Shown: piece after piece, positions 1 through 64,000 of the stretch
Numbering within the stretch: position 1 is the stretch's first letter
How the letters are laid out: every line of letters begins with the position of its first letter
Assembly (NCBI GenBank): GCA_950295325.1
Contig: OX485806.1
Coordinates: 11,596,001-11,660,000 of the forward strand
Source: Polytrichum commune
Taxonomy: Eukaryota > Streptophyta > Polytrichopsida > Polytrichales > Polytrichaceae
Direction: 5' to 3'
Length of the DNA: 64,000 nt
Translations under genes and position numbers: made by a program
The notes under the pieces: generated by a model
What the model was told of the DNA's origin: nothing
The model's database searches: none
The model's input: the letters and a program-made list of their open reading frames with translations, nothing else

Positions 1-1554
1 ATCTTGGTCGGCAATCTTTGCAAACTTCCAAGGTAAGAAACAATCATATTGACTATATTCTCAATTAGCATAAAGCTCAACTAGCCTAGTCCTCATTACA
101 ACATTACTCCAATCAGAATATCCAAACACAACCATAAGATCAACCTTTTGGTTCTTAGGGCTATTGCCTCTTTTAGACTATCGATAACCCTACCCTCTCT
201 AAACATCTATTTTTTCATTTCCGTACTTTGACGGGTTAGGTTATTCATCATGAATTCAATTTTTCTCTCTAACTTTACAACTTCCTTATCATCCAGCTTG
301 ATCCTAGGCTAATCGCATTCTCTTCCTCCTCACCTTTCTAGGGCTATCGGCTCTCTATTTGGCTATGGCCTTTTACTTTCATGATGTTGCACGCTACAAC
401 AATCTTAGAGTTCTCAGTTCTCTGACTTCCATTTGGTTGTCTTCTTGCTTATCTCTACAATTTTGATGTTGTTGTCGGAATTTGATAGGTTCTAGCTCTC
501 TCCTCTAACTCACTCTATCCTCACCACATTAATCTTAGGTCATCATCTCTTGACATTTAACCCTCTCAACTCTCTTTTCTAGCGTCACGCACAAGCCAAG
601 CATTTCTAACCTTCTCTAATAGGTTTTATATTGCACTTTGATCTCTTTGCTCTTTTATTGATCCATTCTTGCTTCTTGTTTTAATTATAATTTTGAGTAT
701 AGCCTACAAGTTCAGTCAATCTCTTTATATATCTACCTCTATCTTTTGGCTTCATCGACTTGCATTCTCTCAAAGTATTTCATCACTTACTCTAATAACT
801 CCACTCATTCTCTTTCTTAGGATCAAACATTTACTCACAATCAACCATTTTCCTCTATTCCATACACACCCTCACTCCCATCTCTCCATTCAAACACATT
901 GATCGATCACTTCAACTCTTGACTATAGCCAATGCATCAACATACATTACTCATATATGCAACAATAGTCCATAATAATTCATAACGTGAGAGTCTATTG
1001 CTCCCCTATCACAAGAGGTAGCAAACTCTACACCAATCTCAACAAACCATTGCACTCTACATGACTACGGCCAAAAAAACACTCTTTGTTCATGTCTTCC
1101 TACTTGCTAATCAACTACATGCCAACTTTTTGAAAGTGGAAAATTCTTGCTTCCTCAGGCAATAGTCTCTTATTTTTGTCTCTAGTAGACGGTTATAACC
1201 TCGAACTTGTGCCTATTGCTTGTTATAACCACTCGCAATTGACATTCATCCAACTATAGCCTGCAACTTTCATCTTAAGTACAAAAGAGACAAAAATCAA
1301 AAATTCCTATTCAGAATATAGCCTAAATTTTGTTCTACAAGGTCCCAAAAGTTTCACCCAACTTTGAAAGTAGTCTCCAATACACAACAAGCTAACAAGT
1401 TTACAATAAAAAGTTTTCTTAAAGAAGGAGCAAACCTACAGTTTCATCCCTCTTTGAAGAACTTTTTGGACAACTCTAATGCGAGAGGGGTTTTATTTGT
1501 TTGTTTTTTTTTTAATGGGGGCATTAGAAGTGGATAATTTTATTATATTTAAGA
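1..1554. other. AT-rich stretch without a supportable gene
   Basis: Only short open frames occur here and none carries a recognisable motif. The first 900 bases are pyrimidine-rich on the plus strand. A decayed transposon is possible, but nothing diagnostic is visible. Confidence 0.4.
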
Positions 1555-2556
1555 GTCATTGGGGAGGAATTAACACGATAGTCTTGCATGTGAGCTTCAA
1601 TTTACATGTGAGTATGTCACCCATTGGAATTGTAGCAAGCAAGGAAAATGACTTTGAAGTAGATTATTAAATGTAACATTTTCGGATTTGTAGGCTTCAT
1701 TGTGAGTGGATAGGCCATCCACATGGCATGTGCAAGATCTTCTATTGCCATGTTGTATGGGTAGGTGGGTATTCTAAGCCCATTCTATAAGCGGGTTCAC
1801 ATTAGGGCATGGGTCCAAGGAATTTGGGGTCCGAATTACCTGTTAATAAACCTTACATTTGGACTCAAGTTTGGAACCAAGCCATGAGGATTGAGTTCTT
1901 AAATTAGGAGGAGCGTTCACCTTGAGTTGGGACCGATGAGATTTGGTAAGAAAGTGGTGCCACATTAGTGCAACTTCTTTTTTCTTGCCTTGGACTTAAG
2001 TCCCTAGTGTTAACTCCTTGGGTTAAAATGTTGAAATATTTTGGTGCATTTGAAATGGACTAAGTGTGTGCGACATGGATAACAATTGGGTCCTGCTATT
2101 ATTTACCTCGTGTACGTAACTAATCCTCAATTGTTTGTTGGTTGGTTGCATGGGCACAGGTGAGGCAGGCCCTTCACACATTCAATGCAGTGATGTATTG
2201 TGATCATGACATTTTATGCACAAATATTGGTTGAGGTTAATAAGTACATCTCCTTAGTAAGTACAACATACATGTGGTGATCTAGTTAGACGTACTTGAT
2301 AGAGAGGCAAGAAGGTTGGCAATTAACTCCCAAAGCATGGGATAGTCAAAATCAAACATTGGGCGATGAATACCATATGATAGCAAAAAATCCAAATAAG
2401 ATATATATTCTTGCAAGGCAAAGTAGGTTATAGTACAAGGTGTATATGTGGTACAACACATATAATGAGACATTATGCAAATGACTCTATTATGCAATGT
2501 GGTACTATGCTATCAAATAGAAAGATGCAAGAGACGTAGAAAGAGTCTTGTGGATG

Positions 2557-3687
2557 TTCCCACCCAGTGGTGATTTTTCACAAGGTCCCCAACATGTCCA
2601 AGGACATGTTCATAAAAAAAAACCTTTCCAATGGACGGGTTCTCAGAAAATGAACCGGTTTTTGGACGTGTCAAATTCACTTTGGACGGGTTATGAAAAT
2701 AACAATTTTTTTGATAATTTTTTCCAAACAATATAATTGGTACAAATATCAGTTACATTATGTCATATATGACATGTGAATATAAGCATAATGCAATAAA
2801 ACCACTAATACCCAATCAAAATATCCATGTTGAAGTGCTTAATACATTTGCATACATTAATTCATCAACCACAAAATTTAGAACCTTTTTAACATAATGT
2901 CAAAGATTATAATTGAAGGTAAACTTAGCAATTGAATAAGAATTAGTACATATAAACATGTTCAAAATTTTTAAAATAAAGAGCTACTCACCCTTCAAAG
3001 AAGTGGATGAATTCTCCTGTCCTTCATGTTGCTCCAAACAAGCATCGCTGCATTCCATTTGATGTTTTCAACTGGAATATTTGCACATGAAATGTGCATC
3101 AAAGCATCTAAAGTCTCTAACTTCAAACTAGCACGTAGATGACTTTTGATTAGGTTTTGTCTAGAAAAAAACCCCTCTTGTGGAGTGAATGCGGGTGGTG
3201 ACAGACGGGCGATAACGGGTGATGGAAACACCTTGAGGATAGAGTGTGGGGAAAGAAATGGGAAATTAAAGGACAAGAAATAAAAAGAAATGATGGTGGC
3301 AGAGGAAATTAGAATGGGGTGTACTGGAAAGATGAGAATCGACAGCAAAAGACAGATAACTGACGGGCATTGAAGGCATAATTTGTGAAGATCCTCTTGT
3401 TTCCAAGTGCAAACAGTCACATGTCAACATCTTTTGGTTTTTTGGGGTTTTTTTTTTATAATTTGTTACCAACATTGTAAGAGACTTATTTATACGTATT
3501 GCGGGACGGGTATTTTCATTTCCAAACCAATTTTGGGACGGGTTGTTTTTTCTTTAACCTTTCCATGGACGGGTTGGTTTAGAAACTATTGGTTTTGGGA
3601 CGGGTTGCAATTTTTTTTGCCTTTCAATTCAAGGTTTTTGGACGTGGACGGGCAAAAACTTTGTAAAAAATCAGCCTTGTTCCCACC
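2557..3687. mobile_element. hAT-superfamily DNA transposon, internally deleted, with intact target duplication
   Basis: The element proper spans 2,565-3,679 (1,115 bp). It is bounded by an identical 8-bp target duplication, TTCCCACC, at 2,557-2,564 and 3,680-3,687. The imperfect terminal inverted repeats read CAGTGGTGATTTTTCACAAG on the left and CAAGGCTGATTTTTTACAAA on the right (reverse complement), 17 of the first 22 positions identical. Subterminal GGACGGGTT motifs recur at both ends. An 8-bp target duplication with CA(G/A)NG-type termini is characteristic of hAT. Inside, on the minus strand, is a remnant of the transposase C-terminus. Confidence 0.88.
2995..3190 (-). pseudogene. hAT transposase C-terminal fragment
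   Basis: The open frame encodes a stretch containing FFSRQNLIKSHLRASL, then LDALMHIS, a tryptophan-rich spacer, and VWSNMKDRRI. This order matches the hAT dimerisation region (ERxFSxxNxIKxxxR...L..LM.I......W...K.RRI). Only the C-terminal end is present and the upstream frame is not transposase-like, so it is a relic inside a non-autonomous element. The conserved CER before FS has become QEGF. Confidence 0.65.
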
Positions 3688-4916
3688 CACCCACCCTTGT
3701 ATTGCAAAAAGGAAGAAATGAAAGAATTTAGCCTCTCAAAAGAGGAAGTTCGAACTTTGTAAAAGTTTTGAAAAGTCAGCTATATATATAAATGTGTGTG
3801 TATATATATATAATTATAATTGGGGAGGAACTAAGGCCAATTGTAGGTGAACTACAATCTACATGTGAGTATGTTTTAATTGTAGCCATGAAAATGATTG
3901 TGACATGTAACACTTTTCAAATCTTCTTCAATGTGAATAGGTAGCTCATACACATGACATGCTATATATGTGGACGCATTTCACAAGATCTTCCTCTGCC
4001 ATGTCACATGGTGTGGGTATTCTAAGGGTGTGTATCTACATGAGGAGATTCTACCAAATGTGAAAGAATTCATTTTCTTCAAATTTTTGGTGGAAAAATG
4101 TCCATGAATGGGGGCACTTGGAGCATAGAAAAATCAATCTCCTATTATTTGTCAATTCATTTAATCATGTGAGCAATAAGGACAAATTAATGTCATTTGC
4201 AAGTGAACTTCAACTCGCATGTGAGTATGTCTTAGTTGTTGCAAGTGGGGAAAGTGATTGTGAAGTATCTTATTCAACACAAAGTGTCTAGAGATGGATC
4301 TTTTTGTGAGTGGATATGGCATCCAAGTGGCTTGCCATGTGGGCACATTTCACAAGATTTTCTACTACGATGTCATCTAGATTGGTTGGTGTTCTAAAAG
4401 GTGGCATTTCCACATGAGATTCTCCCAACATAAGAGTGTTTTGTAAATAAATAAAATAAAACATTAAGTAAGGTGAAAGGGGCAACTACAAAGCACAGAT
4501 TTATATACGATTTAATAAGCTATTGGTAGTTGATTCATTTAATTGCATGAGCCACAATCATTGGTACATTTCCACAACCGATGCAAAAGGGGACACTAGT
4601 AGTGGAGGAAAAAACAATCTTCTATTAGCCACCCCTTCATTTTATGATGTGAACCATACAGAAAGAGTGCCACTTGCACATGTACCTTGAATCGACATGT
4701 GGGTTTATCGTTTCATAGCAAGTAGGGAAAATGACACCAAAGTAGGTTAGTCACTGCAACACTTCTTAGAGTTGTTTCTTTTGTGAGTGGATAAGCATGG
4801 CATGTGGCCATATTTCATAATATCTTATGTTGTCATGTCATATGGGTGGGTGTATTTCCACACATTGAAGGTAAGATAATAGGAGATTATATTTCCACAC
4901 ATCGAAGATAAGATAA

Positions 4917-5324
4917 GCAAAGACAAAATAATCTCCTATTGGTCTTTGGGTCATTTATTGCGTGAACCACTAAGAGGAAGCACCACTTGCATATCAATTT
5001 CAACCGACATGAGGGTACATCATAGTCGTAGCAAGTAGGGATAATGACTCCGAAGCCATCTTATCTTATCTTGTTTATTAGAAAGATAATAGGAGATTAT
5101 CTTATCATCTTATATGTTTCTTATAATTTATAATTGAACAATTGAATGGATGGATGGGTGGATGGATGGATGGGGCCACTAGAAGCAAAGACAAAATAAT
5201 CTCCTATTGATCTTTGGGTCATTTATTGCGTGAACCACTAAGAGGAAGCACCACTTGCATATCAATTTCAACCGACATGAGGGTACATCATAGTCATAGC
5301 AAGTAGGGATAATGACTCCGAAGC
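4917..5324. repeat. Recent direct duplication of about 140 bp
   Basis: The segments 4,917-5,055 and 5,184-5,322 differ at about two positions (TATTGGTC/TATTGATC and AGTCGTAG/AGTCATAG). Between them are an AGATAATAGGAGATTATC motif, complementary copies of it, and a (TGGA)n tract at 5,150-5,171. The near identity marks this as a young event inside an old repeat field. Confidence 0.8.
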
Positions 5325-5345
5325 AAGTTAGTCACTGCAACACTT

Positions 5346-5907
5346 ACATGGTTGAAGGTACGTTTACACACATCTCTTCAAGTGGTTGTGTTGTGGTTTA
5401 AGCCCGCTTTGGGCCCGCTTTCAACCACATCTACAATCTTTTTCATTTACACCCAACTACGAGAGTGGTTGAAGAGTGGATTGTACCTCAATGATCATAT
5501 ATTCTATTGGTGCAATTCATGGATATGGAGACAACCAATTCATATTTTCTACTAGTGGACAAATTCTCTAAGAGTAAGTGCCTCGTACAAACTATCATCT
5601 CGCATGCTTTGCCATGCTTGAAGTTTCAATCATAGTGCCAAAATAATAACTACAAAGAAAATCAAATCAAAGAAAATAAACCATAACCATTGCAACTACT
5701 CCCAACTACACCTTGTACTATAATTGGGCAATGCAAGGTAGTTGTGGTTGTGGTTGTCATCAATGCAACTTATCACTCTTAATTCTTTACAAAAGGGGGG
5801 GGGGGCAAAGAAACTAAACTACAACAACCAACACTACCAATATACATGGTTTTTGTAACAAGGGGAATAACTAAATTCTATGTTGCATGGGACGTAAGTA
5901 ACTACAC
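5346..5907. other. No gene seen
   Basis: AT-rich sequence with a G10-11 homopolymer near 5,796. No open frame with recognisable motifs. Confidence 0.4.
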
Positions 5908-6125
5908 TAAATATTGTTTTTAGTGTCACTTAGTACTTGAAGTTACACAATACCATATATTTTTGCTATTAATTTAAAAACTTACCAAGTAAAGATGCTA
6001 ATGTTCTATAATGTCCAAACAACTAGTTTGACCTTTGTTAGCAAATAAAAAAATCCTATAATAATTAGTTATAGCATTGTGTAATTCCAAATTTCAAGTG
6101 ACACTAAATACAATATTTGATGTAT
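5908..6125. mobile_element. Foldback MITE of the TAGTGTCA family
   Basis: The left arm (about 5,908-5,957) and the reverse complement of the right arm (about 6,078-6,125) share AAATATTGT(T/A)TTTAGTGTCACTT followed by a similar ACTTGAA...TTACACAAT stretch, forming inverted repeats of about 48 bp around a 120-bp centre. The same TTTAGTGTCAC terminus recurs in other elements of this window. Confidence 0.65.
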
Positions 6126-6411
6126 CAATTAACTAAGGCAAAGTCAACTACATTGGCCAACAAGGGTCGTGATTTATGGCATCCCCACACATGCTAATGG
6201 GGGTGGGCAATGACTACCTCCCACCAACTTGGGAAACTTTAAGGCCACTTTCTAGCTCTACGAGCAATTGGATGTAACGGAGTTGTGTTATACTCATTTG
6301 TTGCTCCCAACCTCACAATCGGACAATCCATGCAAGTAATACGAGATTGTTATCCCACATGTATTAATTTTAACGACTAGTTCATTGCAATATGTAAGTT
6401 TTTGAGGCTAC

Positions 6412-6905
6412 ACTATGTATTGTGTTTAGTGTCACCAATCTTAATTGTCTTCCTCAAATACTAATTGTAAACTGCCCATGTAGTGACACCAACGCTAAAT
6501 GTAGACTCGACATTATTTGTCGTTCCTTTGTAAATTTTTTAAGAGAAGTAGAATTATAATGCTGCAATTACTGTCATTTACTAAGTGATTTTTCATGATA
6601 ATTTCAATCATTCATGACAATATCACATACATGTTAAAGATGAAAAGGTACTAAACTTTGTTTCAATATATGGCATTTGGATGAACTGAAAGGAAGTTGC
6701 GATGATAGTATTTGCAAAGTTCTTCATAGAAAGTGTCACTACAAAAGTTACCACAATGACTTATATTCTTACACTCTAACAATTATGTAATAAAATTTGG
6801 TCATGGGTGATTGAAAAATGGGAGAAAAGCCACTTAGTATGTGATAGTAATTGCAACATTGTTAAGTACGTTGGGTAATTATGCTTGTCAATTGGTAGGG
6901 TCTAT
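6412..6905. mobile_element. Larger TAGTGTCA-family element with internal inverted repeat
   Basis: It starts with the family terminus GTGTTTAGTGTCACCAAT. The segment around 6,545-6,625 (GCAATTACTGTCATTTACTAAG...) reappears in reverse complement at about 6,800-6,875 (CTTAGTATGTGATAGTAATTGC). Related copies lie at 18,317-18,665 (reverse), 21,908-22,245 and 23,484-23,845. Confidence 0.55.
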
Positions 6906-6915
6906 ATTACACTAA

Positions 6916-7233
6916 TTATCCCAATTAGTGCATGTTACTATTCGGAGTCACATAGTGCAATAACTATTTAATGAAAATGTAATACTAAACCAAGCAAAGT
7001 CATTTATGTTTTCATGATGTCCGAACAATCTATTGAACTTTCAATAGTAAAAATTGAGCTCAAGAGTGCAATAATGTCTTACTTGGGAGTCAAATTTACT
7101 ATTGAAAGTTCAATAGGTTTTTTAGACAATATAAGATAGAATATAAATGACTTTTCCTAGTATAATTTTACATTCTCATTAAGTAGTTATAGCACTACGT
7201 AACTCCAAATAGGAACACACACTAATTGGGTTA
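6916..7233. mobile_element. Long-arm foldback MITE with TTA target duplication
   Basis: The two arms, about 6,919-7,050 and 7,100-7,230, are reverse complements over some 130 bp with moderate divergence. Matching landmarks are CCCAATTAGTG at the tips, then TTCGGAGTCAC/TTTGGAGTTAC, AAAGTCATTTAT, and CTATTGAACTTTCAATAGTA next to the loop. TTA flanks both ends (6,916-6,918 and 7,231-7,233). It has no coding capacity. Confidence 0.75.
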
Positions 7234-8651
7234 ATCAATGTAGGTTCTTGGAGAAAAACAAGCCAGTGATTAGAATCACACCCACATTTACTAGTGCCAA
7301 GTGAACGGAGTTTGATCATTCACTGACCACATCCACCAGTAAGTGTGGGTGGGGTATTAGTTGCGGAGGCACAAGCTCATGTGCAACCAATTAGAACTGA
7401 TAAGTAAAGACAAAAGGGGAGATTGCAAGTGTTTTCCAGTCGCATAATCCAAAGCCTAATTAACATGTTAGGCCATAGCCATGTAAGATTGTAATGCACC
7501 CTTTACCAAATAACCAAAGTCTTTCCTAAAACCCAGGTAAAGCTCCCTCGGTTATAGCGGAGGCATCTGGCTATCCCAATGCACCTACAAGAACTTGCTC
7601 CGGAGATTTTCAAGTAAGTTTTACTTAAGTAGCTTTCACACATGTTCATTGTTTTATCTACCAAGCAATGACATGTTGGATAGTTTTCGTCCCATCCCCA
7701 AATGTCTTACTACTCATCTACCTTACCATCGGTTTTTGTTAATGAAGCTCCTCGTGCCCTCATAGCTAAGAGTAAAAAGCAACCAACCACAAGGGCGGGA
7801 AACGACACTTTCAAAGGTCCTACATTCTTGCCTCATGTCCAGGTACTAATGGGAGGGTCGATGCTCGAGGCGTAAAACCTCCGTTTTGAAACCATGCCAC
7901 ATCATTTGCCAACTAGGCTCGGGACTAGATAGTGTCGATGGTGTGAAGGCTATGTTTCTAGAACCAACTTTTAGGCTTAGGTAAAGTCAAGTGGGGAGGG
8001 GGGCATAAGTGAGGGAAGGGAAAAGAAAAACATAGAACGAGTCACACTTTGAATATGATAGGACCCAAGTCCTAGAACACTTAGGGAGCCCTTGTGCACT
8101 CATGCCAGCTGTCTACACAGTCTCAAATATTATAGGGTAAAACACACAACCCTTCGGGGTTGGCAATGGACAACTTCAACTCCAGATAAGTTAAGCTCAT
8201 TAAGTTAGTTAATTGGAGATCGTTGCGTGTCTGCTCATCATGTGGACAAAGCTCACTTATTCGTAAGTGTGGAATTAACTTACCTGGCTGCTAAGATAAT
8301 ATTTTCACGACACCTGCAAACACGACCATGCCCACAATGCTCACTCTGCTCATGCTCGTTGACTCACCATGCTCACAATGCGGTAATCTTAAGTTTGCAT
8401 CTTTCTGACAATGTTTTCAAAGGGCATGAGCACTTCAACTACCTATTCTATGAACTTACCAACAACTCAAAAGCATTTTCAAATAATCACATTACAACAG
8501 TGATAATACCAACAATTATCATTCACATGTGTTGGTTCAGGTCCCACAAATGCCTCAGTGTGTCGCATTGGACAAGGCCATATATCTCTCCACGGCAGCC
8601 CACAATGACGAAGACACACGCACTCACACTATGAATGAATTTGTATAAATC
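7234..8651. other. No gene seen
   Basis: Mixed unique-looking sequence. Open frames reach about 135 codons near 8,227-8,634 but carry no recognisable domain and overlap a comparable frame on the other strand. Confidence 0.4.
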
Positions 8652-9158
8652 TAAAGGCCACTTCACACACGAGACTGAGAGCCCGTGACCCGGTGCACTT
8701 GAAGCACTCTCATTGGTGGAAAAGGCGGAGCCGGTCCAAGTTTGCTTCACACTACGCTTGAGGGACCAACGGAGTATATGAATGCAAGATGGATGTAAGG
8801 TCTACATGGATTCCTACATGGCATCAAATGGATCATGGTTCATGGTCACTTGGACTATTTTCAAAAACCACCTCTTGGAGGTAGGTCTAACACAAAACCG
8901 GGAGACCATGGCACTCCGAACGCTCACAATCGTTGATTTATTCTATTCAATCATGCGTGAGGGACCCGCATGAATAGAAATCCATTGAAATAGCATTTGG
9001 TTGAGGGCCCGGTCACGTATGACTTCACACTACACTTGAGGATCCGTGACCACACTACATGATTTTGGAGGTGTCTTGGAACGGCCTTAGGACACTTCCA
9101 TTTGGGCTCTCACAATTTCATGGTCACGGCTCTTGGCTCGTGTGTGAAGTGGCCCTAA
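8652..9158. mobile_element. PIF/Harbinger-like MITE, copy 1
   Basis: The element spans 8,655-9,155 (501 bp). TIRs of about 35 bp read (A/G)GGCCACTTCACACACGAG, continuing into an AGAGCC...GTGACC block on both sides. A 3-bp TAA duplication lies at 8,652-8,654 and 9,156-9,158. A TAA/TTA-type 3-bp duplication with GGGCC-like termini is typical of PIF/Harbinger and Tourist elements. It carries no transposase. Confidence 0.75.
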
Positions 9159-11352
9159 GTCCATGACCTCTATACTTCAATGTTCTATGCATAAACATAA
9201 AATGAGGGCATGTGCATCACATGGTATTTCACAATAGCCTTTTTTAATCCACCACCAACCTCTACCACTCTGCTTTGCGAACAACACACCATGCATTGCA
9301 GTTAAAACCTTGTCAATTGGACCCTCTGCCCATGTCAACATATTACTCTACTACAAACCAACACCACTACAACAATGACGATGTGCATACACACAACCAA
9401 GAAATCCACATAGGCTTATGAGTACCTCCATCTTATTGTGGCATTTTTCCTCTCTATTGTTACTTGTGCAGACGAGGGGTCGCAACAACATCTTGAGTAA
9501 GAAAAATTGGGCCCAAAGCTCCCTTTGGGCCTCATCTTACACCTTTTGGAGATTTCTATTAAGAACCTTCGAAGTCGCTCAATTTGCAGGCAGTGGCACC
9601 TTTTGTGTGTTATGAATGGTTTGAAGGGGGTCCATGTATTCAAATGCATTAGTGAGGTCCTTACAAGGTATTGCCCGCAAGCCTGGACAACTACCACATA
9701 TACTAACCACTCTGTAGGGCAAGTGGACGGCTTTGGATATTTGGTGAATACCCATTCTCCAATGAGCGAGTCTTAGTGGGTGATTTGCCTTTCACAAACA
9801 ATTGCAACTCATTAAAGGCTAGGTTGGAGTGAGGAAACCCTCTCCTCCAAGTTCACATGGTCGCGGCAACATTCTCCTTTCTAAAAAGCGAATCCATGGT
9901 GCAACACATAATGTCCATGCAAGTAAGTGTTCATTCTATGCAAGAGCAATCCAAGAAATTACCAAACTTTGGATCGATATCACAGACATGAGTGTTTGGG
10001 CTTGAAACACATGGAACAATCAAACACATAAGAATAAACATCTACAATATGTAGCCAAAACATTAACAAGGAAATATAATCGTGCCTTACATGTCACATG
10101 CTAGCTAGTCCAACATGTCCAACATTGTAGCCTTCATCCACAAGTTCATGTTGAGTTGGGAGTTTCACATTGCCACATTCACTCACCTTCCACCTTGGAC
10201 ATACCTCCCAACATTGACTATGTGATCTACACTACCCACATGATTCCTAACAAAAACCTGAGCTCTAACCTTCTTCTTCATCCCCAATAGGAGCACATTA
10301 TGACAATCAGACACAAATGTCAAAAATGGATAGTGCATCCCATATCCTAAATTCACATCATGAAATCAAAATGCCTCACCATCAACTACAATGAATCTAC
10401 CAAAGGTGTGGGTGGCAAATCTCCACTATGAGATGTCTTCCCCACACACCCGCAAACTAGTGTCATGCGCTTGGATGCCTTGTTTCCTCTTCACTCTTTG
10501 CACATTCAGCCCAATCCTTGGGGCTCATGCTTGGGTGAGGCTTAAAGTCATCACACCCATATTCTATCCAATATCTATCCAATGTTCTATCATGTGGTAT
10601 TTCCCACCGCATGCTTGCATGTATCCAACCTCCACATGTGTAGGTGGGCTACATGAACCGGTCGCCCATCTTCGTTGCTCCACAACTCCCTGCAAAAATT
10701 GCGTGACCAATTTCCATGTGTAGCACTCTACTAGGTGCTTGCATAGTTTGCGGTTGCCCTATGTGTGTTTCCCTCGCTTTAAGAGTTCTAAGATGATACA
10801 TGTATTGAGGACTGTTAGGAACCGGGAATTGGTAAAACATGTCATGTTGCAATGTGGTAGCATCATCCTCACTGCTTAGGTGCACCTCACCACTCCAAGA
10901 GGATGAGGTGCAGTGAGGTAGCATTAGATAAATGGGGGTAATGCTTAAGATTGGATAGAATCATGATAAGTGGCATCGTTGCTTGTGATAGGGGGATCAG
11001 TGTCCAAAAAGTTTTTGAAGTTATTGAGGTTAATTGCCTACCTCTTTAAAAGGGCATAGGCTATTTCCCTCATGGCATAGGTTGCATCCTACAATATCAA
11101 ATTTTTGTAAGTTGAAAACCTTTTGAGTTTTTAAGTTACCCGCCAATTGCCTTCAAAACTAATTTTTAGTAGGTTAAAATCCTTCATATCTTTTAATGTT
11201 GTAGGCTTTAAATTCAAAATTTGAGTACTAAGTGGTATCCTTGGCAAGAATTGAACCTGGCTAAGCCCTTCACCACGTTTGAAGGCCAAGGATTAACCAA
11301 CTCTTTTTTAAAGAGTTGATTATAATGAAAGGTTGCTAAAATTCAAATGAGT
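9159..11352. other. No gene seen; small hairpin near 10.88 kb
   Basis: There is no recognisable coding region. At 10,876-10,910 a hairpin GCACCTCA...TGAGGTGC includes a 19-base stretch that matches, at 18 positions, the unit of the palindrome array in gene A intron 1. Confidence 0.4.
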
Positions 11353-11665
11353 TTAAGGGTGAAAGTCCTCACCATCTTCTGATTCAACCTCTACTCTTCC
11401 TGCAAGATATTTCTCAGGATTAGTAAACAAGAATCGAAACTTTCTTGAATCCTTCCACAAAGATATAGCTTCCTCCAAAGTAAACTCAAAATTTTTGGTT
11501 GGTCCTTCAATCGCCACCCGCATCACACTATCCAAGTGTGTTGTTGTCATTCGATTCCTTTTCTTTTGCTTGATGTTATTCTGCACAGAGAAAGCTCTCT
11601 CACAAGTAGCAGTACTAACACATTGGCATCTTGCAAGAGCCCGGAGTATTAGCCTAAAGATATGT
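11353..11665 (-). pseudogene. hAT transposase C-terminal remnant
   Basis: Read on the minus strand, an open frame contains CVSTATCERAFSVQNNIK, then RNRMTTTHLDSVMRVAIEGP and EEAISLWKDSRKFRF. This is the hAT signature in order: (V)STAxCERxFS, N.IK, RNRM, L..LMR(I/V).IEGP, W...R. It begins without a start codon at about 11,665 and ends at a stop at 11,353. No upstream transposase core, termini or target duplication was found, so it is an orphan fragment. Its sequence differs from the hAT remnant at 3 kb. Confidence 0.75.
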
Positions 11666-12646
11666 ACTTAGGTCAACTAATTTCCCAATTTGAAGAAGGA
11701 TGAATGGCTAAAATCCTCTTTTTTAAAAACTTTGTAGGCAAAATTTCCTACATGTTTTTTATGACATAGGTTGATATCCTATGTTTTTAAATTGTCCATA
11801 GGCTCTTTGTCCTACACTTTCAAAATTTTATAGGCTAAGTCACAAATTTTGTAGGCTGCATTTACACTAGCCTTAGGCTCTTGGCGGACTATGGGGGGAT
11901 GTTCATAAACAAACTAAAATAGCAACAAGGGTTTGAGAAAGTTTTGTTGGTTTTGCACTTAAATTGTGAAGGACGATAATTTGAGTGTGTGACTTCATTG
12001 TGTGAATGATTATGTATTTTGGTGGATGCATGTCATGATTGTGTAAGAGTTTGTGAATGGGGAAGGCACAACGTAATGAAGTAGGTGAAGAAAGTGTAAG
12101 AATCTATTAAATGGAGTGAAGTGCATGCGAGAGGAATTGTTGGAATGAATAGGAGTCAATATGCTTAAGGTCTTGATGCAGTCAAGAGTTGAAAGAGGCC
12201 ATAATCTTAACTTGTAAAAGGAAAATGATGGAATGAAAAGTCGAAGAATCACATTGGGAGGTTGGAAGAGGGACTTCTTGATAAAGAAATTGACTATAGC
12301 CTAAGCCAAAATGAATCCGAAGGCCATACTCTAGAGCATTGGCATATTGCTGAAATTATAATTAAGCGAGAGCCAATGACATTGAAGATGAATGTGTAGG
12401 AGTAACATAGTAGATTAGAAGAATGTTGAAAGAGAAAGTGGATTGTCAACAAGAGATTGAACCAAAAGTGAAACTAAAGATGGAATATAGCCGAGAGCGT
12501 CAAGGAGTGCAAAAAGAAGAGGGAGTGCATGTGAGAGGTTGACCTAAGATCGAATTACAAGGCATAATATAGTCACAAACACATACACACGGATCGAGAA
12601 AGGGAGAGTTGTGAGAGCAAACTACGAGTAACAATGGAGTGAGGAT
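11666..12646. other. No gene seen
   Basis: Low-complexity text with repeated GTAGGC/ATAGGCT motifs (11,680-11,900). No supportable open frame. Confidence 0.4.
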
Positions 12647-13217
12647 TGAGGGCAACTTCACACATGAGCCAAGAGCCATGACCTTGTAATGGTGAGGACC
12701 CTTGACTCTCATCCAAAGGCCGTACCATGGGTGTTCGGAAGCCATTTTATGTAGTCACATGCCCTCAAGCATAGTGTGCAGTGAAATTGGACCATGTTGT
12801 GGGACCATTGCATATTTTGTTGGCGGAAAAAGAGGGGAGGATTTGGTTAAATATAATATGTCTCAAACTCTATCAATTTAATAGAATTACTTGGTGGTGG
12901 TTGTATGTCTTGGAATTTGTCTTGGAATTTGTCCTGTTGGGAAAAAAAGAAAAAAAGATCATGGTCTCCTGGAATTTGCGTCAAGCTCACCTCTTGGAGG
13001 TGGGCCTGACGAAAATTCCAGTAGACCATGCACCCTTATCCACAACTTGCCATGTAGGACTCCATGTAGACTTTTCATCCACGAACCTTTCTTTGGGCTT
13101 TTAGGCCTTCACCTACTAGTGTGAAGTGAACTTGGACGGTTTCCGCCTTTTCGACCAATGACAGCTCTTACATTCCGTGTTCATGGGCCTTCAGCCTTGT
13201 GTGTGAAGTGACCATGA
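12647..13217. mobile_element. PIF/Harbinger-like MITE, copy 2
   Basis: The element spans 12,650-13,214 (565 bp). Its TIRs are related to copy 1: GGGCAACTTCACACATGAG on the left and TGGTCACTTCACACACAAGG as reverse complement on the right. TGA flanks both ends (12,647-12,649 and 13,215-13,217). An internal block CACCTCTTGGAGGTGGGCCT is shared with copy 1 (CACCTCTTGGAGGTAGGTCT near 8,870), showing common descent. Confidence 0.7.
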
Positions 13218-14179
13218 GGAACTCATATAAAAAAGTAGTTGTTATGGTGTTAGTATAAAGTAGTTATAGGTCATTATGGTGACTAAGACTGGTTGGAGAT
13301 TGACATGATATGATGGAAATTTTAGATTAATGATGATGTTTAGTGGGTAAATAGTCTAGTTGACAAAGGACGTACTTTGATATGATTATAAAAAGGATTT
13401 TATGATGATTGGAATTAGGTTAGGCTAAGCAATGAAGCTAATTAACTTATGATATAAATAGTTATAGCCTATAAACCTATATGGTTGCTTTGGATTTCTT
13501 GCATAAATTGAGAAGCCTTTTTGTGTTGTGTGGCAATGAAGAATATGAGATAAGTGAAATTCTTAATCGAGACTAATGAAATATCAATGCAATGTAGAAG
13601 TAATTTTATGTGTGCTCAAATTGGATCAAATGTCATTTTAATTAAGGAATGATTACCAACCCTAAATGTAGTTTGAATTCTAGTTAAATGTAGATGTTGC
13701 GAGGTGGAATCTACATTTCCACAAGAATCTAGTGGGCGAAGCGGCCTACATGGAAACTAACCCTAAGTCTCCAACTTCGGTTATGGTATCACAAAGGAAT
13801 CGATAGTGCCATGACATATGTCCCCGGTTTTGAGTGCTAAAGTGAGGAGACCTTGCTTCAAAATGAGCAGTCATGGAAAATTGTAGACACTGGTAATGTG
13901 TTTGGGCCAACTTTTGGCTTCAAAATTTCACAAGTCGATTTAAGGAATGAAATTACCAAAAAAAATTGTAGCTATCTTGATTTCTATCTTCCTACACGGG
14001 AAAATTTTGCAACACCTTATACTTCTCCAGTTTTGGCGCAAAATCTCTCAAGGGATCGGTTATGGGCACCTCTACTCTACATCATATTCTTTAAAAATAT
14101 AAAAATCACCGTGCGGAGGGGGATGAGGTGGCAATCTAAAGTACTTCCCACCAACAAATGCTCCACACCTTTTATAGCC
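13218..14179. other. No gene; one arm of a GGGTTAGTTTCC MITE at 13,700-13,764
   Basis: AT-rich sequence. The 13,700-13,764 segment (GGTGGAATCTACATTTCC ... CTACATGGAAACTAACCCT) is the right-arm type of the foldback element at 17,875-17,997. Confidence 0.45.
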
Positions 14180-15115
14180 CATTAGCTAGCTGGGCTAGCC
14201 CATATTTTTGAGGCCTTAATCTTGCCATAGCTAGGCTAGCCCATATTTTTTGAGGCCTCAATCTAGCCATAGCTAGGCTAGCCCATATTTTCTAAGGCCT
14301 CGATCTAGCCATAGCTGGGCTAGCCCATTTTTTTCGGGTACCGTTTTTAGCCATATAGCTGGACTAGCTGACCTAATAAATTAATTCATGTAGCTCATAT
14401 AATGAATTCAAGGAGACATTGTCTCATCAATACAATTATATTTCATATCAGTCAAAATCACTCATCGTCATCAATATCTAAAACATGTTGCTCATCATTC
14501 TCTACCAACAAATTGTCATCATCCTCTATCTGCAACTCCTCATCGAAAATAGGGCGTTTGGGAATGTGATTCTTCCAATCGGAATTATACAACAAGATCA
14601 ACTTTTCAGGATCGTATGGCATTAGATGTTTGTTCAACTTAAACATCATTGATGCCTCTGCAAATCCTCAAGAGAACGACCCATCTTTTTAGAGGAATGT
14701 AGAGAATATAGCCCACTTTGAGTAAAGACATATCAAAAGATGTAAACATGTAACCGGTTGCACTTGGATGCATTTGGATATGGATAGATGATCTCAACCC
14801 TAAAAAAATTATGGCAGTGGTAGGGATGACATGGTTGGGCCTTAGCTTGAGCCAATTTAGTTACATGACTTATCTTTAGCTAGCTAATAACTAACTGGGC
14901 TAGCCCATATTATATGAGGCCTCGATCTAGCCATAGCTGGACTAGCCCATATTTTTTGAGGCCTCGATCTAGCCATAGCTAGGCTAGCCCATAATTTTTC
15001 AAGCCGCGATCTAGCCATAGCTGGGCTAGCCCATTTTTTTCGAGAACCATTTTCAGCCATAACTATTAGCTATTAGGTTAGCCGCTAGCCCAAAAAGTCC
15101 GTGGGCTAGCGGCTG
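14180..15115. repeat. Two clusters of a ~50-bp GCTAGCCCATATTTTTTGAGG repeat
   Basis: Units built on ATAGCTAGGCTAGCCCATAT followed by TTTTTTGAGGCCTC(G/A)ATCTAGCC occur about four times at 14,180-14,345 and about four times at 14,880-15,115. The inner motif GGCTAGCC is self-complementary. Between them a 63-codon minus frame (14,458-14,649) ends in an acidic tail. The arrangement resembles a transposon with subterminal repeat clusters, but termini and target duplication were not found. Confidence 0.6.
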
Positions 15116-16371
15116 TACAAGGTCTGAAATGTTCCAATGGGACACACGGAGGAAAGATGAGAAAAATAAAAATAAAGAGTTGTGTATTCACCAACTTGGA
15201 ATGACATATGTTTCATAAAGCCAAATACAACTACAATCATGTTGTTAGTCAAAATTGAAGTGGAGACCTCATAGTGTGTTAAACCAATGTGACATCCAAC
15301 TACTCCACAACAAACCGTAACATTATTCATATTCATAACAATGTTATGTGGAATATATAATATAACATAGAATTTTCTCCACATTTAGACTTGATCCAAA
15401 TAAAATGAATGGATTTAATATACAAATATTTTAACCCCTGATACTTTTCTCAAATTAATAAGTAAAAGGTGTGAGTCCAGTGTTGCTGTTGGTACACAGC
15501 TAATTAAATTGTTGAACAACTGGAGCTCATCGTCATCGAGTCCCTTTTTTATGTTGTGTATTGATAACAAGAAAACGGTAGAACCGTGAGGCTCTGTCCT
15601 TTATTATGAAAGACTACAATTGTAGTTGTCCACTTTACTCATGCCAATCCATGGCTATTCACTATACCAAACCTTTCTTGGATTTTGTGCACCTTCTTCA
15701 CAAATACAAGTCAAGGATTGAAGCTACTCATTTATCACCCGAAATGTTTAAAATAAATAATCAAGAACTACCGAAATAACTATAGTTAACTAGATTTCTT
15801 TCAATGCATTTTAAAGAGCACTTATATATATATATTCTATAGTTAACATCCACATTACATAAAGTGGACCAAAAATAAGAAGAACAAGTAACGTCCAAGT
15901 GTGAACACAAAGTGGTTAGGAAATTTGCTCTTGAAACGAAGAAGTTAATGCATAGTCCCTGTCCTAAAGACATAGCCAATAACAATAACTCTCTATTGTA
16001 AATCCTAATGAATGTGCTTTGCAATTGTAAGCCCTGGCAACTGCTTTTTGGCTAAACACCAACTACGAGTGTGTGGTAAATATGTCAGCCTATTGGGGCC
16101 AGGGCTAAACACCCACCTCTTTGTGTTGGGCCCTCACCACTATCACCCAAGGTGAAAATGCAGCCAATTATAAAATAGTTTGTATTTTTCTTTTTAAGAC
16201 GATTTGACCTTGGAATGATCATCAAAGGTTTCAAATTAGTTTAGCAAACCCATCTGAAACGAATGAATCACAAATATGTGGGGATCATATTTTCACTAGA
16301 CCCTTTTTGTCTTGGTAATAATGGTGGGGGCCCAACTCAAAGAGACATGGGTGTTTAGTATTGGTTGCATA
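15116..16371. other. No gene seen
   Basis: AT-rich. No recognisable open frame, RNA gene or clear element boundary. Confidence 0.4.
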
Positions 16372-16784
16372 TTAGGGCCAGTTCACATGGGTTTCCAAGT
16401 CCTAAGTCCCACGTCACTTGAGGTCACCCGTGCAAACTCAACTGTTGAGAGCATGGAAGTTCGGACTTATCACTTCACATGGGGGCCCAAGTCCTAAGCC
16501 CCAAGTATGACATGGATGCCTACATGGCAACACTTTTTGAAAGTGAGACGTGGGGCTTATGTTGAGAGTTAGGTCGAGCAAAAAGCTAGACCCACTTCTC
16601 AACATAAGTTACGAGATTTTTTGCATATAAAAATCAAGATCCGACTTCAACGAACATAACCTTTATCATAATGGTTTCTTGAGGCTCAAAAGTTGGGACT
16701 TTGCTTCCATGTTGGGACTTACTAGTATGAGTGGGCCTTGGACCTTGGGACCTGGGACTTGGGACCCATGTGAACCGGCACTTA
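16372..16784. mobile_element. PIF/Harbinger-like MITE with TTA duplication
   Basis: The element spans 16,375-16,781 (407 bp). The left terminus GGGCCAGTTCACATGGGTTT and the right terminus in reverse complement GTGCCGGTTCACATGGGTCC extend into a shared CCAAGTCC...GTCCCA block (about 38 bp of TIR). TTA lies at 16,372-16,374 and 16,782-16,784. Confidence 0.78.
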
Positions 16785-17874
16785 GTATTAGGTTCCACCA
16801 ACCTAGATATACCAAAGATCTTCCTTTAATCTTAGCTCTTTCTTAGGTGTCGCCTTTCCCTCCCTTGGATTTCACCATATGAAACTTGATTTCCAAATGC
16901 TTTCCAACCCTTGTATACTTTTCCAATATCGTAGGTGATGGAGGGCGTTGACAAACCCATGTATGATTTTCACTATCTCCATTGATGTAACCTACTACAT
17001 CAATGAGTATTCAAATTGCTCATGTTAACCATAAAATTTCCATTGGCGAACGAGCAACCTAGGGGCTCAAGTTAAATCCTATGTGGCACATACATAAAAA
17101 AGCTCTTATTGGTTCTTGCATGCCGATGCAATCATTTACCACGTAAAAGGATGCGAGGGCAAGGGAAGTTGACAATGATGAGTCACCTATGCACTTTTTG
17201 GGTCCGGGTTTAGGTTTGGAGTTGCATGGCACGTGTTAAAGTGTTGACGTGGGGAAGAAAAAACACGAGAGAGACGAGTCACTTGTCCGATTCACTCCTT
17301 GGTTTTGGAGACACGGAAGACCCAACAATTCTATTGGAAAGGGATCTCGTGCTTTTTTGTTGCGTTGGGAATAAAGTTATTGCTCATGTGGCACTTGGTT
17401 CAAGGTGCGTTTACGTACAACCACCGTTTGCGTGTTTAATGGTTGTAGTTTACTTTTCTTTAGTTATGATGTTGAGGGACGAGGAGGGGGGAAGAATGTA
17501 TAGTGACAACTACAGTCACGACTAGTCTTCACTTGCCCCACTACGATACAAGGTGTAGTTGGGAGTAGTCACAATGCTTGTAGTTTGCTTTTCTTGGTTC
17601 TATATTGCTTGTTGTTACCATGTGGCACCAAGAAAGAGTTACAAGGCCAAAGCATGGGAGAAAATTTGGAAAAGGCAATTACTCTTAGACAACCTTCTCA
17701 CTAGAATCCTTAAAAGTTTTTGCCATCCCACAAATTGAATCAATAGGCGAGATGATTGTTGAGGAGAAATCCACTCTTCAACTATCACAGTGGTTGTGTT
17801 TAAACGGAAAAAAGATTACACTGTGGGATGAGTTGCCATGTAGGTTGCTCGCCCACCATACTCTAGTGGGAATA
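16785..17874. other. No gene; half copy of the next MITE near 17,837-17,872
   Basis: No coding signal. The end of the interval carries a partial arm (CCATGTAGGTTGCTCGCCCACC) of the element that follows. Confidence 0.4.
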
Positions 17875-17997
17875 AGGGTTAGTTTCCATGTAGGTCGCTC
17901 GCACACCGTATTCTAGTGGGAGTGTAGATTCCATCAGGTGGAATCTACATTTCTACTAGTACTTGGTGGGCGAGCATGCTGCATGGAAACTAACCCT
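17875..17997. mobile_element. Short foldback MITE, GGGTTAGTTTCCATG type
   Basis: Arms of about 55-60 bp read AGGGTTAGTTTCCATG(T/C)AG, then GCTCGC(A/C)CACC, then TGTAGATTCCA at the loop, in inverted orientation. Single arms of the same family are at 13,700-13,764, 17,837-17,872 and 18,270-18,314. Confidence 0.7.
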
Positions 17998-18316
17998 AAG
18001 GACAAACTCACCCAAATGTAGATGGGATTTGATGGGGGTAGGGTTCGTACTTGCCAACTAGCTACTCTCATATTCTCAAATTTGGGCCCACCTACTAAAA
18101 CCGGTCTTCAATCCTTTGGTGACTCAACACTTGTAAAAGAGATGCTTTAGTGGGTGCATGGAAGTCTAGCGGCCCGTGTCCACGGCCCTTCACATTCTAG
18201 TAGGTCACCAACATGTGGTTGGTTGACAGCTTGGTTCTCATCTACATGAGAACACATCCAACACACTATTATGTAGAATCTAATGTGTGAGCGGTCTACA
18301 TGGAAACAAACCCTAA

Positions 18317-18665
18317 AGATTGTATTTAGTGTCATATGGTATTTTATGTAATTGTGGTAACTTTTCTAATGACACTTCTCTTGAATAAATTTGAAAATAT
18401 TGTCATCCCAAACTACTTTTGGCTCATCAACCTTTGGTATACTTTGCATCCTACCATTATGCAATGAATTACTAACATGGATGGTTGAAGTTTGGATGAA
18501 AGATCACTTAGGTAGTTACAATAATTGCAACATTATAGATCTATAATGTACAAGAAACGACAAGTCATATTAGGTTTACATCTAGTGTTGGTGACACTAC
18601 ACAAATGATTTACATTTAATATTGAACAAGACAAATAGAATTGGTGACACTAAATACAACATCTA
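18317..18665 (-). mobile_element. TAGTGTCA-family element, reverse copy
   Basis: The ends TTGTATTTAGTGTCA (left) and TGACACTAAATACAA (right) are inverted repeats. The interior matches, in reverse complement, the copies at 21.9 and 23.5 kb, including the GTTGGTGACACTACAC block and the AAGTGATCTTTC-like block. Confidence 0.65.
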
Positions 18666-19358
18666 GTCTAATGCATGTGGTTGAAAGCGAGCCCGAACCA
18701 CAACTCAACCATCATGGCGATAGTGTGTAAATGCACCTTCAGGCTTCATAGTGTCTACATATTAAACGTGGATGCAGGGACTCTAGTAAAAACAAGTCCC
18801 CTATAGGTTTATGTGACAAATAAAGTCAAGTGGGTCAAATTGAACTACTAATGCAAGATTTCAAATGCTATTTTCATTGCGAAGTCAAATTCGTTGAATG
18901 TATAAAACTTTAGACTATAGAATAAGTTTGATTTTCACACAGCTTTAGCCCATGCCACCTCACAATCTATGCAGCACTTAATTACAACTTAGGGTACATA
19001 ACATAAGGATGGGATTGGGCCAGCCCATGTATTATATCCTCATATGAAATGAAGGGGTTTTCAATGACTAAGCCAAAGGTCTTATACTCATAGTTATGAA
19101 GTTTCCCATCTAGTAGTAGTGTTAGCACAATTCATATGATTTTTGAAATATTATGTGTGGTGCTAGTATTAATGACTCCATTACTAAACCCTTAATTTCA
19201 TGGGAAGTATTGTGGTTTCGTTACATCATCTATAAAAGTAAGCTTTCTAGAGTTTAATTTTGATTGTATCTCGAAGAAAAGTTGTTGCTAATATTATTTA
19301 AAACCACATCAAAATGGTACCAATTTTCATGATTTGTTTATAATCGATTTAGGAATCA
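18666..19358. other. No gene seen
   Basis: AT-rich, with no open frame of interest. Confidence 0.4.
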
Positions 19359-19530
19359 TTAAACTTCAAGCAATTGTGATGATATATGAAATAAAATTAT
19401 AGTCCGAACTTCCAAGATTATATTGATAATAGACATACACTTTTTAAACTTCAAGCAATTGTGATGATATATGAAATAAAATTATAGACCTAACTTCCAA
19501 GATTATATTGATAATAGATATACACTTTGA
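19359..19530. repeat. 86-bp tandem duplication
   Basis: Two adjacent copies begin with TTAAACTTCAAGCAATTGTG and end with GATAATAGA(C/T)ATACACTTT. They differ at only a few positions (for example AGTCCGAACT/AGACCTAACT). Confidence 0.85.
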
Positions 19531-21907
19531 TGTAAGAAAGCAATCCATAGAAAACTGACAATTTTGAATCAAAATAATATGAAGTTACTATATATGATGA
19601 TGTATCAACAAAGGAAAAAAAAAAGTTTCATTCTTGACTTTAAAAATATCTTGTGAACAACTGTCTTTTCATATTGGAATGGGATCGTTGCCATTAACCA
19701 GAAAATTTTATGAGGAGCATAATGAGATTTTGACCTTCTTAGCACCTTCCTTTATGAATGAATTTGACTTCAAGAGTGATTCATAAGCCCTAAGGAAGTT
19801 AAGGGTTAAGTATAATGAGATCCGATTTAGCTTAGGACTTGTGGCCTCTTTGTGGCAATCATGTTTGAGGGTCCCATAGAAATCCCACCTCATATATGTG
19901 TATGGTTCGTTCATCCCATCTTATTCTTATTGAACTAAGTCGGGGTTTGTAATGCTAGTTTTGGGGCCAAATGTACTTGAATAATGCATTTTTTTGTGTG
20001 CTAGAGCAAACATAAGTAGGAGCATTTGTATTTTTCTTTGCAAAAAAGTTGTAGATGCTTGCGTACATCATTATGTTGTTCCCTTGGCTCCAAGCTCCGT
20101 ATGATGACCTCATACCAATATTGCTTTCTACTAAAACCACATGATTATGGATAGATTGTGGGTCACACTATTGAGTTCATTTCCACGCTAAAAACATCAA
20201 GGGTAATATTGCGGGTGCACACTATTTATCAACCCAGCAAACAAGAGGCCCACAAAGTTGTATGTTATAATGGTACGTTGGCGTTCATTTGAAAGGCTTC
20301 CAACGTGGGAGAAGCCTAAAGGTGGTGGGCATAGCACAAGGGCATGACAAGTGTACCTAAGGTTACACACCATTTTCATCTGTGATGGTGTATATTGTGA
20401 GCCACACTTTAGGCTTGCTTACAGTAAGTCACACCATACATCAACCCATAGCACTTTACCATAATCAATCTAGTTAATAGCTCAACGCCATTGTCCGAAT
20501 TGAGGTTTGGATTCGGAGACACTACTTACACACTCCAAAATTTCAAGGCATCCGACTCCCATGATTTTTTGGCTCAACCACACGCACCCAAAAAATCGTG
20601 TGCATGAGCATATTCGACACGGAATTGTCTGTGGACACGCAACAATATGGATATATGTCACTACAAGGATCCCACACCGTTACCACCTAGTTCTCGACCA
20701 CTACGAGGATGGAGGATTTTAGGTATCCGAATCTATCCGGGTGGTAGATTTGAATACCTTAAATCTACCTCAAAGTGCCCAACAACCAATGGGCAACGAC
20801 GACCCGTGATCCTTGTACTCAACACACAACTTGTTGTGGTATCCTTGAAGTGGGGATCCTATCGAGCTCTCGTAACATTACTCGTGCCCGGGCGGTGTTA
20901 TAAAAGCGGTGGGTGGCGAGTGGCAAGTGGAGAGAGCAAGATAGAAGGGGGTTGGAGGGATTTGGTGATGATCTTGAAACCCGACAAAAAACACGTCGGC
21001 ATTCAAGCGGTCAACAAGTATCAAAGGCGGTTCGCCCCATGCAACACGATCCCCATGTTTAATGAACACTTATACGGTGGTCGGATGATAAGCTTACACA
21101 TATGATGATGATATACAAGTGTGTTCTATATACGGACCCTACTACCCATCCCTCGAGCGTGAATCTCTTGAACCTCAAATTGGGTAGTGTGACGAGGTTT
21201 ATAGAGTCGCGAGTAGACAACTCTACTCGCGCTTCTAGGTATTCTTCACGAATGCATTTATCGGGGCCAACCATTCATTCCTTGCCCTTATTTTGAAAGA
21301 CCAAGACTAAGCCACGCCCGACTTTGGTTCGATACTTTCTCGATATTTTGAGCACACACCTCGACGAGTGAAGGCTAGGGAGCCACTGAGCTCACGATGC
21401 AATTGGTCTCACATTGAACCACACACCCTTCACCATGAGTCGCCTTTGAAGGTGTGTATATGTGAAACATTGAGTAAGATAGTTATTGCATACGAGCGTA
21501 CTTCTCATTCATCCAATGTTAAAAAAAAAGTTCAGGAAATAGTTTGCAACCCATAGTTTCTTCATTTCGATTGACATGACATTGGAATTGGACCCTGAAT
21601 TAGTCTAGTTTAAGTCATTTGAAAACAAGTAGGAAACGATGTGAAAAAGAACCGCAGTCGTTTTCTCATTACGGTTCTTTTGACCGCTGTGAGTTGTAGT
21701 CGCTAAACGATTGTAGAGTTTTCTTTTTCGATTTGCGACTGCAATTTTTGAATTTTTTTTTGGGGGGTGTGTAATACATTGTATTCAAGACCTTTCCAAT
21801 GGTATGATACAAGCCCCCAAATTCCTAAAATTTTAGTTGGTAAACCAAATAAAATAAAATCTGGAGCCATTTAGCGACTGCAGTTCTTTTTTCGCAATGT
21901 TTTCTAC
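19531..21907. other. No confident gene; GC-richer patch at 20.5-21.5 kb
   Basis: A plus-strand frame of 152 codons (20,647-21,105) follows an overlapping frame and lies in a locally GC-richer patch with TATAAAAG at about 20,899. The translation shows no domain and the opposite strand is also open in places, so it is not called as a gene. It could be part of a decayed retroelement. Confidence 0.35.
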
Positions 21908-22245
21908 TAGTGAGACTACACTAAATATTAGTGTCACTAATTCTAATTCTCTTGCTCAATACTAATTGTAAACTGAGGTGTAGTGTCACCAACACTAAAT
22001 GTTAACCCAACGTTGTTTGTCATTCCTTGTAAAAAAGTACGGGGATTATAGATTTACAATGTTGCAACTACTTGTCACTTACCAAGTGATTTTTCATCCA
22101 AATTTTAATCTTCCATGACAAATATTTCATCATAGATTGCTAACAAGAGAAGGCAGGGTTTTGGCCAATGGATGAACTCATCCATCATCCATGTCATCCG
22201 AAAAGTTACCATATGACACTGAATATCATATTTGGTGTAGTAACC
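21908..22245 (+). mobile_element. TAGTGTCA-family element
   Basis: It begins with CACTAAATATTAGTGTCACT and ends with TGACACTGAATATCATATTT. The interior has CTTGCTCAATACTAATTGTA, GTAGTGTCACCAACACTAAA and CTTACCAAGTGATTTTTCAT, which are shared with the 23.5-kb copy. Confidence 0.65.
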
Positions 22246-22920
22246 TCCAGGTCGCACAATATTTCAGGTTTTTATTTATTTATTTATTTATTAATGTTGG
22301 ATGAATGAGATCAGGCACGCGCGTATGTGGTCTCTCTCTCTCTACACGGCATGACTTGGATGAGACTTGATTCGGGATCTTTAAAGCTATAATTCCCGGT
22401 GTTCTATCGATCAAAAATAGGAGCCTTCATGCTACATATTAATTTTGGAGGGTTATTTTTTTCATGTTGGATGAATGACAATTCTCTCTCTCCATCTAGA
22501 ACTCAAATCCAACATTTAGTTGGTTACTTTAGCCAAATTTGGGTCTTCGAATCAACAATGATGGTACAGAGTGTTGGTGTTAGGTTATGTTGATTTTTGC
22601 GTATGCCTATATTACACATGTTTTCTTTGCACGTAAAGGTATGTGGTCTTATTGTGGGCACTCCCAACTTCACAAACATTCATGGCCGTTGAATCGGCTT
22701 GGGAGTTGTTTCATCTAAGTCGTCATTTGCGAATCACGAAGATAGTCATTTCAAGCCTCGGAATTGGAGTAGAGACGACCCAAAAGCTATAAGAGTCCAA
22801 AGAGAATATTCATGTATTCTTAGAATGATCATATGGGTCCTCCCAATTCCGCTCAACATTGAGCGCAGAATAGTCGATCTATATATATATATATATATAG
22901 GCACATAGTCCGAATCATCC
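22246..22920. repeat. Microsatellites in otherwise unassigned sequence
   Basis: (TTTA)n near 22,270-22,292, (TC)n near 22,333-22,343 and (TA)n near 22,879-22,899. No gene recognised. Confidence 0.6.
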
Positions 22921-23157
22921 CATCACAACACGGGTCTTTTTGGTGTCCATTCTTGACTCCAAAATTTTCCATATACCACTCAAACATGGGTGTTCAACAT
23001 TCCTTAATATATACGGTCACGAAGGGATCCCAATGAAATCATAGAAAGGGAGTTTCAACAACCCTTGTTTCTACCAATGTCGAGATCTAGAATTGCGTCC
23101 CAAATGTACTAATTAGGGGCGGGGGTTTGAATTGAGCCTCTCGTGAACTTGAATCAA

Positions 23158-23990
23158 TGGGGTTTTGGACCCATTTCCAAACTCGGTGTTTATCTTACTT
23201 CGAAGCTTTTAAGTTTCCAAGTCTCGGTTTTTTGAAGATCTAAGAATGGGTCCCAATCGAACTAGGTTCATGAGTTTGAGTTGAGTTCATGTGGCCGATT
23301 CATGAGGCGGCTTGAATTATAGATCCCCGTGTTTTAGCTCAAATTGCTATAATGGAGGTTTTTGGGCCCATTTTCAAACTTGGTGTTTATGTTACTTCCA
23401 AGCTTCTAAGTTCGCGAGTCTTGGTTGTAGGTATCAAGGTTGTATCAGACCCTAAACACGGGTCCCAAAATAAGTACAGTGAAGAACATGATATTTAGTG
23501 CCACCAATTCTAATCATCTTGCTCAATACTAATTGTAAACCGCGGTATAGTGTCATCACCAGCACTAAATGTCAACCCAACATTATTTGTCATTCCTTGT
23601 AAATTTTTTTGGGGATGATAAGTTTACAGCGTTGCAATTACTGTCACTTACCAAGTGATTCTTTTATCCAAATTTCAATCATCCATGACAACATTTCATC
23701 ACAAGTTGTTGACAAGATAAGGTAGGGTTTTGGCCAATGAATGTACTCGTCCATCATTTATGGCAACATTTGTCTCACTAATTCATAAGACGCGTCATCC
23801 GAATAGTTACCAAAGTAATATTAAACACCATATTGAGTGTAGTTGCATAAGGTTTGAATCAAGTTCCTTTGGCCAACATAGGTTTGCTATGGAGGTTTAA
23901 TTGGGCCCGTTTTCGACCTCGGTGTTCACGCCGTAACTTCCAAACTTTAAACATTCCCGAAGCCTTGGTTGACTACAAAACCCTAATAGC
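23158..23990. repeat. Three diverged copies of a ~75-bp GGGCCCATTTTC repeat
   Basis: The block TTTTGGGCCCATTTTCAAAC, then TCGGTGTTTATGTTACTTCC and a CTTGGTTG-like end, occurs near 23,158, 23,356 and 23,886. The third copy is separated from the others by the mobile element at 23,484-23,845. Confidence 0.55.
23484..23845 (+). mobile_element. TAGTGTCA-family element, closest relative of the 21.9-kb copy
   Basis: It shares long collinear blocks with 21,908-22,245, including CTTGCTCAATACTAATTGTA, GTCATTCCTTGTAAA and AGGGTTTTGGCCAATG. It is slightly longer because of an extra CTCACTAATTC segment. Confidence 0.65.
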
Positions 23991-24297
23991 TAGCGCGCCA
24001 TGGCTCATTCAACTGTGCCAACACAAGCACACTCACAAATATAGGGCCTTGTTGAAGCGGTCGTGGAATAACAAATATCTGAGGGTCCAATTTTCCCAAC
24101 TTCATTGCTCATCCACCTGAGTCCTAGTTATGTGGGTGTCCAAGACTAAAGTATAATTCCCTGGTTTTTCTAAATGGGTACACTAGCATATTTGGAGATC
24201 ACCAGCCTCGATAAATTCCCGATAAAATGCCCTCACCTCGGAAACAATCTTATTAGTTCACTTTTTATGTGTCCAATTCAATAAGTAGTCTCCACTA

Positions 24298-24326
24298 TGA
24301 TGAGAGAGAGAGAGAGAGAGAGGGGG
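24298..24326. repeat. (GA)n microsatellite
   Basis: Uninterrupted GA dinucleotides followed by a short G run. The flanks 24,000-24,880 hold no recognised gene. Confidence 0.85.
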
Positions 24327-24884
24327 AATTATTGTATACGAGCATACTCTCATTCACTCCAACATAAATGTTTACACTATGAGAGTTGCGGCTCCTTACC
24401 ATTGATTCTCTCTAACACTAGAAGAGTTTGAAATCTATGAATATGAATAGAAACTCGACTATTGTAGTGGATCATAAAACCATAAGGTGGAAAATAAGAG
24501 ATATGTAGTGTTTGATACACTAAATACGAACACATACACTAAATGTCAATAACCCTATGAAAGTAAGTAACATTGAATGTAAACTCAAACACTAAACAAC
24601 AACTATGGTAATATTTGGAAGTTACATGCTTGAGTTTAGTGTTAGTAAGGATATGAAAAAGAAACAACAATGATAAAAGGAGAATTCTGGCATATCTTCT
24701 AGCATATTTCTTTTAACATCAATTGCCAAGGAATTGAAAATTAGTGTTGGGCAGGGGAGGGTGGTAACAACATTAAATATAATCAAACACTAAATATCCT
24801 ATGTAGTGTAGTGGTAAGGAACCGCGATTCATATAAGGTAGACGTGCGTGATTTGGTTACTTCTCTCAATTGAACACTTGTATT

Positions 24885-25195
24885 TGAGTGGTATGTGGTT
24901 CCAAGAACAAAACTACCAGAAAGACATGTATTTAGAAAAGATTGGATTGTGTACCAAAAGTTCTAACCTCATCAACAGTCAACATAAATGAGGGAAACTT
25001 GTACGACCATTTAATTAGCACGGGACCTTTTCGCTTTGATAATGGGTAAGATATTTCTACGAGCTCCAAAAACCATGAAGAAAGTGGACATCGCCTCGTT
25101 TCGGATTTGCTAACGATCTCGCGCTAATCATGTGATTCAAACCCTAGGAGAAGTGGGCTAGCCGGAAGGGGAAAACACAAGTTACCATCTACGAC
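24885..25195 (+). repeat. Dispersed ~300-bp repeat (family D)
   Basis: Landmarks in order are TTTGAGTGGTATGTGG, GGCTCCAAGAACAAA, GGACATGTATTTAAAAGAG, ATTGTGTGCTCAAAA, GAGCATGAGAATCTTCACTT, TTTGCTAACCATCTTGTACT and GACCCATCTACC. Other copies are near 22,925-22,995, 27,128-27,335, 27,690-27,795 (reverse), 32,625-32,735 (reverse), 43,800-44,180, 47,215-47,545 and 61,135-61,285. No termini or duplication could be fixed. Confidence 0.6.
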
Positions 25196-25554
25196 CCATC
25201 TACCCTAGTACCCTGAGTGTGTGCGTTTGTGGTAGCATATTTGGAGCCGAGCACCAGCTTTTCGTTTCCCAACACTTGGATCGCACGTGTGTTAACTTAA
25301 ACACGGGAGCTTCCGGCAAACGAAAGCCTTTGCGAAGCTGAGAGTGGGATGCTATTAAATTTACTGGGAAAATAACCGAGTCTCGGCGGCCGTATGCCAA
25401 AGTTAAGTACCACAATTTGGCAGGTATCGGCCAGGGGGTGAGTGGCATCAAATCGAGTGCAACTTTCCACAGGCGGAAATTATATCATACTTACGAAACC
25501 TTATAGTAATTAGAAATCGTGCACACATGTTGTAATGCCTCACAAGCAAGCAAG

Positions 25555-25645
25555 CGATCGATGGATCGAGCGAGCAAGCAAGGAAGCAAGGAAGTAAGCG
25601 AGTGAGTGAGTGAGTCAGTCTGACTGACTGACTGACTGACTTGGT
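25555..25645. repeat. Tetranucleotide-rich tract
   Basis: Runs of (AGCA)n, (GGAAGCAA)n, (GAGT)n and (GACT)n follow each other without interruption. Open frames across the tract on several strands are a by-product. Confidence 0.8.
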
Positions 25646-25689
25646 GGCGGTGCTTTTGATGCAACGAGAGGCCCATTTCCATTGCCCAC

Positions 25690-27990
25690 CATCCAAACGC
25701 GCCTCCGCTTTTGGACACTAAAACAATGCTTCTTGTGCTGAGCGTGGAAAGCTGGGCAGCTGACGATACCAGTTTATATAACTTAGTGTTGCATGCTTTT
25801 GATGCCCACCATCCGTGTCGTGTCGTGTGGTGTGTGTGTGTGTCCCAGCAGCGAAGGTGGTGGCCAGTACACTTAACTTACTTATACTGTAACTTCCGAA
25901 AGACCAAAAAGCTTCTGAACTTTGAAGTGCGGAAAAGCAAGGGCAGGGCAAAGCAATAATGTGGTTGCATGCTTTTTGATGCTTTTGGCTGCCCCCACTG
26001 TTTGTGTGAGTGAGGAGGACACCGTTAATTTGTACTCAGGAAAAACGAAGCTCATTACGACCTCTTTAAGAAGTTAGCTGGATGTTTGATGTGGGCTAAC
26101 TTAATGAGCTGGTTTTCATTGATACATCTCAACTTGATGGACCAAATTTGCCCCTAAACAAATTTTTAGTTGAATTTATCATTGAAATTAGTGGTGGGAA
26201 GTTGCAATCTTCGAAGTAAGGGAACTGTCGAATGTGTCTCTTGAGATGTGAGCGTTTCGAATCAAAGTGTAGAGGGGAATTGGTTTTTGGGATTTTGTAA
26301 TCAGGTAGTTGGAAGCGATGGACAATTTTAGTGACTGAGGTTCCAAAAAAGAAAAAAAGATTTTGTTGAGAACTAAAACAAAGCTTGTGAAGCAGGAGAA
26401 AGGCAGCTCAAAAGTCCCAATTCGCATGCTTTTGATCAGGGGCAGTACTCATGTTGGTACACTAAAACAAAGCTCATGACGACTAGGAAAGGGCAGCCCA
26501 ACGTCCCAAAAATTTTACATGCTTTAAACAAACACCTTTATGAAACAGGGAAAGGGCAGTGCAAACTCCAAATATTTGTTTGCACGCTTTTACACGAACA
26601 CTAACCCATCCTCCATAACATTACACAACTCCTTGGGTGCGTTTTGTGGAACTGGGCATCACATGAGCATAATTCTCTTCGTCATTTCATGATTCTCTGG
26701 TTGTGGGGAGCACTCAAGCTATGTACACTACTAGCATACGAGTCCCATGTAATCGTCTCATGTCGATGAAAGAACCATGCAAATCTACCACTAGGATAGA
26801 TTTGTTAGTTTTCCAGTTACGTAGGACAAGTTTCCAGTGATGCAGGTCAATTACCTAGGACTCATACGCTCGTAGTGGTATTTATGAACTTTTCGATAAG
26901 CAACTATAAATTATCATATTATTTTCGATCGCCACCTCTTTCTTTGGAAAGAGACCATTATGTAGTTGCTTAGTAAAGTTATGTCTAAGTGACTTAATTT
27001 TTGTACACTTAACAAAGCTTATGAAACATAGAATGAGCAACCCAACATCCAACTTTTTTGCATGCTTTTAAAGAACAATTTATAGTAGACGTGTTTACTT
27101 CACTTACTGGTCTTAATCAGACACCTACATATTGGGGGGGGGGGCTAGATGACAGTTTGATGAGCATGACAATCCTCACTTTGACAATGAATTAGACATT
27201 CATATGAGCTACGAAACTTACTGGCTACGGCCTAGATATGGATTTGCTAACCATCTTGTACTAATCGCGAGTTTCAAGTCCTAGGAGAAGCCAGCTAGTT
27301 AGGAAAAGTAACCATTTAGGACCCATCCACCTTATGAATTAGGGGAACTGCAAACACTTTTGCATGCTTTTGATGAGCCTTGCCCATCATCCGTGTGCCC
27401 CAACTTTTCTACACTAAATCAAAGCTTCACGTAGATGTGTTGAAAATGGTTACTTTTTCCGACTTGCCCACTTCTTCTACGACATGGAAACACACGATTA
27501 GTAGAAGATGGTTGGCCACTCCAAATCAAGCCCGGAGCCTCTTTCCTCACAAAAAAATTCTGAGCTCATGTGAATATCTTTTTAATCATCACAGTGAAGA
27601 TTTCGCGTGCTTAATAAGTGGTCATATAAGTCCCTCCAATATTGTTCTTGACTATTGAACCTAGACTTGTTACCAAATTTTGAGCACATAGTTTAATCTC
27701 TTCTAAACATGTGTCCTTTTTGGTATCTGTTCTTGGAACCACACCCAACCACATACCACTCAAATTACAGATGAGTAACTGAATTAGACATGTTTACCTT
27801 CTGAAGCACAGAAAGGGGCCAATTCTTTTTGTATACTTTTTGAAGGGCACTGCCCACCATCCATTCGCCCCCAAAAAACAGCTTCTTGTACACTAAACCG
27901 ACGCTTAACTTATTGTATCATCGAGCTCGGAAAGTTGCACGAGCGAGGACTAACCCCACCCTTGAATATTTTTGCATGCATAAGAAGTTG
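25690..27990. repeat. Field of a degenerate GCATGCTTTT module upstream of HMA1
   Basis: A module recurs about seven times at irregular spacing. It runs ACACTAAAACAAAGCTCATG, then GAAAGGGCAGCCCAAC(G)TCC, then TTTGCATGCTTTTGATG, then TGCCCACCATCC. Copies are near 25,715-25,815, 25,960-26,060, 26,350-26,430, 26,455-26,525, 26,540-26,595, 27,005-27,075, 27,360-27,430 and 27,810-27,900. Family D fragments lie between them. Confidence 0.6.
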
Positions 27991-28690
27991 AAAGTAGGGC
28001 GGGCTCCAGACTCACGTGAAGTCAGTTCAGTTAAGTAATAAGTACGCAATAATACTTGCTGCAAGAGTGGGAGCTGGGCCAGCCAGGCTGATCAGAGGCG
28101 CAGGCTTAAAGCGCCTACTAAATCGTTTTGTCGTTCGTGTGGCGTGGGGGGGCCTTCGGCTTGAACGCCGTGCCAAATTGTTGTCTGATGGCTGCAGCTA
28201 TCCAGGACGGATTTAGGGATGTGGGAAGGGCGGTGGAGCACATGATCTAATATGGGTGCGAGTATGGAATCAATGGACGAGGAGAACCGGCCCACTAGTT
28301 ACAGCTGAGCTGGTTGAGTTTGAGAATTAACTGGTTGAAATTCAACACCTCAGGGAAATTACGGATTGTTCGAGAGGAGTTTAGAGAATGTACCTCAAAT
28401 TAATGAAGGAAACCCGAAAGATGCCAACGTGTAACCGGATGGACTTGGAGACACTGGGATTTTGACGGGTTAGGTTATGCCAAAAATTCTACCCGGACAC
28501 TGATCCGAACGAATGCTGGCGACGAATGTGATCGTAATGTAATTTGGCGAGTAATATATTTTATCAAGGAAATTCAGTCAGTCTGGAATGGGTCAGTGAT
28601 GCGCACCTCGGGATTGTGACCCTCCTTTGCATGCTTTCCCTGTTGCTCAGTCCCTCACCCTCCCTGAGGTGGCATTGCCACTTCTTGTGT
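27991..28690. other. Upstream region of HMA1
   Basis: More GC-rich than the preceding field. No open frame with a recognised product. It probably includes the promoter of HMA1. Confidence 0.35.
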
Positions 28691-28730
28691 GTATATAACA
28701 GGGCTCCCATGTAGCATTCATTCTCAAGGC
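28691..28730 (+). promoter_or_regulatory. Candidate TATA box and start region of HMA1
   Basis: GTATATAACAG at 28,691-28,701 is a good plant TATA context, about 30 bp before a CA-rich start region. It would give a 5' leader of about 600 nt before the ATG at 29,328. Acceptor-like CTTCTGTAG motifs near 29,210 and 29,270 allow a leader intron. Confidence 0.45.
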
Positions 28731-29327
28731 AATCAGTGCAAGAAGCTCCAAGAGCGAGTCGTCGTTTGCAACAACAAAAATTCAATCTGCTTGTCTTTGT
28801 GATCTTACAATCAGGGACGGAAAAGAGAGTCAGAGATCAGCTTGTGTTAATCTTTTCAGAGTTCTGAGACTTGGAGGGGGTGTTTCATCTCCAGTTTCCT
28901 CTTGGAAGTAGTAAGGTGGTTGTTCATGTGATACATATCAACATAGCTTGAGTCAATCTTTTGAGAGTTGTAGAGCTGGCTGCAGGGTTAAGTTGGTGAA
29001 TCTTCAGTTTCCTTCTGAGCTGCAGGGTCTTGGAGAGCCGAGTTTTGCAAGATATCTAAGTTGTTCATGTGATACAGCATCAGAGGGAGGGAGAGCGAGA
29101 GAGAGTGTATCAGTTTCTTCAGAGTGGGTGGTCGGTATTAGGGTCACAAATTTACACATGTGCATGTGATTTAAACATTTCATCTCCTATTTTGATCTTC
29201 CTTCTGTAGCTTCGATCTGTGGTTTTTGGTAGGCTCTTGGTTTTCATCAGAAAGTTGCTGTATCTGCTTCTTCTGTAGTTGGAATTCCTATTTCTGAGGG
29301 AAGGGTTAAGAATCTATTGAATTCACC

Positions 29328-29963
29328 ATGGCAATGCCGATGCACGAGTTTTTCTACGGTGGATGGGAGCCTGCCTACAGTTCGCCTGCTTCATCAGGCT
29401 ACGAGAATTTATATTCTTCGGAAAGCACACAAGCATGGCCGTCAGTGTATGGCACCCGGAGAACCTCAATTCCCACTTTCGAGTTGATGGTGCCCATGTG
29501 TTGTGCCACATGTGAGGAGCAGATCCAGGAAGCTCTTTTGGACTTGGAAGGAGTCTGTGATGTGGTGACCGACCCATACAACCAAAGAGTGATGGTCACA
29601 GGTTACGAGCATCCGAAGAGAGCTTTGAAGCAAGCACGGAGGGTGAACAAGAATGCAACCCTATGGTCAGAGGTAGCCTCCACACCATCATACCGAGTTG
29701 AGGAAGTGCACCGCCATCAGTATGTCGATTCGGAGAAAACCTCGTACCATCGGAGGTACAATCAGAGCAGTGGGGACAGCCGAATCTCTAACCGAACTTT
29801 TGTGCAAGAATCACCAGTTCCAACCCGAGCCACTTCAGCGTCAAGAATTAGCGAAGGCTCATCATATTCGGCCAGTTATTGCCCGAGTTACCGAGACTCG
29901 ACCTCCGTGCAATTCGTGGTACCGAACCCTGATGCGAATGTGGAGCGTGTGGAGTTCAATTAG
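29328..29963 (+). CDS. HMA-domain protein, cysteine motif intact (HMA1)
   Basis: A 211-residue protein in a single exon. The N-terminus (MAMPMHEFFYGG) is followed by a Ser/Tyr-rich stretch and a heavy-metal-associated-like domain at about residues 51-115. The MCCATC motif supplies Cys58, Cys59 and Cys62, and the domain then runs through LDLEGVCDVV and RVMVTGY to KQARRVNKNATLW. HMA domains use CxxC to bind soft metal ions such as copper, or serve as protein-interaction modules. The C-terminus is low-complexity and ends in VVPNPDANVERVEFN, a tail motif shared with HMA3 and HMA4. I chose the ATG at 29,328 because the same MxMxxEFFYG start is found in HMA2. There is no isoprenylation CaaX end, so it is not a typical HIPP. 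The real metal or partner is unknown. Confidence 0.85.
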   Translation: MAMPMHEFFYGGWEPAYSSPASSGYENLYSSESTQAWPSVYGTRRTSIPTFELMVPMCCATCEEQIQEALLDLEGVCDVVTDPYNQRVMVTGYEHPKRALKQARRVNKNATLWSEVASTPSYRVEEVHRHQYVDSEKTSYHRRYNQSSGDSRISNRTFVQESPVPTRATSASRISEGSSYSASYCPSYRDSTSVQFVVPNPDANVERVEFN

Positions 29964-30013
29964 GTCATCTATCTATCCAACTTTGGATTTAAACACAATC
30001 TTGTACAGCCGAT

Positions 30014-30275
30014 GGACTGAAGCGGATGAACAAGCAATCGGCCTTATGGTCGAAGTTAACCTCCACATCATCATGCATGAAGAGATGATGATATGTCGAT
30101 TTGGAGAAAACCTCGAACCATTGGCGACACAAATTCGGCCTCAAGAATTAGCGATGATGCCTCATTCTTTGCAAGGTGCCGAACGTCGATGTGAATGTGG
30201 GGCCAGTGGAGTTTCAATTAGGTCATCGATCCCATCCAACTTTGGATGCAAACATATCTTGTACAGCCGGATAAG
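30014..30275 (+). pseudogene. Tandem partial duplicate of the 3' end of HMA1
   Basis: This segment repeats, with decay, about 29,635-30,012: TGAACAAG, CTATGG/TTATGGTC, CCTCCACA(C)CATCAT, ATGTCGATT(C/T)GGAGAAAACC, TCAAGAATTAGCGA, then GTGGAGTTTCAATTAGGTCAT, CCAACTTTGGAT and CTTGTACAGCCG. It covers the last third of the coding region plus the start of the 3' untranslated region and has lost about 100 bp internally. It begins where the first copy's CTTGTACAGCCG ends. It cannot encode an HMA domain because that part was not copied. Confidence 0.8.
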
Positions 30276-31576
30276 ATAATCATTACGACTGGTCTCCACA
30301 TTGGAGCCGCTATTTGAGAAAAATGGTGACATGATGATGACGATAAGTAGTGTAGTAGTTGGACCTAATTTGATAGGATACGGTAGTAGGTAGTTGTCCA
30401 TTGACAACCCTACCACATTGGGGCTGTGATGAATTTTGTGCGCAGCAGCATTTGAAAAGTTACAGAAACAAATAATAATGATGTTCATATGTATGCCCCG
30501 CCGGGCAAGGCAAAGGAAATGCCTCCTTTCGGATATATGAAGTCCTCGATGTTCTTTTACAATTGTTGGTTTCTCTTAGTTGCATTTGAATTGGAATGAT
30601 TGAGGCGTCGTGAGGTGAAGCTTTTGTAAAATTCAGGCATGTGCTTGAAATTCAGGCAAGGGTTCAACCTTTTTAAAGTCCTGAAAGATGAGCAAAACGA
30701 TTCCATCGAAATTTCTTTCTCATCAGCATACATCTCAAAACACAAGAATCAAGGGTATCTTTAATTACGGTTTTCACTCTTCGTATGATTTTCCAGAAGC
30801 CGGGTATTACCTGTCTCATCTGTGAATTCTTCAATGAATTGTCAGTAATGGTTTTCGTTCTTACAATTTCAATGTTGGAACAATCATATCTAATTTGCCA
30901 ATTGCAAGGGTTAAGTCACGACATTAGACACCAAATTCCAATGTGGCGCCAATTAGCCCCATATCGTTCTTCCTCATGCAAGAGTGTAAGATTGTAATGG
31001 TAAATCTCCTCTTCTCTGACATCTGGGCGGTGTAGTGACCGTCTGTAACCCTAGCTGGGAGACAGAAAGATGTGGAGATAGGGTGCCATGTTTATGGGCC
31101 GTCTGGTGACATGTGGAAGGTCTGTCCGTTCCAAACTCTGAGTCATCCATTCAAGTTGTTCGGAGGATCGGCTGGAATGGGTGTTGAAGTGGAGGGTACG
31201 GCGTGAGGCGGGAAACCGAGCAGCGTGACTTCCCGTTCAGGGTAGTGGGAGGATTACAGGCTTGAATGTCGATCGGCGATCACCCGGCTTGGTATTCTTA
31301 ATCAACCGTCTTTCCATTTTGCATCGCTCCTCCGTTTAGGCAAGGCTGTTTTGGAGCATGTTGTAGAAGTTGTGAGAAAAATTTCCCAACCAAATTAGAT
31401 TGGATTAAGATGTTGGAATTTGAATAGTCTACGTAAGCTCAATCACCAAAGTTTCGAAGTGACATTATACATTCTAGATGAGGAGCTTAAGCGTTAGAGT
31501 AGATGAACAACCAAGTGATTGTTGATGTTCTATTATCTTGACACGAAGTTTCAAGAGACTACAAGTGTAATCTACA
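30276..31576. other. 3' flank of HMA1, no further gene
   Basis: The segment 30,396-30,432 (GTCCATTGACAACCCTACCA...) matches in reverse complement 34,272-34,304, downstream of HMA2, which supports an inverted relationship. No other feature was recognised. Confidence 0.45.
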
Positions 31577-32468
31577 ATGAATAAAAGAGGCTCGGGGGTG
31601 ATGCAAAGATTATCAACTTATGGGCGGTATGCCTTGCGGCCAGCGTGGCGTGGCGTGGGACCGGTAGGCAAGGTTCTCAAGGACTCTAAACTTACTGGAC
31701 CTCCGAAACCTCGGCTCTCTAGCCAAGCTTCAAAGTACCTTGTTTTTACGTGTGGATTGGATGAGGGATTCACTCGGGAAAGGAAGCAGACTTGAGTGAG
31801 CTACAAGATCTCCAGATGCACCGCACAATACCTCAACAGCTACTTAAGTGGGTACTGTTGGGTATATCGTTGGATTTTCTCGTAGCTAGAGGACATATGA
31901 AAAGAGCAACCCGAAACTCTAAACCCTAAACACTAGTCCCTAAACCCCTGTAATTCATTCCATTTGCCTTCAGTTGAGTCTCCAACTATGCCTCATCATT
32001 TACAATGCTGTTGTCTTGTGATGCCGAAGCCGAACTTTGGTAGGAGCTCATTGACAAGTGAAACAAATCACAACCACAAGCAAACACTTCTACTGGAAGA
32101 GAAGCTTGGTTCACTTTGTAGTGGATCTTGTAGCTCACTTAACTGTGCTTCCTTCCCCCAGTGAATCTCTCATCCGATCCACACATGAAAACAAGGTACT
32201 TCGATTTGAAGCTTGGCTTCAGAGCTGGAGTTTCAGAGCATTCAGGAAGTTCGGAGTCCTGGACAGCCTTTCTACCTGCTGTTCCCACGCCAATACATAA
32301 GACATTTGTCATGTATTCAATCATAGATGTGCGATCAGGCTCTTTCAAGGACCTCATGATGAGCAACGGGTTGCTGTAAGGTATGCGGATGTTATTTGAT
32401 TTGTTTTCTCTAATTCTCCATCTTCTGTTGTCCAGATTTTTGTCTACAAATTTGTGTTGCATTATCAA
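31577..32468. repeat. Inverted repeat with weakly coding-like arms
   Basis: The segment 31,655-31,815 (+) matches the reverse complement of 32,118-32,290. Shared landmarks are GGCGTGGGA, GCCAAGCTTCAAA, GTACCTTGTTTT, TGTGTGGAT(T/C)GGATGAG, GATTCACT and GAGCTACAAGATC. Translated outward, both arms contain KYLVFxCGxDExFT...RK near a stop (plus frame ending 31,795, minus frame ending 32,139). The shared reading frame suggests the arms come from the last exon of an unrecognised gene. Confidence 0.6.
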
Positions 32469-32624
32469 ATGTATGATGAACCATCAACAAAAACCATATT
32501 AAAAATTGGACCTTCTGTTATTTAGTTATAGTTATCACAAGTGCCTGTATGTCGATTCCTTTTACTAAATACATAGGTCCTCCCAATTGTATTTGTGGAG
32601 TAGTTAATAAAATCTAAAGATGTA

Positions 32625-32735
32625 GTCCCATCTCTTTTAAACATGTTTCTCTATGGTGTTTGTTCTTTGATCCCCACCTAACCATACACCAATCAAACAT
32701 AGGTGTCTGATTAAGAAAAGTAACCAAATAATACC
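32625..32735 (-). repeat. Dispersed repeat family D, reverse copy
   Basis: It carries, in reverse complement, the CTCTTTTAAACATGTTT...CACCAATCAAACATAGGTGTC stretch of family D. The surrounding 32,470-33,060 holds no recognised gene. Confidence 0.5.
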
Positions 32736-33060
32736 TGCTCGCCTTACTGGATTTGATTCATGTTCAATTGATAATGTGATGTGTGTGCAGAGAAATGTTG
32801 CGCTGGATATCCAAGGTTCTGAGGAACAAAGCAAAATGCTTATGTAGGCAAGGGAGTACCACCTTGTAGGGTGAGATTTAAGTAACCAATTTCCTCCTTG
32901 ATTTGAGTGAGCTGTTATTGTTTCACTCAAATCTTGTGAATGAGAAAGCAATTATGCTCTTTACAATGAATGTGACCATTTATTGTGCACCCATTAAGAA
33001 ACTTGAATCGATCCATTATATGCAGTGTGAGGAAGTTTAAATTCGTATGTTTTGCTTGAG

Positions 33061-33423
33061 GTTTCAACCAGTGTTGGGCGGGTATTAAAATTGGCACCAA
33101 ACCCCGCCAGTTATCAAGGCGGTTCTTTAAATTTATACATGTGGTTCTCAAATTTTCAAATAACCAAACTCAATTCATAATGTGGTTCTTAGAAAATCAG
33201 AACCCAATCAAATAACCTTCTAAAAAACTGCCAGTTCTTTGCCGGTTCTTTCATGAGAACCGCCAAATCTTTAAATTTCTTCAAATAACCGGGACCGGAG
33301 GCTCTTTTATTGTATAAACTCTCAAAATCCCGGAACCGAAGCTTCTTTGCCTCTAATTTGTCTTCAAAAACCGGAACTTTAGGTTAGTAACAAATCAAAT
33401 ATCCGCCCAACACTGGTTTCGAC
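33061..33423. mobile_element. hAT-type MITE
   Basis: The element is 33,069-33,415 (347 bp). Its TIRs are CAGTGTTGGGCGGGTATT and, in reverse complement, CAGTGTTGGGCGGATATT. The 8-bp target duplication is GTTTCAAC (33,061-33,068) against GTTTCGAC (33,416-33,423), 7 of 8 matching. The interior is rich in GGTTCTT and CCGG motifs and has no coding region. Confidence 0.88.
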
Positions 33424-34610
33424 TTCTTCATATTGTAACCTGTTGTTGTCCAGGCATGGAAATTTCAGATCCTCAACTGTTATAAATGACGCAATCGATT
33501 CATTGGGGGCTTTTGACACACAAGAATGGCAGCTTTAGTATGTGTCTCTATCAGAACTTGGGAAATTGTAAGAAAGCAACACTATGTTTTGGTGCCATTT
33601 GACCCAAAACCAGATTTTGTGATAGGCAGAAACCTAGACTCACCTATGGGTGCTTTATGTCCACATAACTCGAGAGAATTTCAGTTACTGACACTGGAAA
33701 ATACATGCCACAATGTTATGCTCTGTAATCCTGATTAGCCTCCAAAGCTGGAGTATTTTCAGAAATGAGCTGGTCGTTTAATGTACCATCAGTGTCACCT
33801 TAGGTTGATTACAGCTACACATTTCATTAATTGAATGGCTCTATTTGGATCTTACCAAAGTGCTTACAAGTATGACTGAAACCCATAGCTTTCTCTGTCT
33901 CTTTGAAATGTGCTCTATTCCTCAGGGCATGACAACTCTTTACAGACCGGTCATATAATTCTAATTCATTTTCCGACAACAGATGTATCGACTTTTGGAT
34001 TCTTGAGTGTGAAGTGGCTATTTTCCTTGTATCCAATCAAGAAAATAGACACGTCAACAAAACTGCTTGGCCTGACCACTACGATTGTACACCACGATGC
34101 AGTAGAAACTCAGACTTCCTTTCGTTCGAGACTTCCCTCACACATGACCAACAACAACGACATGTTCTGCAATCGACCCATGTGCATTTTGGAAGAAACT
34201 CCAAGATTTTATAAAGCCAAAATCTGGCCTACATAGAAGAATTATCTACTCTCTGATGTTGCACACAAACATCATCAGAGCCCCAATGTGGGGTTTCAAT
34301 GGACAGCTAACCTGAAATTTCACACATGGTCCATTGACATGAATTCTAAGTTTGCTCCAATAGTTGGAAGATGATGCTAATGCTGTCCATTTCCACAGGA
34401 CTGGGATTGGAGAAATTTGGAGACAACTAGTGCTGCAGAGGGACTCCTTTCCTCTACACCCGCCATGGCCTTGTGTTGTCGCCTCTGCAACCTTCTAATC
34501 TCACTACCTCCTTGTTGCTCAACCTTCTACTTGCTCATTTTCTACTCTAAAATTCCAAAACATATGGAGTCAACTCTTAAGATTCTTTGCATGAAACTTA
34601 AAACGTTTGA
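33424..34610. other. No gene seen
   Basis: Short open frames only. 34,272-34,304 is the inverted partner of 30,396-30,432. Confidence 0.4.
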
Positions 34611-34860
34611 CCAGCTTGCATGGCCTTTGCAATCCCTACTCCACCTTAAAACATGACAACTTGCATGGCCTAGCAGCTGTTTAATTAGCCTTTGGAATCC
34701 CTACTTGATCCACCTTAAAACATGACGACTTGCACGGCATGGCAATTGTTCGGCCTTTGCTATCCCTCCTCGCTCCACCTCAAAATATGACGACTTGCAC
34801 AACCTCACAGCTATTTGGCATTTGCAAACCCAACTCGTTCCGCTCTGTAGGGTTCGCTCC
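34611..34860. repeat. Degenerate ~65-70-bp tandem repeat downstream of HMA2
   Basis: Four diverged units are built on ACTTGCATGGCCT, CCTTTGCAATCCCTAC and CCACCTTAAAACATGACG. They start near 34,611, 34,660, 34,728 and 34,793. They end just before the HMA2 stop codon and may explain its shortened C-terminus. Confidence 0.65.
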
Positions 34861-34878
34861 ACTCTACTGGATTGTTAA

Positions 34879-35316
34879 TCAGTGGCGATGGTGATACAAT
34901 TTCTCCGAGTGGACAATGGATTCATTTTTGTAATTAACATCCCTGGTAGTCGAGGTTTGGTCGGACCATAAGGCAGCATTCTTGTTCACACGCCGTGCTT
35001 GCTTCAGTGCTTGCTTTGGAAGCGCGTACCCACTGACCACCACTCTTTGATTTTCCGGCTCGCTCACCACATCACACACGCCTTCCAAGTCGAGAAGCGC
35101 GTCCCGCACCTGCGATTCACACGTGGTACAACACATGGGCACAAATAACTCGAAACTCGGCGGCGAATTGATTCGGCGGCTGTGGGAGGAGGAGTTCGGC
35201 CGTGACTGGTCCGCGTGGTTATGAATTCCCAAGGAGTACATCAAAGTGACCTGGCTTGATGTAGTAGCTGGCAATTGATCACCGTAGAAGAACTCTTGCA
35301 TTGTCATCGTCGCCAT
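34879..35316 (-). CDS. HMA-domain protein, cysteine motif intact, shortened tail (HMA2)
   Basis: A 145-residue protein if the start is the ATG at 35,316 (MATMTMQEFFYGD), chosen because it matches the HMA1 start. The frame is open for 43 more codons upstream to 35,445, but that part is not conserved. The HMA-like domain lies at about residues 54-119 with MCCTTC (Cys62, Cys63, Cys66), LDLEGVCDVV, RVVVSGY and KQALKQARRVNKNAALW. The C-terminus stops at YHHRH, about 65 residues earlier than HMA1, and lacks the PNPDxNVE tail. It is convergent with HMA1 about 5 kb away, and matching flanks suggest an inverted duplication. Likely functional, but with an altered or lost C-terminal region. Confidence 0.8.
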   Translation of the reverse strand: MATMTMQEFFYGDQLPATTSSQVTLMYSLGIHNHADQSRPNSSSHSRRINSPPSFELFVPMCCTTCESQVRDALLDLEGVCDVVSEPENQRVVVSGYALPKQALKQARRVNKNAALWSDQTSTTRDVNYKNESIVHSEKLYHHRH

Positions 35317-35449
35317 GGCCGGGTGGCTAGTTTCCCTATTGCCCACCTGCTGATTTTTGGAAGAGATCAGTTTCGACGAAGATTTTTTTGGGAGAGAGCT
35401 TGTGATTGTTGAAAGTCGTGGCAACGATCTGTAACAGCACTCCAAGAGA

Positions 35450-38400
35450 CTTCAGGAAAATCTCTGATACGCAAAACTTGGGAACGTCAACCAAGTTCCA
35501 ACCAAGATCAAAGCTATGTCAGTGTCCTTTTATTTTTATTCCTAAAAGTTGGCACATATGAAGAATGTATTCCAATCGAATGCGAGACAAGAATCTACAG
35601 AAGAGCGTGAACAGCTACTACTACTAGCGACTAGGAGTGGATTGACGGTTTAGTCTAGTTGCAAGCCTAGGGGTATGGGCTAGATGGACACCAATGGAGG
35701 CATTCCGCAACTGAACGAAATGACGATTTTCTTTCGTGGGGATTAGAGAAGTGAGGACAATGGAGATTTGAAGAGAGGTCGAGGAGAACTTAAGTATGAG
35801 TACCTCGAGATATATAATAGAAAATCAAATGTTCTTAGTGAGGATAAGACCTGATTGCAAGTGACTACTGGAATGATGTTTCCCTACTCACAGCTCCTAC
35901 TTCGTTTCATGTACAATAGCAGGCCGATATTATGTAGTTGACTACGTTTACGCGTGCTTCCAAAGTCACGAAAGAAACTCTCACTGTCCGTCTCTAACCT
36001 AAGGCCAGAGTGGTGTTCCAACGAGCTTGCTTCCAGCCTCTACACGTCCAATTCATTGTTGCTGTTATGAGGGAGTCGAATGCAAACCGTGCTTATATAC
36101 TTGAATGTGCTGCCTGGGACCGACACAGGCAACATCCAGGCTATCACAGAGAGGGTTGACTGAGACTCTTTCAAAAAAACAATTCTTTGAGACAAAGGAA
36201 ACCTGCTTTAGTTCCATTGGCCAAAAGCATATACAAGTCCACTGGGACTTGGAAAAAGAGGTTGGGGCGGTGAATGGGGTGGAACCAAAGTGCGACCATA
36301 TTGTGATGGCTACTATTCAAGGTAGTTGAGCCTAAAAGTGACGCTTTGTTCTCTCCGGTAGCTTGAATAGCCGAGCTAGAAAATTTCCCAAAAAATTTCC
36401 ATAGATTTGCAAAACTACAAAGAGTTTACCAAGATTAATAAATTCATATGCAGCTCACAAAAATTCGCAATGTCTTTATAAGAAATGAACTTTTTACTAG
36501 GGGGATGATGTTGGATTGCTAGGTGAGAATCATCACAAAGTCAACCTTCTTGCGGGTGAGAGCCTTTTATTTAATGAAGGACCTATTGTCCCCCTCTTGT
36601 GGATCACTTCTTACATTGCCTCGTTGAATGGACAAATCCTCAATTAACATTATGATTGGCCAAAGTTGGTGCTCTTCTTAAAGCGTGCTTGCATTCTTCT
36701 TACACCACTACTATGAATGCTCAAAGTGACATTATTTTGTACTTAATGTTGCATACACATACTTGCTTTTAAAAATGATTTACTGTATGGCACTGTTGTA
36801 CGCACTTATTAACGGTTTAAGAATGAAAATTACATGTCGCCATAAGGAAGGTATTACTTTGAGGCATTGCTACCTTACAATGAACTACAACACAATTGGT
36901 CTAATTGGTGCATGCCCTTGTGAGCATATGAATTTATTAATAGTACTACATCTCTCCTAGATGGGTATACTAAACATGTAATTTAGTGTGGACCACACTA
37001 TTTGTTGTTGACCCACGTGAATGATCTTGCAATCATTGGGTGACAATCAAAGAGGTGGCATGAGAGAGTAGCTATTACATGACAACTCATGATGGTCACT
37101 CTAGTCAATATAACACATCGATTTAATACCACACTGAATCGAATCTAACGTTAGCTACATATATACAAACCTCAAGTGGAACAACATGCAAAGCACAATT
37201 GATTCCATAGAAAAGATCGGGCTGCAACACATGTTTAATCATGAAAGGCATGGGGGGTGAAGAAGTCTTTACGATATGTTATAAAAATGACACATTCAAA
37301 GGCTTCTTGAGGATTATGACAGCAAGGGAAGTTTCGAGGCACCACGAAAGGGTCACATGGGTAGAAATACAAGAATAACCTAAACGGTCCTCCTATAATA
37401 ATTTCAAAAGTGCTTTAATTAAGTATTCTGGAAAACTCATGCAAATCCCATTTTCAAAAAATAACAAAGTTTCAATAGTATGGGCTGACGGTAACTATAG
37501 ACACGATACATTAGTGGCAAAGTGCAAGCATGATATGATCTTGATGACCAAACTGTCAGAACGAGGTGACCAGTTCATGAGTTTTAGAGGATATTGAACC
37601 CCGTCCACGACAGTGTCTGGGAGATTTTCAGGCAGGATCAGTCAATATCTTAGTGTTTCCAAGTCCAACCCGGTTACATGTTGTGATCTTTCGGTTTTTC
37701 TTTATTGAATCGAGGTGTATTCCACAGATTCCTCTCAAACGATCGGTAATTCTCCTGAACTCTTGAACTCCAACCAATTATTTCTCACACTCAACCGGTT
37801 TCGTCTGTAACTAGCTGTCGGTTCTTGCCATTCATTGGTCCACGAAATTCTATGATCGATATTTTGGAGGTGATGGACCATTTCAAAATAAGTAGATCTG
37901 GGAAAAACATTCTGCTTCAAAAGATTCATTTTTGTACGTGATCTGGTGGTTTGAGACGGAGAGTCCCATGTTCAGACTTCAAGGTCATTCAATTTCTAAG
38001 TGATCTGTAAAATCTGAGGTAAATCGGTGTCTTTGATTTAGGTGGAGTGCGAGCCTGTCACTTTGCAGACTGATCAGCTGGGAAGAAACAGTCAATAAAG
38101 GGCTCGTTCCAGCCAATTCCAATCTAGAGTAGCGGCCTTTGCAGCGTACATTGAATGAAATTTGCTGTGGGGTCGAGGTTACTGTGGAACCTTCGTCGTG
38201 GATTTCGGCCACTTCTGAGAAGTCGGAGCACCCTTACGACAATACGACACCATCCAATCCGGCACTAAGATAAGTGTGCTTAAAGTCGACACCTCCAACA
38301 TTCCAACATATGTAGGGGTTTGACAATCCAAGAAAGCTTATCTGAACACCTTAGCAAATGTAAATGAGGAACATGAGAGCCGCGTTTGAGGCATGTTGTC

Positions 38401-40690
38401 ATAGGTAGGGGTCATGTTTTGGTACACTTCTCGATTAGGTTGCTATTGTTTGGAAGGTTCGAGAGTCTGTCAAAAACTTCTACCAACTTGAGCAACGCAC
38501 TTTGAAGTTTTATGTAACTCCCAAGTTACACCTCAATCTCAAATTGGATATCGTATTCGACATTGTCATCCGAGCCTGGACCGACAACTTGGGAGTACTA
38601 AAGCGTATATTCCAAAGAAAAATACTAAGCTCACCCATGGATATCTCATGCATGTGCGCAAAATTGTTACCTTTTTAAATTTGTTATTTAATGTAGGTAT
38701 CATATTTGAGACGTATGAAACAAGTTTATTTCAGTGCGAAAAAAAGCGTACAATATAATGCTACTCAAACATGCTTCATCAATAAGAGAAGGGCAATCCC
38801 TTTGGGTATGCATGATGGAATACACAACCTTAAGAAGGGTAAGAAGGTACTTAAGCATGATCAATTAAAGCTTGCATTAGGCAACTTGATGTTCCAAGAG
38901 ATCTTGGAGTTACAACAAAAGTTACCCAGAAATTATTTTAATTAATGATCACAACTTGAATCCCACAATGTCATATTGAGATGTGATCTAGAATATGGCA
39001 CCCCAATCCTCTACACATTGAAGAACTTTGGACAATTTACAACCTAGAAAAACATTAGGTAAAGTGGACATAACTTGTTGAATGGACGTCCATGCGACAT
39101 GTTTTGTCCACTTTATGACATGTTTTTTCTTCGGCTCCAAATCTCCAAGAGTCTAAGATCAAAGTCTACATATGATAATATTCTAGGAAATACCCACATT
39201 TTAAGTACTAGGCTCTTTTGACCAATTCATATTTGATTGCCGGGGTGCCGCGTTATTCGAATAACTATGTTTTTCCGATGGAGTTTCGTTTCTTCCTTTT
39301 ATACATTTTCCATATTGGCTACTAGCTATTCAACATGTTACCTATGACATTGGCTCCTCGAACAATGCAATTCTTCAAACCACTCTCTCCATTGAGGGGC
39401 CTGTCAATGGTCAATGGTTTGAATATATCTTCCATTACAAGAGTTACGGTGCATGTCCGGAAAAGGGTGAAAATAAGTTGATTCGACCAAAACTAGTGGC
39501 TTGAAATTTTGTGCAATATTTTTTTCAGAGATGGAGTAGAGGAAATGGTGAGGAACGCCAAGTTGTTTTGTAATTTGATTTTCTATAAATAATTAGTCAC
39601 AATTTTTCGAAGATGCAAGTAAGTCAAATCCCCTATTTGTACACTAGAGTCTTCCTAATTGGAGGATCAAAATATCCTACTCGGCATACAAATACAGACA
39701 AAAATCATTCTACCCCTAGTCTAGTGCAGTGGTAATGGTCATCCACTGTTTTAGGTTTTTCTACCTTAGTTGTTGGTAACGATTTACAACATCTTGGATT
39801 TGGCAAGTTCAATGCAACCTAAGTGGTTGGTACATGCATATCCAAGATATTGGACTTCTCTAAGGAACTCCTAGATTTGCTAAGGCGGCCACCAGCTACT
39901 TGAATTCATGCTTTCTTTTCACTGAACTAGGCTAGGCTATCATGATCACTACCTCATTGTCGAACACATCATGTTCTTAGTTTTCACTTCAAACGGTCGT
40001 AATTATCAAATCCTTTGGATGTCAATCACTTATCAAAAGATAATAATTTTAATCACCTAATAAAGTTTGTTAAATTTGAATCAATGAAATAATTCTTGAG
40101 TTAGAAACCATAATTTGTATTATGATGTGAAATATGAAGATGGAATCTCATGCATACTTGAATTCAAAATATATATAACCAAAAAAATAACTAAATAAGT
40201 ATGTATGTCAAATGATGCTACGAAATCATCACTCAAAGTATCACCCTAACTGAAAAAAAGAAAAACACGTATTATTTTAGGTTTAAATGAGTTTGATAGA
40301 CTCTCTTGATCTCATGTACGATCCGAATCATCTGGAACATATTTTAAAATAGTTTTTGGGTATTGAAACTTGATCCAAAGGTGATATTACAAAATTCTAT
40401 GATGAAGAATAAGACTGAGGTTCAAATCTTTAGACACACTTAAGCCTAATGAGATATATCCTAGTTTGGGCATTGGGTGCAAATAAACTATTCTTAGATA
40501 GCCTACATATAATGTCACTTAGTGCAATTCCAACTTAATCTTCTAATTTGTAACAATCTCTTGTATCCTAATTTTTGAATGAAGTTAATTTGATGTAAAC
40601 CTGAAGTACAAAAACTTTGTCTATCTCAAACTATATTTTTTATTTTCTTAATAAATAAAACGTGGAGGCAATTCACACTCTAAATTTTTG
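35450..40690. other. Long interval without a supportable gene
   Basis: Frames of 60-80 codons occur, for example 37,985-38,212 (-) and 38,706-38,945 (+), but none has a recognised domain or splice partners. From about 40,100 weak similarity to 45,900-46,150 begins, marking the edge of the tandem units that follow. Confidence 0.4.
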
Positions 40691-41174
40691 CATGGTTTGT
40701 TATAAAATTGGTCAAAAACCCAGTGTCGAACCTACTTTGATACCGATCAAGACCCCTCGACATTCTATATGGTTGTTGCATGCAACTCGGGGTTTGAGCT
40801 TTCAAAGAAGTTTCAGGCTTTCTTGGCCGAAAAGGGTTGATAGAAATGTCACCTGTAACATGTTTGGTTCTTACCAGTAGGACCACCTCAAATGCGGTGC
40901 TAATGAATGTTGTCTGCAGAGCCACCTACACTCCAGCTTGGATGGTTAGGTGTGTGGATGTACGATAAAAGTAAGAAACCACGTCAAACTCGATAATCGA
41001 TCTGTCTAGTATGGCGTTAGATTTGAATTAGTCATCATGAGTTAAGATTGACACCTGGCCAAGCTTGGAATTCTCGAAGCCAAATCAAATGCCCTACTTA
41101 CTTACGGTCCTCCGCGTCTGCCGACGGCTCACCTCCGTGTTGCTGTTAATTCCACAGGAAGCTTTCTCAAAACT

Positions 41175-41332
41175 ATGGCATGGATTGGGGTTTCTCAAAG
41201 TCTGCAATCTGTAGTTGAAGAAGCAGAAGTGGTCTCCAAGCTAAGTTACATGTGTGAAAATCGTGAGCTGGAATTTCTATATATTGTGTCGTTCAAGGAC
41301 AGTAATTTGTATCTCTTCCAGAAGGCGAATCT
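41175..41332 (+). other. Conserved short open frame upstream of HMA3
   Basis: The frame encodes EEAEVVSKLSYMCENRE followed by FKDSNLYLF. Units 2 (44,674-44,825) and 3 (47,973-48,090) keep the same frame: KLSYRPENRE...VQFTDSNLNLF and KLLSYRPGSRE...VQFKDSNLYLF. Length differences between units are 3 and 21 bases, so the frame is never broken. This suggests a conserved small coding exon or upstream ORF. No family is recognised. Confidence 0.4.
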
Positions 41333-41550
41333 GTTAATTGAGTTGACAAGTGGCTCTTTTGTTCTTTTCAAGTTGTTCAGCTACATCTTGATGCAAAGAA
41401 ACAGGCAGATCACATGATTTAGCCCAATTTTCACGATACCTACAAGCTGTCATCCTGCTTTTTGGAGAACCATATTTTATGAGAAGGAGCAAATAAGGTG
41501 GTCGGTGGTTGATCAGTTCCAAAAAAGTTGTACATGAGAGCCAAATCTCC

Positions 41551-41590
41551 TGTTCTATATAAAAAGCTTTGAGACTTGTGAAGTTTGTAG
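41551..41590 (+). promoter_or_regulatory. Candidate TATA box of HMA3
   Basis: TCTATATAAAAAGC near 41,556-41,569 lies about 115-130 bp before the ATG at 41,684. The whole segment 41,386-41,669, including this box, is absent from the HMA4 copy. Confidence 0.5.
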
Positions 41591-41683
41591 CAAGAGTTAG
41601 TGCTTAGCTCCTGGTTTTTTGTTTGAATCGGCACAACCCTCGTCTTCAGAACTTATACTTGGGACTGAAGGAGTAGCCCCGCC

Positions 41684-42265
41684 ATGGAGAGAGCACAAGC
41701 GCAAGAGATTGTCTACCGTGAAGAATTATGGCAACCTGTGTCGGGTTATAACAGCTTGCCAACTACATCAGGCCAAAAATTCTCCTCTGACCATGGCCGG
41801 AGTCGAACGATGCTAACTTTCGAGTTGGTGGTGCCCATGAGTTCTGCAACAAGCGAAGAGCAAGTGCGAGCGGCGCTTTTCGACTTGGAAGGAGTTGTGG
41901 ACGTGGTGATTGATTCATACAACCAAAGAGTGGTTGTGACGGGATATGTTGATCCAACCCAAGCCCTAATGCAAGTGCGCTGCGTGAATAGGAATGCAGC
42001 AATGTGGTCCGAACCATCAACGAGCTCTACCAGGAACTCATACGAAGATGATGGCTACGTTTATCATTCGGAGAGAACATATAACCGAACGTTCACTCGA
42101 GAGCCTTCAAAAAGAGGACATGTCACGACTTCGAGCGGAGGCAACTCGCAGTATTTTGCAACAAACTGCCCGGGTTACACGACCCCGATTTCCAATTGCT
42201 ATATTGTCCCAAACCCAGACAACAATGTAGAGTGCAGGAGATTCATTAGTGAAATTTACTTGTGA
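41684..42265 (+). CDS. HMA-like domain protein with cysteines replaced by serines (HMA3)
   Basis: A 193-residue single-exon protein. The N-terminus is MERAQAQEIVYREELW. The HMA-like domain is at about residues 46-110: FELVVPMSSATSEEQ, LEGVVDVVID, QRVVVTGYVDP, and VRCVNRNAAMW. At the place of CCxxC it has Ser53, Ser54 and Ser57, so the thiol metal site is gone. The fold residues around it (LEGVVDVV, RVVVTGY) are kept. The tail contains NCPGYTTPISNCY and VPNPDNNVE. Relative to HMA4, small deletions change the last dozen residues (ECRRFISEIYL). Retention of an open frame with a uniformly changed motif suggests a role not needing metal. It may alternatively be an expressed relic. Confidence 0.8.
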   Translation: MERAQAQEIVYREELWQPVSGYNSLPTTSGQKFSSDHGRSRTMLTFELVVPMSSATSEEQVRAALFDLEGVVDVVIDSYNQRVVVTGYVDPTQALMQVRCVNRNAAMWSEPSTSSTRNSYEDDGYVYHSERTYNRTFTREPSKRGHVTTSSGGNSQYFATNCPGYTTPISNCYIVPNPDNNVECRRFISEIYL

Positions 42266-43289
42266 TCCCAGACGTCAATAATTAAGTCATGTACAGTTTA
42301 GAGTTTAGGGATTAGGGCTTAGACTACATTGGAGCACAAACATGACATTCTGCATGATGTGGACCTTGGGTTGATTAGATGTTGATACTAGAAAGCTAAT
42401 TGCATCGCAGATGTGATTTTTTTGCACAACGCGAATTGTTGTGTGTGCCTGAAGGCCTCGTTTCAGCTCATTTAATTATTGGGTTATCTTGAACATATTC
42501 TGATTTGATGTAAGCTTATGTATTAGATCATGTCATCAGGAGGCTGCGCAGATATGTTCTAATTTGTTGTGTGTGTCAGAAGACATTACTGCCTCGTTGT
42601 GTCGGTGAGTTTATGAGTTCATGGGTTATCTTGAACATGACTCAACGACGACTTGTGTTTTTTAAATCAACAGCACAGGATGAGGAGGAATCGATGACAT
42701 GGCAGATACTAAAGTTATGTAGTTCTATAGTGGGCACTTCCAACTCCACAGAATGATTCTTGGCCATTGGGGTTGGATACGGAATTGTCACATCCACTTA
42801 GCAATGCCAAATCATGGAGATTGTCATTCAAGTTTTTTCAAATCACAGTTGAGATGTAATTGTTAGTGAGGTTAGTCATTTTCATATATCATAAGTTTAT
42901 TATACATCAACAAGTGGATGGTTGGACGAGTACTATGTCCTATGATTATCCCCCACACGTGGCCAATTCTAGTTGGTTGTTCAACTAAGGCCAAACTTTG
43001 GCTTATTTAAAAAACCATCTCAAAAGGCAGAGCCAAAAAATAATTGCAATGCGGTTTAGCCTCAAATTTTCATCCACTATGGGCGAGATGGGGAATGTAT
43101 ACATTGGAATCCTTTTTTGCAATTTTTTTAAAAACCATGCTATCTTAGAAATAATATAAACCTAATTTCATGGAATTTATAGCACTCTACATTATTTCGA
43201 ACTCAAACCACATATTGTGTGGGGCCTATTTTATTTGGAAACCACTTTAATTTTTTTGATTTCATCATTAAAAAAAGACCTAGGTGTCT
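42266..43289. other. Spacer between tandem units 1 and 2
   Basis: 3' flank of HMA3 followed by AT-rich sequence. No gene recognised. Confidence 0.4.
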
Positions 43290-44892
43290 TTGGCCACTCA
43301 TAGTGTCTAGTTTTCAGGGAGTGTTGGCCCCGTGTTCTTGAATGACCTATTATGATATTGTCTAGGACCTCGTGATTGTGAGAATGTGGGAGCACAACTC
43401 ACATGCACGCTTGCTTCCAATGCCTATACTATAATTTGTTGACGTGTAAAATTGGTAGACCAATGAACTTACCTAGTATGATGTTGGAGCCTCCACTCAC
43501 TTATTTATGTCACGGCATGCTACACATCGGACAAGCCATGTGTGCACATAAGTCATACTACGTCACAACATGTTTTTTTCCTATAAGAAAAAAACCATTT
43601 AACAAACACTTGTCTCCACTACACCCTTGTGTCCACAATAGGTCACATACTGAAATAGGTGGACCTACCTTAAAATAAAATTGCAGAACACTCAAGCGTA
43701 TTTTGAAAAGATACTAGCTTGAGGACAAATTGGTTGCACTTTTCTAAAATTTTGTATGATTTGTTAAAAAAATGTGTTCAGACAAATGTCTAAGGTCGAC
43801 AAACCTTTACCGAGTTACTTTTCTTAGTAGAACGCCTATATCTGAGTGGTATGTTATTGGTGTGGCTCCAAGAATAATTCCAAAAGGACATGTATCTAAA
43901 AGAGGTTCGACCGCGTGCTCAAAATATGATAATCATTCTAAGTCCAATTGTCAACATTATTGGGAGGTCCTATATTACCGATTTATGAGCATGAAGAATC
44001 TTCACTTTGATAGTGAAGATATTAGGTATTCAAATGGACTTTGAAGATCACGAGGAAAGTGACTACAACCTCAATTTAGATTTGCCAACCATCTTGTACT
44101 AATTGCGTGTTTCATATCCCACGTAGGAGAAGTGAGCTAGTAGGGAAAAAATAAAACCTTTTAAGACCCATCTACCTCAACTTGTATACCTATTTAGTGC
44201 CAAAGCACCCCGTGCTGTATATGGTTGTTTCATACTTGGGATTTGGGTTTCCGGGTTTCCAGCAAGTTTCTTGCCAAGCAAGCTCATGGACAAGTTGCAT
44301 GTCTGCAATTCTTGTGAGTAGGGCCTACCTCAAATGTGGTCCTATCTAATGTTCTCTGCAGCTACCAATTACCTCCTTATATTCATTGCCAGACGAGTGT
44401 GGATGAATGGGAAAAACGGAGAAATTACGACGAAGCTGTCCAAATTTATATGCCACGAGGGGCATAATATGAGAATCTGTGAATTAGTCATCCGTCGGTT
44501 CGACACCGGCCAGGCCTGGAATTCTCAAACGTAAAACAAATGCTGTAATCAGACACGCCGTGTCTGTAGGCGAGTCTACCACTGTTCCACCTCCTCCACC
44601 ACCAGGTTGACGGTAATTTCTCAGGCCGGCTGCACAATTGTATTTAACATGGCCTTTATGCATTTGGAACTCTCAAAGCATGCAATCGACAGTCGGAGAA
44701 GCAGAAGTGGACACTAAGCTAAGTTACAGGCCTGAGAATCGCGAGCAAGTTGTTCATGTGCAAATATTAAACCATCATCACACAGTGCAGTTCACGGACA
44801 GTAACTTGAATCTCTTCTGGTGCGTGAATCTATCGATCGTTTTCACAGGTGTTGTTTTTTTCCAAGTTGTTCGGCTACAGGAGTAGCCTGCC

Positions 44893-45465
44893 ATGGAGAG
44901 AGCACAAGCGCAGGAGATTGTCTACCGCGAAAAATTATGGCAGCCTGCGTCAGGTTATAACAGCTTGCCAACTACATCAGGCCAAAATCTCTACTCCGAC
45001 CATGGCCGGAGTCGAACGATGCTAACTTTCGAGTTGGTGGTGCCCATGAGTTCCGCAACAAGCGAAGAGCAAGTGCGAGCAGCGCTTTTGGACTTGGAAG
45101 GAGTTGTTGACGTGGTGATCGATTCATACAACCAAAGAGTGGTTGTGACGGGTTACGTTGATCCAACCCGAGCCCTAATGCAAGTGCGCCGTGTGAATAG
45201 GAATGTGGCAATGTGGTCTGAATCATCAATGAGCTCTACCAGGAACTCATATGAAGATGATGGCTACGTTTATCATTCGGAGAGAACATATAACCGAACA
45301 TTCACTCGAGAGCCTTCAAAAAGAGGACATGTCGCGACTTCGAGCAGTGACAGCTCGCGGTATTTTGCGACAAACTGCCCAGGTTACACGACCTCAGTTT
45401 CCAATTGCTATGTTATGCCCAACCCAGACAACAATGTTGAGCGTGCAGGGAGTTTCATTACTTAA
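44893..45465 (+). CDS. HMA-like domain protein with cysteines replaced by serines (HMA4)
   Basis: A 190-residue protein nearly identical to HMA3, starting at the equivalent ATG. The domain again reads PMSSATSEEQ instead of a CCxxC motif, with LEGVVDVVID, QRVVVTGYVDP and VRRVNRNVAMW. The tail keeps VSNCYVMPNPDNNVERAG. Compared with HMA3 the DNA between the upstream short ORF and the ATG lacks 284 bp, so no TATA box lies where HMA3 has one. HMA4 may use another start region or be silent, although its reading frame has no lesion. Together with HMA3 it shows that the Cys-to-Ser change predates the tandem duplication. Confidence 0.8.
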   Translation: MERAQAQEIVYREKLWQPASGYNSLPTTSGQNLYSDHGRSRTMLTFELVVPMSSATSEEQVRAALLDLEGVVDVVIDSYNQRVVVTGYVDPTRALMQVRRVNRNVAMWSESSMSSTRNSYEDDGYVYHSERTYNRTFTREPSKRGHVATSSSDSSRYFATNCPGYTTSVSNCYVMPNPDNNVERAGSFIT

Positions 45466-45958
45466 ATAGCGTATAGTTTTAGGGTTTAGTGCACATTGGA
45501 GCACAAACATGATCAGCATCGTCATGAGTAGCTTGTTCTGATCTTTGTGTTCGATTTTGATACTAGAAAACTAAACTGTAATCCATTGTTTCTTCCTAGT
45601 TTTGTATATATTTTCAGTTCTAGCTGAAGTTTTTCACATTTTCCTCCCTTGGTAAGTCCCCCAAAGTACTGCCAAAGTGCTTAGAGACGTTTCTTAAAGG
45701 CCCACTTTCCTTAGTCCAATCATATTATAACACATATCTCATAAAGTATAAGGCTTGCTATATACCACTCAAATGTATGCATCCAATTAAGAAGAGAGAC
45801 TCCCACTTAAGTCTCATGTACTTTAACATCATGCAAAAGATTTATTGCATTCAAATAAACATAGTTTCTTAGAAATTCAAAAAATTCAAAATTTCCATTA
45901 TGATATGAAATAAAGAGGATGATGGGTCATGTATGCTAATCTTGGAATCTATTTTTTT

Positions 45959-45959
<1 letters not shown>

Positions 45960-46008
<49 letters not shown>

Positions 46009-46010
46009 TG
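45960..46010. repeat. (CA)n(TA)n microsatellite
   Basis: About 16 CA dinucleotides followed by TATATATATA. It lies in the AT-rich spacer (45,470-46,240) between units 2 and 3. Confidence 0.9.
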
Positions 46011-48291
46011 CAACATATGATCATGTATGATGCTAGAAGAACATCATCACTCATATCATCATCCATATTGGATTTAAATATACATCTTACAATATTTTCT
46101 AATTTTAATATTATGATTTTAAAAGGTACTCTTAATCTCGTATATGATCCACATGTTGTCCCTCATTGACCATGCTTACAATCTATAGAGTTTCAAAGCG
46201 AACAAAAATTCATGATCCATTATAATATTTGGTCACATAGAGGCATCCATTTGTGCTACCCATCTTGGTCATGCCCAACCTACTCCATGGGATAATGTGG
46301 AAGTTCTTTAATGACATATTATGATCTTGCCTAGCACCTCAAGGTTTTGAGAATATGGAACTACAACTTACATGCTATGCTTGCTTCTAATGCCTTATAT
46401 ATGATTCATTGAAGTGTAAATTTGGCAAATCCTGGAATCCATGGGTTTACCTATGATGTTGGTGCCTCCACTCATTTATGTATGTCATGCTTAAACTACA
46501 CAATGGATGAGCCATGCTTTATCACCACTTGGTTTTTGTTTCTATTTTCATTTTTCTTTTTGGTTTTTGGTTTTTGAACCATCTAAGCTGTGTGTGCATT
46601 ATACTTTCAAATTTATAAGTTATCCATGATAGGTCACAAACCAAAAAAGATGCATCCACCTTATGCAACTATAGAACGCTCAAGAAAATATACTAGCTTG
46701 AAGACAATGTGTTGCACTTTTATTTTTGTACAACTTGTTATAATAATATGGAAAAACCAAGTATCTAACTTCTTTTACTTATTCAATGCAAAATCCCCTG
46801 CATTCAATATGAAAATTGGGTCCAAACCATGATAAGGTATACCACTAACAACTAGACAGAAAGGAGTCCTTACACTCCATAATGACGAGAGTTTGAGGCA
46901 CTATTATCGATTGATATCATAAACCATGAATCAAATATGATGACAACATCTATAATTGTGCTAAGTCTTGGCTGTAACGCTTGGTAAAGTTCAAAATAAA
47001 GCATGATGACTATTCAAAGGGGTGTCAAGGACTGTGAAGAAAGGTAACGTGTAACACCATTATGGTACACCTTATCAAGGTTGGACCCAGTAACATACTC
47101 GGGATTCGGGTTCTCATGATTTCAAGCGTGTCTCATGCCATTATGACAACCTCATGGATAAATAAGGTAGACAACCCTCATTTAGTTTTCATTTTTCATT
47201 TTTTTAGGACACCTACATTTGAGTGACATGTGGTTTGGTGTGGCTCCAAAAACAAATATTAAAAACACATGTATTTAAAAGAGATCGGATTGTGTGCTCA
47301 AAATATGATAACCATTCTGGACTCAATTGTCAAAGTAATTTGAGGTACCTATATGACGATTTAATGAGCATGAGAATCTTCACTTGATTATCGATAAGAT
47401 ATTCATATGAACTCCAAAAATTACAAGGAAAGTCGCTATGGCCGTTTTTATTTGCTAACCGACTTGTACTAAGCTTAGTTGCGTGTTGCATACCCTTGGA
47501 GAAGTGAGCTTGTCAGGAAAAGTAACCTTGTAAGACCCATCTACCTTACATGCTTGCAATTCCTTCGAGTAGGACCTACCTCAAATGTGGTCCTATCTAA
47601 TGTTCTCTGCAGAGACCAGTTACCTATCCATATTCATTGCCAGATGAGTGTGGATGTATGAAAAAACGGAGAAATTACAACGAAGCTGTCCAGATTAGAA
47701 TGCCACGAGGTGCCTAACTTGAGAATCTGTGAATTAGTCATCTGTCAGATCGACACCGGCCAGGCTTGGACTTCTCAAACGCAAACCAAATGCCATCATC
47801 AGAAATGCCATCGTCAGAAGCACCGTGTCTGTCAACATTTCACCTCCTCCACCACCACCACTTTGCCGATAATTTCTCAGGCCGGCCGCACAATTGTATT
47901 TAACATGACCTAATATATGCATTTGGAATTCCCAACGCATGCAATCGGCAGTCGACAGTCGACGAAGCAGGAGTGGACACCAAGCTATTAAGTTACAGGC
48001 CTGGAAGTCGGGAGCCAGATGTTCATGTGCGAATATTAAAGCATCAGCACACAGTGCAGTTCAAGGACAGTAATTTGTATCTCTTTCTAGTGCAGATTCG
48101 TGACTTGATCATGCAGGGGAGAGGCCGGGGAGGAATCGGTGGCAGTTTTTCTCATTTCCTACAGACAAAATATTTTGCTGCAGACGAGGATTTTGAGTAT
48201 GAAACTGTACATCATCAAGTTGCTGGCGTGGTACCCAAGCCTTGGATAGCCTTAACTTAGATAGGTTCTCCACCGACATGGACGTAAGTTA

Positions 48292-48434
48292 GGGGCGGTT
48301 TACACCATAGACCATGAACTCGTCCCACGGAAGATGCCTTATTCCGCGGTACGAGTTCATGGTCTACATTTCATGGTTCGAGTTCTTAAAAAATTGATTT
48401 ACAAAGCCATTGGGCCCCTCACTAGGTGTAAACC
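48292..48434. repeat. Inverted repeat, MITE-like
   Basis: TAGACCATGAACTCGT at about 48,311 and its exact reverse complement ACGAGTTCATGGTCTA at about 48,360 form an inner hairpin. Outside it, CGGTTTACACC near 48,296 pairs with GGTGTAAACCG near 48,426. No target duplication was identified. Confidence 0.55.
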
Positions 48435-49245
48435 GAATGTGGACCAAGAGGAATGACCATGCGGCAAGAAGTGGATGTGCTGATTTTTTTAATATAAGCC
48501 CAAAAAGGGCAGTTTTGGGAAAAAATGAAGTTTGACCATTTTGTTGACTTCAATTTGCCTTCACTTGCCTACACATGCCTTCACTTATCTTGTCACTTAG
48601 TTCTTTCTTCTTTTCGCCTTAAAGTTTGATCATTCTCTTGTCATCTCTTGGGCTTCAACTGTCTTCACTTCTTGTTAAATGTGTCGAAGATGTGGCTTGC
48701 AAATCTTCTCACAACAATTTTTACAAAAAAAAAATGAGCGATTCAATTTGTACATGTTCAATGTAATTTACATGTGACGTGTACCTTGTGTTGTCACTAC
48801 ACTAAATAGAACACTATATTAAACATTTCGGGACTTTGGCGTCAATATGGGACTTCTGGAGTGTCCATTGAGATCGCATTGGGAACGCATTGGGAACACA
48901 TTGGGAACAAATCCTATGTTGTGTAGCAGTGACCCCTAATGGACTCCCAGTTGATTGCAACACTACTTTGACCGGTTCAAATGAGTGGGTGAGTGGAGGC
49001 TACAGCCTTGTACTCGAAAGAAAAGAATTGGTAACCCATACACCAAGTTTGTAGAACAATTACTGTTTGAATTGAGATCTTTATTCCTGAAGCATATGTC
49101 GAATGCCTCATTCTTAGGCGTCTACATACATGTTTGGCTATATATATGTCCCCACCGATATGTGGCTAAAGGGGACGCATTATCAACTATAGTATTTAAT
49201 ACATGTTGTGGCTTCTACAGGTCGCTCAATTGTAGTCCTGCCTCG
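48435..49245. other. No gene; downstream flank of gene C
   Basis: AT-rich. Contains CCTTCACTTGCCTACACATG-type short repeats near 48,550 and a fragment of the TAGTGTCA-type sequence near 48,795. Confidence 0.4.
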
Positions 49246-50045
49246 TCAAGCGATACGATTATTTCCACGGTCACCCAATCCAGCCCGCAAAAGTCGAACT
49301 GCCCTTGAATTAGGGCCTTGAGATTCGATGAGTGAAATTTGGTAGTCCCGTGTAGCAGCGGGGTGCACGATGGCCAAAGTTCCGCATGGAGGTGTTGAAG
49401 CATCTGCGAGGGTGCACATACTGGTGTCAACGCCCTCCACATGGTTAATGGTGGAAGGGAGCTTCGTCATGGCGGGTTGAGGGGCATAAGTCTTCCCAAG
49501 TGATGCCAATCCAGCACGTAGAAGACGAACACCTCTTGAGTCAGGGCCTTGCGATTCGATTAGCGCAATTTGGTACTCGCGGGTAGGGGTGGGGCGCATA
49601 ATGGATAATGTATGGGCGGGTTGTGGTCCGTCATCCATTGGGGGGAGCATATTTAGGTCAACATCCTGCAGGCCGACATAGGCAAAAAACATTCTCCAAC
49701 TTATTGCCCCACAAATACCACCAACATTCATATACATGCACATACATTCCACGCCAAATGTTGGAGATTAGATAGAGATTGAAAAGGAGATTTGCAAAAT
49801 ATTTATTTGGGTAAGAACATTCCCAGGTGAACAAAATGAGCTATATTTACCAGACTCTGTCCTTCAGGGGTTGCTTCAGTGAGGGGTGACACACTTTGAG
49901 AGTTAGCGACCCGGATAGCTTCTACGCCCACGTGGGCGAGTGAGAAGGGATGGCAGGCCAGTACTACGTTGTGTTCATGCCGCGGGGTGAGACACACGAA
50001 TGCCGATCGCTTGGAAGTGGATGGTGTGTATCCAGCAGGAGGAAA
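49246..50045 (-). CDS. Gene C: two exons with a duplicated LIESQG-SR-VRLLRAGL module, function unknown
   Basis: Exon 1 is 50,045-49,851 (65 codons) after the acceptor TTTGTTCAG. Exon 2 is 49,665-49,246 (139 codons plus stop) after GCCTGCAG. The donor is CTG|GTAAATA and the intron (185 nt) is phase 0. Exon 2 holds two similar modules, TREYQIALIESQGPDSRG then VRLLRAGL, and TRDYQISLIESQGPNSRA then VRLLRAGL, about 80 residues apart. I do not recognise this family. No initiating exon is visible: exon 1 lies only about 85 bp below the gene B stop, in the same direction. It may be the 3' part of gene B, cut off by the TAG at 50,129-50,131, or a separate partial gene. Confidence 0.5.
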
Positions 50046-50128
50046 CTGAACAAAGCATATAATACACAATGTTACATGCCATACAATTCATGAACCTTAC
50101 ATGCCCTAACCTAAACCCTACATGCTAA

Positions 50129-52734
50129 CTATCTTGGGACAGCAGTTATAGGGTGCAAGTCGGGTCGATTGGAGTGCTTGTTGGCCATCATAAGTGACTC
50201 CCTGACTGGATCGTTATGCGGGACCGGCTGTTGCCCAAATCTATGTGTGATCACAAAATCGCGTACGTCGCTCATTGTCGAATTGAACATACGTTGGAAG
50301 TAGGGGAGAAGAACTGCTCTCATATCCGCAGTTGCCTGTTTGTTGGTGGTGAAGGAATCGGGAAACAATACATTCCCGGGAGGATTACAAGCACCTTTGT
50401 AGGGGCTGTCATCCACAAGAACAGTGTTCTCAATAGTGGCAGTAACACGTCCGGAATCAAGAGATACAGGCGGCCACCAAAATGTTTTGTTTAAACTCTT
50501 GAAGAACAATATTGATTCTGGCTTTAGGGGGTTCCTGATCTCATTGTCCCAGATGTCTTTGAATGTGATGCAATCCTCCTGGCCAAGAACTATTGCAGGT
50601 CTTGACATCCCATTGAATAAAAACTCCACCACGAGGTCCACAGTGGACTTTTTCATAGATGACCATATGCAAACATAGAACATTTGGGTCATTCTCTCCC
50701 AAAAGTGCTTGTAACCCAGTCTAGGTAGGACAGCTTTGGGACCGACAATCGCCGGACCCTTGTCTGGCGCACGATCTTGCACCATCCATGTGGGTAAAGC
50801 GGAACGGCCGCGAGGAATACAATGACAAAATATGCCATTCAAATCGAACACCAGAATGAACCTTCGGTCGGGTACAGCAGCTAGCGCCTGGCGACAGGAA
50901 TCCACTGTCAACTTCTCCTGCTTTACTCGAATTACATATAATGTTGCAACTAATGAAAATTGTGGAACTTCATATATTCAATAACTTACATTCATATATT
51001 CATTAACTTACATTCATATATGCAATAGGTGCATATATTGATATGGGGGTTTATAATGAACTAAATATTAAAAGTTATTATGAACTGGGAAACCAATACC
51101 TCGAAAGTTATGGGATTGAATTCCCAGCGATCCGATGGTCCTACTGAAGGGTCTTGAGGGTCCCTAGAAATAAGTCTTTTAGCACACGCTATTCCCATCT
51201 CCCTCGTGAAAACTTGAGAGATGTTCCTATCGTACGTTGGGTAGTTGTCAGCGTAAACAAAAAGTTTATCATAAACAACGTGTGGGTTGAAGGGCGCATC
51301 CACAGTCGTTTGCGCACTTTGTCCACCCTGAACCCAAAACTACGCGGAGATGAATGTTTGGGACACAAATAAACCGGGTATATTGAAAAGAAAATCCAGT
51401 GGACCAAGTGAAATTTTATTGAGAAGGGGAAACGAAGCTTACACAAACTAAGTGCCATGAGAAGGGGAAACGAAGCTTACACAAACTAAGTGCCATGAGA
51501 AGGGGAAACGATGCTTACACAAACTGGGAGAGCTGGCCGCACACGCGCTCTGGGCAAGTGACCTCGGAACGGCTGGCGTGCATAGCCCGCCAAGCCTCAA
51601 ATGGACGTTCGGCTATTTTTGTATTGTCAGGGGGAAAGTCGGGGAACCTGTCGTCGCGTGGCCAACGTTCCACGACTTTCTTGACATGATGTGGGCCGGC
51701 AGAAGATGAAGGCTCTGTTGGATCGACGACAGCGGGCTCCGTTGCATCAACGATAGCATGCTCCTCACAATGTGGAGCCTCGGGTTGGCAAGGGCCTGCA
51801 GAAGAGGAAGGCTCCGTTGGCTCCACGGTAGCAGTACAGTAACAAGGTGGTGATATTGGTTGTTGCAGGCCTGCAGATGATGACCCGGGCTCTGAATGTT
51901 CGATGACAGCCTGCTTCAGAGCAAGAGGTTTGATGGCAGCAATGTGGACCGCTGTGGGTGAAGGCGACTTGACCACATCATCGTCACTACCTATGGGCAA
52001 GAGGGGTGAACGATCCCCTTTGTCCAAAGGGGTGACGACAAGCTTTGGAATTCGACATGTAGTGGCAATGGGGGCTTGCATGGGGCCAACTATAAGTGAG
52101 GTGTCCTCTTCGGCTGCACCCGTTTGCGGGACTGCTGCACATGGTGATTCTGGCCGTGTGAAATCAACGATTTGCAAACCAGCCTGTGAATTGAACATGC
52201 ATTGTTAATGACAGCCATTGCAGACAATGTATAGACGAAACACATTTCATTGAATGTAAAATGTACATCTTCCAAATACCCAGTACATGGTGAGTTTGGC
52301 TACAACTAAAATGTCCTAAAGGTTTTTAAGTCCAATGCTCTAGTCAGCCTTGGATTGCGATCTACAAACGGCTTCCTATTCTCCAAGTGGTTTGATTATG
52401 ATGCGCGGCCTCCAACCTGGATCAAACATCCCGGCGGAGATTCAGTGACTAGCATGTTTAAAAACAATTGGAAAAGCGAGAATAGGTCAAGGATATTTAC
52501 CTCATCTTCAACAAGCTGGGAATCATGTGAAGGCCCCTCCAGGCATCCGGCATCTGTAGGTGAACTTTCCACTTCGTTCTTCTCGGCCGATTTCTCAGCA
52601 ACCTCCGGTTGATCCACATGAGCTGGCTTTACTTGAGGAAGGACATCTTGGGAAGGTGTGAGCCCAAAAGGGTGCCCACATTTAGTCTTAGACCCTTGAA
52701 ACGTTAGTTGATGCACTTTGAAGTAGCATGTTAC
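50129..52734 (-). CDS. Gene B: FCP1/NIF-like phosphatase-domain protein
   Basis: Exons inferred from splice sites are B1 (5' end uncertain, at most 52,734)-52,501, B2 52,183-51,521, B3 51,327-51,100 and B4 50,917-50,129. Intron phases are all 0 and intron lengths are 317, 193 and 182 nt. B1-B2 encode a Pro/Ser/Glu-rich, probably disordered region with repeated EPSSSAGP. B4 carries the HAD-type FCP1/SCP-like domain: FILVFDLNGIF (motif I), YVCIWSSMKKSTVD (motif II, Ser), a lysine region LKPESILFFKSLNKTFW, and NTVLVDDSPYKGACNP (motif IV with DD). Family members remove phosphate from Ser/Thr, classically on RNA polymerase II tails. Here motif I is DLN rather than DxD, which removes the usual general acid and questions catalysis. 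No initiating ATG could be fixed. Confidence 0.7.
51421..51530 (-). repeat. 38-bp tandem repeat that triplicates the exon B2 splice donor
   Basis: Three units of period 38 start at 51,421, 51,459 and 51,497. Each contains, on the minus strand, AGTTTGTGTAAGC(T/A)TCG, which holds the donor inferred for the end of exon B2. The outermost copy (51,497-) is joined to coding sequence (CTCTCCCAGTTT|GTGTAAGC). The two inner copies sit in the intron as spare donors. Confidence 0.8.
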
Positions 52735-53880
52735 TTCACAAAAATATGAAAAGAGTGAAATGTTAGTCTTAGAAGTACCATGTTGTAAGAGGCTAGGATG
52801 TGAGTTGTTATTGTGTTTTTACCTTCGGAAGGATTTGAATGAATGAGGATAGGTAAGGAGAACTTGGATTGAGTAGTTAGTGAGTAGGCTAGTACAAATG
52901 GATGGAGACAACCAAAGTGACTCAAGAGGCAAGTGCATTCGAATTGGAATGAATGGAGGATCACATGGAGCGCACAAGTGGACCACCTCATCATGGCCAC
53001 TTAATGGGGAAGGCCCAAGGAAGAATGCAAGGTGGAGGATAAGCAAATTCTCAAAGCACCAATCAAATCACGAGTTAAGCATCGTGGTTTGAATTAAGTG
53101 GTGAGCGACGATTTGGGAAAGTAAGGGGAGAAAGTTATGGCGGCGGAAAGCGAAGGAGGCTAAGTTTGGGTTGAAGCATCCCAAGTTTGGTAAAGTGTGG
53201 TAGGTAGAAAGCCAAGGCTAGTTAAATGTTCGAATTAGGATCCTTGTTAATCATTTGAGGGAGGAAGGCTTAGAAGATAGGATTGGCGCCTACTAAGTAG
53301 GAGGAAATCTCAAGGGCTTATCGTGAGCCTTGAGGGTGCTCACCCCCTCAAGCTTACTATATAATCCCTCATTCTTCCCTCACTCATCCTCTCTTTCCTT
53401 TGTGCTCCAAGGCACCCCACGAGTTATAAGTGTGGGTGTGGGAAGCCATATTGGAGCACATGTGTGTGCTTAGTTTTTAGTTTGAGAGCCAAGGCTTGTT
53501 AGCCTTGAAGAGGGCTTGACCTCTTGGTAGAATTAGTGTTGACGTGAAGGATTTTAAAGTTAATTCATGATTCCAATTTGTGGTACTTAAAGTTCATGTT
53601 TTGAATACACGTGGTTGCAAGTTCCATGTTTAAGAGTTGAGCACTTGATGTTGTGATGAGTGCAAAAATATACTTGTGTGGATTAGTTAGTCTTAGTGAA
53701 GTTAGGAAATTCTCTCTCCCCCTCTCCTCTCTAGGATTTTAGGATTTTAGGATTAGAGAAGAATTGTGTGATTAGAAAGGGGTTGTTAGTAGAATTAGGG
53801 AAATTAGGTAGGAAGATTAGTTAAGGGCTTGAATAATTAGTGAGGTAGTTGGGGATTACAACTACAAAGTTGTGGGTTTA
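52735..53880. other. Interval between genes A and B
   Basis: No confident exon. It may hold the first exon and promoter of gene B. A repeated AGGATTTT tract occurs at 53,732-53,755. Confidence 0.35.
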
Positions 53881-54380
53881 TGAAGGAGCTGGGTTTATGA
53901 AGGAGCTGGGTTTATGAAGGAGCTGGGTTTGTTTAGTTAGAAGCTAAGAAGCTGGGTTCATGAAGGAGCTGGGTTTATGAAGGAGCTGGGTTTGTTTAGT
54001 TAGAAAGTAAAGAGCTGGGTTTATGAAGGACCTGGGTTTGTTTAGTTAGAAGCTAAGGAGCTGGGTTCATGAAGGAGCTGGGTTTATGAAGGAGCTGGGT
54101 TTGTTTAGTTAGAAAGTAAAGAGCTGGGTTTATGAAGGACCTGGGTTTGTTTAGTTAGAAGCTAAGGAGCTGGGTTTATGAAGGAGCTGGGTTTATGAAG
54201 GAGCTGGGTTTGTTTAGTTAGAAGCTAAGAAGCTGGGTTCATGAAGGAGCTGGGTTTATGAAGGAGCTGGGTTTGTTTAGTTAGAAGCTAAGAAGCTGGG
54301 TTTATGAAGGAGCTGGGTTTATGAAGGAGCTAGGTTTATGTAATTAGAAAGTAAAGAGATGGGTTCATGAAGGAGCTTAG
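53881..54380. repeat. Minisatellite of GGAGCTGGGTTTATGAA units with higher-order structure
   Basis: A 17-bp unit GGAGCTGGGTTTATGAA alternates with a longer unit GGAGCTGGGTTTGTTTAG then TTAGAAGCTAAGA. These form a higher-order repeat of roughly 60-115 bp that recurs through about 500 bp. It lies just past the 3' end of gene A. No open frame crosses it. Confidence 0.9.
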
Positions 54381-54644
54381 TAGATAGCCTACCTAATTAG
54401 CTCATAGACAAGTAGTTAGTTACATTATGCTAGTTAGTGTTATGTGTGGCTTTCACAAGTAAATGTATTTGAGATTGACTATAGAGAATAGTGTTTTTTT
54501 TAACACTTGCATCCTCTCTTTAAAAATAAACCACGTGCACAACTTAATGGAGAATGTGGAGCACTCTCGCGATGGCAAGACAAAGGAAGCAAAGACCAAA
54601 GTTAAATCCAAGACCACTTGAAGGGTGAACCTTGCACTATGGAC

Positions 54645-57600
54645 TCATCCAAGTCCAAATCCAATACCGCGGAGGAATGTGAGCCCAAACCCACTACTCG
54701 GACTACGGACGCTTAAGGGTGGGGGGTTTGGCCTCACAGAAGGGTCAGTACCAATGGGGACAAAAACAACCTCCGCATTTGCTGGTACAGTGGCCGGAGT
54801 AGGAATTGGCGTGGGCACGACTTGAGAGGGTGGCATGGCCTGGGCCATGGCATCCTTGAACAAGGTCGTTAGCAAGCCTGGTAAATTTTTATTCAAAATG
54901 CCCATCATGAGAGGTTCCAAAACAGCCGTCGTAAGTGGGGGCTCCACGGGCTTACCATGGCGGCGTTTATGCCTATCCTTAGTTGAGGACCGACTTCGTG
55001 AGCGAGAGGACTTCCTATGTGGAATGTCCATGGCACCACTAGGACCAACATCGGCAGTACTGGGTCTGAGGGGACTCTGTGGAATGTCCATGGACCCACT
55101 AGGACCAACATCGGCAGTACTGGGTCTGAGGGGACTATGTGGAATGTCCATGGACCCACTAGCACCAACTTCGGCGGTATTGGGTCTCTGTGGACTACGT
55201 GCAGCAGGCTGTGGAGGTTGGTAGGTGTCGGGAATAGAACGAGGGGACTCCAAAACCACATCGACATCTTCGACCTCCTCTTCGACATCCTGGGCCTCTT
55301 GGATATCCTGATCCTCCTCAAGGGCATCCTGATCCTCTTCTTCGACATCCTGGTCCTCATCTTGGTGTTCTTCATCCTCCTGGTCCTCATCCTCCTGGTC
55401 TTCATCGTCAGCTGGGTCTTGGTCATCGCGGTCTTCGTCATCGAAGTCAAGTTGCTTCGCTCGTAGCGGCGAAGCACCGAGATCGCAGGCAGTCGACATA
55501 TGCTCTTCCAACGGAGTCAAACCGCCAGGGGCATCATCGTCCGAGTGATGGGACGTGTGGGGGGATTCGCCATGGCTCTCGACGTCGGTATCCCGTTCAC
55601 TTGGAGGCTCCACAGACTCGTCATCTTCATCGTCAGGAAGATCTTCCATATCGGAGGGGTTTCGGTCAATGTCCATGGCCTCGATCAGTTCGCGATCTTC
55701 GACATCCTCCTGTGTAGCAACCATACAATGTCAACTATCATCTCATATAAAGGGGAAGTGAGAAAACGATGATTTTCATAAACACAAGAAAGTAATTCAT
55801 TAGCAATACTTACCAAAAGCAAGGGTGGATCTGGGTTGAGGTCAGGGTGAATGTGGCCATCGTGGGCTTGGTACTCATCTTCATCTTCGGCTTGTTCAGC
55901 GAAATCCTTCAGCTTAAGTACGCGAACACGTTGAATCAACGCGTCCAGAATATGCAAGAATGCCGAATCCATGTAGGAAAAGACGTTGTAATCGTGCATC
56001 TGGAAAATCAATGAGGTTAGATAAATGGAAGAGGGAAGAGGTGAAAGGGAACGAATTGAGATAGTTCAGATAGGTAGAACTCACCAACGCTGCAGCAACT
56101 GGTTTCAAGCCCCCAAATAGATTGAGAACCATGCCTCCGGCGGAACCCATGTACTCCAAGAACTTAATATAGACCTCCATTCTGAGCTCCCCTCGATTCA
56201 CTTCATATGTTAACTCAGACCAATCCTTGGGTTTTACTTTGTGTCGGCGCGAATCCGGGGCTAGCATTGGACATGCAATTACCTTCCACCTGGGAAATTT
56301 ATCTGGGACAATGAGGTGGTCGATGTAGAGGGCAGGGGTTTGCCTCTTTCCAACTATTTCTTTGGGGTCGGCTATCTCCTCTGCAGGACAAGGGAAATAG
56401 AACGACGGGACGATCACAAACGTGTTGGGATGTCTGCGCATAAGCGACGACATGAATACGAGCGAGGCATCATGGCTACGCAAGTCGGAGATAATCATCC
56501 AAGTTGGAACAGATTTCACCCCTGGTGTCCATTCCGGAGAGCACAAGTATTTAACCAAGGACTCCACAACTTCAGGAGGGATTGGTTCATCTACACATCC
56601 AGGGATGAACCTGAAGTCCAGAAACCCCGCGGCAATGGTGCTTCCCTCAATCCACTCAACATCACTGGAATCTTGTTTGGGAATCACCAATCGTTTCTTA
56701 ATGGCATTATGTGACACCCACCGCGTGATCACTTGCCCTGTGCATTCGTTGAAATCTGTTTGCAGCCAGTCGCGAAGCAATCGGTCTAAAGCCGGTTGTA
56801 CCGGTAAGGACTTGTTGTTAGTCGCCCTCTTCCTGTTCAACCCCTCTGAAGTCGCAACCTGGTAGAACTTTACCCATTTCGGCTTTGTAACTCCATGCTC
56901 CCGTTTGAATTTTGTCCATACGTCGCGATCCAGGAACCCATTCCCCTCATCATCCTTCTTCCACAAGCCAACTTTATTGGAATCCCGCTTATCCAACTCC
57001 TGCAGCAAGATATTCTTCCACTTGCGGAAATTGCACCATGACTTCAGTGTCACGACATTGCTGTTCTTGCAAGGCCTGAGAGTGACACTAGGAACGTCGT
57101 CCTCTCCCCTCCCTTCTAAAAGCCGTCTCGCTGCCAGGTGAAAGTCTGGCTTTGTGAGTCCTGACATACTCTTGAATGTCTCCCTTGTAAGGGGTTTAGT
57201 CACGAAAGGTTTCTCCACGAAGGGTGTTCCTGCCTTGGACTTCTCGTGGCGAGCTCGCAATTTTTGTTGAGCCTCCACATGATCCTCCAGGTATGTGCGT
57301 CCTGGCTTGTCCGGGTTGATAAATAAGCCCTTCTCGTGCGACATGAACACTTTCTTCCACAATCTTGATGTTTCCTCAGGGGCCATAATTAACGTGAGTT
57401 CCGCTTTAAGATCGTTATGCGTGATCCCTCTTGCGATTGCGGTGAATGATGCCTCCATGCTGGTAGTAAAGTTCTGCACATCATGGATATAGGATACATT
57501 GGTTTAGGATACAATGGTTTACAATGCCTGCATGATCAACACTTTAGGTGCGCCTCACCACTTTCACTCGATCGAGTGAAAGTGGTGTGAGGCCATGTCA

Positions 57601-59187
57601 ACACTTTAGGTGCGCCTCACCACTTTCACTCGATCGAGTGAAAGTGGTGTGAGGCCATGTCAACACTTTAGGTGCGCCTCACCACTTTCACTCGATCGAG
57701 TGAAAGTGGTGTGAGGTCATGTCAACACTTGAGGTCTGATGAATTAAGGGAGCAGAGTAACATACCTTCCAAGCCAATGTTTTCTCAGGGTCCTGTGTAG
57801 CCTCAGAGGCGTTCGCACGCTGCTTTTCGGGCTTGTTCAACTTCACCCAAACCCTGCGACAATACAGAATTTGTGTAGTCCATGTCGGTGTGAACTTGTT
57901 GAACGAGTTCGAATTGTTCAATGTATATGAAAGCCTGACGGTCATGCTCGGATCCTCTGTCCACACAATTGTGCAGGGCCACACCTTTAACTTCTCCTTG
58001 AGCTTCGGATCGGTATCTCGATGAGCAATTATTTCCGTAGATGCGGCTACAGTATGTTGCCCATTGATTATGGCGAATTGCATGTTCTTGATGTCATCCC
58101 ATGTCATGCCTTCTCGCCATGTCTCACCTTTCTTGAACTTCGGCATCAAACACAGATTGTGCTGAGGCCAAGCAGGCGGGGTTTGGATAAGGTAGTTCTT
58201 CATGAGGTTCACCCCACTTGGATCCAAAGGCCGCGTAACTTGATAAGCTTTTGCGCCCTTCATTTGTTTGATGGGTACACGGAATATCGATTCTGCGCCG
58301 AATGGATAAATGTGCCCAAAAAGTTGCAAAAACTTCTTCCTATCCAGAGCAGCTTCCTCAAGGCTGGGTTGTTGACCTTGCGATATAACTCGACCCTTCT
58401 CCGCTTGAGTCAAGACCAGTGGGGTTTCCTCATGCATAACAACGTCGGGCTTCATTTTCTTTTGCTTTGATTTCTTCTCGGGTGACAAAGCCCTCTTTGC
58501 TTTCTTTTTCCTTCCACTCCCGGCATCCCCAGCATCCCTCTCCGTGTTCTGAGAATCTGTAGAAACGTGGGGCACCACCTCGTGAGGCTTCCTTCTCTCC
58601 GTCTCCAGTGATGCGGTTAGCTCTTCAGGTTTTTTCCCCTTCTTTGCCTTCGGCTGTTGTCCAATAGAGCTGCCACCTTCATCGGCCTTGGATTTCAGTA
58701 TAACCTCGGCTTGCTTCTTCTTTTGCTGCCTTGATTCTTCCCGTGTAGCTGCCTCTCTACTGTTGATGTCTTCCAGTGTCTCCAACACAAAGTTTATGGC
58801 TCTTTTGGATATTCCAGATGACATCACCTTCTCTATCTCTTCCTTCTCCTTCGAAGGGAATGAGGCCATGGACTCATAAAATGGCACCAAGAGAAATGTA
58901 TGCTTCTTGCAATCAATTGATAAAATTCTCTCTTCCACCCCCTCCATAACCGAAACCTCTAGCCTGTCCCTCGCTCCCACATGAGCGATGGTAATTGGAT
59001 TTCCAGGGTTCGGAATCCAACTATTGTTTACCTTGTACGTAAATATAAGCTCGTACCCTGAAGATTTGTTTCTCTTGTTAATGGCCAGCGACCACGTCTG
59101 CAAATGAGAGTCTCTAATTACCCATTGAGCAGTTGGTCCTGTTTGTTTGACTCCAACTATATCTGTCCAGAAAACAACTTTGTCCAT
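54645..59187 (-). CDS. Gene A: ParB/DGQHR-like plus degenerate DNA-methyltransferase-like protein
   Basis: Four exons are inferred: 59,187-57,766, 57,473-56,085, 55,999-55,814 and 55,709-54,645. They join without frame change (all phase 0) into 1,353 residues. The start ATG lies 5 nt after an acceptor (TTGCAG), so a leader intron is likely. Residues 1-110 are an unassigned globular region and 130-265 a Lys-rich coil. Residues 300-390 look ParB/Srx- or DGQHR-like (VTRPLDPSGVNLM...P then FAIINGQHTVAAST, 371-384). Residues 798-960 resemble a beta-class N4/N6 methyltransferase: a motif-IV-like strand WMIISDLRS, then HKVKP near 885, then VLNLFGGLKPVAAAL (923-937) running over the exon 2/3 joint into YNVFSYMDS. 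DPPY and the second motif I glycine are missing, so it is probably not an active enzyme. Exon 4 is very acidic, has three 20-residue repeats, then a basic SR/KR patch like a nuclear signal. Exon model strong, fold calls moderate. Confidence 0.7.
55021..55200 (-). repeat. 60-bp in-frame tandem repeat in gene A exon 4
   Basis: Three units start at 55,021, 55,081 and 55,141, each GGAATGTCCATGG.. on the plus strand. They encode a 20-residue repeat with SMDIP, SPLRPSTA and VGPSG. The period is a multiple of three, so the frame is kept. The next block upstream is a run of Asp/Glu codons (about 55,265-55,460). Confidence 0.9.
57474..57765 (-). other. Intron 1 of gene A carrying the palindrome array
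   Basis: 292 nt, donor AAG|GTATGT at 57,765 and acceptor ATGATGTGCAG at 57,474. Two thirds of it is the palindrome array. Removing it joins LAWK to NFTTSMEASF in frame. Confidence 0.75.
57535..57730. repeat. Palindrome array 1: three 62-bp units, perfect palindrome in each
   Basis: Each unit reads TCAACACTTTAGGTGCGCCT, then CACCA, then a palindrome with core TTTCACTCGATCGAGTGAAA, then TGGTGTGAGG. The 26-bp symmetric core sits at 57,559-57,584, 57,621-57,646 and 57,683-57,708. Perfect symmetry extends to 32 bp (57,556-57,587 in the first copy), then continues with a 2-base offset (GCCTCA...TGAGGC). Units are nearly identical. Candidate roles are a protein-binding operator, an RNA hairpin in the pre-mRNA, or a cruciform-prone repeat. 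Confidence 0.95.
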
Positions 59188-59200
59188 GCCTCCTGCAATG
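59188..59200 (-). promoter_or_regulatory. Splice acceptor just upstream of the gene A start codon
   Basis: On the minus strand CATACCATTGCAG is followed by GAGGC and then ATG at 59,187. The five exon bases before ATG would give a non-zero phase if coding, unlike all other introns here, which favours a non-coding leader exon further upstream. Confidence 0.5.
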
Positions 59201-59254
59201 GTATGTGAAATAAGTTAATCTTCAAGCCACATTAATGCATCACTCAACTCAACA

Positions 59255-59668
59255 TTAATGCTTTCACTCGATCGAGTGAAAGTGAGCCATGGTTGTCCAT
59301 GGCACAAGCAGGCAGTCAGCACGCGAGCGCTGGTCCACTTTCACTCGATCGAGTGAAAGTGGACCGTGGCCAGCCATGGCTCTCAGGCAGCCAGCACGCC
59401 AGCGCTGGGCCACTTTCACTCGATCGAGTGAAAGTGGCCAGTGGCCAGCCATGGCTCTCAGGCAGCCAGCACGCCAGCGCTGGGCCACTTTCACTCGATC
59501 GAGTGAAAGTGGCCAGTGGCCAGCCATGGCTCAGGCAGCCAGCACGCCAGCGCTGGGCCACTTTCACTCGATCGAGTGAAAGTGGCCAGTGGCCAGCCAT
59601 GGCTCAGGCAGCCAGCACGCCAACGCTGGGCCACTTTCACTCGATCGAGTGAAAGTGGCCCAGCGCCT
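59255..59668. repeat. Palindrome array 2: six copies, 73-77-bp period, upstream of gene A
   Basis: The same palindromic core as array 1 (22-bp symmetric unit) is at 59,261-59,282, 59,338-59,359, 59,413-59,434, 59,488-59,509, 59,561-59,582 and 59,634-59,655. Spacers contain CCATGGCTC(TC)AGGCAGCCAGCACGCCAGCGCTGGG-type text, itself with GCCAGTGGCCAGCC. Perfect symmetry reaches 34 bp in copy 2 (GGTCC...GGACC) and 42 bp in copy 6 (59,624-59,665, CGCTGGGCC...GGCCCAGCG). The array ends about 65 bp above the acceptor and probably lies in a leader intron or the promoter of gene A. Confidence 0.95.
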
Positions 59669-60730
59669 CCAACCCTGAAGAGTGTCCGTACAGTCAGGTG
59701 TGAACGGGGATATTTCCCACCACTATATCTTGAAATATACTTCTTATTTCTATGTCTTTGACATTCAATGCAAGCCGGGAAGTGTACCTGATGTGTGAAG
59801 AGTATGGATGTATATTTGCTACTCAGTCTCTGCTTGCACGACCTTCACTTGGAATCAACAATAAGAGCAGGAGTGGGGATTTTACATAAGTTCTGATTAC
59901 TGTAGAAACCAATACCATGTCTTGCTACATGGATCAAGATGGAGGTTATTTAATATTGTGTACAGGAATATGGCTAATCTGAATGCTTATGCTGCAAGGA
60001 TTCAGGGGCCTGGATTGAAAAAGAAAAACCAGAATGTGATTAGGTTCCAGTTGTAAATACCTCAAAAAGTGAGCATATCGAAGGAAAATTCAAGATGCCG
60101 ATTGCACTGAACAAATTTAGGATGCTGGGGGTGAAGATTTCAATGAAGCATAGCAAACAAACAATGTGGAACACGAAAATTGACTTAATACACTTGGAGG
60201 CTCCAGGTGCATACTCTTTAGAAATCAAGAGTATCAGGGTGAACATCCCGAATCCATGGAGATGGAACAAACAAAAGAAGATTTCTTAATAAGAATTCAG
60301 GGTGCCTAATGTATAGAAAAACGTCAAGCAAAATGCATTCAATGAAATAAACATAACCAGGATGCTCTTTGTGATATACTGAGTGGATCCCAGGTGTGGA
60401 TGGCACTTCAGGAGGGTGGAGGAATGTGCGAAAAGGGAGATATGATGCAGATTGTGAATTGAAAAAAGGAAGATGCAGATTGTTGAGCAATGTGCATACT
60501 AGAGGCAGAGCTCAACCACATTGGAGTGAACCAGGTGCATACTACAAGATATCAACCAGATTTCAATGAAACAAGGTGCATACTAGAAGAGATCAACCGG
60601 ATGGCAGTGAAGCAAGGTGCAAGGTGCATACTAGATCAGCAATTTCAATGAAGCAAGGAGCATAGACGAAGGCAAATGCATAATACACTTGGAGCCGGGT
60701 GCGGAGAGGGAGAGGGTGCACAATATTGCA
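59669..60730. repeat. Degenerate repeats of CAGGTGCATAC / ATTTCAATGAAGCA
   Basis: Short blocks AATTTCAATGAAGCA, AGGTGCATACTAGA, GAGATCAACC and ACACTTGGAGGC recur irregularly from about 60,030 to 60,720. Frames on both strands are by-products of the repeats. The stretch may be part of the gene A leader region. Confidence 0.5.
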
Positions 60731-60960
60731 ACGGAAGAACCAAGAGGAGAAAACACTAGGATCGAAGAGGAGAAAACACAATGAAAGTGTTGAGCGGGGG
60801 AGGTCATTCTGGACCCAAGATTGGGAACGGCCACGTCCCTTCGCCCAAGTGCCGATGGTCAGGATTGTGCCGTCAATAATGGACGGCCCAGATCCTAGAC
60901 GCCGGACCATGATGGGCGGACGAGTAGGCTAGGGTGTAGTTTCACCCGTTCTCATTAAGG
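60690..60960 (-). promoter_or_regulatory. Possible promoter and leader of gene A
   Basis: Read on the minus strand the segment is C/T-rich with CCTCTCCCTCTCCGCACC and GTTTTCTCCTCTTC stretches typical of plant leaders. It is preceded by a GGGCCGTCC element and a GGCCGTC...GACGGC hairpin near 60,875. This is a guess from composition only. Confidence 0.25.
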
Positions 60961-60969
60961 AGGGTGTGG

Positions 60970-62068
60970 GTTAGTAGGAAGGGTACTTCCTACTAACTGT
61001 AGAGGGTATTGATTGCAAACTGTATGATGTTAGTTGGTGCTTTCACTTATGATTCACTTAACTTACCAAATGAGCTTTCGTCCAAATGGCTTGATTCCAT
61101 CACAATGGTTCAATTTAGATATGATACGGCCACCGCCACCGCTTGGCTGGTACATAAACCGAAACCCCTATATTTGAATGGTATGGGGTTCAGTGAGGAT
61201 CAAAGAGCAAACATCAAGAAGACACGTTTAAAAGAGTGTACTATGTATTGAAACGTTGATAATCTCTACTCTCAAAAACGATTCAGTTGAATGGACCTAT
61301 ATATATGCAGCTCAAAAATTATACATATACACATACATATTCATATACATATATATTTCACCACATGTAAGAAGGTACTACACCGTTTATGATGTTTAGT
61401 GTCAAGTGCACAATTTGCGAAGGGCCTAAACTAGATGCCGGCGGGGTCTCAAAGTGTCAAGGCTAGCCTACTAATTGCCCATATGATACAATTCATCAAC
61501 ATAAGTAACATGTTTAAGCAAAAATATTAATTGAAAAATCTACATTATGACAGTGAGAGTAGCACATTGGAATACTTTGGACGACAATTTAGCGCTCCCT
61601 TGTAGTCCAAATATTTCTTTTCTGAGCAATTTTGTCTTGAAATCATCATCAAAACCTTGAGTTTAATTTCCGAGTGAAAAATAAGGTGGGGTGATCAAAC
61701 CTAAAAAGTTTAATTTGTTTACTAGGCCCTGCATTCAATAAGTATTGTTACATTGTTTATGGTGTTTAGTGTCAGGGAATAAATTTGAAGGGTTGCTTGT
61801 ATTTCATAAGGAAGGGTAACTTAAAATTTTCCCTTTCAAAATGAAGGGTTAGCTCAAAAATTGCCCTTCATGTATGTATTGAAATTTTTGTTCAAAGTGC
61901 ACATTATCATGTTTATCATTTAAGCGATGTTCAATACTATTATAATATAAGTGAGACCAAACTTAAAGAACACACATGGTGAAAAGATAGAATAATAATT
62001 TCAATAATGAAACATTGATGTTTGAGTATATTGAAACGGTACTGACATTTCAACATATTGGTACAGTC
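60970..62068. other. No gene; family D copy at 61,135-61,285
   Basis: Carries a family D fragment (TATTTGAATGGTATGGGGTT ... GACACGTTTAAAAGAG) and AT-rich text with GTTTATGATGTTTAGTGTCA at 61,384 and 61,756. No open frame of interest. Confidence 0.4.
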
Positions 62069-63872
62069 TAACCTTGATAATATCACAGCATCCGTTTCAC
62101 CATAAAGTGTGATATAAGCATTGAAGGTGTCATATTTGATAATGTCACATTCTGAAGATTTGTGCATAATGTGATATTATCAAAAAAAATAGGTAGACAA
62201 TCAAAATAAAATTTCAATGTAAAAAAAGAAAATAACAAATACAAGACTTCAATGTTTTTACATGTAAACTCTAATTCAAAATTGTGAATAACAGCAAGAG
62301 CACATCATAATCTGTCATTGAGACCAGGTAAAGACCTCTCACTAGAGACAAAGGAGCTTCTAATGTCACATTGTTTTAGTGATGTTTATTGTCCAACACC
62401 AATTCTAATGAGTTTGTTATGGATTTTTTCCATTCCTAACAACTCCTGGGTGTTGAAAATCTGAAAACCTTGGCTAACCATAAAATTCAAAACATCTTTA
62501 GCATATTTTTGTGCATGATCGCTTAGCTATACTACTTTAGACTCGTCATCACAGTGACTGCTATCAACAATCAATGGGTCTTCTTCCATGGAATCACTAG
62601 CTTCCAATGTAGCAACAACAACAAAAACAACAACACAACGAATAACACCTGCACTGCAAACCAATTGAACTAATTTAGCTTAAGTCGACACTTACTCTGT
62701 ACCTAGACCAGCTCACCTAACCGTAGAACTTAACTAACATCCCAAATTACTTCACACAAGCCGAAACCCTCATAGACACATATTAGGTGAACACATGTGA
62801 CGGAAGGTGGGATGCATATTAGAGGCCGAGAAGTCTTGCAGACCTTGGACAACTAACCAACTAATTCAACTATCAGTTAACTAGTTGCCTTTCGTAACTA
62901 TAGTTGTTTGTGATTTGACCTGCCAAAAAATGTAGTTAACTATAGTTGTTTTGATTTTGGTATGCCAAAAAATCTAGTTAACTATAGTTATATCTAGTTA
63001 ACTAAAGTTGGGCACAACCTGTAGTGTAGTACCATGACAGATCATAGCATCTATATATTTTCCTTCTCTTTTATTCAAAATTTAAATTTGGGACTTGATT
63101 CCAGTTGTGATCCGCACTCAATCAACACCCAATGAGCATCATGATGATGACTTCATTATGTCTAAGTTACTTAGAGTATAATGGGTTCTAGTCCTTCTTG
63201 GGATGGGCCTTCATGGGTGACAAACATAAGGTCTATTATAGAAGTTATGTAATATACGTTAATTCAAAAATGAAATAACTTGTTGGTTGACTCCTTACAT
63301 TTTTTGGAACTCTCAAGTTGTAGTTGGTTGAATTTTTTTCTAGTTAACTATAGTTGTTTTTTAATATGGTCTTAAATATTTCTAGTTAACTATAGTTGTT
63401 CTTCAAATTGGTTTGAAAATTTCCTAGTTAACTATAGTTGTTTTCTAATGTCTTGAAAAAACTCTAGTTAACTCTAGTTATTTTGGCAGTTGTTTAAGGT
63501 CTGAAGTCTTGACAGTGCCGTCCCATACAACACCTTTGAGTGCCGTGTATAGACAACACCGTTCAAAGTTGGTGCACATGGGCGGCTCATGACCATGTGA
63601 ATAGCATTGCATTATCACAGGGGGCGGCTCATGACCCTTTTGGCTATTACAATCTGTCCATCCAACCATCACATACAATCCATCCATAATTGATATTATA
63701 ACGTTCACACTACGGATTTTGGAGTATTTTGGAGTATTTTGGATGTATTTTGGATTTTGGATAGTGGCATTGTCTAGGATGATAGGGATAATAACAAGGG
63801 AGTTTTACACTAAGAAAATCGGTTTCAAACTTTAAGGTGTTCTATTACCAAGGGTGACATTATCAAGGTTAA
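62069..63872. mobile_element. Possible pogo/mariner-like element bounded by AACCTTGATAAT repeats
   Basis: AACCTTGATAATATCACA near 62,071 and, in reverse complement, AACCTTGATAATGTCACC near 63,853-63,871 are inverted. The left flank CAGTCTAACCTTGATAATA resembles the CAGTAGAACCTC-type ends of plant pogo-like elements. Additional TGTGATATTATC copies lie inside at 62,168. No transposase or secure TA duplication was found. Confidence 0.35.
62890..63480 (+). repeat. Two clusters of CTAGTTAACTATAGTTGTTT
   Basis: About eight copies in one orientation fall in two groups, 62,896-63,010 and 63,340-63,480, with spacing near 40 bp within the second group (about 63,340, 63,381, 63,424, 63,463). The unit contains GTTAAC and AACTATAGTT, both self-complementary. 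The ~330-bp gap between the groups has none. Confidence 0.75.
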
Positions 63873-64000
63873 TAGAATGTATCAATGATAATCTCGAGGA
63901 CAACAAGAAAGCAGTAGTAGAAAGATGTAAGAAATTCACAATCTAAATCACTCTTGAAATCTTCTATCCTTCACGGACATTTATAGAGGGACCGGTGGCC

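Follow-up and report, generated by a model that had tools for sequence, protein, structure and literature searches.

The 64,000-nucleotide window analysed here, from the moss Polytrichum commune, contains a long minus-strand reading frame that a first-pass annotation described as a plant gene joining a ParB-like motif to a degenerate beta-class methyltransferase-like region, which raises the question of what kind of gene encodes such a protein and what the protein might do. The frame was recovered as annotated: four exons (59187-57766, 57473-56085, 55999-55814 and 55709-54645), separated by three GT-AG introns, all phase-0, encode 1,353 residues. Exon 1 (474 aa) comprises an N-terminal domain (residues 1-170, 58678..59187, minus strand) with a PH-like topology, itself a weak match, followed by a basic linker and the ParB-like region; exon 2 (463 aa) encodes a helical stretch as well as the bulk of the methyltransferase-like region, which ends in exon 3 (62 aa). 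The exon joints are supported because relatives cross, keep or reach them as modelled: the proteins P0001 and P0003 are continuous, with no intron, across the exon 2/3 joint, P0002 has the intron in frame, and P0004 and P0035 use the same exon-1 donor as the window gene.

An initial search of predicted proteins gave four relatives, and searches with alignments as queries listed 33 homologous proteins when the query covered exons 2-3 and 31 when it covered exon 1, from which alignments A3 (25 of the 33 hits) and A4 (22 of the 31) were built, with the remaining hits, mostly shorter pieces, omitted by hand. These homologues speak for constraint on the coding sequence, as does a dN/dS of 0.13 for exon 2 against an old copy elsewhere in the genome, a value obtained near saturation (dS about 1.76) and against a copy that has stops and has therefore diverged in part without constraint. 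The window copy and the copy on contig C3 differ in exon 2 by seven nonsynonymous and no synonymous changes.

A multi-copy transposon carries the gene

The ParB/methyltransferase-like gene belongs, as an accessory gene, to a multi-copy DNA transposon of about 22.5 kb that has moved recently. Terminal inverted repeats and target site duplications at both ends, together with the comparison of copies, delimit a window copy of 24,362 bp that runs from position 48,810 to C4:11669171, 9.2 kb past the window end, and occupies 48810..64000 of the window. Its left ATAG duplication (48806..48809) recurs on the right after C4:11669171, outside the window. The unit starts with the 28-bp terminal inverted repeat AACACTATATTAAACATTTCGGGACTTT (48810..48837, plus strand, read at the copy ends) and finishes with its reverse complement, with 0 or 1 mismatch. 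Target duplications were looked for in 13 of 17 copies, two of them with one end only, and all 11 copies with both ends read have identical 4-bp duplications on both sides (ATAG, TATG, TTTG, TCAT, TAAT, TAAT, ATAC, TTTA, ATAA, CAAC and ATGT). Copies bounded in this way sit on each of the large contigs C1 to C6. With 40 of 65 candidates scored, the full-length exon-2 DNA (1,554 bp) is present in at least 17 copies at 96-100% identity in the 408-Mb genome, the window's included, and the same search also turned up older places, often partial, with 65-78% identity. The terminal duplications and the multiple copies rule out a host gene, and "plant gene" in the ordinary sense is therefore not an apt description of the locus.

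Copy lengths span 22,227 to 27,021 bp, and among five further copies compared the unit measures about 22.5 kb in four and 27 kb in the copy C3b. The window copy holds a nested insertion of 2,082 bp (52657..54738) with TG..CA ends and a 5-bp duplication GAAGG, which is missing from all five other copies compared and truncates the accessory gene. The C-terminus proposed in the first-pass annotation exists as a reading frame but is not native, since 54645-54738 lies inside this insertion and the last ~30 residues are thus inserted DNA; in the C3 copy exon 4 continues, and the frame would reach about 1,407 residues, provided that there is no further intron. Exons 1-3 are stop-free in the C6, C3, C2 and C5 copies and in the portion of L006 that was read. 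Not all young copies are intact, as a single stop interrupts exon 2 of L008 and eight interrupt the aligned exon-1 frame of C3b (this check covered C6, C3, C2, C5, C3b, L008 and part of L006).

The transposon carries other genes as well. A gene with a NIF/FCP1-like phosphatase domain (PF03031, E 7.7e-10) lies at 50129..50977 on the minus strand and is also present in the C3 copy. Near the right end of the C3 copy, two overlapping ORFs lie on the strand opposite the accessory gene, the second of which matches DUF7869 (E 4.9e-40); stops are absent from both in C6, C2 and C5, and also from their matches in C3b. The DUF7869 protein, as read in copies other than the window's, whose own transposase region lies beyond the window, is the best transposase candidate and probably the transposase, and this unnamed domain is now tied to an element with terminal inverted repeats and 4-bp duplications.

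ParB-like and methyltransferase-like regions

The evidence supports a product in which a ParB-like domain is followed by a permuted amino-methyltransferase-like domain. The ParB-like region (residues 285-474, 57766..58335, minus strand) was delimited by profile comparison and alignment. Its comparison with a ParB profile gave an hhalign score of 28.4 that none of 400 column shuffles reached, although hhalign's own probability for the match is just 15.8% with only 40 aligned columns. The test used 17 of the 23 A4 rows, 14 ParB proteins (four of them chosen from 71 YbdM-like loci) and six of seven phage fusions, the omitted one being a split gene; a search for a Pfam ParB match found none. In the profile alignment the phage GHQR pairs with the GQHT of INGQHTVAA (residues 374-382, 58042..58068, minus strand), which puts this stretch at the ParB Box II (GxxR) position as had been proposed, with the arginine replaced. 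Among 64 homologues, in many cases partial, from which all motif counts are drawn, the stretch was located in 20, and all 20 read GQH[ST], as does the window, so that S or T takes the place of the GxxR arginine. Replacement of this arginine abolished NTP binding in the ParB-like proteins tested in a published study (PMC12704722).

The methyltransferase-like region extends over an exon-2 part (about residues 718-937, 56085..56744, minus strand; range taken from the P0001 model via alignment) and an exon-3 part (55886..55999, minus strand; range from the P0001 model). In the predicted fold, the motif IV strand precedes the motif X helix and the motif I strand, which is the permuted Rossmann order. 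The similarity to methyltransferases rests on this medium-confidence fold and on the order of motifs, with WMIISDLR (56478..56501, minus strand) as a degenerate stretch at the place of motif IV (DPPY) and VLNLFGGLKPVAAAL (56085..56129, minus strand) at the place of motif I, altered yet conserved; in the window frame VLNLFGG starts at residue 923 and YNVFSYMDS at 941. A profile comparison with phage enzymes placed motif I in register but was not significant, as 129 of 400 shuffles scored as high. Foldseek against the PDB returned nothing at E <= 0.001; besides methyltransferases, the matches it lists include Alba and RNase P proteins, and its sole viral match at E <= 0.001 is an unrelated capsid protein. 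Pfam, NCBIfam, PHROG and PDB sequence searches gave no credible match to the protein. Of the checks suggested with the first-pass annotation, profile search backs the ParB-like region and does not confirm the methyltransferase relation; structure prediction gives a methyltransferase-like fold and a model with pLDDT under 50 almost everywhere from residue 171, the ParB-like part included. The H-x-x-K-P element named in that annotation was discarded as a motif, since among 26 aligned rows the H occurs in the window row only.

The absence of DPPY and the altered glycine loop, both noted before in the window, extend to its relatives. None of the 29 homologues with the stretch found has (D/N/S)PP(Y/F/W), one of them reading DPQN, and in place of the SAM loop FxGxGT all 28 FGG matches and the window read FGGLKP. 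The catalytic signatures of both domains thus appear lost, with their altered forms conserved. Such uniform alteration suggests a retained non-catalytic role rather than decay, and because DPPY is missing and the glycine loop is altered throughout these relatives, the earlier view that binding is likelier than catalysis gains support.

Palindromes around exon 1 and a possible binding role

What such a protein could bind is suggested by palindromes that, newly described in the present analysis, lie ahead of the start codon and within the first intron. In the window TTTCACTCGATCGAGTGAAA occurs nine times without a mismatch: intron 1 has three copies (57562..57705, starting at 57562, 57624 and 57686), and six lie upstream of exon 1 (59262..59654, starting at 59262, 59339, 59414, 59489, 59562 and 59635), whereas 100 shuffles yielded none even with three mismatches permitted. 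Four young elements have 13-17 palindromes each, some of them in a third cluster that precedes the transposase ORFs; one palindrome of the C3 copy is embedded in a perfect palindrome of 94 bp. The palindrome is absent from 82,866 bp of element flanks and from the window's 48,809-bp left flank, and the flanks contain two palindromes of 20 bp or more, both without the core.

The sites recur in distant relatives. Four old relatives, chosen among the older places by match length, whose matched pieces share 47-77% protein identity with those of the window, contain 20 occurrences of the core CTCGATCGAG, 12 upstream of the start codon and eight in intron 1, with none in their exons. All 12 upstream sites are perfect palindromes of 20-108 bp, in all four relatives, and the intron-1 sites are perfect (18-26 bp) in three of the four, the exception being L134 with four intron-1 sites of only 10 bp of symmetry. 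Palindromes centred on CTCGATCGAG therefore occur in both places in the window copy and in 4/4 distant relatives. When the upstream and intron-1 regions of the window are compared with those of the old relatives, the core aligns at E 1.6e-05 or better, whereas the sequence without the core gives no alignment below E 0.06. The arms differ symmetrically between young and old versions (TTTCAC/GTGAAA versus TTCCAC/GTGGAA), and since both arms changed together it is the symmetry itself that has been kept. The half-site TTTCAC/GTGAAA is one shared with bacterial parS. These conserved palindromes are, on sequence grounds, good candidates for binding sites of the ParB-like protein.

That palindromic arrays lie on both sides of the first exon of a gene for a ParB-derived protein hints at a pairing of protein and site. 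We give about even chances to a model in which the protein is a sequence-specific binder of its own element's palindromes that would regulate or shield the element without methylating DNA. It would recognise the palindromes (centre CACTCGATCGAGTG) before its own start codon and in the first intron and, in young copies, those before the transposase gene; once bound, it could set the expression of its own gene and of the transposase gene, and might shield or cluster the element in a VANC-like manner that counters silencing, no DNA methylation by the protein being part of this mechanism. We infer the assignment of the sites to the ParB-like protein rather than to the transposase, as well as the binding itself and any anti-silencing effect.

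The strongest competitor to this binding model, though rather unlikely in our judgement, is that the palindromes serve the DUF7869 transposase, a host factor, hairpins or replication, with the ParB/methyltransferase-like protein having some other task. Internal transposase-binding repeats are common in transposons, one cluster precedes the transposase ORFs in young copies, and hairpins could form at two very long palindromes, of 94 and 108 bp. Yet in the four young copies, with their length of about 22.5 kb, the sites are not subterminal but lie at 6.6-9.0 and 17.8-18.4 kb, and in 5/5 elements exon 1 of the ParB-like gene is flanked by two of the three clusters.

It is improbable that the domain calls are wrong altogether and that the product, kin to neither ParB nor methyltransferases, is a transposon protein of its own kind, as the lack of credible database matches and the non-significant methyltransferase profile would allow; against this speak the ParB profile score, the predicted fold with its strand order, and the independent report of a ParB/methyltransferase accessory protein in a Sola1 element (PMC12477816). 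Still less probable is that the protein has N6/N4 DNA methyltransferase activity and marks the element that encodes it, as has been proposed for the Ectocarpus Sola1 protein, the GATC-centred palindromes being its methylation sites. Such an enzyme would agree with the predicted fold, with symmetric sites that contain adenines and with the architecture and gene layout of the Ectocarpus Sola1 accessory protein (PMC12477816), but not with the motif losses in the relatives or with the profile result against phage enzymes. A host gene, duplicated by chance or domesticated, merits hardly any credence: a long open frame with introns under strong constraint would suit it, whereas inverted-repeat- and 4-bp-duplication-bounded copies on C1 to C6 and damaged old copies would not.

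Comparison with known systems

The element fits the published description of Sola DNA transposons, which have 4-bp target duplications and terminal inverted repeats, can exceed 15 kb and have been reported in Physcomitrella (PMC10741241); duplication length, inverted repeats, large size and occurrence in a moss are common to both, and the candidate transposase of the present element, recognised by its DUF7869 match, may be of the Sola type. The kind of gene is already known, because the Ectocarpus element Sola1-1_Ec32 (21.5 kb) encodes a ParB-like and N4/N6-methyltransferase protein opposite its transposase (PMC12477816). There, as here, both domains belong to one long protein (1,104 aa in Ectocarpus) whose gene lies opposite the transposase in a giant DNA transposon. 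The methyltransferase of Sola1-1_Ec32 is predicted to be active, whereas the relatives of the present protein that were examined have neither DPPY nor the arginine of GxxR, and the account of that element as excerpted mentions no palindrome array (PMC12477816); the likeness noted is one of domain content and gene layout. Proteins of this type in algal transposons were suggested to bind and mark their own element (PMC12477816); a concrete candidate site makes that suggestion testable, and the loss of catalytic motifs here would make binding separable from methylation.

Fusions of a ParB-CTPase fold to an N6_N4 methyltransferase are known from phages (PMC12704722), as the first-pass annotation stated, and show the same order of a ParB-like and then a permuted methyltransferase domain. 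The present protein is about three times longer than six full phage fusions (405-422 aa), has additional N-terminal and helical regions, is without the Box II arginine and without DPPY, and belongs to a eukaryotic transposon. A DNA methyltransferase-type gene is also carried by retrotransposons that encode a cytosine DNMT or a Dam-like adenine methylase (PMC5890265); these too are eukaryotic mobile elements, but they are retroelements and their methyltransferases are of other classes.

The proposed functional parallel is with the VANC anti-silencing proteins of Arabidopsis transposons, whose targets are often tandem repeats (PMC5735166). Both are transposon-encoded proteins with repeated target sites, a relation shown for VANC and proposed here; the present sites are palindromic, and the likeness would be one of function. 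Somewhat short of an even chance, in our estimate, is the fuller picture of a transposon-borne parS-like system, in which a protein derived from ParB, its methyltransferase domain dead, would together with its palindrome arrays serve self-recognition, be it for autoregulation, anti-silencing or clustering. If true, it would connect the ParB biology of prokaryotes with the struggle over transposon silencing in plants.

Probable transposase domain and palindromes of the element

The DUF7869 protein of the C3 copy, another young copy of the element, is encoded at L016:4589-6697. Its location within an element that is bounded by TIRs and flanked by 4-bp TSDs suggests that DUF7869 is a transposase domain of Sola-like elements. 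Long perfect palindromes were found at L016 ~3194 in the same copy (94 bp, element position 18216) and in an old relative (108 bp, L134:1237), both built around the core that the short palindromes also have.

Divergence of copies and related elements

Across exon 2 (56085-57473), the window and C3 copies differ at seven positions, all of them nonsynonymous (7/7) and one affecting a nearly invariant tryptophan, so the window copy may be evolving without constraint. It also carries a nested 2,082-bp insertion (52657-54738) that has TG..CA ends, is flanked by the 5-bp TSD GAAGG and contains tandem repeats at 53883-54377; this insertion looks like a non-autonomous LTR-type element. The variant copy C3b (G000:C3:34852603-34879623; 27,021 bp) has an exon 2 that is 96% alike and a different middle part. 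Among the 40 of 65 candidate places scored in G000, many match only positions 1-614 or 1-995 of the exon-2 query at 66-69% identity, perhaps representing a related element family of different build.

Additional ORFs

Outside the element, an ORF at 29310-29963 (+) encodes a heavy-metal-associated domain (PF00403, E 1.5e-07). Inside it, a NIF/FCP1-like phosphatase ORF is located at 50129-50977 (minus strand). Active NIF/FCP1-type phosphatases have DxDx(T/V) as their first motif, whereas that of the element's ORF reads DLNG.
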